Part shown: piece by piece, positions 1 through 64,000 of the stretch
How positions within the stretch are numbered: position 1 is the first letter of the stretch
How the letters are laid out: every line of letters begins with the position of its first letter
Assembly (NCBI GenBank): GCA_003022125.1
Contig: PXQH01000064.1
Coordinates: 1-64,000, forward strand
Source of the DNA: Cyanobacteria bacterium QS_8_64_29
Lineage (GTDB): Bacteria > Cyanobacteriota > Cyanobacteriia > Cyanobacteriales > Rubidibacteraceae
Direction of reading: 5' to 3'
Length of the DNA stretch: 64,000 nt
Translations under genes and position numbers: made by a program
Notes under the pieces: model-generated
The model's input: the letters and a program-made list of their open reading frames with translations, nothing else
Databases searched by the model: none
What the model was told of the DNA's origin: nothing

Positions 1-1
1 G

Positions 2-121
2 TTGCAGCAGTGGCTGTTCCGCCAGCTAGAGAGTCTCTCGAACCGAGAGATTCGTTCGCTGACCAGCCGGAGCTTCATTCGCCGGGCGGTCCGGACGTTT
101 AATAAAGTGCATAGTTTATGA
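2..121 (+). other. open 3' fragment of an unidentified reading frame
   Basis: An open frame enters from the left edge and stops at a TGA at 119-121. It encodes 39 residues rich in Arg and Ser near its end (…IRRAVRTFNKVHSL). It overlaps the region where the start and signal peptide of the following msrP should lie, and it is in a different frame. I do not recognise it. It could be the tail of a neighbouring gene or of an element that removed the 5' end of msrP. A short perfect inverted repeat (34-40 with 44-50, 3-nt centre) lies inside it. Confidence 0.2.
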
Positions 122-956
122 AAAGTGGGATGACGCGGAGCTGCGCTCGACCCTGCAGCAGCCGCCCCTGTCGGCCCAGAAGGCCCCGCCTGCTTTCCAA
201 AACCTAGATCGCCCCACCACCGACGAGATCCTGGCCGGCCAGTACAACAACTTCTACGAGTTCGGCGGCGGCAAATCCATCTGGCCCCAGGCCCAAAAGC
301 TCCCCACCCAAGGTTGGCAGGTCAGCGTGGGCGGGGAAGTCAAAACGCCGCGCACCTACGACCTCGACGATCTCAAGCGCCGCTTCCGCCTGGAGGAGCG
401 CATCTACCGCTTCCGCTGCGTCGAAGCCTGGTCCATGGTGCTGCCCTGGATCGGCTTCCCCATGCGTGCGCTCCTGGCCGATGTTAAGCCCACTGCGCGG
501 GCGCGCTACGTCCGCTTCACCTCTCTCTATGACAGCGATCGCATGCCCGGCCCCACGTTTCAGTTGGGCTCGCGGCCCTGGCCCTACACCGAAGCGCTGC
601 GCCTGGACGAAATGGCCAACGAACTGGCCTTTTTCGCCATCGGCATCTACGGCCACGCGCTGCCCAAGCAGCACGGCGCCCCGCTGCGGGCAGTACTGCC
701 TTGGAAGTACGGGTTCAAAGGCGCCAAATCCATCGTTGGCATCGAGTTCACCTCAACCCAGCCGGCAACGTTCTGGCATACGGTGGCGCCCGACGAGTAC
801 GGCTTCCAAGCCAACGTCAACCCCAACGTGCCCCACCCGCGCTGGTCGCAAGCCACCGAAAAATTCATTGCCCATGGCCCCGAGCTCTCCTGGGAGATGC
901 GCGACACGCAGCTCTACAACGGCTATGCCGACTGGGTGGCCGAGCTGTATCGTTGA
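120..956 (+). CDS. msrP: MsrP-type methionine sulfoxide reductase catalytic subunit, 5' end missing
   Basis: This is the YedY/MsrP molybdopterin oxidoreductase, which repairs oxidised methionine in periplasmic proteins with electrons from the haem protein MsrQ. Family motifs are clear: YNNFYEFGG near codon 40, the RCVEAWSMV segment holding the molybdenum-ligating Cys (codon 417-419), PWKYGFKG and the closing HPRWSQATE. The homologous frame has no ATG, GTG or TTG between an in-frame stop at 60-62 and a GTG at 327. The Tat signal peptide normally found here (RRxFLK type) is absent. Starting at 327 would drop the conserved YNNFYEFGG segment, so the gene looks 5'-truncated or frameshifted and is probably a pseudogene. 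An assembly error near the window edge is the alternative. The family assignment is secure; functionality is doubtful. Confidence 0.75.
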   Translation, partial: EKWDDAELRSTLQQPPLSAQKAPPAFQNLDRPTTDEILAGQYNNFYEFGGGKSIWPQAQKLPTQGWQVSVGGEVKTPRTYDLDDLKRRFRLEERIYRFRCVEAWSMVLPWIGFPMRALLADVKPTARARYVRFTSLYDSDRMPGPTFQLGSRPWPYTEALRLDEMANELAFFAIGIYGHALPKQHGAPLRAVLPWKYGFKGAKSIVGIEFTSTQPATFWHTVAPDEYGFQANVNPNVPHPRWSQATEKFIAHGPELSWEMRDTQLYNGYADWVAELYR

Positions 957-994
957 GGGGAGCCTTCGCTAGCCCGAGGTGACGCCGCCCCCGC

Positions 995-2047
995 ATGACA
1001 GCCTCGCCGTCTACCGCAACCGCCGATTGGCCCGCGCTGCTGCAGCAGTTGCTGGCGCGCCAGTCGCTGTCCCAGGCGCAAGCCGCCCAGCTCATGAGCG
1101 GGTGGTTGCAGGATGCTATTCCGCCGTCGCTCTCAGGTGCCATCCTGGCAGCCTTGGAACTCAAGGGGATCTCGGCAGCAGAACTGGCAGGCATGGCGCA
1201 AGTGCTGCAGGCCCAATCCGCTGGCGGCAGCCGCGAGCTGGCCACCCCTCTAATCGATACCTGCGGTACCGGCGGCGATGGGGCGGCCACCTTCAACATC
1301 TCCACGGCCGTGGCCTTTGTCGCGGCTGCTGCCGGTGCCCGCGTGGCCAAGCACGGCAACCGCTCGGCCTCAAGCCGCGTTGGCTCGGCTGACGTGCTAG
1401 AGCAGCTGGGCATCGATTTGGCTGCCTCCGCCGAGCGCAGCCAGGCGGCCCTGGAGGAAGTGGGCATTGCCTTTGCGTTTGCCCCCCACTGGCACCCCGC
1501 CCTCAAGCAGGTCGCGCCGCTGCGGCGCACGCTGGGGGTGCGGACAGCGTTCAACCTGCTCGGGCCGCTGGTCAACCCGTGGTGCCCCAGCGGTCAGGTT
1601 GTGGGCGTCGCCGATTCGCAGCTGGTTGAAACTGTGGCGCAGGCCCTGCAGCAGTTGGGCGCCGATCGCGCCATCGCCCTGCACGGGCGCGAAGGGCTGG
1701 ATGAAGCCGGGCTGGCCGCCGGCAGCGATCTGGCCGTTGCCAGCGGCGGGCGCGTTTGGCAGGCCCAGCTCGAGCCGCAGCAGCTGGGGCTCGCGCCCGC
1801 CCCCACCGCGGCCCTGCGCGGCGGCGACCTGGCCGAGAACGCCCGGATTTTGCGCCAGGTCCTGCAGGGGCACGGGACGCAGGCCCAGCAGGATGCCGTC
1901 GCGCTCAATGCCGCCCTAGCCCTGCAGGTTGCCAGCATCGTCCCGCTTGAGGCCCACCAGGCCGGGCTAGACTGCGCCCGCGAGGTGCTCCAGAGCGGGG
2001 CAGGTTGGGCCAAGCTGGAGGCCCTGGCGCAGTTCTTGGGCCGCTGA
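995..2047 (+). CDS. trpD: anthranilate phosphoribosyltransferase
   Basis: It transfers the phosphoribosyl group of PRPP to anthranilate, the second step of tryptophan synthesis, in the cytosol. The 350 residues match the usual family length. The N-terminal helical domain is followed by the PRPP/Mg loop DTCGTGGDG (around residue 87), the anthranilate-site segment KHGNRSASS, and [15 protein letters not shown]. The ATG at 995 gives the expected short N-terminus. It lies 38 bp after msrP and 50 bp before carA on the same strand. No other trp gene is in the window, as is usual in cyanobacteria, where trp genes are dispersed. Confidence 0.95.
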
Positions 2048-2097
2048 GATCGGCGGGCTGCTAGATTGGAGAGCGGTTCGATGCTGGCGTACCGCCC

Positions 2098-3288
2098 ATG
2101 TCGCTTTCTGCCCTAGAGGCCCCACCTGCCCTGCTGGTCCTGGCCGATGGCAGCACGTATTGGGGGCGCTCGTTCGGCGCACCCGGCACGATCGTGGGCG
2201 AGGTGGTTTTTAATACGGGCATGACCGGCTATCAGGAGGTGCTTACCGACCCCAGCTACCGCGGCCAAATCGTCACCTTTACCTATCCTGAGCTGGGCAA
2301 CACCGGCGTCACCCCCGAAGATGACGAGTCGGCCGGGCCCCAAGCGCGCGGCGCGATCGCGCGCAACGTCTGCTACGCCCCCAGCAGCTGGCGCGCCCGC
2401 GATACCCTTCCTAACTACCTGCAGCAGCACGGCATTCCGGGGATCTACGGGGTCGATACGCGCGCGATCGTCCGCCGGATCCGATCGTTGGGGGCCATGA
2501 ACGGCGGCATCTCCACCGAGATCCGCGACCCCGAGCACTTGCTGCAGCAGGTGCGGCAAGCCCCCGATATGGCGGGGCTCAACTTGGTTTGGGAGGTCAC
2601 GACGCCCCATATCTACGAGTGGTCCGATCCCAGCGATCCGGTCTGGGAGTTCCGCCCGGCCGCAGGGGGCAGCGATAGCGAGCCGCTGACGGTCGTAGCG
2701 CTCGATCTGGGCCTCAAGCGCAACCAACTGCGTCGCCTGGCCAGCTACGGCTGCCGCATCATTGTCGTGCCGGCCGATACCCCAGCCCAGACCATCCGCA
2801 GCTACCAACCGGATGGCCTGTTCCTCAGCAACGGCCCCGGCGATCCGGCAACCGTCACCGAGACCATCGAAACCGCTCGCGAGCTCTATCAAGGTGGTTG
2901 CCCCACCTTTGGCATCTGCATGGGACATCAGCTTTTGGGATTGTCGTTGGGGGGCAAGAGTTTCAAACTCAAATTCGGCCACCGCGGCCTCAACCAGCCC
3001 GCCGGGCGGCCGCAGCAGGTCGAGATCACCAGCCAGAACCACGGCTTTGCCATCGCGGCTGACTCGCTGCAGGGGCGCGATGACATCGAGATTACCCACC
3101 GCAATCTCAACGACCGCACGGTGGCAGGCCTGCGCCACAAATCCCTGCCGGTGTTCTCGGTGCAGTACCACCCGGAGGCCAGCCCCGGCCCCCACGATGC
3201 CGACTACCTGTTCGAGCGCTTTGTCGCCCTGATGCGATTGCAGCGCGCCCGATCAGGCCCGCAAGCGGAAGCCCAGCTCGGTACCTGA
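2098..3288 (+). CDS. carA: carbamoyl-phosphate synthase small (glutaminase) subunit
   Basis: CarA hydrolyses glutamine and channels ammonia to CarB to make carbamoyl phosphate for arginine and pyrimidines. The N-terminal CPSase small-chain domain ([30 protein letters not shown]) is followed by a class I glutamine amidotransferase domain. The nucleophile elbow is [10 protein letters not shown], and the His/Glu pair is in [12 protein letters not shown]. The length of 396 is near 380-390 in most bacteria. carB is not in the window; unlinked carA and carB is common in cyanobacteria. Confidence 0.96.
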
Positions 3289-3348
3289 GGTGCGCTAGCA
3301 TAGAGCCTTGACTCAAAATCGCCATCAACTGCTTGGAGGGAGGCCACC

Positions 3349-3714
3349 ATTCCTGAGCCGCTTGCTTTAACGGTCAGCCTGCGCGGGACCCGAGAGGCCC
3401 GCGAGAACTGCCAGATCTTCCGGTTGACCGGGCTAATGGATGCGTTCTCCGAGTCGGCGCTGCGCACCACAATCGGCAACTATTTCGAGCAAGGCCCTCC
3501 CAACCTGATTTTGGACCTCTCGCAGATCGACTTTATCGATAGCTCCGGCATCGGCGCCCTGGTGCAGCTGGTCAAAAAAGTCCAGAACGTGGGCGGTACC
3601 CTGCAGATCGTGACCAACGCCCGCGTGACGCAAACGGTGAAGCTCGTCCGCTTGGAAAACTTCCTATCGCTGCGCTCATCGCTGGATGAAGCGCTCGAGC
3701 AGGTGGGGGCGTAG
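3349..3714 (+). CDS. STAS-domain anti-sigma factor antagonist, probable ATT start
   Basis: This single STAS domain belongs to the SpoIIAA/RsbV class, which usually binds anti-sigma factor kinases and is switched by Ser phosphorylation. The core is LILDLSQIDFIDSSGIGALVQLVKK, where DSSG holds the usual phosphoserine. The conserved N-terminal strand of the cyanobacterial family (…VSLRGTREARENCQIFRLTG) is present in frame upstream of the first TTG at 3424. The only sensible start for the whole protein is an ATT at 3349, placed 5-6 nt behind a strong GGAGGGAGG ribosome site at about 3335-3343. That gives 121 residues. If ATT is not used, translation would start at 3424 and lose the first beta strand. 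No partner kinase or phosphatase is adjacent. Confidence 0.8.
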   Translation: MPEPLALTVSLRGTREARENCQIFRLTGLMDAFSESALRTTIGNYFEQGPPNLILDLSQIDFIDSSGIGALVQLVKKVQNVGGTLQIVTNARVTQTVKLVRLENFLSLRSSLDEALEQVGA

Positions 3715-3732
3715 CATTGGGGGCAAGCGCAG

Positions 3733-4194
3733 GTGAGCGACCGAGCGCCCGATGCCGACGCCGATCTGGGGCACGCTGCCGCGCGCTTGCGCGTTCTGGG
3801 GGCAGCGCCGCAGGCGCTATCGCAGCTCGAGCGGGCCTCACCAGCGGCCCTAGCCTACTTGGGGGATGCCGTTTACGAAACCCACGTTCGCGCCCGTCAC
3901 CTACTACCGCCCAAGCGCCTCGAAACCTACCATCAGCACGTAGTGGCCGAGGTGCGGGCCGAGCACCAGGCGCGCCAACTGGACTGGCTGGAGCCGCACC
4001 TCACCGAGGCCGAGCGCACCCTGGTGCAGCGCGGCCGCAATGCCAGCTCGGGCCGGCCCCGACGGCTGTCGCGCCGCGTTTACCAGCGCGCGACTGGGCT
4101 GGAGGCGCTGATGGGCTATTTGTTCCTGCAAGACCCGCAACGCTTGAGCCAGCTGCTAGCGTTGCTAGAGCGCGATCGCGGTGAGTCGCAGTAA
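3733..4194 (+). CDS. mrnC: Mini-ribonuclease 3
   Basis: Mini-III is the catalytic domain of RNase III without the double-strand RNA-binding domain. In Bacillus it matures 23S rRNA ends. The 153-residue protein has the signature AYLGDAVYE with the acidic catalytic residues, followed by [12 protein letters not shown] and the GRNA motif near residue 98. The GTG at 3733 is 18 bp after the STAS gene. It is followed 11 bp later by a 23S rRNA methyltransferase gene, a pairing common in cyanobacteria and Firmicutes that supports a role in rRNA maturation. Confidence 0.9.
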
Positions 4195-4205
4195 CTGTAG
4201 CCATC

Positions 4206-5111
4206 ATGAGCGAGCGATCGACACCAGCGCCCCGCAAGCGCAAATCTGCCCGAGAGCGCCCCAACCGCAAGGGAGCGCCTCCCAGCAACCGGGCCAAGCC
4301 CAAGCGCAGTGCCGAGCCGGAGCCGGATGGCGCCGCCGAGGAGCTCGTCTACGGCCGCCGTACCGTGCTGGCGACCTTGGAGAGCGAGCGGCCTCTCAAT
4401 CGCATCTGGATCGCCCCGCGCTTGCGCTACAGCGCGCCGTTCCACGCGCTGCTCGATCGGGCCAAGGGCCGCGGGGCAGCCATTGAGGAGGTGCCGCCGC
4501 ACCGCTTGGATCGCATCGTCAAAGGCGGCAACCACCAGGGGGTCGCGGCGCAGGTCTCGCCCTATGCCTACTGCGATTTGGCGGTCTTGACCGAGCAGGC
4601 GCTGGCCCGACGTGATCGCGCCACGCTGGTGGTCTGCGACGGCATTACCGATCCCCACAACTTGGGCGCGATTGCCCGCTCGGCAGAGGCCTTCGGCGCA
4701 GCAGGGTTGGTCTTGCCCAAGCGGCGCGCCAGCGCCATTACGGCAACGGCCATGAAAGTCGCAGCCGGGGCGCTCGAGCGCATTAGCGTGGCGCGGGTGG
4801 CTAACATTGCCCGCACGCTGGACCAGCTCAAAGCGAGCGGGTTTTGGATTTACGGAACGGCTGAGGGCGGCCGCCATTCGCTGGAGCAAGCCGAGTTCGA
4901 CCGCCCCATCGCACTGGCGATCGGCTCTGAGGCCCAGGGCCTGAGCTTGCTGGTGCAGCGCCGCTGCGACGTGCTGGTCTCGGTTCCGCTGATCGGGCAG
5001 ACCGCCAGCCTCAATGCCTCGGCAGCCGCCGCAGTGGCCCTATACGAGATCGAGCGCCAGCGCCGCGCCCGCCGTCCCATCATCGATGCCGCCGGAGGCA
5101 GCTCGGCATGA
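4206..5111 (+). CDS. rlmB: TrmH/RlmB-family 23S rRNA 2'-O-ribose methyltransferase
   Basis: A SPOUT methyltransferase that should methylate a ribose in 23S rRNA (G2251 for RlmB). After about 50 basic, disordered residues ([13 protein letters not shown]…) comes the substrate-binding domain ([14 protein letters not shown]). The catalytic domain follows, with motif 1 [17 protein letters not shown], motif 2 AIGSEAQGL and motif 3 [14 protein letters not shown] forming the SAM-binding trefoil knot. The basic extension is typical of cyanobacterial members. The stop overlaps the next start by 4 bp. Family certain; the exact target nucleotide is inferred. Confidence 0.9.
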
Positions 5112-5377
5112 GCACCAGCGCTAGGGCCAGCTCCCTGCAAGAAGCCCTAATCGATGGATTGCAAGCGCTCGGTTGCGCTGCCTGGGTCGCCATTGTCACC
5201 GAGCGCCCGAACTGCACCTACTACTTCGGGCCGTTTTTGTGCCGCCGGGCGGCAGCGCGCTGGCAGCCTGGCTACGTTGAAGACCTGGAGGCCGAAGGGG
5301 CCCGCATCGTTAGCGCGACGATCATGCGCTGCCGGCCCCAACAGCTGACGCAACTGCAGGAATCGGCTCCGTCCTAG
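5108..5377 (+). CDS. DUF1816 domain protein
   Basis: A small protein of 89 residues, largely one DUF1816 domain, a family restricted to cyanobacteria. Recognisable residues are the core CTYYFGPF, a following aromatic/Gly segment [11 protein letters not shown] and the terminal RCRPQQLT. The function is not established; some members are linked to phycobilisome linker-like proteins. Its ATG overlaps the rlmB stop (ATGA-type), which implies translational coupling. It sits between two RNA methyltransferase genes. Confidence 0.8.
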
Positions 5378-5381
5378 CGCC

Positions 5382-6143
5382 GTGCCGAGCGAGCTGTCTA
5401 CACCGCGAATCGTGCTGGTTGAGCCCAGCGGTGCGCTCAACCTCGGGGCCATCGCGCGCGCCATGAAAAACATGGCCCTGCGCGAGTTGGTGCTGGTCAA
5501 CCCGCACTGCGATCCGAAAGCTCAAGCGGCCCAACGCATGGCCGTCCATGCCAGCGACATCCTGGCGCAGGCCCGGCAGGCAACCAGCTTGCCCCAAGCG
5601 CTGCAGGGCTGCCAGCGCGCGATCGCCACAACCGCTCGCCCCCGGCAGTTCCACGCGCCGCTGGAGTCGCCGCGCGAGGCGCTGCCGTGGCTTTTGGAGG
5701 CGCCCTCGGCTTTGGTTTTTGGCCCCGAGGAGCGCGGTTTGAGCAATGCCGAGCTCAACTGCGCCCAGCGCTTTGTCGCCATCCCCAGCAACCCCGACTA
5801 TCCCTCGCTCAACCTGGCCGCAGCCGTTACCGTCTGTGCCTACGAGCTCTATCAGGCCCGCCGTTCGCCAGCCCCGGCCGCTCGCGACGCAATCCCGGCG
5901 CCTCAGGGCGAGGCGGCACCGCTAGAGGAACTCGAGGCCTACTACCAACACCTCGAGTCGGTTTTACTGCAGATCGGGCACTTGGCGCCGCACACGGCGC
6001 CAGCGCGCATGCTCAAGCTGCGGCGCCTCTACAACCGAGCGCGTTTGACGCGCGAGGAGCTCGCCTTGCTGCGCGGTACCCTGCGCCAAACCGAATGGGC
6101 CATCTCGCAGCCCCCCTCTGCCGGCAGCGGCCCTAGCAGCTAG
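5382..6143 (+). CDS. TrmJ-like tRNA/rRNA 2'-O-methyltransferase (SPOUT)
   Basis: A second SPOUT enzyme of 253 residues of the TrmJ/YfiF group, which methylates the ribose at position 32 of tRNA. Motifs are VEPSGALNLGAIARAMKNM near the N-terminus, FGPEERGLSNAEL, and PSLNLAAAVTVCAYEL, which form the SAM knot. The C-terminal part (LEELEAYYQHLESVL … LRRLYNRARLTREELALLRG) is the helical extension that TrmJ uses for dimerisation and tRNA contact. The start is GTG at 5382, 4 bp after the DUF1816 gene. It is a different branch of the superfamily from the neighbouring RlmB, so I do not treat it as a duplicate. Confidence 0.88.
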   Translation: MPSELSTPRIVLVEPSGALNLGAIARAMKNMALRELVLVNPHCDPKAQAAQRMAVHASDILAQARQATSLPQALQGCQRAIATTARPRQFHAPLESPREALPWLLEAPSALVFGPEERGLSNAELNCAQRFVAIPSNPDYPSLNLAAAVTVCAYELYQARRSPAPAARDAIPAPQGEAAPLEELEAYYQHLESVLLQIGHLAPHTAPARMLKLRRLYNRARLTREELALLRGTLRQTEWAISQPPSAGSGPSS

Positions 6144-6185
6144 AGTGGCGGTCGGTCTGGCAGTACCGGCAAGGAGTTGCGGTCC

Positions 6186-6461
6186 ATGGGCAAGCCATCG
6201 CGATCACGCCGCACGGCCGACCGCTCCCGAGCGGCGCCGCGATCCGAGCGCCGCCACCCCCGACAGCACCGCCGCAACAGCAACCAGCCCCAGCCGGCTG
6301 CCAGCGTGCGAGTGCTGCGATGGGCCATCCGCCTGCTCGTTCTGGGGATGGGCCTGAGCGCGATCGCCGGGACGATCTTGTCGATCGCTGTACCCGCGCG
6401 CGAGGCAACCGACTCGCAGGCAATCCCCGAGGCTGCAGGAAGCGGCGATCGCGCGCGCTAA
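6186..6461 (+). CDS. small basic protein with one membrane helix
   Basis: The ATG at 6186 lies 9 nt after an AAGGAG ribosome site (6171-6176), so I prefer it to the TTG at 6177. The 91 residues consist of about 45 very basic, disordered residues (many Arg), one hydrophobic helix (WAIRLLVLGMGLSAIAGTILSI) and a short polar tail ending at a TAA. The organisation resembles the N-terminal anchor of cyanobacterial serine hydrolase/beta-lactamase-like proteins, but no hydrolase domain follows. It could be a remnant of such a gene or an independent small membrane protein. No function is assigned. Confidence 0.55.
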   Translation: MGKPSRSRRTADRSRAAPRSERRHPRQHRRNSNQPQPAASVRVLRWAIRLLVLGMGLSAIAGTILSIAVPAREATDSQAIPEAAGSGDRAR

Positions 6462-6482
6462 GCGGCAAGTAGTTTACGAATC

Positions 6483-6507
6483 TTAATAAGATCGTTACAC
6501 TTATTAA
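6483..6507. promoter_or_regulatory. 25-bp AT-rich inverted repeat, candidate operator
   Basis: Two perfect 8-bp arms, TTAATAAG (6483-6490) and CTTATTAA (6500-6507), are separated by 9 bp. This island is strikingly AT-rich for the local GC content. It lies 94 bp upstream of the ATG at 6601, where a promoter is expected. The symmetry and spacing suit a dimeric repressor. No cognate regulator is adjacent and I cannot name one. Confidence 0.4.
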
Positions 6508-6513
6508 ATAGGC

Positions 6514-6561
6514 ACCGCTCGCCCCCGCCTTGCGCAGGCTCGAGTCGCGGAGGCGAGCGGT
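6514..6561 (+). other. hairpin in the 5' region of the TerB/Mo-nitro_C gene
   Basis: A 10-bp perfect stem (6514-6523 with 6552-6561, ACCGCTCGCC and its complement) encloses 28 nt that contain a smaller GCCT/AGGC hairpin. Flanking AGGC and GCGCCT can extend pairing with a 2-nt bulge. There is no T run after it, so it is not a classical terminator. It may be a leader structure or the transcript end of the small gene before it. Confidence 0.4.
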
Positions 6562-6600
6562 GCGCCTACTCCCGAGTGCCGTTAGTTGTCAGGTTCGACC

Positions 6601-7320
6601 ATGAAAGGGACTCAATCGCGCTCGACGGCGGCGACCTTCTATACCGACGCCCAAATCGCAACCTGGTTGCGCGGCCTGCTGGCGGTTGCTTGGGCCGATG
6701 GCGATTTCAGCCCGGACGAGCGGGAAGCGATCGGCCGCATCGCGCAACAGGAGCTGGCACCCACGGTAGAGTTAGGCGAGCTAGAGCGCATCGAACCGGC
6801 CGAACTAGCCCAAGTCCTGGGCGGTGATCGCGCCACCGCCGAGAATTTCATGCGCACGGCCGTGATGGTGGCGATCGCCGACGGGCTCTATACCCCGGCC
6901 GAGTCCCAGCTGCTGAATGCCTTCGCGCAAGCGCTGGGTTTGGAGCTGGAGGCGCTCAAATCGCTGGAGCGAACGCTCAGCGATGGAAACGACACCGCTA
7001 GTGGCGGTGACGTTCGTGCCGCTTCGGCATCGCAGCAATCCGATGGCAGCGCCTATCCCCACACGGATCTGCTGCAACCGGTCAAGGAATGGTTGCAAGG
7101 AGTCGAGGTGCGCGATCCGCGCCTGGCGCGCTTTATTTGTAGAATGATCCCGGCGCAGTGCCCGTTCGAGCGCGAAATTAAGCTCTTTGGGTACAAGATC
7201 GTGCGCATCCCGCCGCTGTGCAAGCTCAACCCGCTCTACGAGCAGTTGGTCGATCTGCGCTTTCGCGCCCTGTCTTACCTGGCCGATGAGTGCGGCGAGG
7301 ACGTCTCGCAATACGTCTAG
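6601..7320 (+). CDS. TerB-like / Mo-nitro_C fusion protein ('Mo-dependent nitrogenase family')
   Basis: The N-terminal half (about residues 10-125) is a TerB/DjlA-like helical domain, recognisable by two repeats of the form VAWADGDFSPDERE and VAIADGLYTPAESQ with acidic metal-site residues. After a 30-residue Ser/Gly linker comes the cyanobacterial Mo-nitro_C domain (VKEWLQGVEVRDPRLARF, IPAQCPFEREIKLFG, IPPLCKLNPLYEQL, ALSYLADECGEDVSQYV). The family name is historical: no nitrogenase gene is present and the domain does not show nitrogen fixation. The role is unknown. ATG 6601 was preferred to the upstream TTG at 6586 because homologous sequence begins after it. obgE follows 9 bp later. Confidence 0.8.
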   Translation: MKGTQSRSTAATFYTDAQIATWLRGLLAVAWADGDFSPDEREAIGRIAQQELAPTVELGELERIEPAELAQVLGGDRATAENFMRTAVMVAIADGLYTPAESQLLNAFAQALGLELEALKSLERTLSDGNDTASGGDVRAASASQQSDGSAYPHTDLLQPVKEWLQGVEVRDPRLARFICRMIPAQCPFEREIKLFGYKIVRIPPLCKLNPLYEQLVDLRFRALSYLADECGEDVSQYV

Positions 7321-7329
7321 GAGCGCCCT

Positions 7330-8370
7330 ATGGCGTTGGTCGATCGCGCCACAATCGAGGTCGAAGCCGGCCGCGGCGGGGACGGCCTCGTGGCCTTTCA
7401 CCGCGAAAAATACGTGCCGGCCGGTGGCCCCTCCGGTGGCAGCGGTGGCGACGGCGGCGCGATCGCGCTGGTGGCAAGCGAGAACCTGCAAACGCTGCTG
7501 GACTTTCAATATTCGCCCAGCTTTAGGGCAGCCAGCGGCCAGCGAGGCGGCCCCAAAAATCGCACCGGGGCCAGCGGGGCGGACCGGCATATTGCCGTTC
7601 CCTGCGGGACAGTCGCCTACGACGCCGAGACAGGCGAGCGCTTAGGCGATCTGGTCGCGCCCGGGCAAACGCTAACGGTCGCGCGCGGCGGCCGCGGCGG
7701 TTGGGGCAACCGCCGCTACTTGAGCAATCACAATCGTGCTCCCGAACGGGCCCGCGCCGGCGGTGCCGGCCAGAGGCGGCGCTTGGCGCTCGAGCTCAAG
7801 CTGCTGGCCGATGTGGGGGTGGTGGGCCTGCCCAACGCCGGCAAATCCACCCTCATTGCCGCGCTATCGCAAGCCCGGCCCAAAATTGCCGATTACCCGT
7901 TTACGACGCTTGCGCCCAATCTGGGCGTCGTCCGCCATCCCGGTGGGGATAGCGCGGTCTGGGCCGATATTCCGGGGCTGATCGCGGGCGCGCATGCCGG
8001 CGTGGGTCTGGGCCATGACTTTCTGCGCCACATCGAGCGCACGCGGGCGCTGGTTCACGCCATCGATATGACCGCGCCCGATCCCATTGCCGATTTCAAA
8101 ACACTGCGAGCCGAGCTGGCCGCGTACCAGCCGCAGCTCGCGCGGCGAGCGAGCGCCATTGCCCTCACCAAAGCCGATGCCCTCGATTCGGCCATGCAAT
8201 CCGCCATCGCCCAAGCGCTATCCGAGCGCACCGAAGCGCCCATCCATTGCATCTCGGCAGTCAGCGGCGCCGGTTTGGAGGCATTGCTGGCGTCCGTGCA
8301 AGCCGCCCTGGCCGACCCGGCAGCACCTGCGGGGGCTGGGAACGTTGCGCTGCCTCAGGCGTCTTGGTAG
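7330..8370 (+). CDS. obgE: Obg/CgtA GTPase
   Basis: An essential ribosome-associated GTPase involved in 50S assembly and stress control. The Gly-rich Obg fold (about residues 1-158, e.g. GGPSGGSGGDGG and ARGGRGGWGN) precedes a G domain with G1 GLPNAGKST, switch I TLAPNLG, G3 DIPGLI and G4 TKAD. At 346 residues it lacks the extra C-terminal OCT domain of Bacillus Obg, as is normal for the short form. It is cotranscribed with the upstream gene (9-bp gap). The next gene is lptA, 73 bp away. Confidence 0.96.
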   Translation: MALVDRATIEVEAGRGGDGLVAFHREKYVPAGGPSGGSGGDGGAIALVASENLQTLLDFQYSPSFRAASGQRGGPKNRTGASGADRHIAVPCGTVAYDAETGERLGDLVAPGQTLTVARGGRGGWGNRRYLSNHNRAPERARAGGAGQRRRLALELKLLADVGVVGLPNAGKSTLIAALSQARPKIADYPFTTLAPNLGVVRHPGGDSAVWADIPGLIAGAHAGVGLGHDFLRHIERTRALVHAIDMTAPDPIADFKTLRAELAAYQPQLARRASAIALTKADALDSAMQSAIAQALSERTEAPIHCISAVSGAGLEALLASVQAALADPAAPAGAGNVALPQASW

Positions 8371-8443
8371 AGAGAGGCTATCCCGCAGCTACACTGATGG
8401 GGATAGCTCGAGGCTTTGCCCGTTTCCCTCACCTTTTTTACCC

Positions 8444-8890
8444 ATGACCGTTGCCCAGTTTCCCCGCCACCACCGCCAGCCTCGCTGGCGATGGGCCCCA
8501 GCCTTGCTGGCCGGCATCGTAACTGTTGCGGCGCTGCCAGGGGCGGGACGCACCCAAACCAGCAATGGCGGCAACGAATCGGCCCTGACCATCCGCGCGG
8601 ACACCCAGCGCGCCAATTCCCAAACTGGAGTCATTACGGCCGAAGGCAACGTTCGGATTGCCTACCCAGCACGCGACATCCAGGCAACAGCGGCGCAGGC
8701 CAAATACTACCGCGACAAGCGGCGCCTGGTTCTGAGCGGCGGCGTCTACGTCCTGCAAGAGGGCAACAGCTTGCGCGCCGAGCGCGTCACGTACTCGGTT
8801 GATCGCGATCACTTGGTGGCCGAATCGGCCCAGAAGCAGCAAGTGCAAGCCACTTACGTTTTGCCCAAGCAGTCGCAAGCTCAGCAGTAA
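8444..8890 (+). CDS. lptA: LptA/OstA-like periplasmic LPS transport protein
   Basis: A 148-residue exported protein. A basic N-terminus and hydrophobic segment (about residues 17-36, ALLAGIVTVAALPGAG) act as signal peptide. An OstA_N beta-jellyroll follows, recognisable by ALTIRADTQRANSQTGVITAEGNVRI and the repeated strand pattern …GGVYVLQEGNSLRAERVTY. LptA bridges the inner and outer membrane for lipopolysaccharide. The next genes encode the transporter ATPase and a permease, which makes the assignment firm. It is shorter than E. coli LptA (185), normal for cyanobacteria. Confidence 0.88.
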   Translation: MTVAQFPRHHRQPRWRWAPALLAGIVTVAALPGAGRTQTSNGGNESALTIRADTQRANSQTGVITAEGNVRIAYPARDIQATAAQAKYYRDKRRLVLSGGVYVLQEGNSLRAERVTYSVDRDHLVAESAQKQQVQATYVLPKQSQAQQ

Positions 8891-8924
8891 CCGCCGCTGC
8901 GCGAACGCCGTTCCCTCCGCCAGC

Positions 8925-9653
8925 TTGACTGTCGTTCTGAAAGATGTCCGCAAGCGCTACGGCCGGCACACGGTCGTTGGCGGTGTCGATCTGAGTGTCT
9001 CGCCGGGCGAGATTGTGGGCTTGCTGGGTCCTAATGGGGCGGGCAAGACTACCACGTTTTACACCGCTACTGGCCTGGTCAAACCCGATGTCGGTAGCGT
9101 CTGGTTGGGGGCGCGCAATATTACGCCCCTACCGCTAGAGCGACGCTCGCGGTTGGGCATCGGTTACCTGCCGCAGCAGCCCAGCATTTTCCGCCACATG
9201 AGCGTGGGCGATAACCTGCGCTTGGCCCTCGAGCACAGCCGAGTGCCCCGTTCCGAGCGGCGCGAGCGCTTGCACGAGTTGCTAGCCGAATTCGATTTGG
9301 CGGCGATCGCCCGGCGCCAGAGCACGCAGGTCTCGGGCGGCGAGCGGCGGCGCACCGAGCTGGCGCGCGCCCTGGCAACGGACCGCCGGGGGCCGAGGTT
9401 TTTGCTGCTGGACGAACCGTTTGCGGGGGTGGATCCCATTGCGGTAACCGAGCTGCAAGCCACGATCACGCGGTTGCGCGAGCGCGGCATTGGCATGCTG
9501 CTCACCGATCACAACGTGCGCGAGACGCTCGCTATCGTCGATCGGGCCTACATCCTCAAAAGCGGCGAGGTTTTGGCAGCCGGCACGGCCAGCGAGCTCT
9601 ATCGCAACCCCCTCGTGCGGCAGTATTACCTGGGCGAGAGCTTCCAACCCTAG
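8925..9653 (+). CDS. lptB: LptB, ATPase of the LPS export ABC transporter
   Basis: This ABC ATPase powers extraction of lipopolysaccharide from the inner membrane. It has Walker A GPNGAGKTT, Q-loop LPQQPS, signature SGGERRR, Walker B FLLLDEPFAGVD and the H-loop DHNV. The open frame continues far upstream through the end of lptA, but homology begins at the TTG at 8925 (MTVVLKDVRKRYG), giving 242 residues, the usual LptB length. No clear ribosome site precedes it, so coupling to lptA (34-bp gap) is likely. Confidence 0.93.
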   Translation: MTVVLKDVRKRYGRHTVVGGVDLSVSPGEIVGLLGPNGAGKTTTFYTATGLVKPDVGSVWLGARNITPLPLERRSRLGIGYLPQQPSIFRHMSVGDNLRLALEHSRVPRSERRERLHELLAEFDLAAIARRQSTQVSGGERRRTELARALATDRRGPRFLLLDEPFAGVDPIAVTELQATITRLRERGIGMLLTDHNVRETLAIVDRAYILKSGEVLAAGTASELYRNPLVRQYYLGESFQP

Positions 9654-9727
9654 TGGGGCTTTCTCCCCGGTAGCGCCTTGCGGCGGGCCTGCCATCGCCG
9701 CTGTCACGCAAGCCATTAGGGCCTTCC

Positions 9728-10837
9728 GTGCTAGACCGTTACCTGCTACGAGAACTCCTGCTGCCGTTTTTATTCGGCATTGGCCTGTTTGCTGCCATCG
9801 GCATCTCGGTGGGCAGCCTGTTCGAGCTGGTGCGCCGCGTTACCGATTCGGGGCTGCCGTGGCAAGTTGCCGCCGAAGTTCTGCTGCTCAGGGTGCCGCA
9901 GTTTGTGGCCTATGCCTTCCCCATGGCCACGCTGCTGGCTAGCTTGATGGCCTACAGCCGCCTGAGCAGCGATAGCGAGCTCGTGGCCATGCGCAGCATT
10001 GGCATCGGCACGGTTCGCCTGATTGCGCCGGCTATTGCCTTGGGCCTGATCGTGACCGGATTGACGTTTCTGTTTAACGAGCTGATCGTCCCGGCGGCCA
10101 ACCAGCAAGCCTCCACCACGCTGGAGCGCGCGCTCGATCGCGAGGATCCGGGGCTCCAAAAGCGCAACATCCTGTTTGCTCAATACCGCGAGGTGGGGGA
10201 TGGCGGGCAGGGCAAAGTGCTATCGCGCCTGTTTTATGCCGAGCGCTTCGACGGCGAGCGCATGCGCGGGCTGACGGTCCTCGATCGCTCCCAACAGTCG
10301 GTGCGCCAAATCGTCTCCGCCCAATCCGCCACCTGGAATCCCGCCCAGAACCGCTGGGATTTTTACAACGGCACCAACTACCTGATTGCCGCCGATGAGT
10401 CGTTTCGCAACATCGTTCGCTTCGAGCACCAAGCGCTGGATCTGCCCAAGACGCCGCTCAAGTTGGCCCAAACGGATCGCGATGCCGACGAGATGAGCTG
10501 GGCGCAGGCCCGCGAGCGCTTGCAAACGCTGCGCGGGCACGGCAGCGAGCGCGAGCTGCGCAAGCTGCGCGTGCGCATCCACCAGAAAGTATCGCTGCCC
10601 TTTGCCTGCCTCATTTTTGGTTTTTTGGGCGCTGCCTTGGGCGTCAAGCCGCCGCACGCCGGCCGAGGCACTAGCTTCGGCATCAGCATCCTGGTGGTGT
10701 TTGGCTACTATGTCGTCTTTTCGCTAACTGGCGCCATGGCGCAGGTGGGGACGATTCCGCCGCTGCTAGGGGGCTGGGTGCCCAACTTGCTGGGCCTGAG
10801 CAGCGGCGGCTACTTGCTGCTTCGGGCCGCTCGCTAG
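9728..10837 (+). CDS. lptF: LptF/LptG-family LPS export permease
   Basis: An inner-membrane permease of the YjgP/YjgQ family (369 residues) that pairs with LptB. It has an N-terminal membrane block (LDRYLLRELLLPFLFGIGLFAA and two further helices), a periplasmic beta-jellyroll region (about residues 135-255), and three C-terminal helices (KVSLPFACLIFGFLGAALGV, FGISILVVFGYYVVFS, and the last near LGGWVPNLLGLSSGGYLLL). Only one permease gene is present; cyanobacteria usually carry one LptF/G protein, which may act as a homodimer. The start is GTG. Its TAG stop shares bases with the stop of the convergent icd gene. Confidence 0.9.
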   Translation: MLDRYLLRELLLPFLFGIGLFAAIGISVGSLFELVRRVTDSGLPWQVAAEVLLLRVPQFVAYAFPMATLLASLMAYSRLSSDSELVAMRSIGIGTVRLIAPAIALGLIVTGLTFLFNELIVPAANQQASTTLERALDREDPGLQKRNILFAQYREVGDGGQGKVLSRLFYAERFDGERMRGLTVLDRSQQSVRQIVSAQSATWNPAQNRWDFYNGTNYLIAADESFRNIVRFEHQALDLPKTPLKLAQTDRDADEMSWAQARERLQTLRGHGSERELRKLRVRIHQKVSLPFACLIFGFLGAALGVKPPHAGRGTSFGISILVVFGYYVVFSLTGAMAQVGTIPPLLGGWVPNLLGLSSGGYLLLRAAR

Positions 10838-12276
10838 CCGTTCCCTGCCTCAAAGTGCCCCGCAATCGCCTCGGCAAACGCCGAGCACGACAGCGGCGGT
10901 TCCACCGGCGGCTCCATCAGGCGGGCCAAATCGTAGGTGACCTCGCGGGCGGCAATGGCGCTGCCCACGCCGCGATGGATGGCATTAGCGGCCTCCTGCC
11001 AGCCCAAAAACTCCAGCATCATGGCCCCTGAGAGAATCAGCGAGCTGGGATTGGCGCGATCGCGCCCGGCGTGCCGCGGGGCCGTGCCGTGGGTGGCCTC
11101 AAAGATGGCGCAGCGATCGCCAATGTTGGCGCCAGGCCCCATGCCTAGGCCGCCAACCAGGGCAGTTGCCGCGTCCGAGAGGTAGTCGCCGTTGAGGTTG
11201 GTCGTGGCCAAAATGGAGTAGGCCTCGGGGCGGGTCTGGATCTGCTGGAAGGCGCTATCGGCAATGCGATCGTTGACCAGGACCTTATCGCGCCACTGGC
11301 CGCCCCCGTGGGTTTCGCCAATGGCATCCAGCACCGCTCGGACTTCGCGAGCGCAGGCATCGCGCTGCTGGGCCGGGAGCACGTCAAAGCCCGGCTCGAG
11401 CTGGCGGGCGTTGCCCGCCACTGACAGCTCGGGATCCGCCTCCTGGTTGCCCAAGATCCAGGACTCGCGCTCGGTGACGCAGGCGTGGCGAAACTCAGTG
11501 GTGGCCAGTTCGTAGCCCCAGTCGCGAAAGGCTCCCTCGGTGTATTTCATGATGTTGCCTTTGTGCACCAGGGTGACGGTGCGCTTGCCGGGGGGCAGCT
11601 GCTGCGCGTGCCGGATGGCGCGGCGGACCAGGCGTTGGGAGCCGGTTTTGCTAATGGGCTTGATGCCGATGCCAGCATCAGGCGGGATCTGCAAGCCTTG
11701 TTGCTCGGCTGTGGCCGGAATGAGGCTCTCGTTGAGCTGGCGGATGAGCTCGCTGCCAACTTCACTGCCCTGGGCCCATTCGACGCCCAGGTAGAGGTCT
11801 TCGGTGTTTTCGCGATAGACAATGGCATCCAGCCGCTCCGGGTACTTGTGGGGCGAAGGGACCCCCGGGTAGTGGCGCGACGGGCGGACGCAGGCGTAGA
11901 GATCGTTTTGCTGCCGCAGGGCCACGTTGAGCGAGCGGATGCCGCCGCCTACGGGCGTCGCGAGCGGTCCTTTAATGGCGATGCCGCAGTCGCGGATGGC
12001 GTTGCGGGTATCGGCCGGTAGGTGCTGCTGGGCGCCGTAGCGATCGCAGGCTTCGCTGCCGGCAAAAACCTGGAACCAGCGAATCCGGCGCCGATCCCCG
12101 TAGGCAGCCGCCACGGCCGCATCCAGCACCCGCTGGGTGGCCGGCCAAATGTCGGCACCAATGCCATCACCGCGAATGAAGGGGATGATGGGCTCATCCG
12201 GTACCACCGGTTGACCGTCCTGGTAGCGAATGCGGCTCCCGGTGGTTGGCGGTTCAATCTTGTCGTACATCGTCAT
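10834..12276 (-). CDS. icd: NADP-dependent isocitrate dehydrogenase
   Basis: It converts isocitrate to 2-oxoglutarate, the main carbon skeleton for ammonium assimilation in cyanobacteria. The 480 residues include the substrate loop IRSLNVALRQQNDLYACVRP (with the regulatory Ser), the YRENTEDLYLGVEW segment, metal-binding Asp residues in the NDRIADSAFQQ region, and the cofactor loop GTAPRHAGRDRANP. An Arg/His pair occupies the positions that are Lys/Tyr in E. coli. I start at the ATG at 12276 (MTMYDKI), which fits the family. The open frame upstream is low-complexity Arg/Pro/Ser sequence antisense to the next gene. Confidence 0.95.
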   Translation of the reverse strand: MTMYDKIEPPTTGSRIRYQDGQPVVPDEPIIPFIRGDGIGADIWPATQRVLDAAVAAAYGDRRRIRWFQVFAGSEACDRYGAQQHLPADTRNAIRDCGIAIKGPLATPVGGGIRSLNVALRQQNDLYACVRPSRHYPGVPSPHKYPERLDAIVYRENTEDLYLGVEWAQGSEVGSELIRQLNESLIPATAEQQGLQIPPDAGIGIKPISKTGSQRLVRRAIRHAQQLPPGKRTVTLVHKGNIMKYTEGAFRDWGYELATTEFRHACVTERESWILGNQEADPELSVAGNARQLEPGFDVLPAQQRDACAREVRAVLDAIGETHGGGQWRDKVLVNDRIADSAFQQIQTRPEAYSILATTNLNGDYLSDAATALVGGLGMGPGANIGDRCAIFEATHGTAPRHAGRDRANPSSLILSGAMMLEFLGWQEAANAIHRGVGSAIAAREVTYDLARLMEPPVEPPLSCSAFAEAIAGHFEAGNG

Positions 12277-12304
12277 CGGGCAGTGGCCAAAATGGCTGAG
12301 CGCG

Positions 12305-13468
12305 TTACGGGTCGCCCTCAGGAGCCGATCCGGTAGCCTCGGTGTCCTCGGGCGCTGGCACCTTTTGAGGCGAGTTTTCCCCGTTTGCCTGCTCCTCGGC
12401 TGCCTTACCCGATGCCGCTGGCGGCGGGGATGCCTCCTCGGCCTCGCTCGGTTCGGGCTGAGTGCGCTCGGCGGGCGGCTGTTGGGCGTCCTCTGCAGCG
12501 GACTGGGGCGAGCCGGTTGCTTGCTCAGGCTCGCTCGGCGGGCGGGCATGGGGATCGATCAGGCGGCGCGCTTGCGCTGGCGAAAGGTCGCCGCGCTTGA
12601 GGCGCGAGAGTGCGTCCTGGCCGCCCGGTTGGTAAGCAAAGCCGCGCACTGTATCGTTAAAGGCATTGGCAACGGGCTCGCCCGCCCCATCCAGCAGCTG
12701 CAGGCGGATCCAGTTCTGGCCCGGGCGCAAGCCGCTCAAGTAAACAGGCATCCACCGCTGGAGGCGAAAGCGCTCGCCATTGAGGGTCACCTGCAGCTGC
12801 CACTCGGACGGGTTGCCAGCCGCCGATGGCTCGAGGCCGCTGAGGTGCCAATCCAGCAAGATAGGCTCGGCGCCGTACTGCCCTTGCGGCAGGTTGTAGG
12901 TCAGCTGCGGCCGGTCGGGATCGGGCATGCGCTCGCCCGTGTCGGTAAAGACGTGGAAGCGGGTCTGGGCGTAGGCCCCCTCGTTTTTGGCGCTCTCGTG
13001 CCAGGGGTAGGCAGCGAAGGCGCGTACCGTGTGGCTGCCCCCGGCCAGATCCGCAAAAACAATCGGGTCGCTGGTGTCGTAGACCGTGCGGTAGGGTCGC
13101 CCATCAAGCGCGACGTGCAGGTGCGGCCCCAAGCCCCATTCCGGATCGGCAAACAGCGGCCAGTCTTGCACCCGGACCCGCAGCGCCAGCCGCGGCTCCT
13201 GCAGCGTCCGGCCCGGCTCAGGGGCGGTAATGGTTACCTGCGGCTGCCGAGCGGCCAGCTGCCGGCGTAGCTCTCGGATGGCTGCGGGCGGCGCCACCTC
13301 AGCAATCGCGGGCTCGGCCTCGGCGGGCGGCGGCGTGCTAGCCTCGGGCTCACTTCCCGGGGCGCGGGCATCGCTCTCGGCGCATCCCAGCGTTGCCCAG
13401 CCCAGTACCAGCGCCAGCAAGTAAGGCAAGCCCCGCCGCAGCAGCGGCCGGATGGCGATCGCGGTCAA
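12305..13468 (-). CDS. conserved cyanobacterial lipoprotein with an Ig-like/carbohydrate-type domain
   Basis: The N-terminus has a basic start, a hydrophobic stretch and a lipobox (LGWATLGCAES), so it should be a membrane-anchored lipoprotein. The central part (about residues 65-300) is a soluble beta-rich domain (PQVTITAPEPGRTLQEPRLALRV, GPHLHVALDGRPYRTVYD, GSHTVRAFAAYPWHESAKNEGAYA). The tail is a long Pro/Glu/Ala/Ser-rich disordered region. The pattern resembles uncharacterised cyanobacterial proteins; no catalytic motif is visible. The start is TTG at 13468. It lies 28 bp upstream of icd on the same strand and may be cotranscribed with it. Confidence 0.7.
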   Translation of the reverse strand: MTAIAIRPLLRRGLPYLLALVLGWATLGCAESDARAPGSEPEASTPPPAEAEPAIAEVAPPAAIRELRRQLAARQPQVTITAPEPGRTLQEPRLALRVRVQDWPLFADPEWGLGPHLHVALDGRPYRTVYDTSDPIVFADLAGGSHTVRAFAAYPWHESAKNEGAYAQTRFHVFTDTGERMPDPDRPQLTYNLPQGQYGAEPILLDWHLSGLEPSAAGNPSEWQLQVTLNGERFRLQRWMPVYLSGLRPGQNWIRLQLLDGAGEPVANAFNDTVRGFAYQPGGQDALSRLKRGDLSPAQARRLIDPHARPPSEPEQATGSPQSAAEDAQQPPAERTQPEPSEAEEASPPPAASGKAAEEQANGENSPQKVPAPEDTEATGSAPEGDP

Positions 13469-13664
13469 CGCGCTTCTCCGCTCGGGCGACAGGCGCTATT
13501 GTTGCACGCCTGCGGACCGCTCGGGAGGGGCCACAAGCGCGCTGCCCCAAGCGGGACTGGGGCGTTAAATTTTGTAAACTTATCGGGACTGCATGCCAGT
13601 CCAGGGGCAACGCCAAGGCAACCAGGGGCAGGCGCTCGTCAAGCGTTTGGGGGTCTTAAATATT

Positions 13665-13704
13665 GTTACAGCGCCTCTACAGCGCTGCGACCGCCCTCTA
13701 TGAT
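13665..13704 (+). promoter_or_regulatory. candidate psaA promoter with HLR1-like half sites
   Basis: A -10 like TATGAT (13699-13704) lies 17 bp after TCTACA (13676-13681). GTTACA at 13665-13670 sits just upstream, so GTTACA and TCTACA form a degenerate direct repeat resembling the RpaB box HLR1, though the spacing is one base longer than the consensus. psaAB promoters are known RpaB targets in model cyanobacteria. The predicted leader is about 125 nt. It is inferred from sequence only. The rest of the 13469-13836 gap shows no gene. Confidence 0.4.
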
Positions 13705-13836
13705 TGGCAAATAAGGCAACCTAGCTGCACGCGCGAGTGGCAATCGCTAGCTGTGCCTAACAGCCTTGGCTAGCTTGCGCGGGTTTGGTCGGATTCCCGA
13801 TGGCAATGGGTTTCACTGTCTGGAGAGAAGAGCCTT

Positions 13837-16089
13837 ATGACTAACAGTCCTCCCGAGCAAGAGGAAAAAGTCAGGGTACAAGTCGATAAAGACCCGGTTC
13901 CAACTTCAACCGAGAAGTTCGCCAAACCGGGTTGGTTCGACCGGTCCCTGTCCAAGGGTCCCAAAACCACCACCTGGATTTGGAACCTGCACGCAAACGT
14001 TCACGATTTCGACACCCAAGGCAATCTGGAAGAAGTTTCGCGCAAAATCTTTAGCGCTCACTTCGGTCACCTGGCGGTGATCTTCATTTGGCTGAGCGGC
14101 ATGTACTTCCATGGCGCTCGCTTTTCCAATTACGAAGCTTGGTTGAGCGATCCCACCAACATCGATCCCAGCGCACAAGTGGTCTGGCCCGTGGTGGGGC
14201 AAGACATCCTCAACGCCGATGTTGGCGGTGGCTTCCAAGGCATCCAGATCACCTCTGGCTTCTTTTACTTGTGGCGGGCCGCTGGCTTCACTGACACCTT
14301 CCAGCTCTACTGCACGGCCATCGGCGCGCTCGTCATGGCCGCGCTGATGCTGTTTGCCGGCTGGTTCCACTACCACAAGCGGGCTCCCAAGCTGGAATGG
14401 TTCCAGAACGTGGAGTCGATGCTGAACCACCACCTCGCCGGGCTGCTCGGCCTGGGGTCGCTGAGTTGGGCAGGCCACCAAATCCATGTGGCCCTGCCGG
14501 TCAACAAAATGCTGAACTCGGGCGTACCGGCCGATGAGATTCCGCTGCCGCACAAGTTCTTGTTCGATAACGAGCGGATGGCGGAGTTGTTCCCCAGCTT
14601 CGAGCAGGGGCTGCGACCCTTCTTTACCCTCAATTGGGGCGAGTACGCCGACTTTTTGACCTTCAAAGGCGGCCTCAATCCCCAAACGGGGGGACTGTGG
14701 CTGACCGATACCGCTCACCACCACCTGGCGATCGCGGTCCTGTTCATCATTGCGGGCCACATGTACCGCACCAACTGGGGCATCGGTCACAGCATCAAGC
14801 AAATTCTGGAGTCCCACAAAGGCCCCCTGACCGGGGAAGGCCACAAGGGCCTCTACGAAACGCTGACCCAGTCCTGGCACGCCCAGCTGGCCATCAACCT
14901 GGCCATGTTGGGCTCGGTGACTGTGATCGTGGCTCAGCACATGTACGCCATGCCCCCCTATCCCTACATGGCGACCGATTACGCCACGCAGCTATCGCTG
15001 TTTACCCACCACATGTGGATTGGTGCCTTTTTGATCGTGGGGGCAGCCGCGCACGGCGCCATCTTCATGACGCGGGACTACGACCCTGCCAATCACGTCA
15101 ATAACGTGCTTGATCGCGTCCTGCGCCACCGCGACGCCATCATCTCCCATCTCAACTGGGTCTGCGTCTTTTTGGGCTTCCACAGCTTTGGCCTCTACGT
15201 TCACAACGACACCATGCGGGCCCTGGGCCGACCCCAGGACCTGTTCTCGGACTCGGCCATCCAGCTGCAGCCCGTTTTTGCTCAGTGGATCCAAAACCTC
15301 CATACAGCGGCACCGGGCGGTACCGCCCCCACCGCAACCGAGCCGGCCAGCGTTGCCTTTGGCGGTGGCGTGGTTGAGGTCGGTGGCAAAGTCGCCATGA
15401 TGCCCATCGAGCTGGGCACGGCTGACTTTATGGTGCACCACATCCACGCCTTCACCATCCACGTCACCGTCCTGATTCTGCTCAAGGGCGTGCTGTTCGC
15501 CCGCAACTCGCGCCTGATTCCGGATAAATCCGAGCTGGGCTTCCGCTTCCCCTGCGACGGCCCCGGCCGCGGCGGGACCTGCCAGGTCTCAGGTTGGGAC
15601 CACGTCTTTTTGGGACTGTTCTGGATGTACAACGCCCTCTCCATCGTCATCTTTCACTTCAGCTGGAAGATGCAGTCCGATGTTTGGGGCACGGTGGCCC
15701 AGGACGGCTCGGTGTCTCACATCACCTCGGGCAACTTTGCCAGCGGGGCCATCACCATCAACGGCTGGTTGCGCGACTTTCTCTGGGCGCAATCCACCGA
15801 GGTGATCAACTCTTACGGCTCGGCCCTGTCTGCTTACGGGCTGCTGTTTCTGGGCGCCCACTTTGTCTGGGCCTTCAGCTTGATGTTCCTGTTCAGCGGC
15901 CGCGGCTACTGGCAGGAGCTAATCGAGTCCATCGTTTGGGCCCACAACAAGCTCAAGGTGGCGCCCGCCATCCAGCCCCGCGGCCTCAGCATCATTCAGG
16001 GGCGCGCTGTGGGTGTCGCCCACTACCTGCTGGGTGGCATCGTGACGACGTGGGCGTTCTTCCTCGCCCGCATCCTGGCGCAGGGATAG
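13837..16089 (+). CDS. psaA: photosystem I P700 apoprotein A1
   Basis: One of the two large core subunits of photosystem I, with 11 transmembrane helices. With PsaB it binds P700, about 80 chlorophylls, the A0/A1 acceptors and the shared 4Fe-4S cluster FX. The FX loop [11 protein letters not shown] (around residue 570) contributes two Cys ligands. The length of 750 is canonical. The GGAGAGAAG ribosome site lies just upstream of the ATG. The first 50 residues are stromal and polar. It is followed after 85 bp by psaB; a hairpin occupies the gap. Confidence 0.99.
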
Positions 16090-16097
16090 ATGCGATG

Positions 16098-16132
16098 GCG
16101 ATTCGCGGGCTGAGCGCCGGCCCGCGAATCGC
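16098..16132 (+). other. 13-bp perfect hairpin between psaA and psaB
   Basis: Arms 16098-16110 (GCGATTCGCGGGC) and 16120-16132 are perfectly complementary around a 9-nt loop. They begin 8 bp after the psaA stop and end 42 bp before the psaB ATG. There is no T run, so read-through into psaB is expected. An mRNA processing or 3'-end-protecting role is inferred. Confidence 0.6.
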
Positions 16133-16174
16133 TGCCTCCGAACGAGTCGTTGCAGCGAGGAGAGTTTTTAGCCT

Positions 16175-18388
16175 ATGGCTACCAAATTCCCCAAATTTAG
16201 CCAGGACCTCGCTCAAGATCCGACAACACGCCGGATCTGGTACGGAATTGCCACGGCCCACGACTTTGAAAGCCACGATGGCATGACGGAGGAAAATCTT
16301 TATCAAAAGATTTTTGCTTCCCACTTCGGCCATCTGGCCATCATTTTCCTGTGGACCTCGGGTACGCTTTTCCACGTTGCCTGGCAAGGAAACTTCGAGC
16401 GCTGGATCCAAGATCCGCTCAATGTCAGTCCCATCGCCCACGCGGTTTGGGACCCTCACTTTGGCGAGCCCGCCGTGGATGCCTTCACGCAAGCGGGCGC
16501 GTCCAACCCGGTTAACATCGCTTATTCCGGGGTCTATCACTGGTTCTATACCATCGGCATGACGGCCAACAGCGACCTCTACCAGGGCGCTGTCTTTTTG
16601 CTGCTGCTATCGGCCGTCTTCCTGTTTGCCGGTTGGCTGCACCTGCAGCCCAAGTTCCGGCCCAGCCTGTCCTGGTTCAAAAGCGCCGAGCACCGCCTCA
16701 ACCACCACCTAGCCGGCTTGTTCGGCGTTAGTTCGCTGGCCTGGGCCGGGCACCTGGTGCACGTGGCCATTCCCGAGTCCCGCGGGCAGCACGTGGGCTG
16801 GGACAACTTCCTCTCGGTCAAGCCGCACCCGGAGGGATTGGCCCCGTTCTTTACCGGTAACTGGGGCGTTTACGCCCAAAACCCGGACACGGCCGAGCAC
16901 GTTTTTGGCACCTCGGAAGGGGCCGGCTCGGCCATCCTGACCTTTTTGGGCGGCTTCCATCCCCAGACCGAATCCCTGTGGCTGACGGATATGGCCCACC
17001 ACCACTTGGCGATCGCGGTCATATTCATCATCGCCGGCCACATGTACCGGACCAACTTTGGCATCGGGCACAGCATTAAAGAGATGCTCAATGCCAAGAC
17101 CTTTTTCGGTCGCAACGTGCAGGGGCAGTTCAACCTGCCGCACCAGGGCCTCTACGACACCATCAACAATTCCCTGCACTTCCAGCTGGCGCTCGCGCTA
17201 GCGGCAGTGGGGACGGCCGCCTCGCTGGTGGCCCAGCACATGTACTCGCTGCCGCCTTACGCCTTCCTGGCGCGGGACTACACCACCCAGGCGGCGCTCT
17301 ACACCCACCACCAGTACATTGCGGGCTTTTTGATGGTGGGGGCCTTTGCCCACGGGGCCATCTTCATGGTCCGCGACTACGATCCCGAGCAGAACAAAGG
17401 CAACGTGCTGGATCGGGTGCTGCAGCATAAAGAAGCCATCATCTCCCACCTGTCGTGGGTGTCGCTGTTTCTCGGGTTCCACACCCTGGGCCTGTACGTG
17501 CACAACGATGTGGTGGTGGCCTTTGGCACCCCCGAAAAGCAAATCCTGATCGAGCCGGTTTTTGCCCAGTTCATCCAGAGCGCCCACGGCAAAGCCCTCT
17601 ACGGGATGGAGACGTTGCTATCCAACCCCGACAGCATCGCTGCCAACGCCGGCGGTGCCTGGTTGCCGGGCTGGCTGGAGGCCATCAACAGCGGCAATAA
17701 CTCGCTGTTTTTGAACATCGGGCCCGGTGACTTCCTGGTCCACCACGCCATTGCCCTGGGCCTGCACACCACGACCCTGATCCTGGTCAAAGGCGCCCTA
17801 GACGCCCGCGGCTCGAAGCTGATGCCGGACAAGAAAGACTTCGGCTACAGCTTCCCCTGCGATGGCCCCGGCCGCGGTGGCACTTGCGACATCTCGGCCT
17901 GGGACGCCTTCTATCTGGCCATGTTCTGGATGCTGAACACCATCGCCTGGGTGACCTTCTACTGGCACTGGAAGCACTTGGGCGTCTGGCAGGGCAACGT
18001 CGCGCAGTTCAACGAGAGCTCCACTTACCTGATGGGGTGGCTGCGCGACTACCTCTGGCTCAACTCCGCCCAGCTCATCAACGGCTACAACGCCTTTGGC
18101 ATGAACAACCTCTCGGTCTGGGCGTGGATGTTCCTGCTGGGCCACCTCATCTGGGCGACGGGCTTTATGTTCCTGATCTCCTGGCGGGGCTACTGGCAGG
18201 AGCTGATCGAGACGCTGGTCTGGGCGCACGAGCGGACGCCGCTGGCCAATCTCGTCCGCTGGAAGGACAAGCCCGTGGCCATGTCCATCGTTCAAGGCCG
18301 CCTGGTCGGGTTGGCCCACTTCACCGTCGGCTACATCCTGACCTACGCCGCCTTCCTGATCGCCTCGACGGCCAGCAAGTTCGGCTAG
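16175..18388 (+). CDS. psaB: photosystem I P700 apoprotein A2
   Basis: The partner of PsaA in the photosystem I heterodimer, 737 residues with 11 membrane helices. The FX loop [14 protein letters not shown] provides the other two Cys ligands. The N-terminus [15 protein letters not shown] and the [25 protein letters not shown] segment are classic. A GAGGAG ribosome site lies about 13 nt before the ATG. It is the second gene of the psaAB operon and is followed by a strong terminator. Confidence 0.99.
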
Positions 18389-18416
18389 CGCCGCTTGCCT
18401 GACCGTCGCGCTCCCC

Positions 18417-18450
18417 AAAAAGGCCCCCTGCCTTCTGGCAGGGGGCCTTT
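18417..18450. terminator. bidirectional rho-independent terminator of psaB and clpB
   Basis: An A-run (18417-18421), a GC-rich stem AGGCCCCCTGCC / GGCAGGGGGCCT with a short loop and a T-run (ending at 18450) form a symmetric terminator. It sits between the convergent psaB and clpB genes and can stop transcription from either side. Confidence 0.85.
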
Positions 18451-18475
18451 CGCGATCTCGGGGATTGGGCGGGGA

Positions 18476-21094
18476 TTAGGAGGCCAGCATCTCCACCGAG
18501 AGCCGCTTAAAGGTCAGCCGCTCGGCCTCGACATCGATGTAGATGGTGTCGCCGTCGTGGTAGTCGCCGCGCAGGATGCCCTGGGCGATACTGGTCTCGA
18601 GGTGGCGCCGCACGGCCCGCCGCAGCGGGCGAGCGCCGTAGACCGGGTCAAAGCCCGCCTCGGCCAGAAAGTCCAGTGCCCCCTCCGAGAGGCGCAGCGA
18701 GAGCTTTTGCTCCTGCAGGCGCTGCTCCAGCTGCTGTACCTGCAGCCGGACGATCTGGCGCAGTTGCGCTTGGCTCAGCGCCCGGAAGATGATCGTCTCA
18801 TCGATGCGGTTGAGGAACTCGGGCCGGAACTGCTCCTGCATGGCCTCCAGCACGCGAGTGCACATCTCCTCGTAGCGGCTCTCATCGCCGGCCACATCCA
18901 GGATCAGCTGCGAGCCGATGTTGCTGGTCATGATGATGATGGTGTTGCGAAAGTCCACCACCCGGCCCTGGCCGTCGGTCAGCCGGCCGTCATCGAGTAC
19001 CTGCAGCAGGATGTTGAAAACGTCGTAGTGCGCTTTCTCGATCTCGTCGAACAGGATCACCGAGTAGGGCCGGCGCCGGATGGGCTCGGTCAGCTGGCCG
19101 CCTTCCTCGTAGCCCACGTAGCCCGGCGGCGCCCCGATCAGGCGCGACATGGAGTGCTTCTCCATGTACTCGGACATATCCAGGCGCACCAGCGCGCTCT
19201 CGGTATCGAACAGGTTCTCGGCCAGGGCTTTGGCCAGCTCGGTCTTGCCCACCCCAGTGGGGCCTAGGAAGATGAAGCTGGCCGTGGGGCAGTTGGGATC
19301 GGCCAAGCCCGAGCGCGAGCGCTGGATGGCCTCGGCGACCGAGCGCACGGCCTCGTCTTGGCCCACCACGCGCTGGTGCAGCTCGTTTTCTAGGTACAGC
19401 AGCTTTTCTTTCTCCGAGGCCATGAGCTTGCTGATGGGAATGCCGGTCCATTTGGAGACGGTCTCGGCAATGTCGGCCTCGGTGACCTCCTCGCGCAGCA
19501 GCGTGCTGCCCGAGCGCTGCATCTGCTCGAGCTTGGCCTCGGCCGCCTCGCGCTGCTGCTGCAGCTCGTTCATGCGCCCGTAGCGCAGCTCAGCGGCGCG
19601 GTTGAGGTCGTAGGCGCGCTCGGCCTGCTGGATCTCGAGATTGACCTGGTCCATCGTTTCTTTGATGGACTGCAGCTCGTCGATGACTTCTTTCTCCGAC
19701 TCCCATTGCGCCTTGAGCTGGTTTTGCTGCTCTTTGAGATCGGCCAGTTCGCGATCCAGGGTCTCGAGGCGCTCCTGGGAGGCCGAATCGCTCTCTTTCT
19801 GCAGCGAGAGCCGCTCCATCTCGCGCTGCAGGATCTTGCGCTCGATTTCATCCAGCTCTTCGGGTTTGGAGGTGATCTCCATTTTGAGCTTGGCGGCTGC
19901 CTCGTCGGTGAGGTCGATGGCTTTATCGGGCAGGTAGCGATCACTGATGTAGCGATCGGAGAGCGTCGCCGCCGAGACCAGCGCCGTGTCGGCGATCTTG
20001 ACGCCGTGGTGGACCTCGTAGCGCTCTTTGAGTCCGCGCAGGATGGAGATGGTGTCCGCCACGCTGGGCTCATCAACATAAACGCCCTGGAAGCGCCGCT
20101 CCAGCGCGGCGTCTTTTTCGATGTACTTGCGGTACTCATCCAGGGTCGAGGCGCCGATGCAGCGCAGCTCCCCGCGCGCCAGCATGGGCTTGAGCAGGTT
20201 GCTGGCATCCATGGCGCCGTCGGTGGCGCCTGCGCCCACCACGGTGTGGATCTCGTCAATAAAGGTAACGATCTGCCCTTCGGAGTCTTTAATCTCGTTG
20301 AGGACCGCTTTGAGGCGCTCCTCAAACTCGCCGCGGTACTTGGCACCCGCCACCAGCGCGCCCATATCCAGCGCGATCACTTGGCGATCGCGCAGGGATT
20401 CGGGGACGTCGCCGTTGACGATGCGCTGGGCCAGCCCCTCGACAATGGCCGTTTTGCCCACCCCGGGCTCGCCCATCAGCACAGGGTTGTTTTTGGTGCG
20501 GCGCGAGAGGATCTGCACCGTGCGGCGGATTTCGTCATCGCGCCCGATGACCGGATCGAGCTTGCCTTGCTGCGCCCACTCGGTCAGGTCGCGGCCGTAT
20601 TTCTCCAGCGCTTCGTACTTGCCTTCGGGGTTGGGATCGCTCACGCGCTGGGAACCGCGGATCTGCTGGATAGCTTGCTGCAGGTGGCTCTCCTGCAGGC
20701 CCAGGTCCGACAGCAGCGACTTGCCGAAGCGCTCGTCCTGGGCATAGGCTAGAACCAAATGTTCGACGGAGATGTAGTCATCGCCCCAAGCCTGGCGCTG
20801 CTGCTCGGCCCGGTCCAGCAGCGCGTCCAGGCTTTTGCCCAAATACACCGAGCCTTCCACGTTGGAGACCTGGGGCTGGCGCTTGATAAAGGCATCGGTG
20901 CGCTCGTGCAACCGATCAATCTCAACGCCAGCCTTATCGAAAATGCTGGCGGCCAACCCTCGCTGCTCAAGCAGCGATTTGAACAGGTGCTCAGTCTCGA
21001 TTTGTTGGTGGCGGTTTTGCTTGGCCAGCTCGGGGACGCTGGCGATGACTTCCCAAGCTTTTTCGGTGAACTGATTGGGGTTGGTGGGTTGCAT
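18476..21094 (-). CDS. clpB: ClpB disaggregase chaperone
   Basis: A hexameric AAA+ disaggregase that works with DnaK to resolve aggregates after heat stress. It has an N domain (residues 1-150), NBD1 with Walker [10 protein letters not shown] (about 206-214), a coiled-coil M domain (about 410-530; [19 protein letters not shown] and neighbours), and NBD2 with Walker [10 protein letters not shown] followed by FDEIEKAH. The length of 872 matches ClpB1. There is no ClpP-binding IGL/F loop, as expected for ClpB. A GGAGGGA ribosome site precedes the ATG. No CIRCE element is visible in the 140-bp upstream gap. Confidence 0.97.
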
Positions 21095-21194
21095 ACCGGA
21101 TCCCTCCTAACGGCTGGCTGCCCAATGGGTCGCTGCGACTGGTTGGGTTTGCTTTAATTTTAGTGAGCCGCCAGCCCAGTTTCTGGCCTGCGAG

Positions 21195-21213
21195 CCCTAC
21201 TGGGGCAGTAGGG
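21195..21213. promoter_or_regulatory. palindrome in the divergent clpB / DUF1614 interval
   Basis: CCCTACTG (21195-21202) and CAGTAGGG (21206-21213) form a perfect 8-bp inverted repeat with a 3-bp centre, followed by TTTT on the + strand. It lies 22 bp before the DUF1614 ATG and about 100 bp upstream of clpB. A TAAAAT -10-like element for clpB occurs at 21157-21162 on the minus strand. It could be an operator or a short hairpin; its role is unknown. Confidence 0.35.
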
Positions 21214-21235
21214 TTTTCCGTTCCTCGATGGCCCG

Positions 21236-21922
21236 ATGATCTATCTGCCAGTTTCGTCGCTGCTGTTCCTGCTGCTGCTGGTTTTGGTGCCGCTACTGTG
21301 GGCGGCGCTGGCCATCGACATCGTCCGCATCGCAGCGACCAAGTTGGGCTTTGCCCCCGAGGTGGCCGTGCCGCTGCTGCTGGCGATCGTGCTGGGCAGC
21401 ACCATCAACCTGCCGCTCTACCGCAAAGAGGCTGAGGTGGAGCTCGTCGATGACATCGCGGCGCTGTTCCAGCGCCAGTTCTGGGGCATCCCGCTGCCTC
21501 GGATCAAGCGCTCGATGGTGGTGGCGCTCAATGTTGGCGGCGGCCTCATTCCCACCCTGCTGGCGCTCTACCAGCTGCAGCAAGCCAATGCCGCCGCCAT
21601 TTTGGCCGTGACGGCGCTCGTGACGGCTGTCAGCTACTTTGCCGCCCAGGTCGTGCCCGGCATCGGCATTCAGATGAACCCGCTGCTGGCGCCGCTAACC
21701 GCGGCGGCGGCCGCGCTGATCCTGCAAGATGCAGCGCCTGTGGCAGTAAGCAATCCCTCGGCGGTTGCCTTTGCCGGCGGCATCCTGGGCACCCTGTTGG
21801 GCGCGGACCTGCTCCACCTCAAGGATTTGAACGACGCTAGCGGCGGCGTCCTCAGCATTGGCGGTGCCGGGGTGTTCGATGGCATTGCCCTGTGCGGGCT
21901 AATCGCGCTGCTGCTGACCTGA
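21236..21922 (+). CDS. DUF1614 membrane protein
   Basis: A polytopic membrane protein of 228 residues with about 7 hydrophobic segments. The conserved DUF1614 features are LGSTINLPLY near residue 60, the ALNVGGGLIPTLLALY segment, GIGIQMNPLLAPL and the final SIGGAGVFDGIALCGL. Many hydrophilic residues within the membrane segments suggest a small-molecule or ion pathway, but no function is established. It is divergent from clpB and 43 bp before dnaE-C. Confidence 0.8.
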   Translation: MIYLPVSSLLFLLLLVLVPLLWAALAIDIVRIAATKLGFAPEVAVPLLLAIVLGSTINLPLYRKEAEVELVDDIAALFQRQFWGIPLPRIKRSMVVALNVGGGLIPTLLALYQLQQANAAAILAVTALVTAVSYFAAQVVPGIGIQMNPLLAPLTAAAAALILQDAAPVAVSNPSAVAFAGGILGTLLGADLLHLKDLNDASGGVLSIGGAGVFDGIALCGLIALLLT

Positions 21923-21965
21923 GCATCCTCCGTTAAAATGCAGGCGCCCGCTCGTTGGAGTCGCC

Positions 21966-22073
21966 ATGGCCAAGATCGTCAGCCGCCGCCCGCTGGGCCA
22001 GCAGCCGGTCTATGACATCGGCGTTGCCCGGGACCACAACTTCGTCCTGGCCGATGGGTCGGTGGCCTCAAAC
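21966..22073 (+). other. C-terminal split intein fragment (DnaE IntC)
   Basis: Residues 1-36 of the dnaE-C product. They carry the catalytic His of block F (DHNF), the penultimate residue Ser35 in place of the commoner His, and terminal Asn36 for cyclisation. The junction Asn36/Cys37 falls between bases 22073 and 22074. Ser before Asn is typical of the DnaE split inteins. Confidence 0.95.
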
Positions 22074-23303
22074 TGCTTTAACAAGTCCCACTCCACCGCC
22101 TACGCCTACATTACCTACCAGACGGCGTACCTCAAGGCCAATTACCCGGTGGAGTACATGGCCGCGCTGCTATCGGCCAACAGCGACAGTACCGACAAAA
22201 TCGAAAGATACATCGAAACCTGCCAGCGGATGGCGATCGCGGTCGAGCCGCCCGATATCAACCGCTCGCAGGTGAGCTTCACCCCTGTGGGCGATGCCAT
22301 TCTGTTTGGGCTCTCGGCGGTGCGCAACGTGGGTCACAGCGCCATCGAAAATATCCTGGCAGCGCGCGAGCAAGCCGGCGGGGCCTTCCAGTCGCTCGCC
22401 GATCTGTGCGCGCGCGTCGATTTGCAAACAGTCAACCGCCGCGCCCTGGAATCGCTGATCTACTGCGGTGCCCTGGACTGCCTGGGCAGCAACCGCAACC
22501 AGCTCATCTGCAGCCTCGAGCCCATGCTGAAGTGGGCCCAGGGCCGGGCGCGCGCGCGCAATAGCGGGCAGTTTAGCTTATTTGAGGCCGATGCCTCGAG
22601 TTCGGAGACGGATGGCTTCGCCGATGCCCCGGTCCTGGAAAACGTCGCCGATTTCTCGCCGGCGGATAAGCTCAAGCAAGAAAAGGACCTGCTGGGATTC
22701 TACGTCTCCGACCATCCGCTCAAAGCCACCCGCCAGGCCGCTCGGGTGTTTGCCCCCGTCAGCCTGGGCGAGCTGGGGGGCTACGAGGCCAAGCAAGCGG
22801 TCAGCGCGCTCGCCCTAGTGGCCGAAGCCAAGCCCGTCACGACCAAAAAAGGTGATCGCATGGCCTTCGTCACGCTCGAGGATCTCTCCGGGCAGGCCGA
22901 GGGTGTGGTCTTTCCGGATGCCTACGAGCGCATCGGATCGCTGCTGGAGGCGGACGCACGCCTGATCGTTTGGGGCAAAGTCGATTGGCGCAACGAGCAG
23001 CCGCAGCTGCTGGTCGACGATGCCGAGACCGTGGAGCGCGTCCGCATGGTGGTGGTGGATCTCACGCCGCAGCAGGCAGCCGACCGGCAAGCCTTGCGCC
23101 GGTTGCAAGATACCCTACAGTCGCAATCGGGCGAGCGCGCCCCGGCGCGCGTCCCGGTAGTAGGGGCCATTGGCGATGGCAGCCGCCAGCAATTCGTGCG
23201 CTTTGGGCCCCGCTACTGGGTGCCCGACGATGGCGAGGCCGTGGAGCGGCTCAACGCCATGGGCTTTAGCGCGCGGGCGGCTGCCTTGATGGGCCAGCGC
23301 TAG
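21966..23303 (+). CDS. dnaE-C: DNA polymerase III alpha subunit, C-terminal half with split-intein IntC
   Basis: In many cyanobacteria the replicative polymerase alpha subunit is encoded by two unlinked genes and joined by protein trans-splicing. The first 36 residues are the C-terminal intein piece: block F VYDIGVARDHNFVLADG and block G VASN ending in the catalytic Asn36. The +1 extein residue is Cys37 followed by FN, as in Npu and Ssp DnaE. The extein (37-445) continues with KSHSTAYAYITYQTAYLKANYP, the helix-hairpin-helix region and the OB-fold (GDRMAFVTLEDLSG). The N-terminal half must lie elsewhere. The stop shares bases with the convergent ssb stop. Confidence 0.97.
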   Translation: MAKIVSRRPLGQQPVYDIGVARDHNFVLADGSVASNCFNKSHSTAYAYITYQTAYLKANYPVEYMAALLSANSDSTDKIERYIETCQRMAIAVEPPDINRSQVSFTPVGDAILFGLSAVRNVGHSAIENILAAREQAGGAFQSLADLCARVDLQTVNRRALESLIYCGALDCLGSNRNQLICSLEPMLKWAQGRARARNSGQFSLFEADASSSETDGFADAPVLENVADFSPADKLKQEKDLLGFYVSDHPLKATRQAARVFAPVSLGELGGYEAKQAVSALALVAEAKPVTTKKGDRMAFVTLEDLSGQAEGVVFPDAYERIGSLLEADARLIVWGKVDWRNEQPQLLVDDAETVERVRMVVVDLTPQQAADRQALRRLQDTLQSQSGERAPARVPVVGAIGDGSRQQFVRFGPRYWVPDDGEAVERLNAMGFSARAAALMGQR

Positions 23304-23734
23304 AAGGGGATGTCGTCGAGGTTGGCCTCGGACTCGGCAGCGGCACTGGTCTCGGGCACTCGGGCGGCTGTACCGGCCTCGCTCGATCCGGTGGCGCCGG
23401 TTTCGGCCTCGCCCGCTGAGGCACTGGCCAGCGCCGCTAGGGGATGGATGCGGTAGGCAATCAGCTCGGTCCGCTTCTCTTTAAATCCCTCCGGCCGGTC
23501 GATGGCGTTCATTTGCAGGCGCCCCTCAATGATGAGGCGATCGCCAACGGCGCGCTCCTGCTGGATCCGGGTGGCCAAGTTGCCCCAGCCAACGACTTTG
23601 ACCGTGGCCGGGGGATCGTCCTGGCGCAACCCCGGAAACTCCACCAGCATCTCGGCCACCGGGGTCTGGTTGTCCTGGGTGTAGCGCAGCTCCGGTGCGC
23701 TGGCGACCTGCGCCATCAGGATGCAGCTATTCAT
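23300..23734 (-). CDS. ssb: single-stranded DNA-binding protein
   Basis: SSB coats single-stranded DNA and recruits repair and replication enzymes. The 144 residues hold one OB-fold of the cyanobacterial type (MNSCILMAQVASAPELRYTQDNQTPVAEM, VKVVGWGNLA, DRLIIEGRL), a Ser/Ala/Glu linker, and the acidic tip LDDIPF that binds partners. The Ala/Glu/Thr-rich linker is typical. It is convergent with dnaE-C, with overlapping stop codons. Confidence 0.93.
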   Translation of the reverse strand: MNSCILMAQVASAPELRYTQDNQTPVAEMLVEFPGLRQDDPPATVKVVGWGNLATRIQQERAVGDRLIIEGRLQMNAIDRPEGFKEKRTELIAYRIHPLAALASASAGEAETGATGSSEAGTAARVPETSAAAESEANLDDIPF

Positions 23735-23784
23735 GGCAGCGGCGTAGAATCGGGTCGGCTCTAGCTTAGCCGCGCTGGGAACCC

Positions 23785-26313
23785 TCAGGCGCTGCCCACC
23801 TCAACCGCCTGCTCGCGCTCGATGAAGTCTTGCACGCGCTGGCAGTAATCCTGCAGTATCCGCTCCACCCAGTCGCGGTCCTCACCGTTGGCAAAGACGT
23901 GCACCAGCGGCTCGCTGGCATCCGGCAGCACCAGCACCCAGTCGTCGCCGCTCCCGTGGGCGATCTTGACGCCATCGATCAGCGCTAGGTGATCGGCAGC
24001 GTGCGTCTCAACCAAGTGGCGCATCAGGCTGCCCTTGACGGCCCAGGGGCAGTGCATGGTGTGGGATTGGTGGCAGACCTGGGGCAGCCCCTTGCGGATC
24101 TCGGCCAGCGAGCGCTCCTGCACGGTGATCAGCTCGATGAGCTTGGCAATGCAGAACATGGCATCGAAGCCCGGATGCAGCTGCGGAAAGATAAAGCCCG
24201 TCTCGCCACTGCCGCCCAAAATGGCATTGGGCCGCTGCTGGATGGCTTCCATCAGGGCCGTGGGATTGGCTTTGGTGCGCACGACATTGCCGCCGTGTCG
24301 TTCGGCAATGCGCTCGACCGTGCTGGCGGCATGCACCGGCACCACGACCGTGCGGCGCGGGTGCGAGGCCAACAGGGTCTCCACCATCAGCGCCGTCAGC
24401 AGCTCGCCGCGAATGGGCGTGCCGGTCTCGTCCACCAGCGTTAGCTGCTCGCCGTTGGCTGCCACTTGCGCGCCAAAAGTGGCGCTCAGGGCCCCCACCA
24501 CCTGGCCCAGCTGGCCGAGCAGGGTCTCGCGCTCCTGGGCCGAGAGGGCCGTCTGGCTGAGCGTGGCGTTGAGCACCACGGCATCGCAGCCGAATTTGGC
24601 CATCAGGCGCGGCAGGACGGCCCCCGAGACCGCATAGGCATAGTCAATGACGACCTTGGCGCGGCTGTTGCGCACCGCCTCGACGTTGAGGTTGGCCTCA
24701 AACCCGCGGCTGTAGGCATCCAGAATCTGGCTGGGATAGGTCATGTTCCCAATATCGGGAATTTGCACGCGCCGCAGATCCTCTTTGAAGTAGGTGCCCT
24801 CCAATTTCTTTTCTTTGGCCTTGGGCAAATCGATGCCGCTGGCGTCAAAAAACTCCAGCAGCATGCTGTCGGTTCGGCTGGGATGGAGCCGTACGTGAAT
24901 GCCGCCCCAGACCCCCAACTGCGGCACCAAGGTCCGTGCAATGGGAACGGCCGTGGCCTCTAGGTTTTGAATGTTGACCCCAGCCGACATCAACCCCGAT
25001 ACCAGCGAGCGCGTCACCATGCGCGAGACGCTGCGCTGGTCACGCGAGACTGTCACGCTCGCGCCCGGCGGCAGGGTGGAACCGTAAGCCGCCCCCAGCT
25101 TGACGGCGAATTCAGGGGTGATGTCGATGTTGGCAATGCCGGTCACCCCCTGCTGCCCGAACAGGTTGCGCTGGGCCATGTTGCCCCAAATCAAGCTGAT
25201 GTTGAGGATGGCCCCCGACTCGATGCGCTTGTTGGGCCAGACGCGGACGTTGGAGGCGATCAGGGCTTCCTCGCCCACTGTCGAGAGCGTGCCCACCGTC
25301 GCCCCTTCCAGGACTTGGGCGCGGCGGCCGACGCGGCAGCCGCGCGCGATGGTGCAAGCTCGCAGGCTGGCCTGCTCGCCGATGGTGGCCCCACTCCAGA
25401 CCACCGGGTGCTTGAGATCGGCTTCGGCGCCTACTGTGACGTCGTCCCCCAACACCGTTCCGGCGCCGATTTTGACGTTGGGGCCAATGCGGCAGTTATT
25501 GCCGATCGCAACGGGGCCCTCAATCTGGGCGCTGGGATCGATAGCGGTGCGCTCGCCCACCCAGAGTCCCGCCTCACGCTGTGGATAGTCAAACTCGAGC
25601 GCCACCTGCCCGTTGAGCGCGTCGTACTGGGACTCGCGATAGGCGTTGAGGTGGCCGACATCGCACCAGTAACCGTCGGCAATAAAGCCGTACATGGGGT
25701 CGCCCTGGGCCAGCAGTTGCGGGAACAGATCGGTGGAGAAGTCGCTCTCTTCGCCCTCGGGCAGGTAGTCCAGCACCTCGGGCTCTAGGATGTAGGTGCC
25801 GGTGTTGACCGTATCCGAAAAGATTTCGCTGCTAGCCGGCTTTTCCAGGAAGCGGTTGATGCGGTAGTCGCTATCGGTAATGACGACGCCAAAGTCCACC
25901 GGATTGGGCACGCGCGCGAGCACCAGCGTTGCCTTGGACTGCTTTTGCCGGTGAAAGGCGAGGGCCGCGCTCAGATCGAAATCGGTGATGCTGTCACCGC
26001 TGATGACGATAAAACTCTCATCGAGCAAGTTGCTGATGTTTTTGACCGATCCGGCCGTGCCCAGCGCTTGGTCTTGCTCGATGGCGTAGGTCATCGAGAC
26101 TCCAAACTCGCTGCCATCCTGAAAGTAGTCGCGGATGGCATCGGGAATGTAGTGGAGCGTTGCAACGATTTCCTCAACGCCGTGCCGCTTGAGCAAGCGG
26201 ATGATGTGCTCGGCAATGGGGCGGTTGAGCACCGGCACCATGGGCTTGGGCAAATCGCAAGTCAGCGGCCTCAACCTTGTCCCCGAGCCGCCCGCCATCA
26301 ACACTGCCCGCAT
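23785..26313 (-). CDS. NDP-sugar pyrophosphorylase fused to a degenerate phosphoglucomutase domain
   Basis: An 842-residue fusion. Residues 1-230 form a nucleotidyltransferase (AGGSGTRLRPLT, PKPMVPVLNRP, DSITDFD), usually annotated mannose-1-phosphate guanylyltransferase. Residues 250-370 are a left-handed beta-helix of hexapeptides (IGNNCRIGPNVKIGAGTVLG). Residues 385-842 have the alpha-D-phosphohexomutase fold, but the phosphoserine loop (normally TASHNP) reads HVRLHPSRTDS and the metal loop (normally DGDxDR) reads AANGEQL. This half is therefore probably regulatory rather than a mutase. The C-terminal domain retains GSGDDWVLVLPDASEPLVHV. The family is common in cyanobacteria; the nucleotide and sugar are not proven by sequence. 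Confidence 0.85.
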   Translation of the reverse strand: MRAVLMAGGSGTRLRPLTCDLPKPMVPVLNRPIAEHIIRLLKRHGVEEIVATLHYIPDAIRDYFQDGSEFGVSMTYAIEQDQALGTAGSVKNISNLLDESFIVISGDSITDFDLSAALAFHRQKQSKATLVLARVPNPVDFGVVITDSDYRINRFLEKPASSEIFSDTVNTGTYILEPEVLDYLPEGEESDFSTDLFPQLLAQGDPMYGFIADGYWCDVGHLNAYRESQYDALNGQVALEFDYPQREAGLWVGERTAIDPSAQIEGPVAIGNNCRIGPNVKIGAGTVLGDDVTVGAEADLKHPVVWSGATIGEQASLRACTIARGCRVGRRAQVLEGATVGTLSTVGEEALIASNVRVWPNKRIESGAILNISLIWGNMAQRNLFGQQGVTGIANIDITPEFAVKLGAAYGSTLPPGASVTVSRDQRSVSRMVTRSLVSGLMSAGVNIQNLEATAVPIARTLVPQLGVWGGIHVRLHPSRTDSMLLEFFDASGIDLPKAKEKKLEGTYFKEDLRRVQIPDIGNMTYPSQILDAYSRGFEANLNVEAVRNSRAKVVIDYAYAVSGAVLPRLMAKFGCDAVVLNATLSQTALSAQERETLLGQLGQVVGALSATFGAQVAANGEQLTLVDETGTPIRGELLTALMVETLLASHPRRTVVVPVHAASTVERIAERHGGNVVRTKANPTALMEAIQQRPNAILGGSGETGFIFPQLHPGFDAMFCIAKLIELITVQERSLAEIRKGLPQVCHQSHTMHCPWAVKGSLMRHLVETHAADHLALIDGVKIAHGSGDDWVLVLPDASEPLVHVFANGEDRDWVERILQDYCQRVQDFIEREQAVEVGSA

Positions 26314-26510
26314 AGAGCCTCCTTACGCACGCGCTTGCGGGATGCGCTCGCTGCATCCGCCCGGGCGGATCGTTGCTGGCAGCCCACTTCTGCCGGTGGG
26401 ACGCGCCATGGGCGCTAGTGATAGATTGGACAATCCAAACGGATTTTAACATCGGCTCATCCGCTCGCTCAAAAGCGGGCCAGCCGCGCTGCGTTGGGAG
26501 CACGCGAACC

Positions 26511-26699
26511 ATGGGAACGTTGTTGGGGATCGTTTTGCTGGTCGCTTACGGCGCCGGCGTTTGGCGTTTCTGGCGCGGGTTCGAGCGCACCAACTTTGAC
26601 CCCACGCTGGCCAATCGCCTGGGCCTCTCGCTGCTGTGGCCGGCCCTGATCTGGAACGGGCGCTACCGCCGCAACTTCACCAAGGCCCTCAAAGGCTGA
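26511..26699 (+). CDS. small conserved membrane protein, unknown
   Basis: Sixty-two residues. The N-terminal helix (LLGIVLLVAYGAGVWRFW) would insert in the membrane. The rest is amphipathic (FERTNFDPTLANRLGLSLLWPALIWNGRYRRNFTKALKG) with a second weakly hydrophobic segment. The layout matches small hypothetical proteins next to unrelated genes in cyanobacteria. ATG at 26511. It is divergent from the sugar-nucleotide gene and 20 bp before cobK. Confidence 0.6.
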   Translation: MGTLLGIVLLVAYGAGVWRFWRGFERTNFDPTLANRLGLSLLWPALIWNGRYRRNFTKALKG

Positions 26700-26719
26700 G
26701 CGCGCTGCCGCCGGCTGCC

Positions 26720-27484
26720 ATGGGACGCATCTGGCTCATTGGGGGCACCCGCGATAGCGCCCGCGCAGCCGAGGTGATCGCAGCCCTGGGCCTCCCCTGC
26801 ACCGTCACGGTGGCGAGCGCACCGGCAGCAGCCCTCTACCCCCAGACCCCTTACCTGCAGGTCCGCGTGGGCCGCATGGCGCCAGAGGCGCTGGATGGGT
26901 TCTTGCAGCAGGCGGGCATCGCGGCGGTGGTCGATGCCTCCCACCCCCATGCCAGCGCCATCTCGCAGGGGGCCATGACAGCGGCAGCGCGGCAGGGGGT
27001 TCCCTACCTGCGCTACGAGCGCCCCGAGTTACCCGCGGGCGCTGGCACGAGCGAGTTCCCCAACTTCGAGGCGCTCCTGGCCAGCGATCGCCTGCGGGGC
27101 GAGCGCGTGCTGCTGGCGGTAGGGTATCGCCCCCTGGCGCGCTTTGCCCCCTGGCAAGAGGCAGCAACGCTGTTCGCGCGGGTGCTGCCCAGGGCGCCAT
27201 CGCTGCAAGCCGCACAAGAAGCAGGCTTTAGCCCGGATCGCATCGTGGCGCTGCGGCCGCCGCTGGGTGCCGAGCTGGAGCGGGCGCTCTGGCGGCACTG
27301 GCAGGTTTCGTTGGTGGTAACTAAAGCCTCGGGTAGTACTGGCGGCGAAGCCATCAAACGGCGCGTTGCCGCGGAGCTGGGCGTGCCGCTGATCGCGATC
27401 GCGCGGCCGCAGCTAGCCTACCCGCAGCAAACGAGCGAGCTGCAGGAAGTGGTGGCCTTTTGCCGCCGCCAGCTAGCACCATAA
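26720..27484 (+). CDS. cobK: precorrin-6A reductase (CobK/CbiJ)
   Basis: It reduces the macrocycle of precorrin-6A (or cobalt-precorrin-6A) with NADPH during cobalamin (or pseudocobalamin) synthesis. The 254 residues begin with the Rossmann motif WLIGGTRDSA, then VDASHPHASAIS, LRYERPE, LLAVGYRPLARF and the terminal SGSTGGEAIKR, all conserved. Homology starts at the ATG at 26720. It is the only corrin-ring gene in the window. Confidence 0.9.
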   Translation: MGRIWLIGGTRDSARAAEVIAALGLPCTVTVASAPAAALYPQTPYLQVRVGRMAPEALDGFLQQAGIAAVVDASHPHASAISQGAMTAAARQGVPYLRYERPELPAGAGTSEFPNFEALLASDRLRGERVLLAVGYRPLARFAPWQEAATLFARVLPRAPSLQAAQEAGFSPDRIVALRPPLGAELERALWRHWQVSLVVTKASGSTGGEAIKRRVAAELGVPLIAIARPQLAYPQQTSELQEVVAFCRRQLAP

Positions 27485-27500
27485 AGGCAGCAGCAACGCA

Positions 27501-27806
27501 ATGGCACCTGCCATGCCCGAAGCCTTCCCGCCCGAGGTGCGCGATCGCATCTGCCAGCACATGAACCAGGACCACGGCGATGCCCTGGTGCTCTACGCGC
27601 AAACCTTCGGCGATGCCCCCGCCACTGAATCGGCGCGCCTGGTCTCCATCGACCGCAACGGCATGGATCTGGCGGCGCAGCTCGGCGATTGCCAGGTTCC
27701 GCTCCGCATTACCTTCGACCATCCCCTCGAGGGGGCTGAGGATGCCCACTACACCCTCATTGACATGCTGCAGCGCGCCCGGCAGCAGCAGGAGGCTAGC
27801 GGTTGA
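27501..27806 (+). CDS. DUF2470 domain protein
   Basis: A protein of 101 residues with the stand-alone DUF2470 domain (VRDRICQHMNQDHGDALVLYAQTFG, IDRNGMDLAA, RITFDHPLEGAEDAH). The same domain is found at the C-terminus of haem-utilisation/FMN-binding split barrel proteins, and stand-alone members are common in cyanobacteria and plastids. A haem-related role is suggested by the family only. It follows cobK by 16 bp and may be cotranscribed. It overlaps the end of the convergent CPBP gene by 11 bp. Confidence 0.85.
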   Translation: MAPAMPEAFPPEVRDRICQHMNQDHGDALVLYAQTFGDAPATESARLVSIDRNGMDLAAQLGDCQVPLRITFDHPLEGAEDAHYTLIDMLQRARQQQEASG

Positions 27807-28368
27807 GCTTCCAGAGCGCGCTGGAGATCCAGTTGGTGGTCACGTGCGCCACGATGGGCACCAGTAAGTTGCCGCTCAGGACGGCAGCTGTGCCCAGCAG
27901 CGCGCCCACGCAGGTGGCCCAGACGACGTAGGGCCACTGTTGGATGCCGCCCAGGTGCAGGCTGCCAAACAGCAAGCTAGTGACGGCCACGGCGGCGGCA
28001 TCGCCGCCCAGCGCCGGCAGCATCAAGCCCCGGAATAGCAACTCCTCGCTCAGGCCCGGCAGCAGCCCCAACCAGATCAGATCCGGCCACACCAGCGGCT
28101 CCAGCACCAGCGTCAGGTAGGCGCGGGCGCTGCGGCGGTAAGCCGGCCACCAGCGATAGAGCAGGCTGCTCGCCCCCGCGATTGCTAGCGCCAGTGCCAG
28201 CCCCAAGCCCAGCGCCGGCGCGCTCGCGCGCCACGGCAGCAGCGCCGGCGAGCCCAGCGCCTGCCAGGCTTTGGTTACTGCCAGCAACAGCACGGCCGTC
28301 ATGCCCATGACGGCTAGGACTTGCGGGCGCGTGAGCGGATCGATCTCGGGGGTGTTGGAGTCAGGCAC
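27796..28368 (-). CDS. CPBP-family intramembrane metalloprotease
   Basis: A CAAX-protease/bacteriocin-processing (Abi/CPBP) membrane enzyme of 190 residues. About 6 hydrophobic segments are visible. The catalytic motifs are present: EELLFRG (motif 1, Glu-Glu and Arg), FGSLHLGG (motif 2 His) and VPIVAHVTTNW (motif 3 His/Asn). In cyanobacteria some members affect photosystem or stress responses; the substrate is unknown. Start GTG at 28368. The DUF3326 gene lies 22 bp upstream on the same strand. Confidence 0.85.
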   Translation of the reverse strand: MPDSNTPEIDPLTRPQVLAVMGMTAVLLLAVTKAWQALGSPALLPWRASAPALGLGLALALAIAGASSLLYRWWPAYRRSARAYLTLVLEPLVWPDLIWLGLLPGLSEELLFRGLMLPALGGDAAAVAVTSLLFGSLHLGGIQQWPYVVWATCVGALLGTAAVLSGNLLVPIVAHVTTNWISSALWKLNR

Positions 28369-28390
28369 GAGCCAAGCGTGTGAGCGCGTT

Positions 28391-29428
28391 CTAGGGAAGG
28401 TGCAGGGCGGTCTCGTCCAAGCCAGCGCGCTGGGCGACCAAGACCCCCAGCGCCTCTAGGTACGAGTGTACTGGAATGGCAGCCATGCCCAAGCGCTCGG
28501 GCGGCACTTGCATGCGGGTGGCGTTCTGGGCCACGCTCACAATGCGGGCGCCGCGATCGCTGAGGCCCAGCAGGGCGCTTCCGCCGCAGGCATCCGCCGG
28601 CGCCACCACCGCATCGACCGCATCCGCCCAGATGGCCTCGGCGGCGCCCGCCGTCCGCTGGGTGGCAAACTGCGGTGCCCGAGCCAGGCCCACCAGCACG
28701 CTGGGCAAAAACGTGTAGCCCAGCTCCTCGGCGGCGGCGCGCGGCGCCACTTGCGCGTCCACTGGTAGCGGCGCCAGGGCGGGGGCATGGGCGCACGGGA
28801 GGCCGAAGGTGTGCACGACCAAGTGCGAGATGACCGCCTCGGCCCCCGCCAGCGGATCCACTCCCTGGCCGTGGCGGTAGGCCTGCGCCTGGGGGCCATG
28901 GGCGCCGTCGGGAAAGCGGGCGATCACGGCGATCGCCTCGGCACCGTCATCGCGGATGGCGCGCTCGGCCGCGCGCAGCAGGCTATCGGGATTGCCCAAC
29001 GTGCCCCAACTGGCGCCAGAGGGGGCCTGCCGCAGCGTCACCTCGAGCGGCGCGTCCGTCACCCGGCACTCGTCCACCTCCAGGCCCAGGGTGGCCCGCG
29101 CGGCGTCGGCGGCTTGGGCGTGCCGCCAGCGCAGCTCGGGTTCCATGCCGGCATCCAGCACGGGCACGACCCGGTTGCGGCGGACCGGGCGCAGGCCCCA
29201 CTCGCCGGCGGCAAAGCGGTCCAGGCCGTACCCTTCCACGTAGAGCAGGTTGGGCTCGGGCCAGTAGAGCTGGGCCCCGTTGAGGACGTTGGGATGAGTA
29301 ATGGCGCGATCAGCAACCTGGGCGATGGCGCGGGCCATCGGCAGGGCATCGCCGGCGTAGCCGCCGATGGCAGCCCCCACGCCGGTGGGCACGATCGCAA
29401 CGACCGTGTAGGGGCGCGCGAGCGGCAC
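28391..29428 (-). CDS. DUF3326 protein
   Basis: A protein of 345 residues of the cyanobacterial/plant-type DUF3326 family. Conserved stretches are VAIVPTGVGAAIGGYAGDA, THPNVLNGAQLYWPEPN, YVEGYGLDRF, NRVVPVLDAGMEPELRWRH and DACGGSALLGLSDRGA. There is no signal peptide, so it is probably cytosolic. No enzymatic activity is known to me. It starts with GTG at 29428, 3 bp after a small 59-residue gene, and forms an operon with that gene and a ferredoxin. Confidence 0.82.
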   Translation of the reverse strand: MPLARPYTVVAIVPTGVGAAIGGYAGDALPMARAIAQVADRAITHPNVLNGAQLYWPEPNLLYVEGYGLDRFAAGEWGLRPVRRNRVVPVLDAGMEPELRWRHAQAADAARATLGLEVDECRVTDAPLEVTLRQAPSGASWGTLGNPDSLLRAAERAIRDDGAEAIAVIARFPDGAHGPQAQAYRHGQGVDPLAGAEAVISHLVVHTFGLPCAHAPALAPLPVDAQVAPRAAAEELGYTFLPSVLVGLARAPQFATQRTAGAAEAIWADAVDAVVAPADACGGSALLGLSDRGARIVSVAQNATRMQVPPERLGMAAIPVHSYLEALGVLVAQRAGLDETALHLP

Positions 29429-29431
29429 GGA

Positions 29432-29611
29432 CTAGTCGCCTGCGGTTACGATGGCCTCGACGCGCCCGCGCTGGCGATCGGCCGAGACCGCCACAATGGC
29501 CCAACGCAGCGGCCGGCCGTAGCGGCGCAGCTCGGCCTCAACGGCTGAGCGCAGTTGTGCGCCGCTGCGCCCGGCAAGCGCCACCTCGGTCTCGACCCAG
29601 TGCGTTTCCAT
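29432..29611 (-). CDS. small protein of 59 residues coupled to a ferredoxin gene
   Basis: It begins METHWVETEVALAGRS and continues as …SAVEAELRRYGRPLRWAIVAVSADRQRGRVEAIVTAGD. It looks like a compact alpha/beta fold with a central LRWAI strand. The ATG overlaps the ferredoxin TGA (TGATG), the standard sign of translational coupling, and the DUF3326 start follows 3 bp after its stop. I recall similar short cyanobacterial proteins beside ferredoxins, but I cannot name a family. It is too short for default ORF cut-offs, so it may be missed in other annotations. Confidence 0.7.
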   Translation of the reverse strand: METHWVETEVALAGRSGAQLRSAVEAELRRYGRPLRWAIVAVSADRQRGRVEAIVTAGD

Positions 29612-29931
29612 CAGGAGGGTTGAGCGAACTGCCGCTGGTAGACCGTCTCTTCGTGCTCGGACTCAATGGCGAGCTCGGAGCGCGGGTAAGCGACGCACAG
29701 CAGCGCGTAGCCCTCTTGCTGCAGCTCGGGCGAGACGCTCATCCCCTCGCTTTGGTCGACGCTCCCCGACAGGACGCGCGCGGCGCAGGTCGTGCACACC
29801 CCAGACTGGCAGGCACTGGGCAGATCGATATCGGCCGCGTAAGCGGCCTCCAAAATGGTTTGGTCTTCCGGCACCGCGAGGGTGTAGGTCTCGCCGCGGT
29901 GGTAGAGCTCGACCGTATGGGTTGCGGACAT
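29611..29931 (-). CDS. plant-type [2Fe-2S] ferredoxin with C-terminal extension
   Basis: An electron carrier of 106 residues with cluster ligands Cys41, Cys46, Cys49 (ACQSGVCTTC) and Cys79 (LLCVAYP). It is not the canonical 97-99-residue PetF: the N-terminal strand and the C-terminal tail (about 10 residues, …VYQRQFAQPS) resemble the low-abundance ferredoxin paralogues of cyanobacteria. The electron partner is unknown. It is first in a three-gene unit with the 59-residue protein and DUF3326, 111 bp downstream of the atp cluster. No clear terminator separates it from atpG. Confidence 0.9.
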   Translation of the reverse strand: MSATHTVELYHRGETYTLAVPEDQTILEAAYAADIDLPSACQSGVCTTCAARVLSGSVDQSEGMSVSPELQQEGYALLCVAYPRSELAIESEHEETVYQRQFAQPS

Positions 29932-30042
29932 AGGAGCGCTCGCTCAGCACTGCTTGTATTGGGACGCGCTGGGGCCGCGAACGTCAACCCCCTCGGCATC
30001 CGTTTGGCCCCCGAGCGAGCGGTCTCGATCCCGGGGCAGCGG

Positions 30043-30993
30043 TCATTCGTTGAGGGCCTCGGCCCCCGAGACGACCTCCAGAATTTCTTGGGTGATGGCT
30101 GCCTGCCGCGCCTTGTTGTACTGCACGGTCAGGTTTTGGATCAGCTCTTGGGCATTGTCGCTGGCGTTGTTCATGGCAGTCATGCGAGCGGCGAGCTCGC
30201 TAGCGGCTGCCTCTTGCAGCGCCCGCAGCAGTTGGTTGTTGAGATACAGCGGAAGCAGGGCATCCAGGATTTGGGCGGGATCCTGCTCGAAGATCATATC
30301 CTGCGGGAACGACCGCACCTCGGCGCTGACCGATTCCCGCTCCACCTGGAAGTCGCCGCCGCGTGTGGTCAGGCGAAAGATCTCGTCGTCCGAGGGTTCC
30401 AGCCCTTGCGGATCGAGCGGCAGCAGGGTCTGGACCACCGGGCGCGAGCTCACCAGCGAAACGAATTTGGTGTAGATCAGCTCCACCCGGTCGACGGACT
30501 CCGACAGAAACAGCGACAGCAGCTCGTCGGCGATCTGGGAGGCCTCGCCCGCAGTGGGAATTTGCTCTAAGTTGGCGTAGGTGGCATCAATGGGCGCGTT
30601 GCGCCGCTGGAAGTGCTGGATGGCTTTGCTGCCCACCAGCACGTATTGGTAGTTGATGCCCTCAGCTTGCAGCTGTTGGGCGCGGCGCTCGGCGCGCTTG
30701 ATGATGTTGCTGTTGTAGGCACCGCAGAGGCCGCGATCGCCCGAGACCACCAATAGCGCCACCGTGTTGGGCTCCCGCTGCTGCAGCAGCGGCAGATCCA
30801 GGTCCTCGAACTGCAGGCGCGCTTGCAGCCCGTAGAGCACCTGGGCCAGGCGATCGGCAAAGGGGCGCGTGGAGGTGACCTGCTCTTGGGCGCGCCGCAC
30901 CTTGGCCGCAGCGACCAGGCGCATGGCTTCTGTAATTTTTTGGGTGTTTTGGACCGAGCTGATGCGATCGCGGATGCTTTTGAGATTCGCCAT
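30043..30993 (-). CDS. atpG: ATP synthase gamma subunit
   Basis: The central rotor stalk of F1. N-terminal [33 protein letters not shown] and the C-terminal helix [31 protein letters not shown] form the coiled coil. At 316 residues it contains the cyanobacterial/plastid insertion (about residues 195-235) relative to E. coli, but without the redox Cys pair of plant AtpC. It is the last gene of the cluster. In cyanobacterial nomenclature it is often called atpC. Confidence 0.97.
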
Positions 30994-31036
30994 GGTTTCG
31001 CGCGCGACGGCGGCAGGAGGGAGTGGGCAAAGCGCC

Positions 31037-31058
31037 CGGGAGCGGCTGCCCGCTCCCG
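31037..31058 (-). other. 9-bp perfect hairpin between atpA and atpG
   Basis: CGGGAGCGG (31037-31045) and CCGCTCCCG (31050-31058) pair around a 4-nt loop in the 78-bp gap between the atpA stop and the gamma-subunit ATG. No T run follows on the minus strand. It is inferred to be a processing or stability element at a point where stoichiometry drops from three alpha to one gamma. Confidence 0.5.
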
Positions 31059-31071
31059 AGCGACTGGCGGC

Positions 31072-33204
<2,133 letters not shown>

Positions 33205-33208
<4 letters not shown>

Positions 33209-33750
33209 TGCTTGCCTCCCAACTGCGCTAGCGAGCGATCGATCAGTTTCTGTTGGAGCGAGGCATCCAGGCGCTGCCGCAGCTGCTGCTCCGCCCGCTC
33301 CATGGCCAGCGCTGCGACCCGCTCGCGGATCTCGCGAACGGCGCGATCGCGCTCAGCATCCACATCCTGCACTGCCGACTGCCGCATGCGCTCGATTTCG
33401 CGATCGGTTTCGTCCAGGATGCGCTGCTTGACGTTTTGGGCGCTTTGCTGGGCCGATTCGCGGATGCGCTGGGCCTCATCTTGGGCTTGCTCGAGCTTCT
33501 TTTGGGCATCGGCCAGCGTGGCGGCAGCATCCGAAGCGCGCTGCTCGGCTTGTTGGATGTCGCCCTCAATGCGCGAGCGCCGCTGGCTGAGGATGTTGCC
33601 CAAAAACCGGCGGCCGAAGTAATACAGGATGCCCAGAATGAGGAGCAGGTTGATCGCGTTGGTCTCGAGCGGATCGAAGTTGAAGTGGAGGCCGCCGCCT
33701 TCGGCCGCTGCCACCAATGTGGGTGCGTACGCTTCTAGGTTTGCCATCAT
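33205..33750 (-). CDS. atpF: ATP synthase subunit b
   Basis: One strand of the peripheral stalk, 181 residues. A single membrane helix near residues 27-48 ([22 protein letters not shown]) is followed by a long charged coiled coil with many Glu, Arg, Gln and Ala (e.g. [27 protein letters not shown]). Cyanobacteria use a b/b' heterodimer, so this pairs with the next gene product. Starts overlap the neighbouring stops on both sides by 4 bp. Confidence 0.95.
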
Positions 33751-34250
33751 CCTTTACCTGTGCGTTGCCCGTTCCCCCACTCGGGAACCAATTTCGCCAG
33801 AATTTGACCGCTGAGCGCATCAGCTTGCTGCTCCAGCGACTGGAGCGCTTCGCGCTTTTGGGCCCTGACTTCCTCAGCAGCTTCCTCGCGCTGGCTTTGC
33901 ACTTCCTGCTGGGCGCGGGCAATTTTGTCGCTAGCTTGCTGCTGGGCCTGCTCCTGGGCCTCGGCAACAATCTGCTGCGACTGCTGGCGCGCCTCTTTGA
34001 GGCGATCCTCGTACTGTTGGGCGAGCTGTTGCGCTTGCTGCTCGCGCTCGCGCGCCGCTTCCAGCGTTTGGCGGACGTATTCGGCGCGCCCGTCGATCGC
34101 CTGCGTTAGGGGCTTGTAGAAAACGGCATTGAGGATGGCGACCAAGATCAAAAACTGGATTGCCATCAGCGGCAAGGTGGCATCGAAATTGAACAGGCCC
34201 GCTTCCGATGCCGGCGCCGCCTCAGCGGCTAGCAGAACCATTCCCATCAT
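33747..34250 (-). CDS. atpF2: ATP synthase subunit b'
   Basis: The second peripheral-stalk subunit, specific to photosynthetic bacteria and plastids (also called atpG in cyanobacteria). From ATG 34250 it has 167 residues: membrane helix [29 protein letters not shown] and then a Gln/Ala/Glu-rich coiled coil. The open frame extends a little upstream into the hairpin region, but the two adjacent Met codons at 34250/34247 are where homology begins. It lies 61 bp after atpE, with a strong hairpin in between. Confidence 0.95.
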
Positions 34251-34279
34251 TCGTTCGCTTGAAGGTGTATGGGGTTTAG

Positions 34280-34305
34280 CTGCCCCGGCCCAAGGGCCGG
34301 GGCAG
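34280..34305 (-). other. 12-bp perfect hairpin just after atpE
   Basis: CTGCCCCGGCCC (34280-34291) pairs perfectly with 34294-34305. If the central 2-nt loop is relaxed, a 10-bp stem with a 6-nt loop remains. It begins 6 bp 3' of the atpE stop on the minus strand and is not followed by a T run. Subunit c is needed in 13-15 copies, so protection of an upstream processed mRNA end is a plausible role. Confidence 0.6.
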
Positions 34306-34311
34306 ACGGGA

Positions 34312-34599
<288 letters not shown>

Positions 34600-34676
34600 T
34601 CATTGAACGCTAAAACGGGGCGTTTGGAAAGCCCAATGGCGCAATCGATCGGCCGATGGCACCATCGCAGCTGCGC

Positions 34677-35432
34677 TCACTCGGCCTCGCCGGGAACTTC
34701 CAGCGCTTCGCCAACGTAGGCAGCCGCCAGCGTGGCAAAGATCAAAGCCTGAATGGCGCTTGTGAACAGCCCCAATGCCATGACAGGCAGCGGGACGAAC
34801 AGCGGTACCAACAGTACCAGAACGGCAACAACCAGCTCGTCGGCCAGGATGTTGCCAAACAGGCGGAAGCTCAGCGAGATGGGCTTGGTGAACTCCTCCA
34901 GGATGTTGATGGGCAGCAAGATGGGCGTAGGCTCAATGTACTTTTTGAAATAACCCAACCCGCGTTTGCTGAAACCGGCGTAAAAGTACGCCAGCGAGGT
35001 CAGCAAGGCTAACCCGAGCGTGGTGTTGATGTCGTTGGTGGGGGCAGCCAGCTCGCTCTCGGGCAGCTCGACGAGCTTCCACGGAACGAGCGCCCCCAAC
35101 CAATTGGACACGAAAATGAACAGAAACAGCGTCCCGACAAAAGGCACCCAGGGACGGTACTCTTTCTCCCCAATTTGGTTTCGGGCAATGTTGCGAACGA
35201 ACTCCAGCGCGTATTCCATGAAGTTCTGGAAACCGCTCGGGACGCGCTGGAGGTTGCGCGTGGCGATCCAGGCGGCGGCGATCAGAATCGCCATGACGAT
35301 CCAGGTGGTAATAAAGACCTGACCGTGGACCGTCACGTTGCCGATTTGCCAATAGAGGTGCTCGCCCACCTCCAGCTCGGCCTCGGCTAGTATAGGGGCA
35401 CCGACCCCCTCCCAATAGGGCGTAACAGTCAT
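34677..35432 (-). CDS. atpB: ATP synthase subunit a
   Basis: The Fo stator channel subunit, 251 residues with five to six membrane helices. The essential Arg lies in [18 protein letters not shown], and [24 protein letters not shown] is typical of cyanobacterial subunit a. The N-terminus is long and acidic ([16 protein letters not shown]). Start ATG at 35432, with a GGGAG-type ribosome site. It follows atpI by 58 bp. Confidence 0.96.
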
Positions 35433-35490
35433 TGCGCTCCGCTTGCTCCCAACGCTCGTACCAGCGCCCGCGGGGCCTGCTAGGGCAGGC

Positions 35491-35844
35491 TCAATCCGAG
35501 CGAGGCTGTAGGGCCGTTTCGATGGTGTAGGCCAAAACGGCGGCTTTGTAGGTCATAAACCCTAAAAATACCGGCAGCACTTGCAGCGAGGGCAGCTGGA
35601 TCGCCAAGATGATGGCGCCCGCAAATAGGGCGAGCCGGCCCATCCCCAGGCGCTGCTTGCCCCTTCCCAGTCCTTCAACGTCTTTGGCCAAGCGCCGCAA
35701 GTAGGCAATGCCAAAGCAGGCGCCCAATAGGTAGTTGAGCGCGATCGCCAGCGAATAAGCCCACCATACCGAGGCGAACGCAATGGCCGTCAGGCCCAGC
35801 GAAACGAACAGCAACGTCTGCTGCAGGCGATAGTACTCCTGCAT
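35491..35844 (-). CDS. atpI: AtpI, ATP synthase assembly protein I
   Basis: A 117-residue membrane protein with four hydrophobic helices, the first gene of cyanobacterial atp clusters. AtpI helps assemble or stabilise the c-ring. [23 protein letters not shown] at the start and [23 protein letters not shown] in the middle are typical. The frame stays open upstream; a TTG at 35913 would add 23 residues (AHRVPETETPAP…) and one at 35976 would add 44. I use the first ATG, which matches family length. No certain promoter was found in 35845-36045. Confidence 0.88.
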
Positions 35845-36045
35845 GGAGCCTGCCGAGACGGCGGGTGGCTCGGCAGGGGCTGGTGTTTCTGTTTCTGGGA
35901 CCCGATGGGCCAATCGTGCGCGCCGGCTTGGGCAGAACTCGAACGCTAGCAACTTGCCGCTTGGCAAGCCAGCCAAATCCTACCACGCATCAGTAACAAT
36001 ACTTAAAACCCCTGGGTGGATATTCGGGCGAGGGGGTGGGGCCCG

Positions 36046-37275
36046 CTACGGCGCACCGCCATTGCCGGGCGACAGCACGAGCAGGTGGCGCTCGAGCAGC
36101 GATCGCACCCCGGCCGCATCGAGCTCGGTCTCGGCCAGCAGATCGGCCACTGTGGCACCGCGCTCGGGATTGGCCTCGCAGGCGCGCAAAAAGGCGTATT
36201 CAGCGTCATTCAGGCGCACGAGCTGGTAGTCGCGATCGAACAGGGTCTGGCTGGGCCAGCCCTCCAGGCAGGGATGGCGCTCGGGAACGGCAGCCAGCAA
36301 CTCGGCCGCATCGGCCCAGTCGCAATCTGGCAGCGGCGGTTGGGCCAAAAAGAACTCGTAGTGGGCAATGTCGGGATCGAGCAGCTCGATCAGGCGGTAG
36401 CGCTGGCGTTCGGGCAGGGAACGCCCGCGCTCCAGCAACGCCGAGGCTTGCCCTACCAAGCGCTCTAGCTGCCAAACTCCAGGATTGGAGAACCCGGCAA
36501 AGCGCAGCCCGGAGCGATCGATGAGTTCGAACAGGGTCTCGATGGTGTACTCGATCGCTTGGGGATGGAGGTACATATCGGCAAAGCAAGCGTCCCGCTG
36601 GTTGTCGAGGGACCAGCGCTCGCGCTCGCGCTGGGCGAGGCGGTTGTCCTCAGGGAGAGTGGCAAACAGCTGGCGCCCGAGCTCGAGGCCTTCGCGGTAG
36701 TCTTGCCGGTCGCCTTGCAGCAGCGCGATCGCTTCGCGCGCCAGCCCGATCTCCCAGCGCCCCAACTCGGCATAAACAAAAGCATGCAGCAACCCCCCCG
36801 GCGCCAGCTGGGCAGCCAGCGCCTGCAACCCGGCGGCCGGGTCGGGCAGGTGGTGCAGCACGCCCACGCAGTTGATGAAATCGAACGGCCCGGCCAGCTC
36901 CGCCGCCCGTCCCAGCGGCAGCGCCTGGAAGGTGGCATTCTCGGCCCCCGAGCGGTGGCAGCGCTGCCGCGCGATCGCCAGCGCCCGCTCGCTGATATCG
37001 ATGCCTAGGACCTGAGCTTGGGGGTTGAGGTGGGCCAAGTACTCGCTCCCGACCCCAGTCCCGCAGCCGGCATCCAAGATGCGGATGGCTTGCCGTTGGG
37101 GCTTGCGGCCGCTGCAGAAGCTGTGGGCGGCAACCCAACTCCAGCGCCAGTTGTAGCCCGGCGGCGGTTCGTCCAGCAGCGGCTCGGGCGGGAAGGGGTA
37201 GGCATCGTATAGCTGCTGCACCGCCTGTTGGATGCGGTGCGTGCGGTCCTCGCGAGCGGCGTTGCGATCGGTCAT
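36046..37275 (-). CDS. class I SAM-dependent methyltransferase, cyanobacterial
   Basis: A Rossmann-fold methyltransferase domain (about residues 50-230) has motif I ILDAGCGTGVGSEYLA, motif II VLGIDISERAL and the post-motif FINCVGVLHHLPDP. A C-terminal region of about 150 residues (IEYTIETLFELIDRSGLRFAGFSNPGVWQLE, LVRLNDAEYAFLRACE) is found in a cyanobacterial subfamily. The N-terminal segment YDAYPFPPEPLLDEPPPGYNWRW is also a signature. The substrate is unknown. I chose ATG 37275 (409 residues); ATG 37305 is possible. It is divergent from apcE. Confidence 0.8.
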   Translation of the reverse strand: MTDRNAAREDRTHRIQQAVQQLYDAYPFPPEPLLDEPPPGYNWRWSWVAAHSFCSGRKPQRQAIRILDAGCGTGVGSEYLAHLNPQAQVLGIDISERALAIARQRCHRSGAENATFQALPLGRAAELAGPFDFINCVGVLHHLPDPAAGLQALAAQLAPGGLLHAFVYAELGRWEIGLAREAIALLQGDRQDYREGLELGRQLFATLPEDNRLAQRERERWSLDNQRDACFADMYLHPQAIEYTIETLFELIDRSGLRFAGFSNPGVWQLERLVGQASALLERGRSLPERQRYRLIELLDPDIAHYEFFLAQPPLPDCDWADAAELLAAVPERHPCLEGWPSQTLFDRDYQLVRLNDAEYAFLRACEANPERGATVADLLAETELDAAGVRSLLERHLLVLSPGNGGAP

Positions 37276-37328
37276 AAACGGCGGCAGCCCGGGTGCCTCC
37301 ATCATAGGGGCCAGCTCGGCCCGCCCAG

Positions 37329-37366
37329 TTGTAAACCTGTGTGTCGCGTTCGACACAGTTTGTAAC
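37329..37366. promoter_or_regulatory. HLR1-like sites flanking a palindrome, apcE / methyltransferase interval
   Basis: A perfect 7-bp palindrome TGTGTCG (37340-37346) and CGACACA (37351-37357) with a 4-bp centre is flanked by TTGTAAAC (37329-37336) and TTTGTAAC (37359-37366). Read on the minus strand these are GTTTACAA and GTTACAAA, both close to the HLR1 half-site (G/T)TTACA(T/A)(T/A) bound by RpaB. The cluster lies 144 bp upstream of the apcE ATG and 54 bp upstream of the divergent methyltransferase. The remaining interval shows no gene. Confidence 0.45.
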
Positions 37367-37413
37367 AGAAGCGCGCGCAGCGATCGCAAAAGGATTTAGC
37401 CTAGGCAGCGTAG

Positions 37414-40293
<2,880 letters not shown>

Positions 40294-40337
40294 CGCAACT
40301 CTGGAACTAGTGGCCTGCAGTGAAGGGGTATGGCGGC

Positions 40338-40371
40338 TGCCCCCTCTAGGTGCTCTCCCCTAGAGGGGGCA
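40338..40371 (+). other. 13-bp perfect hairpin between apcE and apcA
   Basis: Arms 40338-40350 (TGCCCCCTCTAGG) and 40359-40371 pair fully around an 8-nt loop, 45 bp after the apcE stop and 305 bp before apcA. No T run follows. apcA probably has its own promoter (a weak TACACT -10 at 40558-40563), so this hairpin may end or stabilise the apcE transcript. The remainder of 40294-40675 has no gene, only an AGGAGGAA ribosome site close to 40661-40669. Confidence 0.6.
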
Positions 40372-40675
40372 TGCTTGCTGGGGCTTGCGTTAGGTGCTGC
40401 GAGGGCAGAACTGTAACGGGCGCTCGTCCCCACCAGCAGCCGAATTTGAGCTTTCAGAATGACAAAATGTTAAGCACCCTCAGCGCAGCTAGCTCCAATG
40501 GCACAGAATGTTTCGCGGGGAGGCGATCGCGGTTTGGCGCGCTCGCGTAATTTTCAATACACTCCCAGCGCGCAACCACGCAACGATCGCCAGGCGAGTT
40601 TGCCGCCCGTTGCAGCCATCCATCAGCCTCGCGCGTTCGCGCATTTGTCCCGTTTGATTTAGGAGGAAGCTTTTA

Positions 40676-41164
40676 ATGAGTATTGTCACCAAGTCGATCG
40701 TCAATGCGGATGCTGAGGCTCGCTACCTCAGCCCCGGCGAGCTTGATCGCATCAAAGCATTCGTCGATACCGGGGAGAGCCGACTGCGCATCGCCCAAAC
40801 GCTAACCCAGTCGCGGGAGCGTATCGTCAAGCAGGCGGGCGACCAGCTGTTTCAAAAGCGGCCCGATATTGTCTCGCCGGGCGGTAATGCCTACGGCGAG
40901 GAGATGACGGCGACCTGCTTGCGCGATATGGACTACTACTTGCGCTTGATCACCTACGGCGTGGTCGCCGGCGATGTCACTCCCATCGAGGAGATCGGCC
41001 TAGTGGGCGTGCGCGAGATGTACAACTCGCTAGGGACGCCCATTAATGCCGTTGCCGAAAGCGTCCGCTGCATGAAAGACATCGCTTGCTCGATGATGTC
41101 GAGCGACGATGCCGCCGAAGCCGGCGCCTATTTTGACTACGTCATCGGGGCAATGCAGTCGTAG
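40676..41164 (+). CDS. apcA: allophycocyanin alpha subunit
   Basis: A core phycobiliprotein of 162 residues that binds one phycocyanobilin. The chromophore Cys is in [14 protein letters not shown] near residue 81. The globin-like fold is evident from [37 protein letters not shown] and [24 protein letters not shown] precedes the ATG by about 8 nt. It is cotranscribed with apcB (59-bp gap). Confidence 0.98.
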
Positions 41165-41223
41165 GCACTGCTCGCAGCGCCAAACCAACGTACCGACCTT
41201 AGGGCAGAGAAGGACACAAAGCC

Positions 41224-41709
41224 ATGCAAGACGCCATCACTTCCGTCATCAACTCCGCTGACGTCCAGGGCAAATATCTGGATGACGATGCCATGGAAAA
41301 GCTCAAGAGCTATTTCCAGACCGGCCAGCTGCGGGTCCGAGCCGCCAGCATCATTAGCGCCAATGCGGCCAACATCGTTAAGGAAGCCGTTGCCAAATCG
41401 CTACTGTATTCGGACGTTACGCGTCCGGGCGGCAACATGTACACCACGCGCCGCTATGCCGCCTGCATTCGCGATTTGGACTACTACCTGCGCTACGCCA
41501 CCTACGCCATGCTGGCCGGCGATCCCTCCATTCTGGACGAGCGGGTCCTCAATGGCCTCAAAGAGACCTACAACTCGCTCGGCGTGCCCATCAACGCCAC
41601 CGTCCAGGCCATTCAGGCCATGAAGGAGGTCACCTCCGGCCTCGTCGGTCCGGAAGCCGGCAAGGAAATGGGCGTGTATTTCGACTACATCTGCTCCGGC
41701 TTGAGCTAA
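41224..41709 (+). CDS. apcB: allophycocyanin beta subunit
   Basis: The partner of ApcA, 161 residues. The chromophore Cys lies in [23 protein letters not shown]. Asn71 in [13 protein letters not shown] is the residue that is methylated by CpcM. The N-terminus [21 protein letters not shown] is canonical. A strong hairpin follows the stop. Confidence 0.98.
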
Positions 41710-41722
41710 GCCGCTCGCGTCG

Positions 41723-41767
41723 CGAACTCGGGGAGGCCGCCCCCCCTGCGCGGCCTCCCCGAGTTCG
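41723..41767 (+). other. 18-bp perfect hairpin between apcB and apcC
   Basis: Arms 41723-41740 and 41750-41767 are perfectly complementary (CGAACTCGGGGAGGCCGC and its complement) with a 9-nt loop. It lies between the apcB stop (41709) and the apcC ATG (41808). With no T run it is likely a partial terminator or stabiliser. In other cyanobacteria apcAB and apcABC transcripts coexist, with the shorter more abundant. Confidence 0.7.
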
Positions 41768-41807
41768 GCACCTGCCCGCCAGAGTGGGCCGATTGGGAGG
41801 CAATACC

Positions 41808-42011
41808 ATGCGGATGTTTAAAATCACAGCTTGCGTGCCCAGCCAGACGCGCATCCGGACGCAACGCGAGCTGCAAAATACCTACTTCACTAAGCTCGTT
41901 CCCTACAACAATTGGTTTAGCGAGCAGCAGCGGATCATGAAAATGGGCGGCAAGATCGTCAAGGTCGAGCTGGCAACGGGCAAGCAGGGCGTTAACGCGG
42001 GCCTGTCGTAG
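41808..42011 (+). CDS. apcC: allophycocyanin core linker L-C 7.8
   Basis: The small core linker of 67 residues that caps allophycocyanin trimers. It is a CpcD-like domain recognisable by MFKITACVPSQTRIRTQRELQNTYFTKLVPY and the ending GGKIVKVELATGKQGVNAGL. GGGAGG sits 7 nt upstream of the ATG at 41808. Last gene of the apc operon; a rho-independent terminator follows. Confidence 0.97.
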   Translation: MRMFKITACVPSQTRIRTQRELQNTYFTKLVPYNNWFSEQQRIMKMGGKIVKVELATGKQGVNAGLS

Positions 42012-42063
42012 TTCGATCGCGGCGGCAATCCTTACCCCATACGCCATTGACCTTCGCCTGGCT

Positions 42064-42088
42064 GAGGTCGCTTGCGACTTCTTTTTTT
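42064..42088 (+). terminator. rho-independent terminator after apcC
   Basis: A short stem GAGGTC / GACTTC around GCTTGC (one G-T pair) is followed at once by seven T residues (42082-42088). It lies 53 bp after the apcC stop and ends the apc operon. Confidence 0.75.
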
Positions 42089-42143
42089 ATGCTCGGGCAA
42101 GTGCTATGACGGGATGTAGGGAACATCGCAGGGGAGCGCAGCC

Positions 42144-43316
42144 GTGCGTCCCATCCGCCAAACGGTCGTTCCGCTACTGATCCCCGAGCGCAGCAGCTGG
42201 GCGCTAGAGGCACGCTTGCTGGGCTGGCTGACCCTGCTGTGGGTCGCGATCGGGGCGGTCGTTTTGTTCTCGGCCTCCTATCCCACCGAGGAGTTGAGCG
42301 CCATCCGGCAGCAGCTCGTGGCGATCGCGCTGGGCGGGCTTGGGTTTGGCATCGCCCTGCAGTGGCCGTTGTGCCGATGGCTGCGCCTGGCACCCTGGGC
42401 GGTGCTGCTGCTATTGCTGCTGTTGTTCGTGCTGCTGTTGCCCGGCCTCGGACGCGAGGTGGGCGGCGCCTCGCGCTGGCTGGGGCCGCTGCAACCCTCA
42501 GAGGCCATCAAGCCCTTTCTGGTGCTGCAAGGGGCTTGCCTGTTCGGCCGATGGCAGCGCTTGCGAGCGGGCGTTCGCATGGGTTGGCTGGCGGTCTTTG
42601 TAGGGGCGCTCGTTGCCATCCTGGCCCAGCCCGATCTGAGCACGGCAGCCCTGTGCGGGCTGGTGTTGTGGTCGCTGGCGCTGGTTGCGGGGCTGCCGGC
42701 GCGCTTTTTGGGCGGTGCGGCCCTCGCCAGCGCAGCCGTGGCGCTAGTCAGCCTCTGGCGCAATCCCTACCAGCAAGAGCGCATGTTGGGGTTCCTGCAG
42801 CCTTGGCAACAGCCCCAAGGCGATAATTACCAGCTCGTGCAGAGCTTGCTGGCAGTGGGCTCGGGCGGAACGTGGGGAACGGGCCTGGGGCTCTCCCAAC
42901 AAAAGCTATCCTATCTGCCCATCCAAAGCACGGACTTTATCTTTGCCGTTTTTGCCGAGGAGTGCGGACTGGCCGGAACGCTGCTGCTGCTGCTGCTGCT
43001 GCTGAGCTATGCCGGGTTGGGGTTGCACGTTGCAGCCAAGGCGCGCTCGCCGGTCGTGGCGCTAGTGGCTGTGGGCGCCACGCTGTTTTTAGTGGGCCAA
43101 GCCCTGATCAACATGGGCGTGGCGCTGGGAGTGCTGCCCACCACCGGCTTGCCGTTTCCGTTCGTCAGCCATGGCAGCAATGCCATGGTGGCGAGCTTGG
43201 TCCTGGCTGGGCTGCTGGTGCGCGCCGCTCGTGAGGGGAGCGAGGCCCATGTCGTTCCCCTGGCGCGGTCCCGGCGCTCGAGCGGGGCCGCCTCGCTGTC
43301 GGAACGGGGACACTAG
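42144..43316 (+). CDS. ftsW: FtsW/RodA/SpoVE-family peptidoglycan glycosyltransferase
   Basis: A SEDS-family lipid II polymerase, 390 residues with about 10 membrane helices. Conserved features are RWLGPLQPSE(A/I)KPF, AQPDLSTAAL, the extracellular loop with QQERMLGFLQPWQQPQGDNYQLVQSLLAVGSGG, the catalytic region STDFIFAVFAEECGLAGT and PTTGLPFPFVSHGSNAM. It starts at GTG 42144 behind GGGGAG. An in-frame run of eight CTG codons (42981-43004) encodes part of one helix. FtsW is favoured over RodA by cyanobacterial context, not by a decisive residue. Confidence 0.88.
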   Translation: MRPIRQTVVPLLIPERSSWALEARLLGWLTLLWVAIGAVVLFSASYPTEELSAIRQQLVAIALGGLGFGIALQWPLCRWLRLAPWAVLLLLLLLFVLLLPGLGREVGGASRWLGPLQPSEAIKPFLVLQGACLFGRWQRLRAGVRMGWLAVFVGALVAILAQPDLSTAALCGLVLWSLALVAGLPARFLGGAALASAAVALVSLWRNPYQQERMLGFLQPWQQPQGDNYQLVQSLLAVGSGGTWGTGLGLSQQKLSYLPIQSTDFIFAVFAEECGLAGTLLLLLLLLSYAGLGLHVAAKARSPVVALVAVGATLFLVGQALINMGVALGVLPTTGLPFPFVSHGSNAMVASLVLAGLLVRAAREGSEAHVVPLARSRRSSGAASLSERGH

Positions 43317-43320
43317 CGCT

Positions 43321-43326
43321 TATAAT
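43321..43326 (+). promoter_or_regulatory. consensus -10 element before ycf51
   Basis: A perfect TATAAT (43321-43326) lies 55 bp before the ycf51 ATG and 4 bp after the ftsW stop. The -35 position has no good match, so this is a -10-only or weak promoter candidate. Confidence 0.35.
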
Positions 43327-43380
43327 CGGATCGCGACGGAAGGCCTCGTGCTGAGGCCCCTGCTGCAAGCGCGCGCCGCC

Positions 43381-43917
43381 ATGCCATCTCCCAGCGAATT
43401 TGCCCCTTTTGCCCAGTGGGCCGGCATCCTGACTACCGTTGCGGCCGTGCTGGCCGCGTTGGGCTTTGTCGGGCGTTGGGGCATCCGCTTCCGCCTGGTG
43501 GGCATCACCGGCTTTATGGGCGTGCTAGCAGTGGGCCTGTTTGGCCTCAGCCTGGGCGTGTTTAACTACACCCAAGTTCCGGGCGCCGTCAACTTTACGC
43601 TGGCCTACGACGACGGCGCCAATCGCGCCGTGATTGTCCTGCCATCTGAGGTGGACGAGTCGGAGGTTGAAGCAACCCTGCGCAAGGCAGCCGCCGATCT
43701 GTTTTCCTACGGCCGCCTGGGTCGCGGCGGCGACGATCACCTGATAGTGCGCGCTCGAACGGTCATCCATCCCCAACCCGACCTCTCGGAACCGCTGTAT
43801 TTGGGGCGGGCCGCGCGATCGCTGAGCGAGCGCGAGGGCACCAGCACCCAAGTTGAGGTCTTTGCCCAACCGCTCGCCCGCCTTGCCGACTACCGCACGG
43901 GCGAGGCTGCACCGTAA
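43381..43917 (+). CDS. ycf51: Ycf51 (DUF2518) membrane protein
   Basis: A 178-residue protein of the Ycf51 family of cyanobacteria and algal plastids. Two or three N-terminal membrane helices (AQWAGILTTVAAVLAALGFVG, LVGITGFMGVLAVGLFGLSLGVF) are followed by a soluble domain (TQVPGAVNFTLAYDDGANRAVIVLPSEVDESEVEATLRKAAADLFSYG). The function is not established. ATG at 43381 matches homologous N-termini. It precedes the GldA-like gene by 13 bp. Confidence 0.85.
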   Translation: MPSPSEFAPFAQWAGILTTVAAVLAALGFVGRWGIRFRLVGITGFMGVLAVGLFGLSLGVFNYTQVPGAVNFTLAYDDGANRAVIVLPSEVDESEVEATLRKAAADLFSYGRLGRGGDDHLIVRARTVIHPQPDLSEPLYLGRAARSLSEREGTSTQVEVFAQPLARLADYRTGEAAP

Positions 43918-43930
43918 CTGCCATCCGGCC

Positions 43931-45097
43931 ATGTCCGAACGAGCCCCTGCTGCTGACAGCACGGTGGCGGCAGCGCCGCTGCTGGTCGCGCCGGCGCAAG
44001 TCTTGCGCGGCGAGGGCGCGCTCGCCCGAGCGGGGGAGGCGATTGCGCCGCTGGGCCAGCGGCCGCTGGTGGTGGCTGGCGAAACTGCACTCGCCGCCGC
44101 CTCGCCGGCCCTGCCCGAGAGCCTGCAGCAGCAGGGCCTGGCGTGGCAGCAGGCCGACTACCGCCCTGATAGCTCCCAGACCTCGCTGGCCGCCCTGCAG
44201 CAACGCGCCAGCCAGCACGGCGCCGATTGCATTGTCGGGGTGGGCGGGGGCAAGGCGCTCGATGCTGCCAAGCTGCTGGCCCAACGCCGCCAGCTGCCGG
44301 TGGTAACTGTCCCCACCTCGGCGGCGACCTGTGCCGCCTGGACAGCGCTGGCCAATGTCTACACCGACCGGGGCGCGTTTCGCTACGACGTGCCGCTCGA
44401 GCGCTGCCCCAATGGGGTAGTGCTGGACTACGCCGCCATCCGCACGGCGCCGCAGCGGACGCTGGTCGCCGGCATTGGTGACGCGCTGGCCAAGTGGTAC
44501 GAAGCCTCAGTCAGCGGTGGCGAGGCCACCGACACGCTAACGGTGGCAGCCGTGCAGCAAGCGCGCGTCCTGCGCGACATTCTGCTGCAAAAAGCGAGCG
44601 CTGCCCTGGAGGCCCCTGGCAGCCAGGCTTGGCAGGATACCGTCGATGCCACGGTCCTGCTGGCGGGGGCCGTTGGCGGCTTGGGCGGTGCCCGCTGCCG
44701 GACAGTGGCGGCGCACGCGGTACACAATGGCCTAACCCACCTGCCGGCGGCACGCGGCTCCCTACACGGGGAAAAGGTGGCGTACGGCATTCTGGTGCAG
44801 CTGCGGCTGGAGGAAACCGTTCGCAGCGACGGACTGGCAGCTTCGGCGCGGCAGCAGCTGCTGCCGTTTTACGGCGACATGGGCCTGCCCTGCTCGCTGG
44901 AGGAGCTGGGCCTAGCCCAAGTGCCGCTGCGGGAGCTGCGCCGTGCTGCCGCGATCGCCTGCCGGCCGGACTCCAGCCTGCACGAGCTCCCGTTTGCCGT
45001 TACCCCAGAGCAGCTAACGGCTGCCATGGTCTCCACGGCCCCCACCGAGGAATGCGACGCGCCGGCCTCGCTGCCCGAGTTTGGGGTTGCGCCTTAA
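43931..45097 (+). CDS. GldA-like iron-containing alcohol/glycerol dehydrogenase
   Basis: A member of the Fe/Zn alcohol dehydrogenase superfamily, 388 residues. The NAD-binding GVGGGKALDAAK segment, PTSAATCAAWTALANVY, and metal ligands Asp in GIGDALAKWYEA, His in VAAHAVHNGLTH and His in SLHGEKVAYG are all intact. This is the GldA pattern, so glycerol or a related polyol or hydroxyaldehyde is a likely substrate; the true substrate in cyanobacteria is unproven. ATG 43931 is 13 bp after ycf51. Confidence 0.85.
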   Translation: MSERAPAADSTVAAAPLLVAPAQVLRGEGALARAGEAIAPLGQRPLVVAGETALAAASPALPESLQQQGLAWQQADYRPDSSQTSLAALQQRASQHGADCIVGVGGGKALDAAKLLAQRRQLPVVTVPTSAATCAAWTALANVYTDRGAFRYDVPLERCPNGVVLDYAAIRTAPQRTLVAGIGDALAKWYEASVSGGEATDTLTVAAVQQARVLRDILLQKASAALEAPGSQAWQDTVDATVLLAGAVGGLGGARCRTVAAHAVHNGLTHLPAARGSLHGEKVAYGILVQLRLEETVRSDGLAASARQQLLPFYGDMGLPCSLEELGLAQVPLRELRRAAAIACRPDSSLHELPFAVTPEQLTAAMVSTAPTEECDAPASLPEFGVAP

Positions 45098-45112
45098 GCC
45101 GCTCGGGGACCG

Positions 45113-46273
45113 CTACGGGCACGACTCCAGCAGCAAGTAGTACAGCGACCCCGGCCAATCGATGGCCCCAGCCCGCTTGCGAGCGCGCTCGCCGGTTCCC
45201 ATAAACAGATCGGCGCGGCCGGGTCCCTGGATGGCGCTGCCCGTGTCCTGATCCAGGACGTAGCGGTGTTCGGTGGGTTTGGTAAGTTTGCCCGCCTCGC
45301 CCACGTAGGGAATCTGGGTGCGGATCAGCGCCGGCGCGCCGGGCGGCATGAGCGAGCGATCGGTGGCAATGGAGCGTCCCGCCGTGACGGGAACGCCCAA
45401 ACTTCCGCGCGGTCGAGCGCTCTCCCGCTCGCGGAAAAAGACGTATTTCTGGTTGCGCGGCAAGTACTCGCTCAGTTGCTCGGGATGCTGGCGAAAGTGG
45501 GCCAGGACCCGCTGCAGCGATAAGTTCTCGCGCGAGAACTTGCCATCGCGGACCAACTCCATACCAATGCTGGTGTAGGGCCGATCAGTTTTGCCAGCAA
45601 AGCCCACGGCCAGGGTACTGCCATCGCGCAACTGCAGCTGGGCCGAGCCTTGCACCTGGACCAAAAAGGCATCGAGGCGATCGCGCAGCCACACCAACTC
45701 GTTGCCGGCAATGGGGCTGTCGGTCCCCAGGCCGTCCCGGCCGACCAGCTCCGCCCGCGTGGGGTGGGGCTTGTCCCAGTTCTCGAAATCAGGCGGGAGG
45801 CGGTAGAGCGGGTAGCGAAATTCGGCTGTGCGGGTGCGGCTGGCTGGATAGATGGGCTGGTAGTAGCCGGTAAACTCGACCCGACCTTTGCCGTCAGTAC
45901 CGGCCGCCCGGTAGAGGGCAAACTCGCGCGCGATCACCGCTTGTAGGGCTTGCGAGCTCTCGGCCTGGCGGACCAGCGCTTGCAGGCGCTGCAGCGAACG
46001 GCGGACCAGATCGCGGCTGATGCCGGCGATGGGATAGTCCTGGGCTGCCTTCGAGGTCTCGATATAGCTTAAGCTGTGGCTGATGGCCTGCAGCAGCGGC
46101 TGGCGATCGCGCCACAGTTGCGGATCGCGGCCCAGGATCTCGCGCTCGCGCTCCGCCGGGACCGGCTGCAGCGGTTGGGTGGGGGCTGCCATCGCGCTGC
46201 CGGCGATCGCGAGCATCCCCACGCCCAGCGATAGCAGCGCGCGTTGGGCGATGGTGCTAGCTAGCTTGCTCAT
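45113..46273 (-). CDS. mltA: membrane-bound lytic murein transglycosylase A
   Basis: An exported 386-residue enzyme that cleaves glycan strands of peptidoglycan to 1,6-anhydro ends. A signal peptide (SLGVGMLAIAGSAMA|AP) precedes the MltA domain (VEFTGYYQPIYPASRTRTAEFRYPLYRLP, VQVQGSAQLQLRDG) and the C-terminal 3D domain (DQDTGSAIQGPGRADLFMGTG). The Asp of GRADLF corresponds to the catalytic Asp of E. coli MltA. Start ATG 46273 is 2 bp after the stop of a small gene. It is convergent with the GldA-like gene. Confidence 0.92.
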   Translation of the reverse strand: MSKLASTIAQRALLSLGVGMLAIAGSAMAAPTQPLQPVPAEREREILGRDPQLWRDRQPLLQAISHSLSYIETSKAAQDYPIAGISRDLVRRSLQRLQALVRQAESSQALQAVIAREFALYRAAGTDGKGRVEFTGYYQPIYPASRTRTAEFRYPLYRLPPDFENWDKPHPTRAELVGRDGLGTDSPIAGNELVWLRDRLDAFLVQVQGSAQLQLRDGSTLAVGFAGKTDRPYTSIGMELVRDGKFSRENLSLQRVLAHFRQHPEQLSEYLPRNQKYVFFRERESARPRGSLGVPVTAGRSIATDRSLMPPGAPALIRTQIPYVGEAGKLTKPTEHRYVLDQDTGSAIQGPGRADLFMGTGERARKRAGAIDWPGSLYYLLLESCP

Positions 46274-46275
46274 GG

Positions 46276-46527
46276 TTAATAGCGCTCGACGCTGCCAGCA
46301 AACAACGGTTCCACGCGAATGGCGATTACGCTAGCCGGCCGCACGACCATGTACTCGCCCTGGCGTTCGCGGATGGGCACGTTGATAAAGCCCTGGGAGC
46401 TGGCGTTGGGTTTGAGTTCTTTGGCATACCACTGCTGGAAGGCTTGCAGGCTGTCGAAGCGGATCTCTTCGCGATCACCGCTGCTCAGGAACAGGTGAAC
46501 GGCGTACTCATCGGGCGTCCCGGCCAT
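46276..46527 (-). CDS. small conserved protein upstream of mltA, unknown
   Basis: From ATG 46527, which has a strong GGGGAGGT ribosome site, the product is 83 residues: MAGTPDEYAVHLFLSSGDREEIRF … LQAFQQWYAKEL … VPIRERQGEYMVVRPASVIAIRVEP. It is cytosolic, alpha/beta, with no known motif. Only 2 bp separate it from the mltA start, so the two are translationally coupled. I recall similar cyanobacterial hypothetical proteins but cannot name the family. Confidence 0.65.
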   Translation of the reverse strand: MAGTPDEYAVHLFLSSGDREEIRFDSLQAFQQWYAKELKPNASSQGFINVPIRERQGEYMVVRPASVIAIRVEPLFAGSVERY

Positions 46528-46602
46528 AGACCTCCCCTGCGCAAAGCGGCTCGAGCCTAACATGCCCCCCGAGCGCAACGGCGGGACGGGCGGCTGCAGG
46601 GG

Positions 46603-47355
46603 TCAGTGCTGCTCGGCATAGCGCACGGCAATGGTGTAGGAGGGGCGCTGCTTGGGATCGCGCTTGGTTTTGACCAGCCGAAACTCGTGATCGCAGTAGA
46701 GGTGCTCGAATTGGGGGGTGGCTTGGGAAGCCCCTTGCAGCTGCTTGGTGGCCTTTTGGGTCAGTTTTTTGGGCAGCGGCAACCGGAACCGGGCAGCTCC
46801 GGCCGTCGGCTGGGTCGCTTGGGGGCGCGCGACGCGATCGAACCAGCGCTGGGCCCGCTCCCCAGTCAGTGGGGCTGTCCCCAACCGCAGCGACTGCTGG
46901 ATGCCCACGTTTTGGATCGCCCAACTCCCCTGTTGCGTGTCGTATTGCTGCACCAGCATGAGGTCGTAGGCCAGCAGCATCGCCGGCAGCCGCCGCAAAA
47001 GCGGCAGTTCATTGCCCGGCGCGTAGCGGGCAATGTTGGCGTAGCGCCCATCCGGGCGAAAGATTTGGTAGGACTGCTGGCGTTGTCGGCCCGGCAGGAT
47101 GTCCTGAAACGGGATCGTGGACCACACTGGTTGCCAGATGCCAACGGCAAGGGCGGCTTGATCGGCCGGCTGCGGGTAGGGATTGCGCCGGCTCAGCTCC
47201 TGGAACCACGGCATGAGCTCGCGCTGGGCGAACTTGACCTTGGCGGCTACCGGCTCGCTGTCCCGATGGCGGGTGAGCTCGAGCAGCCGCGCTTTGAGCG
47301 CGTCCGTGCTCTGCCGGTCCAATCGCTCGGCGGCAACGGTGGGGGCGTCTCCCAC
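46603..47355 (-). CDS. PAP/fibrillin-like protein
   Basis: A 250-residue protein that resembles plastid lipid-associated proteins (fibrillins), which bind lipids in plastoglobules and thylakoids. The N-terminal helices (ALKARLLELTRHRD) and the fibrillin-type strand IWQPVWSTIPFQDILPGRQRQQSYQIFRPDGRYANIARY fit the family. The GTG at 47355 is 7 nt behind AAGGAGG, whereas the in-frame ATG at 47373 lies before that ribosome site, so GTG is the likely start. It is 75 bp upstream of the 83-residue gene. Confidence 0.65.
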   Translation of the reverse strand: MGDAPTVAAERLDRQSTDALKARLLELTRHRDSEPVAAKVKFAQRELMPWFQELSRRNPYPQPADQAALAVGIWQPVWSTIPFQDILPGRQRQQSYQIFRPDGRYANIARYAPGNELPLLRRLPAMLLAYDLMLVQQYDTQQGSWAIQNVGIQQSLRLGTAPLTGERAQRWFDRVARPQATQPTAGAARFRLPLPKKLTQKATKQLQGASQATPQFEHLYCDHEFRLVKTKRDPKQRPSYTIAVRYAEQH

Positions 47356-47446
47356 AAGCGACCCTCCTTGCATCGGGGGCGGGCGTGTGTCTAAAGCCTA
47401 GCAGCGCGAGGGCCGCCCTCGCGGCTTGCCCGCTGCCCGGGGCGGT

Positions 47447-47475
47447 TTGACCCAGCGCGAGTGCGGGCCTATAGT
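47447..47475 (+). promoter_or_regulatory. strong candidate promoter of ilvE
   Basis: TTGACC (47447-47452) and TATAGT (47470-47475) are separated by 17 bp, close to the housekeeping consensus. Transcription would start about 47482 and leave a leader of about 23 nt before the ATG at 47505. Confidence 0.6.
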
Positions 47476-47504
47476 GGTCGCCCAGCAGCGATCGCGCGCG
47501 GCCC

Positions 47505-48428
47505 ATGCCAGAGTTTTTGCCGGTGGCGTACTTTCGCGAGCAGTTCGTACCCTTTGACGAGGCCAAGCTCTCCATTGCCACGCACGCGCTGCACTACGGC
47601 ACGGGGGCCTTTGGCGGGCTGCGCGGCATCCCCGATCCCCAGGATCCGCAGCGCATTCTGCTCTTTCGCCTGGAGCGGCACTGCCAGCGCCTGAGCAACA
47701 GCGCCCGGTTGCTGCACTACGCGCTCTCCGCCGAGCGCATCCAGGACATCCTGGTGCGCTTCGTGCAGCAAAACCAGCCCAGCGCCCCCTTCTACATCCG
47801 CCCGTTTGTCTACACCTCCGATTTGGGCATCTCGCCGCGCCTCCACAACGTGGAAAAGGATTTTTTTGTCTACGGCCTGGCGCTGGGCGATTACCTGCCC
47901 ACCGAGGGCGTGCGCTGCCGCATCAGCTCCTGGCACCGGCAAGAGGACCGCAGCCTGCCGCTGCGCGGCAAAATCAGCGGCGCCTACATTGCTTCCTCGT
48001 TGGCCAAAACCGAGGCGGTCGAGTCGGGCTTTGACGAGGCCATCCTGCTCAACGCCCAGGGCAAAGTCAGCGAAGCCTCGGGGATGAACGTCTTTCTGGT
48101 GCGGGAGGGGCAGCTGCTGACCCCGGATTTCGACCAGGACATTCTGGAGGGCATTACCCGCAATAGCATCCTGCACCTGGCGCGAGATGCCGGCATTCCG
48201 GTGCGCGAGCGCGCCATCGACAAATCCGAGCTGTTTGTGGCCGACGAGCTATTCCTAAGCGGTACGGCCGCCCGCATTACCCCCGTCAAGAGCGTGGAAA
48301 ACTATCCGCTGCCCGAGCGCAACCCGCTCACCGAGCAGCTGCGCCAAAAGCTCCAGGCCGTGATGGAAAACCGCGACGCTGCGTACCGCGATTGGGTGCA
48401 TGCGGTGCCGCTAGAGGCGGACCGCTAG
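47505..48428 (+). CDS. ilvE: branched-chain amino acid aminotransferase
   Basis: A fold-type IV PLP enzyme, 307 residues, that makes valine, leucine and isoleucine. Family features are THALHYGTGAFGGLRG, LFRLERHCQRL, the Lys of RGKISGAYIASSLAKTEAVESGFDEAILLN, and VSEASGMNVFLVR. The start MPEFLPVAYFREQFVPFDEAKLSIATHALHYG is typical. It is the only branched-chain gene here and stands alone on this strand. Confidence 0.93.
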   Translation: MPEFLPVAYFREQFVPFDEAKLSIATHALHYGTGAFGGLRGIPDPQDPQRILLFRLERHCQRLSNSARLLHYALSAERIQDILVRFVQQNQPSAPFYIRPFVYTSDLGISPRLHNVEKDFFVYGLALGDYLPTEGVRCRISSWHRQEDRSLPLRGKISGAYIASSLAKTEAVESGFDEAILLNAQGKVSEASGMNVFLVREGQLLTPDFDQDILEGITRNSILHLARDAGIPVRERAIDKSELFVADELFLSGTAARITPVKSVENYPLPERNPLTEQLRQKLQAVMENRDAAYRDWVHAVPLEADR

Positions 48429-48432
48429 CGCC

Positions 48433-50760
48433 CTAATCCGCGCGCTCCAGCGGCGCCACGCGCGGGTCGAGGATCTTTTTGCCCTGGCCCGGGAATTTGA
48501 CCGCCAGGGTGGTTTTGGCCCCCGAGCCCAGGACGTGGGTGATTTCGCCGCGGCCGAATTTGGGGTGGTAGATGCGATCGCCAACGTCCCAGACCTGGGC
48601 ATCGTTGCGGCGCGAGGTGGCAGCGGCAATGCGATCGCGGTGCGGGCGCGGCGCGGCAACCGGCTCAGTATGGTCGGCCAGCAGCTCCTCGGGCAGCTCT
48701 TGCAAAAACTGCGACGGCACCGCCGGCTCGCGCGATCCCCAAAGCCGGCGCTCTTGGGCGTGGGTCAGGCACAGCTGCTCCTGGGCGCGCGTGAGCCCCA
48801 CGTAGCAGAGGCGGCGCTCTTCCTCCAGCGCTGCCGGGTCGTCGAGAGTGCGCGCGTGGGGGAACAGCCCCTGCTCCAGCCCCACCAAAAACACGATCGG
48901 GAACTCCAACCCCTTGGCCGCGTGCAGCGTCATCAGCGACACGGCCCGCTGCTGGGCCAAATTGTCCAGATCCGAGGCCAGCGCGGCGTTGGCCAAAAAG
49001 GCCTCCAGGCTGCCATCGCCGCTTTCCTCGGCGAACTGGACCATGGCGCTGGATAGCTCTTTAATATTTTCCAGGCGGTTGGCTGCCTCGTCGGTCCCCT
49101 GCTTTTGCAGCTCGGCGACGTAGCCCGATTCGTTGGCGATCCCCTGCAGGATCTGGGTCGCGGACTGGGCTTGCAGCTGGGCTTGCCAGCGCGCGATCAG
49201 CGCGGCGAAGCGCTGCACGGCCTTGGCCGAGCGGCCGGCCACTGTATCGGTGGCGGTTTTGTCTTTGAGGATCTCCCACAGCGGCACGTCCAGCTCCTGG
49301 GCCGCGCCCACCAAGCCATCCACTGTGGTCTGGCCGATGCCGCGCCGGGGCGTGTTGATGATGCGCAGCAGGCCGATCGTATCGGCCGGGTTGACCAGCA
49401 CGCGCAGGTAGGCCAGCAGGTCTTTGATCTCTTTGCGGTCGTAGAATTTGAGCCCGCCAATGATGGTGTAGGGGATGTCGTTGCGCAGCGCTTCCTCCAG
49501 CGCGCGCGATTGCGCGTTGGTGCGGTAGAGCACGGCAAAGTCGCCCCAATCCAGCTCAGGGTAGCGCTGCACCCACGCCAGGATGCGATCGCGCACGAAG
49601 CGGGCCTCGGCGAGCTCGTTATCCCCCCGGTAGCAGTCGATGCGCTCGCCCGGCTCGCGCGTGGGGCGCAGGGCTTTGTCGATGCGCTCGGTGTTGTGCG
49701 CGATCAAGCCATTGGCCAGCTGCAGGATGTGGGCGCGGGAGCGGTAATTTTGCTCCAGCTTGACCATGGTGCGGGTGTCTTGGTCCGGCAGCCCGTCGCC
49801 AAAGTCCTGTTGGAAATCCAGCAGGATGGTGAAATCGGCCATGCGGAACGAGTAGATGGATTGATCAGCATCGCCCACGGCAAACAGGGAGCGATCGCGC
49901 CAGTCCCACGCGCACCGATCAGGCTCGCCGTTGGTGGCGAGCTGGGAGATGAGCTGGTACTGAATGCGGTTGGTGTCTTGATACTCGTCGACTAGGATGT
50001 GGCGGAATTGCCGGTGCCAGTAGCCCAGCACGGATTCGTTCTGCTGGAACAGGCGCGCCGGCACCAAGATGAGGTCGTCGAAATCCAGGGCGTTGTTGGC
50101 CGCAAGCTGCGCCTGGTAGGCGCTGTAGACCTCGGCGATGGTCCGCCCCCGGTAGTTGGCTTGCTCCCGCTCCAGCTCGTGAGGAGAGAGGCCGCGGTTT
50201 TTGGCGTTGCCAATGGCGTAGCGGACGCTGCGCGGGTTGAACTGCTTCTCGTCCAGGTTGAGTTCCTTGGTAACGATGCTTTTGACTAGGCCCTGGGCGT
50301 CCGATTCGTCGTAGATGGTGAAGTTGCGGCGCCACTGCCGGTCGCGCTCGTCGCGGTACTTGTCGATGTCAAAGCGCAGCAGCCGCGCGAACAGGCTGTG
50401 GAAGGTGCCGATCCAGAGCGGCTTGGTATAAGTTTTGTACGCGCGCGACTGCAGCCGCGTTTGCTCGCCCTCGGACAGGCTCTCCAGCGGCTGACCGTGC
50501 GCTTGCTGGGCTAGGTATTGGGCAAAGATGCCCTCGATGCGCCCTTTCATCTCCCGCGCCGCCTTGTTGGTAAAGGTGACCGCCAGGATGGTCTCGGGCT
50601 GGACCTGGTGGGCCAGGATCAGGTGCGCGATGCGATAGGTCAGCGCCCGCGTTTTGCCCGATCCAGCCCCGGCAACGACCAGCAGGGGGCCGCAGTAGTG
50701 CTCGACCGCAAGGCGCTGGGCCGGGTTGAGCTGGTGGAGAAAATCCAGAGCGGTTGCCAT
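48433..50760 (-). CDS. pcrA: UvrD/PcrA-type DNA helicase
   Basis: A superfamily 1A 3'-5' helicase of 775 residues in repair and replication-fork processing. Walker A VVAGAGSGKTRALTYR, VTFTNKAAREMKGRI, motif II VDEYQDTN, motif III VGDADQSIYSFRMAD, and LMTLHAAKGLEFPIVFLVGLEQG are all present. The C-terminus holds the PcrA Tudor-like tail (WDVGDRIYHPKFGRGEITHV). The stop is 5 bp from the convergent ilvE stop. Confidence 0.95.
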   Translation of the reverse strand: MATALDFLHQLNPAQRLAVEHYCGPLLVVAGAGSGKTRALTYRIAHLILAHQVQPETILAVTFTNKAAREMKGRIEGIFAQYLAQQAHGQPLESLSEGEQTRLQSRAYKTYTKPLWIGTFHSLFARLLRFDIDKYRDERDRQWRRNFTIYDESDAQGLVKSIVTKELNLDEKQFNPRSVRYAIGNAKNRGLSPHELEREQANYRGRTIAEVYSAYQAQLAANNALDFDDLILVPARLFQQNESVLGYWHRQFRHILVDEYQDTNRIQYQLISQLATNGEPDRCAWDWRDRSLFAVGDADQSIYSFRMADFTILLDFQQDFGDGLPDQDTRTMVKLEQNYRSRAHILQLANGLIAHNTERIDKALRPTREPGERIDCYRGDNELAEARFVRDRILAWVQRYPELDWGDFAVLYRTNAQSRALEEALRNDIPYTIIGGLKFYDRKEIKDLLAYLRVLVNPADTIGLLRIINTPRRGIGQTTVDGLVGAAQELDVPLWEILKDKTATDTVAGRSAKAVQRFAALIARWQAQLQAQSATQILQGIANESGYVAELQKQGTDEAANRLENIKELSSAMVQFAEESGDGSLEAFLANAALASDLDNLAQQRAVSLMTLHAAKGLEFPIVFLVGLEQGLFPHARTLDDPAALEEERRLCYVGLTRAQEQLCLTHAQERRLWGSREPAVPSQFLQELPEELLADHTEPVAAPRPHRDRIAAATSRRNDAQVWDVGDRIYHPKFGRGEITHVLGSGAKTTLAVKFPGQGKKILDPRVAPLERAD

Positions 50761-50895
50761 GGGAGCGCGGGCGGTCGCCGGCAGTTCGACTCAAGCTTAT
50801 CGCTGCCGCAGCGGGCCCAACCAGCAAAAGCCGGCTGCCGCTGCATTAAAATACCTTACTGAATGGGATGCACGCGGCGTTTGCCAGGGGGAGAC

Positions 50896-51213
50896 ATGGT
50901 CGTTTGGGCGAGTTCCCACCAAACCGCTACGGCGCCGGCCCTGCCGGCCCAGCAGCGCGCGACCGAGCGCCAGCCCTATCCCAACTGCAAAGTGATCGTG
51001 CTCGATGACGACGTCAACACCTTCCAGCACGTCGCCAACTGCCTGCAGAAATACATTCCCGGCATGACCGGCGATCGCGCCTGGGAGCTGACCGAGCAAG
51101 TCCACTACGAAGGCCAGGCGATCGTCTGGGTGGGGCCCAAAGAGGCGGCCGAGCTCTACCACCAACAGCTTCGCCGCGAAGGCCTGACCATGGCGCCGCT
51201 GGAGGAAGCTTGA
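50896..51213 (+). CDS. clpS: ClpS adaptor of the ClpAP/ClpCP protease
   Basis: A 105-residue adaptor that delivers N-degron substrates to ClpC/A. The core is KVIVLDDDVNTFQHVANCLQKYIPGMTGDRAWELTEQVHYEGQAIVWVGPKEAAELYHQQL, with the DDDVNTF binding-pocket region and the Met/Thr of the hydrophobic pocket. AGGGGGAGA precedes ATG 50896. In cyanobacteria two ClpS proteins occur; this one looks like ClpS1. The next gene is 4 bp downstream. Confidence 0.93.
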   Translation: MVVWASSHQTATAPALPAQQRATERQPYPNCKVIVLDDDVNTFQHVANCLQKYIPGMTGDRAWELTEQVHYEGQAIVWVGPKEAAELYHQQLRREGLTMAPLEEA

Positions 51214-51217
51214 TCCC

Positions 51218-51505
51218 ATGGGGGAGGGCGGCCGCATTGTCTGGAACCACTCCACGCACCTGTCGGAGTTAGTCCCCGTGCTCAAGCGGCTGGCGGCTTG
51301 CGAGGGAGTGCGGACCGTAACCCCGGGCGAGCTCGGCTGCGCCAAAGGGCACCGCCCCAAGCTGCAGCTAAAGGTCTCGGTCCCCATCCACGGCGGTTTC
51401 AAGGCGATCGCGCGCAACGGCAAAAGCGTTCAGGAAGTTTTTATCGTAACCGAGCTGAGCCGCGAGGGCTTGCAAGCGGCGATCGCGCGCGCGATCGCGC
51501 GTTAG
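51218..51505 (+). CDS. DUF2103 protein
   Basis: A small protein of 95 residues of the DUF2103 family, often described as predicted metal-binding. The conserved segments are GRIVWNHSTHLSELVPVLKRL, VRTVTPGELG and LQLKVSVPIHGGFKAIARNGKSVQEVFIVTEL. The last ten codons contain two HIP1 octamers (AIARAIAR). The start is 4 bp after clpS, so the two are coupled. Its TAG stop overlaps the murF stop on the other strand. Confidence 0.8.
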   Translation: MGEGGRIVWNHSTHLSELVPVLKRLAACEGVRTVTPGELGCAKGHRPKLQLKVSVPIHGGFKAIARNGKSVQEVFIVTELSREGLQAAIARAIAR

Positions 51506-52857
51506 CGATGCGAGTCGGCCGGCTGGCGCAGCGCCGCCACCACTTCCCCCAACCCCACCGAGTGGGAGGCCTTGAGCAAAACCCGATCACCAGGCTGGAG
51601 CAGCCCTTGCAGGCGCTCGAGCAGTGATTGCCGGTCCGGCCAGCATTCGGTGGCAACGCCGCCCGCGGCTGCTGCCAAGTTGCGCGCCTCGGCTCCGTCG
51701 GCCAGCACCAGCAGCGCGTCCAGTCCCAGCTCGCTAGCGGCCTCGCCCACGCGCGCGTGCAGCTGAGGCCCCCGCTCGCCCAGCTCCGCCATGCGCCCCA
51801 GCACGGCAATGCGGCGCTGCCCAGGGGTGTCCCGCAGCAGCTGCAGGGCCGCCACCATGGACTCCACCCCGGCGTTGTAGGTCTCATCGAGCAGGATGAT
51901 ATCGCCGGGGAGCTGGTAGCGCTGCGCTCGCCCGCCGGGCAAATCCACGGATAGGCCCGCTGCCAGCGGCTGCCAGTCCAACCCCAAACCGCGCAGGACG
52001 GCCAGCGCAGCCAAATAATTGCGGGCATTGTGGCGCCCCGGCAGCGGTAGCGGAAACTGCCGGCCGTCCACCGCGATCGCCTCGTCGCCCGCAACCAGGG
52101 TGCCGCAGACATCGCCGCCTTCCAGGCCGTAGGTGAGCGTCGGGCCCTGCCACACCCGGGCAGCGGTCGCCATCAGGCGAGCATTGTCCTGATTGAGAAC
52201 GGCCAAGCCTTGCTGCGGCGACAGCTGCGCCAGCAGCTCGCATTTAGCCTCGGCAATGGCGGCCTCAGAGCCCAAGCGCCCGATGTGCGCGGTGCCCACG
52301 TTGATGATGGTGCCAACCGTGGGGCGCGCGATCCGCGCCAGCTGCGCAATTTCGCCGCGCCCGCGCATCGCCATCTCGATGACCGCGAACTCGTGGTGCT
52401 TGTCTAGGGCTAGCAGCGTTTTGGGGACCCCAATTTCGTTGTTGTCATTGCCAGCGGTTTTGAGCACGGTGCCGTGCTGGGCCAGCGCTGCGACCAGCAG
52501 CTCTTTGGTGGTGGTTTTGCCCACCGAGCCGGTAATGCCGATGACGGGGATGGCAAAGCGATCGCGCCACCAGCGGGCGAGCGTCTGATAGGCCGCGAGC
52601 GTATTGCCCACGCAAAACTGCGGCAGCTCCACTGAGACAGGCCGCGCGACGACGGCCGCTACAGCACCGCGCTGCGCCGCTTGGGCGAGAAAGGCGTGCC
52701 CGTCGAAGCGCTGGCCGGTCAGTGCGATAAAGAGCTCGCCCCCGCGCAGCTGGCGGGTATCGGTGGTGACGCCGGTAGCGATCGCATCGGGATCGAAGCG
52801 CTCGGGCGCGGTCCCCAGGATGGCGCTGAGCTGTTGCAGCGAGAGCTGGCAGGCCAT
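51502..52857 (-). CDS. murF: UDP-MurNAc-tripeptide D-alanyl-D-alanine ligase
   Basis: It adds D-Ala-D-Ala to the peptidoglycan precursor, the last cytosolic Mur ligase step. The 451 residues show the ATP loop GITGSVGKTTTKELL, the carbamoylated Lys region NEIGVPKTLL, NVGTAHIGRLGSEAAIAEAK and the C-terminal LLDETYNAGVESM and LLKASHSVGL. It follows pth by 9 bp in a hemG-pth-murF unit. Confidence 0.95.
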   Translation of the reverse strand: MACQLSLQQLSAILGTAPERFDPDAIATGVTTDTRQLRGGELFIALTGQRFDGHAFLAQAAQRGAVAAVVARPVSVELPQFCVGNTLAAYQTLARWWRDRFAIPVIGITGSVGKTTTKELLVAALAQHGTVLKTAGNDNNEIGVPKTLLALDKHHEFAVIEMAMRGRGEIAQLARIARPTVGTIINVGTAHIGRLGSEAAIAEAKCELLAQLSPQQGLAVLNQDNARLMATAARVWQGPTLTYGLEGGDVCGTLVAGDEAIAVDGRQFPLPLPGRHNARNYLAALAVLRGLGLDWQPLAAGLSVDLPGGRAQRYQLPGDIILLDETYNAGVESMVAALQLLRDTPGQRRIAVLGRMAELGERGPQLHARVGEAASELGLDALLVLADGAEARNLAAAAGGVATECWPDRQSLLERLQGLLQPGDRVLLKASHSVGLGEVVAALRQPADSHR

Positions 52858-52866
52858 GGGCTGGGC

Positions 52867-53463
52867 CTAGGCGTCGGCAACAGGACCATTGTAGCGGCTC
52901 ATGGCGGGCTCCAAGCCCCGCTCGAGCGCGAGCTCCACCAGCGCCACCGTTCGATCGAGGACTTGGCGCATGCGCGGGATTTCCTGGGGCGAGAAGCGCC
53001 CCAGGACGTAGGCCACGCTGTCTTGCCCGGGGCTGGGGGAACCGATGCCCAAGCGCAGGCGCGGGAACTGTTGCGTGCCCAAATGGGCGATCGCCGATTT
53101 CATGCCGTTGTGGCTGCCCGCCGAGCCGGCCGGGCGCAGCCGCAGGTGCCCCACGGACAAATCCATGTCGTCGTAGATGGGCAAAACGGTCTGCGGTGCC
53201 AGCTTGTACCAATCCAGGGCCGCGCGTATGGCTTCGCCGGAGCGGTTCATGTAGGTGTGCGGCTTGAGCAAGCGCAACTTGCACTCGCCCAGCGGTAGCT
53301 CGGTCCACTCACCTTTGAAGCGGCGGCTGTGGCGCCACTGGGCTTGCCAGGCGCGCGCGAGCGCATCGGCAGCCTCAAAGCCAATGTTGTGGCGCGTTCG
53401 CGCGTACCGGGGGCCGGGATTGCCCAACCCGACAATGAGCTGGATGGGACCTTCAGCTGGCAT
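52867..53463 (-). CDS. pth: peptidyl-tRNA hydrolase
   Basis: It releases peptide from stalled peptidyl-tRNA. From ATG 53463 it has 198 residues: IVGLGNPGPRYARTRHNIGFEAADALA with the catalytic His, LLKPHTYMNRSGEAI with the catalytic-site Asn, and PIYDDMDLSVGHLRLRPAGSAGSHNGMKS. The open frame upstream is only an overlap with hemG. The start overlaps the hemG stop (TGATG), a sign of coupling. Confidence 0.95.
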   Translation of the reverse strand: MPAEGPIQLIVGLGNPGPRYARTRHNIGFEAADALARAWQAQWRHSRRFKGEWTELPLGECKLRLLKPHTYMNRSGEAIRAALDWYKLAPQTVLPIYDDMDLSVGHLRLRPAGSAGSHNGMKSAIAHLGTQQFPRLRLGIGSPSPGQDSVAYVLGRFSPQEIPRMRQVLDRTVALVELALERGLEPAMSRYNGPVADA

Positions 53464-54899
53464 CAGGCCGCTGGAGCTGCCGCAGGCGCTTGCAAGTAGT
53501 GCGAAACCGTGTGCGCCCGCTCGAAGCCGCGGCGGATGCAATCGCCCAGCGAGACCCCATCGAGGTAGTTGCTGCACAGAAACAGCCCCGGCAGCTCGGC
53601 TAGCTCGGCTTCGAGGGCTTGCATTTGGGCCTGGTGGCCGATGGCGTACTGCGGAATGGCGCGGTGCCAGAGCCGCACGGCCAGCACCTTGGGTGCCACG
53701 TAGCGCGCCAGCAGGACCTGGCGCAAATCGGCGTGGACGGCTTGCACGATGCGATCTTCATCCAGGCGAGCGATTTCAGGGTCAGTGGCGCCCCCAATAA
53801 AGCTAGTCAGGATTTCCCAACCAGCCGGCGCGCGGCCGGCAAACAGCGCCGACGACCAAATCGTGCCCAGGGTGCGAATGCCTTGACCGCGCGGGTTGAG
53901 GTTGCCAAAGCCGCGCAGGGCCCCGCCCAACGCCTGCTGCGGGTAGGCCAGCACCACGCTAGCCACCGGCGGGTAGGGAATGGCAGCCAGCCGCTGGCTG
54001 GCGCGGGCGTGCAGCGGGCGCAATAGCTCGGCGCTGGTATAGGCTGGGGTGGTGAGCACCACCGCACGCGCCTCAACCTGCTGCGGCCCCTGGGGCGTTT
54101 GGAAGGTGGCCAAATAGCTGTCGCGCTCGGTGCGCTGCAGCTGCGATAGCGCCCAGTTGCAGCGCAGGGCATCCCCCAAGCGCTCGGCAATGGCGTTGGG
54201 AAGCGCCTGCAAGCCCGTGCGGAACGAGCCCAGCTCCCCACTTTGGGTTTGGGGGAGCTGCGTCTGGCTGGTAGCCGGGCGTTGCGGGGCCGCCTGCCGC
54301 CCCAGAAGCGCTCCGGGGAGCAGGCCGCCGCCGCGATCGGCGAGCTGCGTGACGCGCCGGAAGGCGGCCTGGGCGCTCAACTGGCGGACGTCGCCGGCGT
54401 AAACGCCCGAGACGAACGGGGCGACCAAACGCTCGGTAACCTCGCGCCCCAGATGGCGTTGGAAAAACTGCGCGACCGTTTCCTCGCCGCCTTGCTGCGA
54501 TACCGCCTCGCCCACCGCCGGGGGGACAAATCCCAGCGCCCCGGCCAGCGCTCGCAGCTTGCCGCTAGGGCTCAGCAGCTGCGTTTTGAGCGCGGCCGAA
54601 GGGCGCATGGGCACCGGCTGCAGTCGCCCCCGCCAGTAGATGTAGCGCGGCAGCTGTCGGTCGGCCAGCACGAGCTCCTCGCGCAGGCCAGCATCGACGG
54701 CAAGCTCAAGCAGCTCTCGCGCCGGCGAGAAGCTGTTGGGCCCTTCCTCCCACAAAAACTCGCCAGTGCTGCTGGTGGTAATGTTGCCCCCAACCTGGGG
54801 TTGGCGCTCGGCCACGAGCAGCGAGTGCTGCTGCTGCTGCAGGGTGCGCCCCAAGCTCAAACCGCTGATGCCAGCGCCCACGACTAACGCATCCAGCAC
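53463..54899 (-). CDS. hemG: protoporphyrinogen oxidase (HemY type)
   Basis: An FAD enzyme of 478 residues that makes protoporphyrin IX, the branch point to haem, bilins and chlorophyll. The FAD-binding motif VVGAGISGLSLGRTLQQQQ is at the N-terminus, followed by GGNITTSSTGEFLWEEGPNSF, and the C-terminus has LFLCSNYLDGVSLGDCIRRGFERAHTV. The oxygen-dependent, plant-like form (HemY/PPO) is present; cyanobacteria with HemJ usually lack it. Start GTG at 54899. It heads the hemG-pth-murF unit. Confidence 0.92.
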   Translation of the reverse strand: MLDALVVGAGISGLSLGRTLQQQQHSLLVAERQPQVGGNITTSSTGEFLWEEGPNSFSPARELLELAVDAGLREELVLADRQLPRYIYWRGRLQPVPMRPSAALKTQLLSPSGKLRALAGALGFVPPAVGEAVSQQGGEETVAQFFQRHLGREVTERLVAPFVSGVYAGDVRQLSAQAAFRRVTQLADRGGGLLPGALLGRQAAPQRPATSQTQLPQTQSGELGSFRTGLQALPNAIAERLGDALRCNWALSQLQRTERDSYLATFQTPQGPQQVEARAVVLTTPAYTSAELLRPLHARASQRLAAIPYPPVASVVLAYPQQALGGALRGFGNLNPRGQGIRTLGTIWSSALFAGRAPAGWEILTSFIGGATDPEIARLDEDRIVQAVHADLRQVLLARYVAPKVLAVRLWHRAIPQYAIGHQAQMQALEAELAELPGLFLCSNYLDGVSLGDCIRRGFERAHTVSHYLQAPAAAPAA

Positions 54900-54956
54900 G
54901 GGCGTTCCTCCGGGTGCCGTCTAGGGCAATCGTAAGCCATTGCCGCCGGCCCAAGC

Positions 54957-55181
54957 TCAGTTGCCCTCGCGAAACAGCGCTTCCAAATAGGTCTCGGCGC
55001 AGGCCCGGTAGTTCTCGGCCGTTTGGCCGGCTTGGCGGTTGCCATTCTGGAGCAGAAACAGCGACAGCGCGGCAGCAAAAACGCGGTTTTGATCCCAGTT
55101 GGGCTGGGCCTCCAAATAGTTTTGGAGCGAGTGGTACAGGTCCTCCGGAATTTCGGCCAGGATGCTGACAGTGGTACTCAT
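54957..55181 (-). CDS. DUF2811 protein
   Basis: A small helical cyanobacterial protein of 74 residues: MSTTVSILAEIPEDLYHSLQNYLEAQPNWDQNRVFAAALSLFLLQNG, then a basic/polar tail. The N-terminal strand plus two helices resemble a ribbon-helix-helix fold, so DNA binding is possible but unproven. ATG 55181 was chosen over longer frames because homology starts there. It lies 57 bp upstream of hemG on the same strand. Confidence 0.72.
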   Translation of the reverse strand: MSTTVSILAEIPEDLYHSLQNYLEAQPNWDQNRVFAAALSLFLLQNGNRQAGQTAENYRACAETYLEALFREGN

Positions 55182-55758
55182 GATGACCTTGGTTGCCTCA
55201 GTCGCGCTTGCCTCGGCACCCCGCACGCGGGATAGCGCCGTGACGCGTCCGCTCGGCAAAAGCCAATATGCCCCCGTGCCGGGCGATCTGCCAGCCGGTG
55301 CGCTCGCGCTCAGACGAGCGGGTTGCCAATGGGTCGAACTATTCTCATCCGCGACGGGGTGGGGTTGTCAATGCTTAAAAATTTTAAGCTTGGGGCGCGA
55401 TTGAGGTGCGTCCAACGGCGTCATGGGGGTTGAGCCCGCATTTTTGTTACGTATCTTAATTAAAACTCCGTACCTAGGGGCACTGAGGCGCCAGTGCGGC
55501 GATCGCAGCCTCGGCCGGGCAGCAGCGCCGCTCAGTACAGCCGCATCGCCGTTGGGGGCAGGCCCGATCCGAGCGGGCGGAAGGCTGCCCTGGTGCGGTT
55601 GAACCCCAACGCCTGCAGCGTCCAGCCAAACGCTAAGAATTGCGAACGCGGCGCGCGCCGGGTGCGTGCGAGCTCGATCGTTTGCGGGATTGCGCGGTTG
55701 ACAGTGCCAGTCTTGGGGCAGTTACTGGAATCTGGGATGCTGCTCGGCCCGTCTCGCC
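55182..55758. other. gene-free interval with a palindrome and a nested hairpin
   Basis: No coding region could be supported here. It holds an AT-rich palindrome GCTTAAAA A TTTTAAGC (55373-55389), another AT-rich island (55440-55475, with TTACGTATCTTAATTAAAAC) and a nested stem: 55550-55557 with 55604-55611 (8 bp perfect), 55558-55561 with 55585-55588, and 55562-55566 with 55574-55578. A TTGACA at 55698-55703 has no convincing -10. It may contain promoters or a small RNA; no known RNA family was recognised. Confidence 0.4.
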
Positions 55759-56964
55759 ATGCCCCGGTTGGCCTACTTCGATTGCCCCAGCGGCATTGCC
55801 GGCGACATGTGCCTGGGGGCGCTCGTCGATGCGGGCGTGCCCCTGGGGTATCTGAACGCGCAGTTGCGCCAGCTCAATCTGGCAGCGGCGCCGCAACTGC
55901 GAGCCGAAACGACGCATGCCCGCGGGCAGGCCGCCACCCAGGTTACGGTCGCTGTCGGCAAGGCGGAAACGCACGAACGGGATTGGGCTGCAATCGCGGC
56001 CCTTTTGCAAGCAGCACCATTGCCCGAGCGAGCCGCACGCTGGAGCCAGCAAGCGTTCCGAGCGCTCGCCCAAGCCGAGGGGGCCGTTCACGGTGTGGCC
56101 CCCGAGCGCGTCACGTTCCATGAAGCAGGCGCAGCCGATGCGATCGCCGATGTTGTCGGTACGTGCTTGGGCCTAGATTGGTTGGGCATCGAGCAGATTG
56201 CCTGCTCGGCGCTCCCCACCGGTGGCGGCACCGTCCGCGCCGCGCACGGCGAGCTGCCTGTTCCGGTGCCGGCTGTAGCGCACTTGTGGGCCGCGTACCG
56301 CGTCCCGGTCTATAGCAACGGCATCGCGCAGGAGCTGGTCACCCCCACCGGGGCTGCCCTTGCCGTCGCGCTCGCCGAGCGCTTTGGTCCCTTACCGGCC
56401 ATGACACCCTGGCAGGTGGGCCTGGGCGCCGGTTCCCGCGAGCTAGCCATCCCTAACCTCTTGCGGCTCTGGTTGGGCGATGCCGCATCCCGGGGCAGCG
56501 CAGCCCAAGAGCCCATCGCCGTACTCGAGACGCAGCTGGATGACCTTAGCCCGCAGGCGATCGCTTACACCACCGAGGCCCTGTTTGGCACCGGGGCAGC
56601 GGATGTGTTTACCCAGGCCATCGGCATGAAAAAAAGCCGCAACGGCATCCTGCTCACGGTGGTGTGCCCGCCCGAGCGGGCTGCGGACTGCGAGGCCGTG
56701 CTGTTCCGCGAGACAACCACCTTGGGCGTGCGGCACAGCCAGCAGGTGCGCACTGCGCTACCGCGCGCGATCCGGCGCGTGGAGACGCCGCTGGGGCCAG
56801 TGCGCGTCAAGGTTGCCTTCCGCAGCGATGCCGCCTCACAGGCGCCGCTGGGCATCCAGCCCGAGTACGAAGACTGCGCCCAACTGGCCCGCACCCACGA
56901 CTGCCCTTGGCACGTCGTGCACCAGATGGCGATTGAGGCATGGAAGGTGCAGCAAACCAGCTAG
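55759..56964 (+). CDS. larC: LarC, nickel-pincer cofactor biosynthesis protein
   Basis: A CTP-dependent cyclometallase of 401 residues that inserts nickel to complete the nickel-pincer nucleotide of lactate racemase and related enzymes (DUF111). It begins LAYFDCPSGIAGDMCLGALVDAG, followed by THARGQAATQ, FHEAGAADAIADVVGT, PTGGGTVRAAHGELPVP, VTPTGAALA, LETQLDDLSPQ, and FRETTTLGVRHSQQVRTALPR. It is a single intact frame; the Lactobacillus gene needs a programmed frameshift. LarB, LarE and a LarA target are not in the window. Confidence 0.93.
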   Translation: MPRLAYFDCPSGIAGDMCLGALVDAGVPLGYLNAQLRQLNLAAAPQLRAETTHARGQAATQVTVAVGKAETHERDWAAIAALLQAAPLPERAARWSQQAFRALAQAEGAVHGVAPERVTFHEAGAADAIADVVGTCLGLDWLGIEQIACSALPTGGGTVRAAHGELPVPVPAVAHLWAAYRVPVYSNGIAQELVTPTGAALAVALAERFGPLPAMTPWQVGLGAGSRELAIPNLLRLWLGDAASRGSAAQEPIAVLETQLDDLSPQAIAYTTEALFGTGAADVFTQAIGMKKSRNGILLTVVCPPERAADCEAVLFRETTTLGVRHSQQVRTALPRAIRRVETPLGPVRVKVAFRSDAASQAPLGIQPEYEDCAQLARTHDCPWHVVHQMAIEAWKVQQTS

Positions 56965-56970
56965 CCGAAG

Positions 56971-57540
56971 CTAGCCCTGCTCGGCCTCGACCCCCTGGTC
57001 GGCTTCCTCAGCCTCAGCATCCTCGGGCTCGGCTGCCATGCCGTCAGCCATTTCCTCGGGGGCCCCTTCAGCCTCGGCTTCGCCACTGTCGGCCATGCCG
57101 GCTTCGGCACCGTTAGCCTCAGCCTCCTCGGGAGAAGCTGCCGGTTCGCCGCCCTCATCGGCTGCATCGCCTTCGGCCTGGGCGGTTTCGCCGCCTTCAG
57201 CCGGGGCGGCTTGTTCTTCTTCAAACTGGGCTGCTTCGCCTTCCTCGGGCGCTGCCGCTTCTTCAGGTTCTTCCGCTCCGTCTGCCGCTTCAGCCGGCTC
57301 GGCCGGCGCTTCCGGCTCGGCAGCTTCTCCTTCATCTTGCGGGGCCGGTTCGGATTCGACTGCCTCCTGCTCCGATAGCTCCTGCGGGACTTGCTCGGGG
57401 GCCTCTTCAACTTCGGGAGCTGTAGCCTCGGGGTCTGTTGCCTCAACACCGCCACCGCAGGCGGTCGTTACCAGTAACAAAGCAGCGCTGCAGGCCAGCG
57501 CTAGGGCTTGTCGGACTCGCGCGAACCACGCCATCATCAT
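56971..57540 (-). CDS. highly acidic, low-complexity lipoprotein
   Basis: From ATG 57540 (GGAGG ribosome site about 8 nt upstream) the product has 189 residues. A signal region with lipobox (LLLVTTACGGG) is followed by almost pure Glu/Ala/Pro/Gly sequence (e.g. EEAEANGAEAG) with very few Lys, Arg or aromatic residues. It must be intrinsically disordered and strongly negative. Acidic secreted proteins fit a halophilic or envelope-buffering role, but that is inference. It overlaps nothing and is adjacent to a second lipoprotein. No family recognised. Confidence 0.65.
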   Translation of the reverse strand: MMMAWFARVRQALALACSAALLLVTTACGGGVEATDPEATAPEVEEAPEQVPQELSEQEAVESEPAPQDEGEAAEPEAPAEPAEAADGAEEPEEAAAPEEGEAAQFEEEQAAPAEGGETAQAEGDAADEGGEPAASPEEAEANGAEAGMADSGEAEAEGAPEEMADGMAAEPEDAEAEEADQGVEAEQG

Positions 57541-57624
57541 CTGCCTCCGCGATCGCCTATGGGGGATTGAATTAGGGATGCCCGGCCCCAGGGCCGAGCC
57601 AGAAACCGCTAGCAGCGGGCGCAA

Positions 57625-57652
57625 CCCCGACCGCGGCCGGCCGCGATCGGGG
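57625..57652 (-). terminator. hairpin between the two lipoprotein genes
   Basis: CCCCGA and CGCGG pair with CCGCG and TCGGGG around CCGG, with a single C/A mismatch, at 57625-57652. It lies 29 bp beyond the stop of the 79-residue gene on the minus strand. No T run follows, so it may only reduce read-through. Confidence 0.4.
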
Positions 57653-57680
57653 CGGTAAACTAGCTAGCCCCTAGAGTTCG

Positions 57681-57920
57681 CTAGCCGCCACCCGACTCAC
57701 CGGAACCGGTGGAACCGCCACCTTCCATGTCGCCAGAGCCGGTGCCTTCACCTTCCATGCTCTCTTCTTCTTGCATTTCGCCATTGCCGGTTCCAGCACC
57801 GCCGTCGGTACCGCCACCAGGACCACCCTGCTGGCAGGCAGCGCCCAGCGTCAGGATGGCACCTGCTAGCAGCACCAGGGACAGTTGGCGCAGGCGCAGT
57901 GCGTTCAGCAATTTCGTCAC
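57681..57920 (-). CDS. small Gly/Glu-rich lipoprotein
   Basis: A 79-residue protein with a signal and lipobox (VLLAGAILTLGAACQQ) and then a mature part of Gly, Ser, Thr, Glu and Met only (GEMQEEESMEGEGTGSGDMEG). AAGGAG precedes the ATG at 57920. It has the same overall plan as the larger acidic lipoprotein next door, which suggests the two are related in role. No family recognised. The 122-bp interval to glmU holds only a GCAAGC/GCTTGC hairpin. Confidence 0.65.
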   Translation of the reverse strand: MTKLLNALRLRQLSLVLLAGAILTLGAACQQGGPGGGTDGGAGTGNGEMQEEESMEGEGTGSGDMEGGGSTGSGESGGG

Positions 57921-58042
57921 AGTGAATGCTCCTTAGTTTTCGTTCGTGCCTCAAAGCGAGCAGCTGCAAGCGCAAGCTTGCTGGCTCCTCACTCGAGTCC
58001 CCAAAAGCCTAGTGGGATGGGCTCACTACCGTCAAGAGCCCG

Positions 58043-59398
58043 CTAGGGATTTTGCTCGGGCTGCCAGTTTTCTTTCACGACCTGGCGCGCCCGGGCAACG
58101 ACGAGCGCTTGATGGGGCACGTCGTCGGTTACTACAGAGCCAGCTCCGACGGTGACGCCATCGCCCAGCGCCACAGGCGCCACCAGCACGCTGTTAGCCC
58201 CTGTTTTGGTGCTATCGCCAATGTGGCTGGCGTGCTTTTGCCGGCCATCGTAGTTGGCCACAATCGTGCCGGCACCAACGTTGACGGCTCGGCCCAGCGT
58301 GGCATCGCCCAAATAACTCAAATGGGCGACGTTGGCATTGGCTCCCACCTGGGTGTTTTTGATCTCGACAAAGTTACCCACCCGGCACCCGGCGGCTAGC
58401 TGGGTTCGGCCGCGCACGTGGGCGTAAGGGCCGATTTGAGCGCCTTCGGCGATTGTGCTGTCGCGGATGGTGGAATGCCAAACCGTGGCGCCCTCCCCAA
58501 TGTGGCTGTTGTCGATCCAGGTGCCCGGGCCGATGCGGCTGCCGGCACCAATGGCGCAGTGGCCGCGCAGGTGCGTCTGGGGCTCGAGGACGACATCAGG
58601 CTGGAGCCGGACGGTCTCATCGATGGTGATGCTGGCGGGATCCACCATGGTGACGCCGGCTGCCATCCACGCCTGCTTGATGCGCGCCTGCAGGCTGTCG
58701 TTGGCGGCTGCGAGCTGGGCGCGATCATTGATGCCAGCGATCTCGTCGGGATCGCTGGCATCGACGGCCATTACGGGCTGGAGAAAGTCGATGGCCTCGG
58801 TCAGGTAGTACTCTTGCTTGGCGTTGTCGGCCGAGAGTTTCGGCAGCACTGGGGCGAGCTGCCGCCAGCTAAAGCAGTAGATACCAGCGTTGATGCGATC
58901 GGTGGCTTTTTGCTCGGGCGTGCAGTCTTTATCTTCAACGATCGCGCGCACGATCCCGCCCTCGTCGCAGAAAACGCGGCCGTAGCCGCTGGGATCGGGT
59001 AAGCGTACGGTTAGGAGCGTTGCGGCGTTTTGCTGGCGCTGGTGCACCTGCAGCAGCCGCTGTAGCGTCTCGGGCCGCAGCAGCGGTACGTCGCCGTTGA
59101 GCACCAGCAAGTCGCCGTCGAAATCGGTTAAGTGCGGCTCGAGCTGCCGGAGGGCGTGGCCGGTCCCCAGCTGCTGCGCCTGCTCGACGAACTCAACACC
59201 CTCCCAGGCCTGCAGCGCCTGCCGGACGCGATCGGCACCGTAGCCTACGATCGCAAAGCATCGCTCCGGCTGGAGCGGTTCGCAGCTATCCAGCACGCGC
59301 TCGACCATCGAGCGCCCGCTCAGCGAGTGCAAAACTTTCGGGTGCTCAGATCGCATGCGCGTGCCGCGCCCGGCTGCCAAAACGGCTACCGCTACCAT
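58043..59398 (-). CDS. glmU: bifunctional GlmU (GlcN-1-P acetyltransferase / GlcNAc-1-P uridyltransferase)
   Basis: It makes UDP-GlcNAc for peptidoglycan and LPS. The 451 residues have an N-terminal pyrophosphorylase domain ([51 protein letters not shown]) and a C-terminal left-handed beta-helix with acetyltransferase residues ([37 protein letters not shown]). All key motifs are intact. A candidate promoter lies directly upstream. Confidence 0.96.
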
Positions 59399-59425
59399 GG
59401 CTTCGACTCAAATCCTGCCAATTCC

Positions 59426-59460
59426 GAAGCGAGTATACCGCTTCAGGCAGGTGCCGGCAA
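59426..59460 (-). promoter_or_regulatory. candidate glmU promoter inside an inverted repeat
   Basis: On the minus strand TTGCCG (59455-59460) and TATACT (59432-59437) are separated by 17 bp. The -10 sits in the loop of a perfect inverted repeat GAAGCG (59426-59431) / CGCTTC (59439-59444). The ATG at 59398 would be about 26 nt downstream of the start site. Confidence 0.5.
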
Positions 59461-59471
59461 CGCCCGGCAGC

Positions 59472-61451
59472 TCAGGTCTCCTCGCGGTGCAAGACAAATA
59501 CCTTGGAGGTCTCGGGCTGCAGCTCGAGGGACACCGTGCCCTGGCGGATGGGAGTCTGGTCCCCCGTTGCTACGTTCTGGCAGGTGGCAATGCCCTCGCC
59601 CGCGAGCGGCAGCTCAAACCGGCCGCCATGGGTGGAGTAGGCGTAGAGGATCGAATCCCTGCTGGGCAATTCCTCGGGCGCCGACTGCGGCTCGCGCACC
59701 ATGAAAATGTCCTCGTTAGCCCGGGCGCGCTCGGGGAATAAAAAGCGCGTCTCGCCGTAGCGCAGGACCGGATGCTGCTGGCGCAGCTGGGCCATCCGGC
59801 GCGTGGTTCGGTGGAGCTTGGCGCTCCAGCCCGGCGAGCCCGGCCAGATCATTATGGGGCGGTTGAAGGGATCGCCGCCCATCCCGAACAATCCCTCGTG
59901 ATCGGGGTGGTAGGGCACGGCCAGGGCAGTTTCGGCGCCGTACATGATCATGGGAACCCCGCGCGCGGCAAACAAGAACTCGATGGCGCTGGCGTAGGCG
60001 CGCTCGCTCATGTGGGGGTATTTGGTCTTGAGCCGCGGCTCGTCGTGGTTTTCTAGAAACGTCACCCAGCCGCGGGCTTCGCGATTGGGGATGCGATCGA
60101 GCGAGCGTCGCGGCACATCCAGGGTGCGCGCCGGATCGAGCAGCCAGTGGAAAAAGCGCTGCAGGGCGCTTTCGTTGTAGCGCTGGCCCTGGCGCCCCAG
60201 GGTGACCTCGCGCAGCATGAAGGTGCGGCCATCCCAGTGGCGCTCGCCGGCAAAAAAGCGGCGCGCTGCCAAGCTCAAGTCAAAGTCGAACTGGGTGTAG
60301 TGCTCGGTCTCGGCGATCCAGTCGATGCTGGCGGGCTCGCGGTAGCCGCCGCCAAAGAACTCGCCGATGAGCACCGCCGAGGGATCGATCGCCAGCACCC
60401 GCTGCTCCAAGGTGCGCCAAAAATCGGCGTTGACGTGCTTGACCGCATCCAAGCGGAAACCGGCCACTTGCTCGCCGCCCTCATTAAAGGTCAGCCAAAA
60501 CTCGACTGCATCCAGCAGGTACTGCGCCACGGCCGGCTTGTCGTGGTCGAGATCGGGCAAGCCGCCCGGCAGCCATCCTTTTTGGATGTTTTCTTTGTCG
60601 GGGCGGCTGGTGTCGATGGGCTGGAAGGGATGGAACCAGTCCTGGGGATCGGCGGTTTGGGTGGCCGGGTCCCAGTACTGGGCCACCCGCTCGCCGTGGC
60701 GGTAAACGCTGCCGTTATCGGCAAACCAAAACCCGATCGAGTCGGGTTCAAAAGCCGGTGGCGTGCGGAACTCGGGATAGGGCGAGGTGTGGTTGAGCGT
60801 CAGATCCAGGATGACGCCAATGCCGCGCCGACCGGCTTCATCGAGCAGGCGGCGCAGCACGTCAAAGCGATCACGGCCGTGGGTGTTGCGAAAGTGCTCG
60901 TCGATCTCGAACCAGTCTTTAGTCCAGTAGCCGTGGAACGGGGCTGAGGCGTGCGCGTAGAGCCCGTCGGCTTGGTCCAGATCGCTTTGCGCGTCCTGGT
61001 GCAGGTAGTGACTGGATTGCGGGTAGTAAATCAGGCCGTTGGCATTGTCTTGGATGGGCGAGAGCACGATCTTGGTCACGCCCAAATCTTGGAGGTAATC
61101 GAGCTTGCGGATGACGCCTTCCAAATCGCCGCCCCAGTACAGCCCCATGTAGCGATGGCTGGGATCGTAGGTCTGGCGCAGCAGCAGCCGATTGAGCCGG
61201 TTGTACTGCCGCGTTGACTCATCCAGCTCCGGCGAGAGCGGAAAGGCCGACTCGGGCAGGTTGTTGGCGGAATTGGCGTCGAAAAAGCGATCGACGATGA
61301 TGTAGTAGAGGACGTCGTTTTCCAGGTTGCCCTTGGTGCGCGGGCTGGCAGCTGCCTGGGCGCGTGCGGGGTCGCCCCCGAGCAGCCCCCCCAAGCCGAT
61401 CGCGCTCAACAGCAAAATTGCGACAAGGGCGCAGTGCAGGCAGCGGGGCAT
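59472..61451 (-). CDS. secreted GH13 alpha-amylase-family glycoside hydrolase
   Basis: From ATG 61451 a 659-residue enzyme with a signal peptide (ALVAILLLSAIGLGGLLGGDPARA). The GH13 barrel keeps all four regions: ILDLTLNHTS (I), VAGFRLDAVKHV with the Asp nucleophile (II), VLIGEFFGG with the acid Glu (III) and VTFLENHDEPR with His-Asp (IV). The C-terminal beta domain is about 130 residues. Starch, glycogen or related alpha-glucan is the likely substrate, outside the cytosol. The start is 2 bp after the stop of the membrane-protein gene, so they are coupled. Confidence 0.9.
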   Translation of the reverse strand: MPRCLHCALVAILLLSAIGLGGLLGGDPARAQAAASPRTKGNLENDVLYYIIVDRFFDANSANNLPESAFPLSPELDESTRQYNRLNRLLLRQTYDPSHRYMGLYWGGDLEGVIRKLDYLQDLGVTKIVLSPIQDNANGLIYYPQSSHYLHQDAQSDLDQADGLYAHASAPFHGYWTKDWFEIDEHFRNTHGRDRFDVLRRLLDEAGRRGIGVILDLTLNHTSPYPEFRTPPAFEPDSIGFWFADNGSVYRHGERVAQYWDPATQTADPQDWFHPFQPIDTSRPDKENIQKGWLPGGLPDLDHDKPAVAQYLLDAVEFWLTFNEGGEQVAGFRLDAVKHVNADFWRTLEQRVLAIDPSAVLIGEFFGGGYREPASIDWIAETEHYTQFDFDLSLAARRFFAGERHWDGRTFMLREVTLGRQGQRYNESALQRFFHWLLDPARTLDVPRRSLDRIPNREARGWVTFLENHDEPRLKTKYPHMSERAYASAIEFLFAARGVPMIMYGAETALAVPYHPDHEGLFGMGGDPFNRPIMIWPGSPGWSAKLHRTTRRMAQLRQQHPVLRYGETRFLFPERARANEDIFMVREPQSAPEELPSRDSILYAYSTHGGRFELPLAGEGIATCQNVATGDQTPIRQGTVSLELQPETSKVFVLHREET

Positions 61452-61453
61452 GG

Positions 61454-62626
61454 CTATCGCGTTGCAACGTTGCTTCCATCGCGCAGGAACAGGGCGTCCC
61501 AGCGCTGGGGAAATTGCTCGAGCAGCTCCTGGGAGGTGCTGGCTGCGCGCGGTCGGGCGGCGCTGGTTTGTTCCACCTGGCTCAGGTGCGTGCGATCCAG
61601 CTCGCCCTGCTGGGCAAAGGCCCAATGTTCGGCGCGATCGTAGGTGCTAAAGATTAGGCCGGCCCAATCGAGGGCAATGGCCACAATAAAGGCAATCCCG
61701 CCGGCCGAGGTCAGCAGCCACCGCCAGTTAAGGTTGTAGCGCTCGAGCAGCGGCAGCACCCGGTTGAGCCGGACGCATTGAAAGCGCCGCCAGCGCGCTT
61801 TGAACGCGTTCCAGCGCCGGGCCAGCGGATGGGGATCGCCGGTGGCTTGTTGCTGGCGCGCCCAGCCATCGGCACGCTCCTCAGCGCGGATCAGCTGCTC
61901 GTACGCCGACTCGGCCAAGTTGTAGCCCAAGATGAACCCAAAAACGTTGACGCTATAGAAGGCCAAGATCTTGAGGAAAAAGAAGTTAAACAGGGGCTGG
62001 AAATTGATCTCGCCCGACTGCAGAAACAGCAAGCCGCTGCTGTAGATGGACCAACTCAGTACGATGCCGCCGTAGTCCACCAACGGCTTGAGGATGACCT
62101 GCCGCAGCGGCACGTTGTAGTCGGTCTGGTTCATGCTCTCGTGGAAGAACTTGGCCAAGAGCTGCTTCCCCTGCGAGGGGCGCCGCGTGGGATAGTTAGG
62201 GCCGCTGGCATCGGGCTGGAAGGGGTGGCGCCGGCCTTCCAGGATCATGCGCTGCCCGATGAGGTAATAAAACAGATACTGCACGATGGTGTAGGGAATC
62301 AGCCCCGCCCAGGTAAAGGCGCGCTCCCAAGGCCCGATGCCAGTGGCAATCAAGAAAAAGCCCAGATCGCAGCCGATCTTCCAGCTCATTAGGCCCAGAG
62401 TGCGGTTGGCGACGGTCTGGTAGCGCCCCAAACGTGCATCAGCCGCCGCCGATAGCCCCGGGCTGAGCCAGCGGGCGGCGCGCGGGATGAGCCGGCGGCG
62501 GAACAGCAGCTCCTGGAAAAAGGCGACGGTCGCCAGCGGAATCACGATTTGGAACAGCTTGCTCGAGCCGTAGCTGAGCGCAGAGGAGCTGGGAACTTGG
62601 GCAACGAACTCCCACCCAATAGGCAT
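61454..62626 (-). CDS. multi-pass membrane protein of unknown family
   Basis: From ATG 62626 (AGGTGAG ribosome site) a 390-residue protein. Hydrophobic segments lie at about residues 22-40 (KLFQIVIPLATVAFFQEL), 80-100, 110-130 (TWAGLIPYTIVQYLFYYLIG), 190-210 (ILSWSIYSSGLLFL), 215-245 (PLFNFFFLKILAFYSVNVFGFILGYNLA) and 310-330. Positively charged loops and a long C-terminal soluble part follow. I do not recognise the family. It lies between two GH13 genes and is coupled to the amylase start, so a role in glucan export or envelope targeting is conceivable only from context. Confidence 0.6.
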   Translation of the reverse strand: MPIGWEFVAQVPSSSALSYGSSKLFQIVIPLATVAFFQELLFRRRLIPRAARWLSPGLSAAADARLGRYQTVANRTLGLMSWKIGCDLGFFLIATGIGPWERAFTWAGLIPYTIVQYLFYYLIGQRMILEGRRHPFQPDASGPNYPTRRPSQGKQLLAKFFHESMNQTDYNVPLRQVILKPLVDYGGIVLSWSIYSSGLLFLQSGEINFQPLFNFFFLKILAFYSVNVFGFILGYNLAESAYEQLIRAEERADGWARQQQATGDPHPLARRWNAFKARWRRFQCVRLNRVLPLLERYNLNWRWLLTSAGGIAFIVAIALDWAGLIFSTYDRAEHWAFAQQGELDRTHLSQVEQTSAARPRAASTSQELLEQFPQRWDALFLRDGSNVATR

Positions 62627-62649
62627 CTCACCTGGCAAGTTCTGCAAAT

Positions 62650-64000
62650 CTAGTAACAATAGCGCAGCACGAGCAGGCTCATGGCTCCAACGCGCAGCGG
62701 CAGCACGTTGGCGACGTTGGCGTAGCGGCCGCTGGCGGTCTCGAGCACGGTCCCGGGGGTGTAGGCCTGGGCCGACTCGGCGCCATCGCCATCGAACAGT
62801 ACCGTCCACTGCCCGCTAAACCCTTCTGGGACGGGTAGCTCGTAGGGCGTGCTGCCGGCAAAGGTGTGGGGGCCAAAGTTAAACAGCGCGATCAGGGACT
62901 CATCGGCCCGAACGTGGCTGTAGCGGAACACCCCCAGCAGCGAGCTCTCGGCATTGCAGTGGTAAATCCCGGGCTGAACGAAGGACTGGAAGGTGTTCTC
63001 GCGCGTTTTGGTATAGCGGCGGAAGATGTTGCGCAGCTGCGCCATGTCGGTACGGTGCTGCCGGTGAACGCGCTCGATCTCGGCTGCCGAGAGCCCCCAC
63101 TCCTGCCAGTACGCCATCTGCTCGGGGGCGACGCCAGCCCAGCTCACCTGCCAGTTGCGTCCCTCGTCGTAGCAGCCTAGCGCCAGCGAGTCCACACTCG
63201 GTACGAACATGTAGCGCAGCTTGGCCGAAAACATGGTCAGGGCTTCGGCATTGCGCACCTTGCGGCGGACGTAGTCCAGCAACTCGCCCCCGGTAAGCTC
63301 GCCCATGCGTACCAGGGACTCGCCCTGCCGCTTGGCTAGCTCGGCGGGATTGCCGCCGTAGGCCCAGGGCACGTAGGGACGCCCCCGCACGATGTGCTGG
63401 TCGTACCAGGTCTCATCGTGCAGCTGCGCATAGCAGGCTTGCGGGTATTGCAAGTTGGCGGCCTGATTGAGCTCGGCCACTAAGGTCTCGACGTTGGGGT
63501 GGCGCGGCCGCTCGCGCTTCTCGGGCGGCTTGTAGAGCTCCTCGACGATGGAAAACCCAATGGGGGCATAGAACGCGTCGATCAGCTCGCTCACCGCTGG
63601 GTTGCCCGCCACCTCAAACGTTTCGCCCAGCGCGATCAGATCGGGGGCAGCGCGGTCCAGCTCCGCGCGCAGCTCGCGGATGAAGGTTTCAGCAAAGTTC
63701 TGGTCCCGGTTGGCGTACTGCAAAACCAGCCCATCCACATAGTCGATGCGGATGAGCTTGAGGCGGTGGTTGACCGCAAAGGCTACGATTTTTTCCACCA
63801 ACTGGCGCCGCACCTCGGGATCGCCGAGTTGGAACATCCAGGTGCCGTAATCCCGGAACAGATAGGCCTGGCGATCGACAAACAGCGCTTCGCCGTCCGA
63901 GCGCGCGACGCCATCCAGCGATCCGGGAAAGGGCGCGCGCACTTGGTGGGTAAAAATCAAATCCGGCACGATGCGGATGCCGCAGGCATGGAAGCGGTCC
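62650..64000 (-). CDS. GH13-like alpha-amylase-family protein, 5' end beyond the window
   Basis: The frame is open to the end of the window; residues FHACGIRIVPDLIFTH run through base 64000, so the true start is upstream. Region I-like RIVPDLIFTH, region II LIRIDYVDGLVLQ (Asp), region III LIALGETFEV (Glu) and a His-Asp pair in QLHDETWYDQH suggest an active GH13 barrel. The C-terminal beta domain (ALFNFGPHTFAGSTPYELPVP…) is of the type found in intracellular or cell-envelope amylases. The exact subfamily is unknown. The membrane-protein gene follows 23 bp downstream. Confidence 0.8.
   Translation of the reverse strand, partial: DRFHACGIRIVPDLIFTHQVRAPFPGSLDGVARSDGEALFVDRQAYLFRDYGTWMFQLGDPEVRRQLVEKIVAFAVNHRLKLIRIDYVDGLVLQYANRDQNFAETFIRELRAELDRAAPDLIALGETFEVAGNPAVSELIDAFYAPIGFSIVEELYKPPEKRERPRHPNVETLVAELNQAANLQYPQACYAQLHDETWYDQHIVRGRPYVPWAYGGNPAELAKRQGESLVRMGELTGGELLDYVRRKVRNAEALTMFSAKLRYMFVPSVDSLALGCYDEGRNWQVSWAGVAPEQMAYWQEWGLSAAEIERVHRQHRTDMAQLRNIFRRYTKTRENTFQSFVQPGIYHCNAESSLLGVFRYSHVRADESLIALFNFGPHTFAGSTPYELPVPEGFSGQWTVLFDGDGAESAQAYTPGTVLETASGRYANVANVLPLRVGAMSLLVLRYCY

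What the first reader, a model, noticed from the sequence alone, without database searches (positions are those of the whole stretch)
21966..22073. Split DnaE intein (IntC) at the start of dnaE-C
The gene starts with 36 residues of IntC, ends them with Ser35-Asn36 and continues with the C-extein CFN. The polymerase is therefore assembled by trans-splicing with an N-terminal half elsewhere. Sequence differences from the well-studied Npu and Ssp pieces (e.g. SRRPLGQQP, VLADGSVASN) could mean different kinetics, salt tolerance or cross-reactivity.
Basis: partly seen in the sequence, partly recalled or inferred. Interest (0 to 1): 0.6.

Follow-up and report, generated by a model that had tools for sequence, protein, structure and literature searches.

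The report
Split DnaE intein, C-terminal half
A cyanobacterium makes its DNA polymerase in two pieces that are predicted to be stitched together by a self-removing split intein; this is ordinary for cyanobacteria, but some relatives carry the same intein with a DNA-cutting gene between the two halves, which points to how such splits arise.

Summary
Confirmed, and ordinary in kind. Window 21966-22073 (+) encodes a 36-residue DnaE IntC that runs straight into the C-extein (CFN...; ORF to 23303). The only partner in this 99.95%-complete genome is a dnaE-N on another contig, FAEY|CLSYDTE..., with a 123-aa IntN. A single DnaE core hit means no contiguous dnaE was found. The splicing residues are present, and all eight sampled family relatives are split alike. 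Kinetic or salt differences are unsupported by sequence. Trans-splicing itself is inferred, not shown.

Relatives led to something better. In other cyanobacteria the same intein sits as dnaE-N/IntN - LAGLIDADG endonuclease gene - IntC/dnaE-C, scattered among near-identical intein-free alleles. Decayed and one-ORF (cis) versions also exist. The window's dispersed split may be the fixed end state of that element. I found no description of this for dnaE in the open papers held here, but key papers were not held.

The parts
21966..22073 (+). IntC, 36 codons, C-terminal half of the split DnaE intein, ending Ser35-Asn36
   Evidence: translation; intein_Cterm above cut-off; PDB matches to DnaE inteins
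22074..23303 (+). C-extein: C-terminal part of DNA polymerase III alpha, starting Cys+1-Phe-Asn, including the stop codon
   Evidence: NF005616 over residues 1-444, above cut-off
21966..23303 (+). dnaE-C, whole gene. Its partner dnaE-N/IntN lies outside the window, on contig C43 of the same genome (reading frame 3170-5983, IntN from 5612)
   Evidence: partner

Best explanation
This is the C-terminal half of the standard cyanobacterial split DnaE intein. dnaE-N (another contig) makes the N-terminal polymerase part plus IntN (123 aa); dnaE-C (window) makes IntC plus the C-terminal polymerase part. The two intein pieces bind and fold into one HINT domain. Cys1 of IntN forms a thioester, Cys+1 takes over the N-extein, Asn36 of IntC cyclises, and joined DnaE is released. 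Shown here: both halves, exact junctions, catalytic residues, absence of another DnaE core in the draft genome. Inferred from the family: binding, splicing, and that the spliced product is the replicase.
For: Single IntN partner and single DnaE core in the genome. FAEY|C...N|CFN junctions identical to the family's. Cys1, the T-x-x-H motif of IntN (Thr69, His72), Asp17 and His24 of IntC, Asn36 and Cys+1 are all present. Family and PDB matches for both halves. Eight family relatives keep both halves intact, apart in the genome, and the dispersed form is stable on the DnaE tree (24 rows, 4 changes), as expected if splicing is required.
Against: No experiment. The IntN departs from near-invariant columns at Val31, Pro54 and Trp81, so its activity is not assured. 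The genome is a 69-contig draft, so a missing second dnaE cannot be fully excluded.
Confidence: 0.95

Rival explanations
1. The halves bind but splice poorly; the polymerase works as two pieces held together by the intein halves.
For: Unusual Val31, Pro54, Trp81 and Pro70 in IntN.
Against: All catalytic residues are kept in both halves. Pro70 occurs in 7 of 36 IntNs. NrdJ-1, an ultrafast intein, has aromatic residues at the equivalent accelerator sites (PMC13123727).
Confidence: 0.04
2. Assembly or binning artefact: a contiguous dnaE is missing from the draft, or one half belongs to another organism.
For: 69 contigs; the halves lie on different contigs.
Against: 99.95% complete and 0.06% contaminated. 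The nearest relative of both halves is the same genome, G001. All eight family relatives, including single-contig genomes G004 and G006, have the same dispersed split.
Confidence: 0.01
3. History only: the endonuclease found between the halves in relatives is a late insertion into an already split, adjacent locus, not a remnant of the split's origin.
For: The dispersed split is widespread and stable. The intein tree, 132 columns, does not put endonuclease-bearing copies at the base.
Against: The endonuclease gene sits at the usual endonuclease position of cis inteins (PMC11923092 states that the common split site coincides with it). Spacing is uniform, 750-782 bp, with an 8-nt overlap of endonuclease end and IntC start in 10 of 12 loci checked. 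Whole element versus empty site is what varies among near-identical alleles. Remnants of the endonuclease locus lie between some adjacent halves.
Confidence: 0.35

Closest known systems
Npu DnaE split intein (Nostoc punctiforme) and Ssp DnaE split intein (Synechocystis PCC 6803)
   Same: Same gene, insertion site, split site, lengths (IntN about 100-123, IntC 36), junctions FAEY|C and N|CFN; 63/97 (Npu) and 54/97 (Ssp) identities in IntN, 23/36 and 19/36 in IntC
   Different: Pro70 and Trp81 in IntN where Npu has Lys and Met; Ala in place of Glu122 in IntC, which 28 of 91 IntCs share
   Same: Same split, halves far apart in the genome; nearest relative G001, 66% identity over dnaE-C and 81% over dnaE-N
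   Different: The window copy is on a longer branch and is lysine-poor (2 against 5-9), in a 65% GC genome
Fractured genes (phage gp41-type split inteins with an endonuclease gene between the halves; Dassa 2009, known by title and recall, paper not held)
   Same: Relatives of the window intein, not the window itself, have IntN - endonuclease gene - IntC
   Different: Host gene is chromosomal dnaE, and the endonuclease is of the LAGLIDADG_3 family. The window has no endonuclease.

Membership tests
Cyanobacterial split DnaE intein | IntC at the start of a dnaE-C gene, ending Asn before Cys+1-Phe-Asn | tested here: met
Cyanobacterial split DnaE intein | IntN at the end of a separate dnaE-N gene in the same genome | tested here: met
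Cyanobacterial split DnaE intein | No contiguous dnaE in the genome | tested here: met
   one PF07733 hit in a 99.95%-complete draft
Cyanobacterial split DnaE intein | Conserved splicing residues (Cys1, TxxH, Asp and His of IntC, Asn, Cys+1) | tested here: met
Cyanobacterial split DnaE intein | Trans-splicing activity | not testable with these tools
   needs an assay
Fractured-gene split intein with free-standing endonuclease | Endonuclease gene between the intein halves | tested here: not met
   No match to the endonuclease in G000 or its family, and the halves are on different contigs. Met in relatives of other families.

The most novel reading that the evidence does not exclude
The cyanobacterial split DnaE intein, including the window's, descends from a mobile fractured element (dnaE-N/IntN, LAGLIDADG endonuclease gene, IntC/dnaE-C) that still homes between dnaE alleles in other cyanobacteria. 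Loss of the endonuclease and separation of the halves, which recombination with an intein-free allele cannot easily undo, fixed the split in the window's lineage.
Probability: 0.5. Interest if true: 0.65.

Novelty: new member of a known kind. Interest (0 to 1): 0.35.

Why it matters
The window's pair is one more natural variant of a widely used protein-ligation tool, with a rare Trp81 in IntN. More important is what its relatives show: one insertion site in one gene presents empty, cis, fractured-with-endonuclease, decayed, adjacent-split and dispersed-split states, several of them within single genera. That makes the old question of how split inteins arise and become fixed testable by phylogeny and by homing assays.

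Tried and rejected
Salt-adaptation signature: window intein charges (IntN -9, IntC +1) are mid-range, and the family does not stand apart from others. The low lysine count (2 against a mean of 7.4) is more simply explained by 65% GC. Window ORFs show no clear acid shift (crude ORF set). A first DnaE tree was discarded because some N-extein stretches appeared to hold other dnaE inteins; it was redone with 42 aa upstream plus 250 aa downstream. Papers not held: Caspi 2003, Shah 2012, Stevens 2016, Dassa 2009. Gap alignments of L061 and L065 scored only slightly above shuffles and are not counted as endonuclease remnants; L076, L098 and G270 scored below shuffles. No structure prediction was run: the halves are on separate contigs and solved homologues exist.

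Full report
OBSERVATION. The ORF at 21966-23303 (+) reads MAKIVSRRPLGQQPVYDIGVARDHNFVLADGSVASN|CFNKSHSTAY.... The first 36 codons are exactly 21966-22073. NCBIfam places residues 1-444 in NF005616 (DNA polymerase III alpha, above cut-off) and residues 14-37 in intein_Cterm, above cut-off. The closest solved structures by sequence are DnaE inteins.

PARTNER. A search of the window's own genome (G000, 2.22 Mb, 69 contigs, 99.95% complete) with Npu IntN gives one hit, C43:5612-5902. PF07733 (DnaE core) also gives one hit, in the same reading frame. That frame reads ...DLFEQMRLFAEY|CLSYDTEVVTLEYG..., with 123 intein residues before the stop. It carries intein_Nterm above cut-off and matches Npu IntN in the PDB at 5.8e-40.

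RESIDUES. Against them the window pair has 63/97 (Npu) and 54/97 (Ssp) IntN identities, and 23/36 and 19/36 IntC identities. The accelerator positions 70, 75, 81 and 136 are recalled from Stevens 2016 (not held). PMC13123727 confirms that Npu has Met and Ser accelerators and that the ultrafast NrdJ-1 has aromatic residues at the equivalents. The window has Pro70, Met75, Trp81 and Ser136. Among 36 distinct IntNs, Pro70 occurs 7 times, Met75 33 times, Trp81 once. Val31 and Pro54 also depart from near-invariant columns. Among 91 distinct IntCs the penultimate residue is Ser in 80. Pro9 (2%) and Gln12 (4%) are the rarest window residues in IntC. Net charges, IntN -9 and IntC +1, are mid-range, so sequence gives no reason to expect salt adaptation.

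RELATIVES. The eight other sampled genomes of the family have dnaE split at the same place with the halves apart. G005 has a contig of the same length (21,437) as the named record of Cyanobacteria bacterium SW_9_44_58, with an identical IntC. From remembered chromosome sizes, G006 and G004 are probably Halothece PCC 7418 and Dactylococcopsis salina PCC 8305, which would put the window in that halophilic group; this is recall, not a test. Window GC is 64.9%.

WHERE THE RELATIVES LED. In G009 and G027 the two halves lie side by side with a 259-aa ORF between them. It matches Pfam LAGLIDADG_3 above cut-off and has two LAGLIDADG-type motifs, YLLGLIAADG and YVLGYFDGDG, in most copies. In 293 genomes of the order, 18 hold this protein, in families f2, f9, f17, f20, f31 and f32. 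In all 12 loci checked first, IntN lies directly upstream. In 10 of them the IntC start overlaps the end of the endonuclease frame by 8 nt; in L163 the frame stops 24 nt earlier, and in L160 my pattern missed the IntC, although one search places dnaE-C at the same spot. Gap lengths are 750-782 bp. Matches also occur in other orders of the class (flanks not checked).

OTHER STATES. Five genomes (G261, G080, G145, G132, G183) have IntN and IntC in one ORF, natural cis mini-inteins at the same site. G286, G102 and G231 (the latter corresponding to Limnofasciculus baicalensis, L085) have adjacent halves with gaps of 112-175 bp that keep sequence similar to the endonuclease locus above shuffled controls. 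G265 has the endonuclease interrupted by an insertion, and G251 and G095 have broken frames. Many genomes have contiguous dnaE with no intein at this site.

TREE AND EMPTY SITES. On a DnaE extein tree of 93 rows, the dispersed split (24 rows) needs 4 changes; the endonuclease-bearing form (15 rows) needs 13, at least 10 forced by starred branches. The tree is a quick one, and the sample was chosen to include intein-free members of the same genera, so the shuffle statistics should not be leaned on. The direct pairs matter more. In 15 of 16 occupied/empty pairs compared within genera, flank DNA identity is 87-98% around an insert of 1185-1206 bp (fractured) or 399-411 bp (cis), with nothing inserted in the empty allele; the sixteenth, G140/G152, has 83-85%. 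Between families, endonuclease-bearing loci have 73.9% intein against 61.6% extein identity; dispersed pairs of like divergence have 66.6% against 61.7%. This is the pattern expected of homing, not proof of it.

SYNTHESIS. The window feature is a textbook split DnaE intein. An economical history is that this intein existed, and still exists elsewhere, as a mobile element with its endonuclease as a separate gene between the halves; once the endonuclease was lost and the halves separated, the split became fixed. The intein tree is too short to give direction, so I put this history at 0.5. The literature searches showed no account of an endonuclease between dnaE halves (titles, abstracts and selected passages were seen), but the most relevant papers were not held. 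I make no priority claim.

Noticed in passing
L144, L145, L154-L163, L173-L176 (G009, G027, G138, G166, G282, G179, G209, G149, G219, G136, G157, G212, G251, G110, G140, G095): dnaE-N/IntN - LAGLIDADG-type endonuclease ORF - IntC/dnaE-C on one strand, with close intein-free relatives: a fractured, apparently still mobile form of the split DnaE intein.
   Followed up: partly
L164, L165, L166, L167, L168 (G261, G080, G145, G132, G183): IntN and IntC of the same DnaE intein fused in one reading frame (cis mini-intein, 399-411 bp insert), in genera that also have intein-free dnaE; genus g56 has fractured, cis and empty forms.
   Followed up: partly
L172 (G265), about 1700-5010: The endonuclease ORF between the dnaE halves is itself interrupted by an insertion of about 2.5 kb. 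The insertion was not identified.
   Followed up: no
L085 and L170 (G231), L169 (G102), L178 (G286): Short gaps between adjacent dnaE halves that keep decayed endonuclease-locus sequence.
   Followed up: partly
G039:C17 (L147), L167, L168, L206, L208 and others: dnaE frames of 1400-1800 aa suggest further inteins at other dnaE sites, apparently one just upstream of RRAMGKKK.
   Followed up: no
window 23300-23734 (-): A single-stranded-DNA-binding-like protein (named by eye, not by a family search) converges on dnaE-C, overlapping by 4 nt. A homologue also lies near dnaE-C in L005, L016 and L023, in other positions.
   Followed up: partly
G000:C43 IntN, residue 81 (also 31 and 54): Trp81, Val31 and Pro54 stand in columns that are otherwise Met, Tyr and Glu in at least 33 of 36 DnaE IntNs.
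   Followed up: partly
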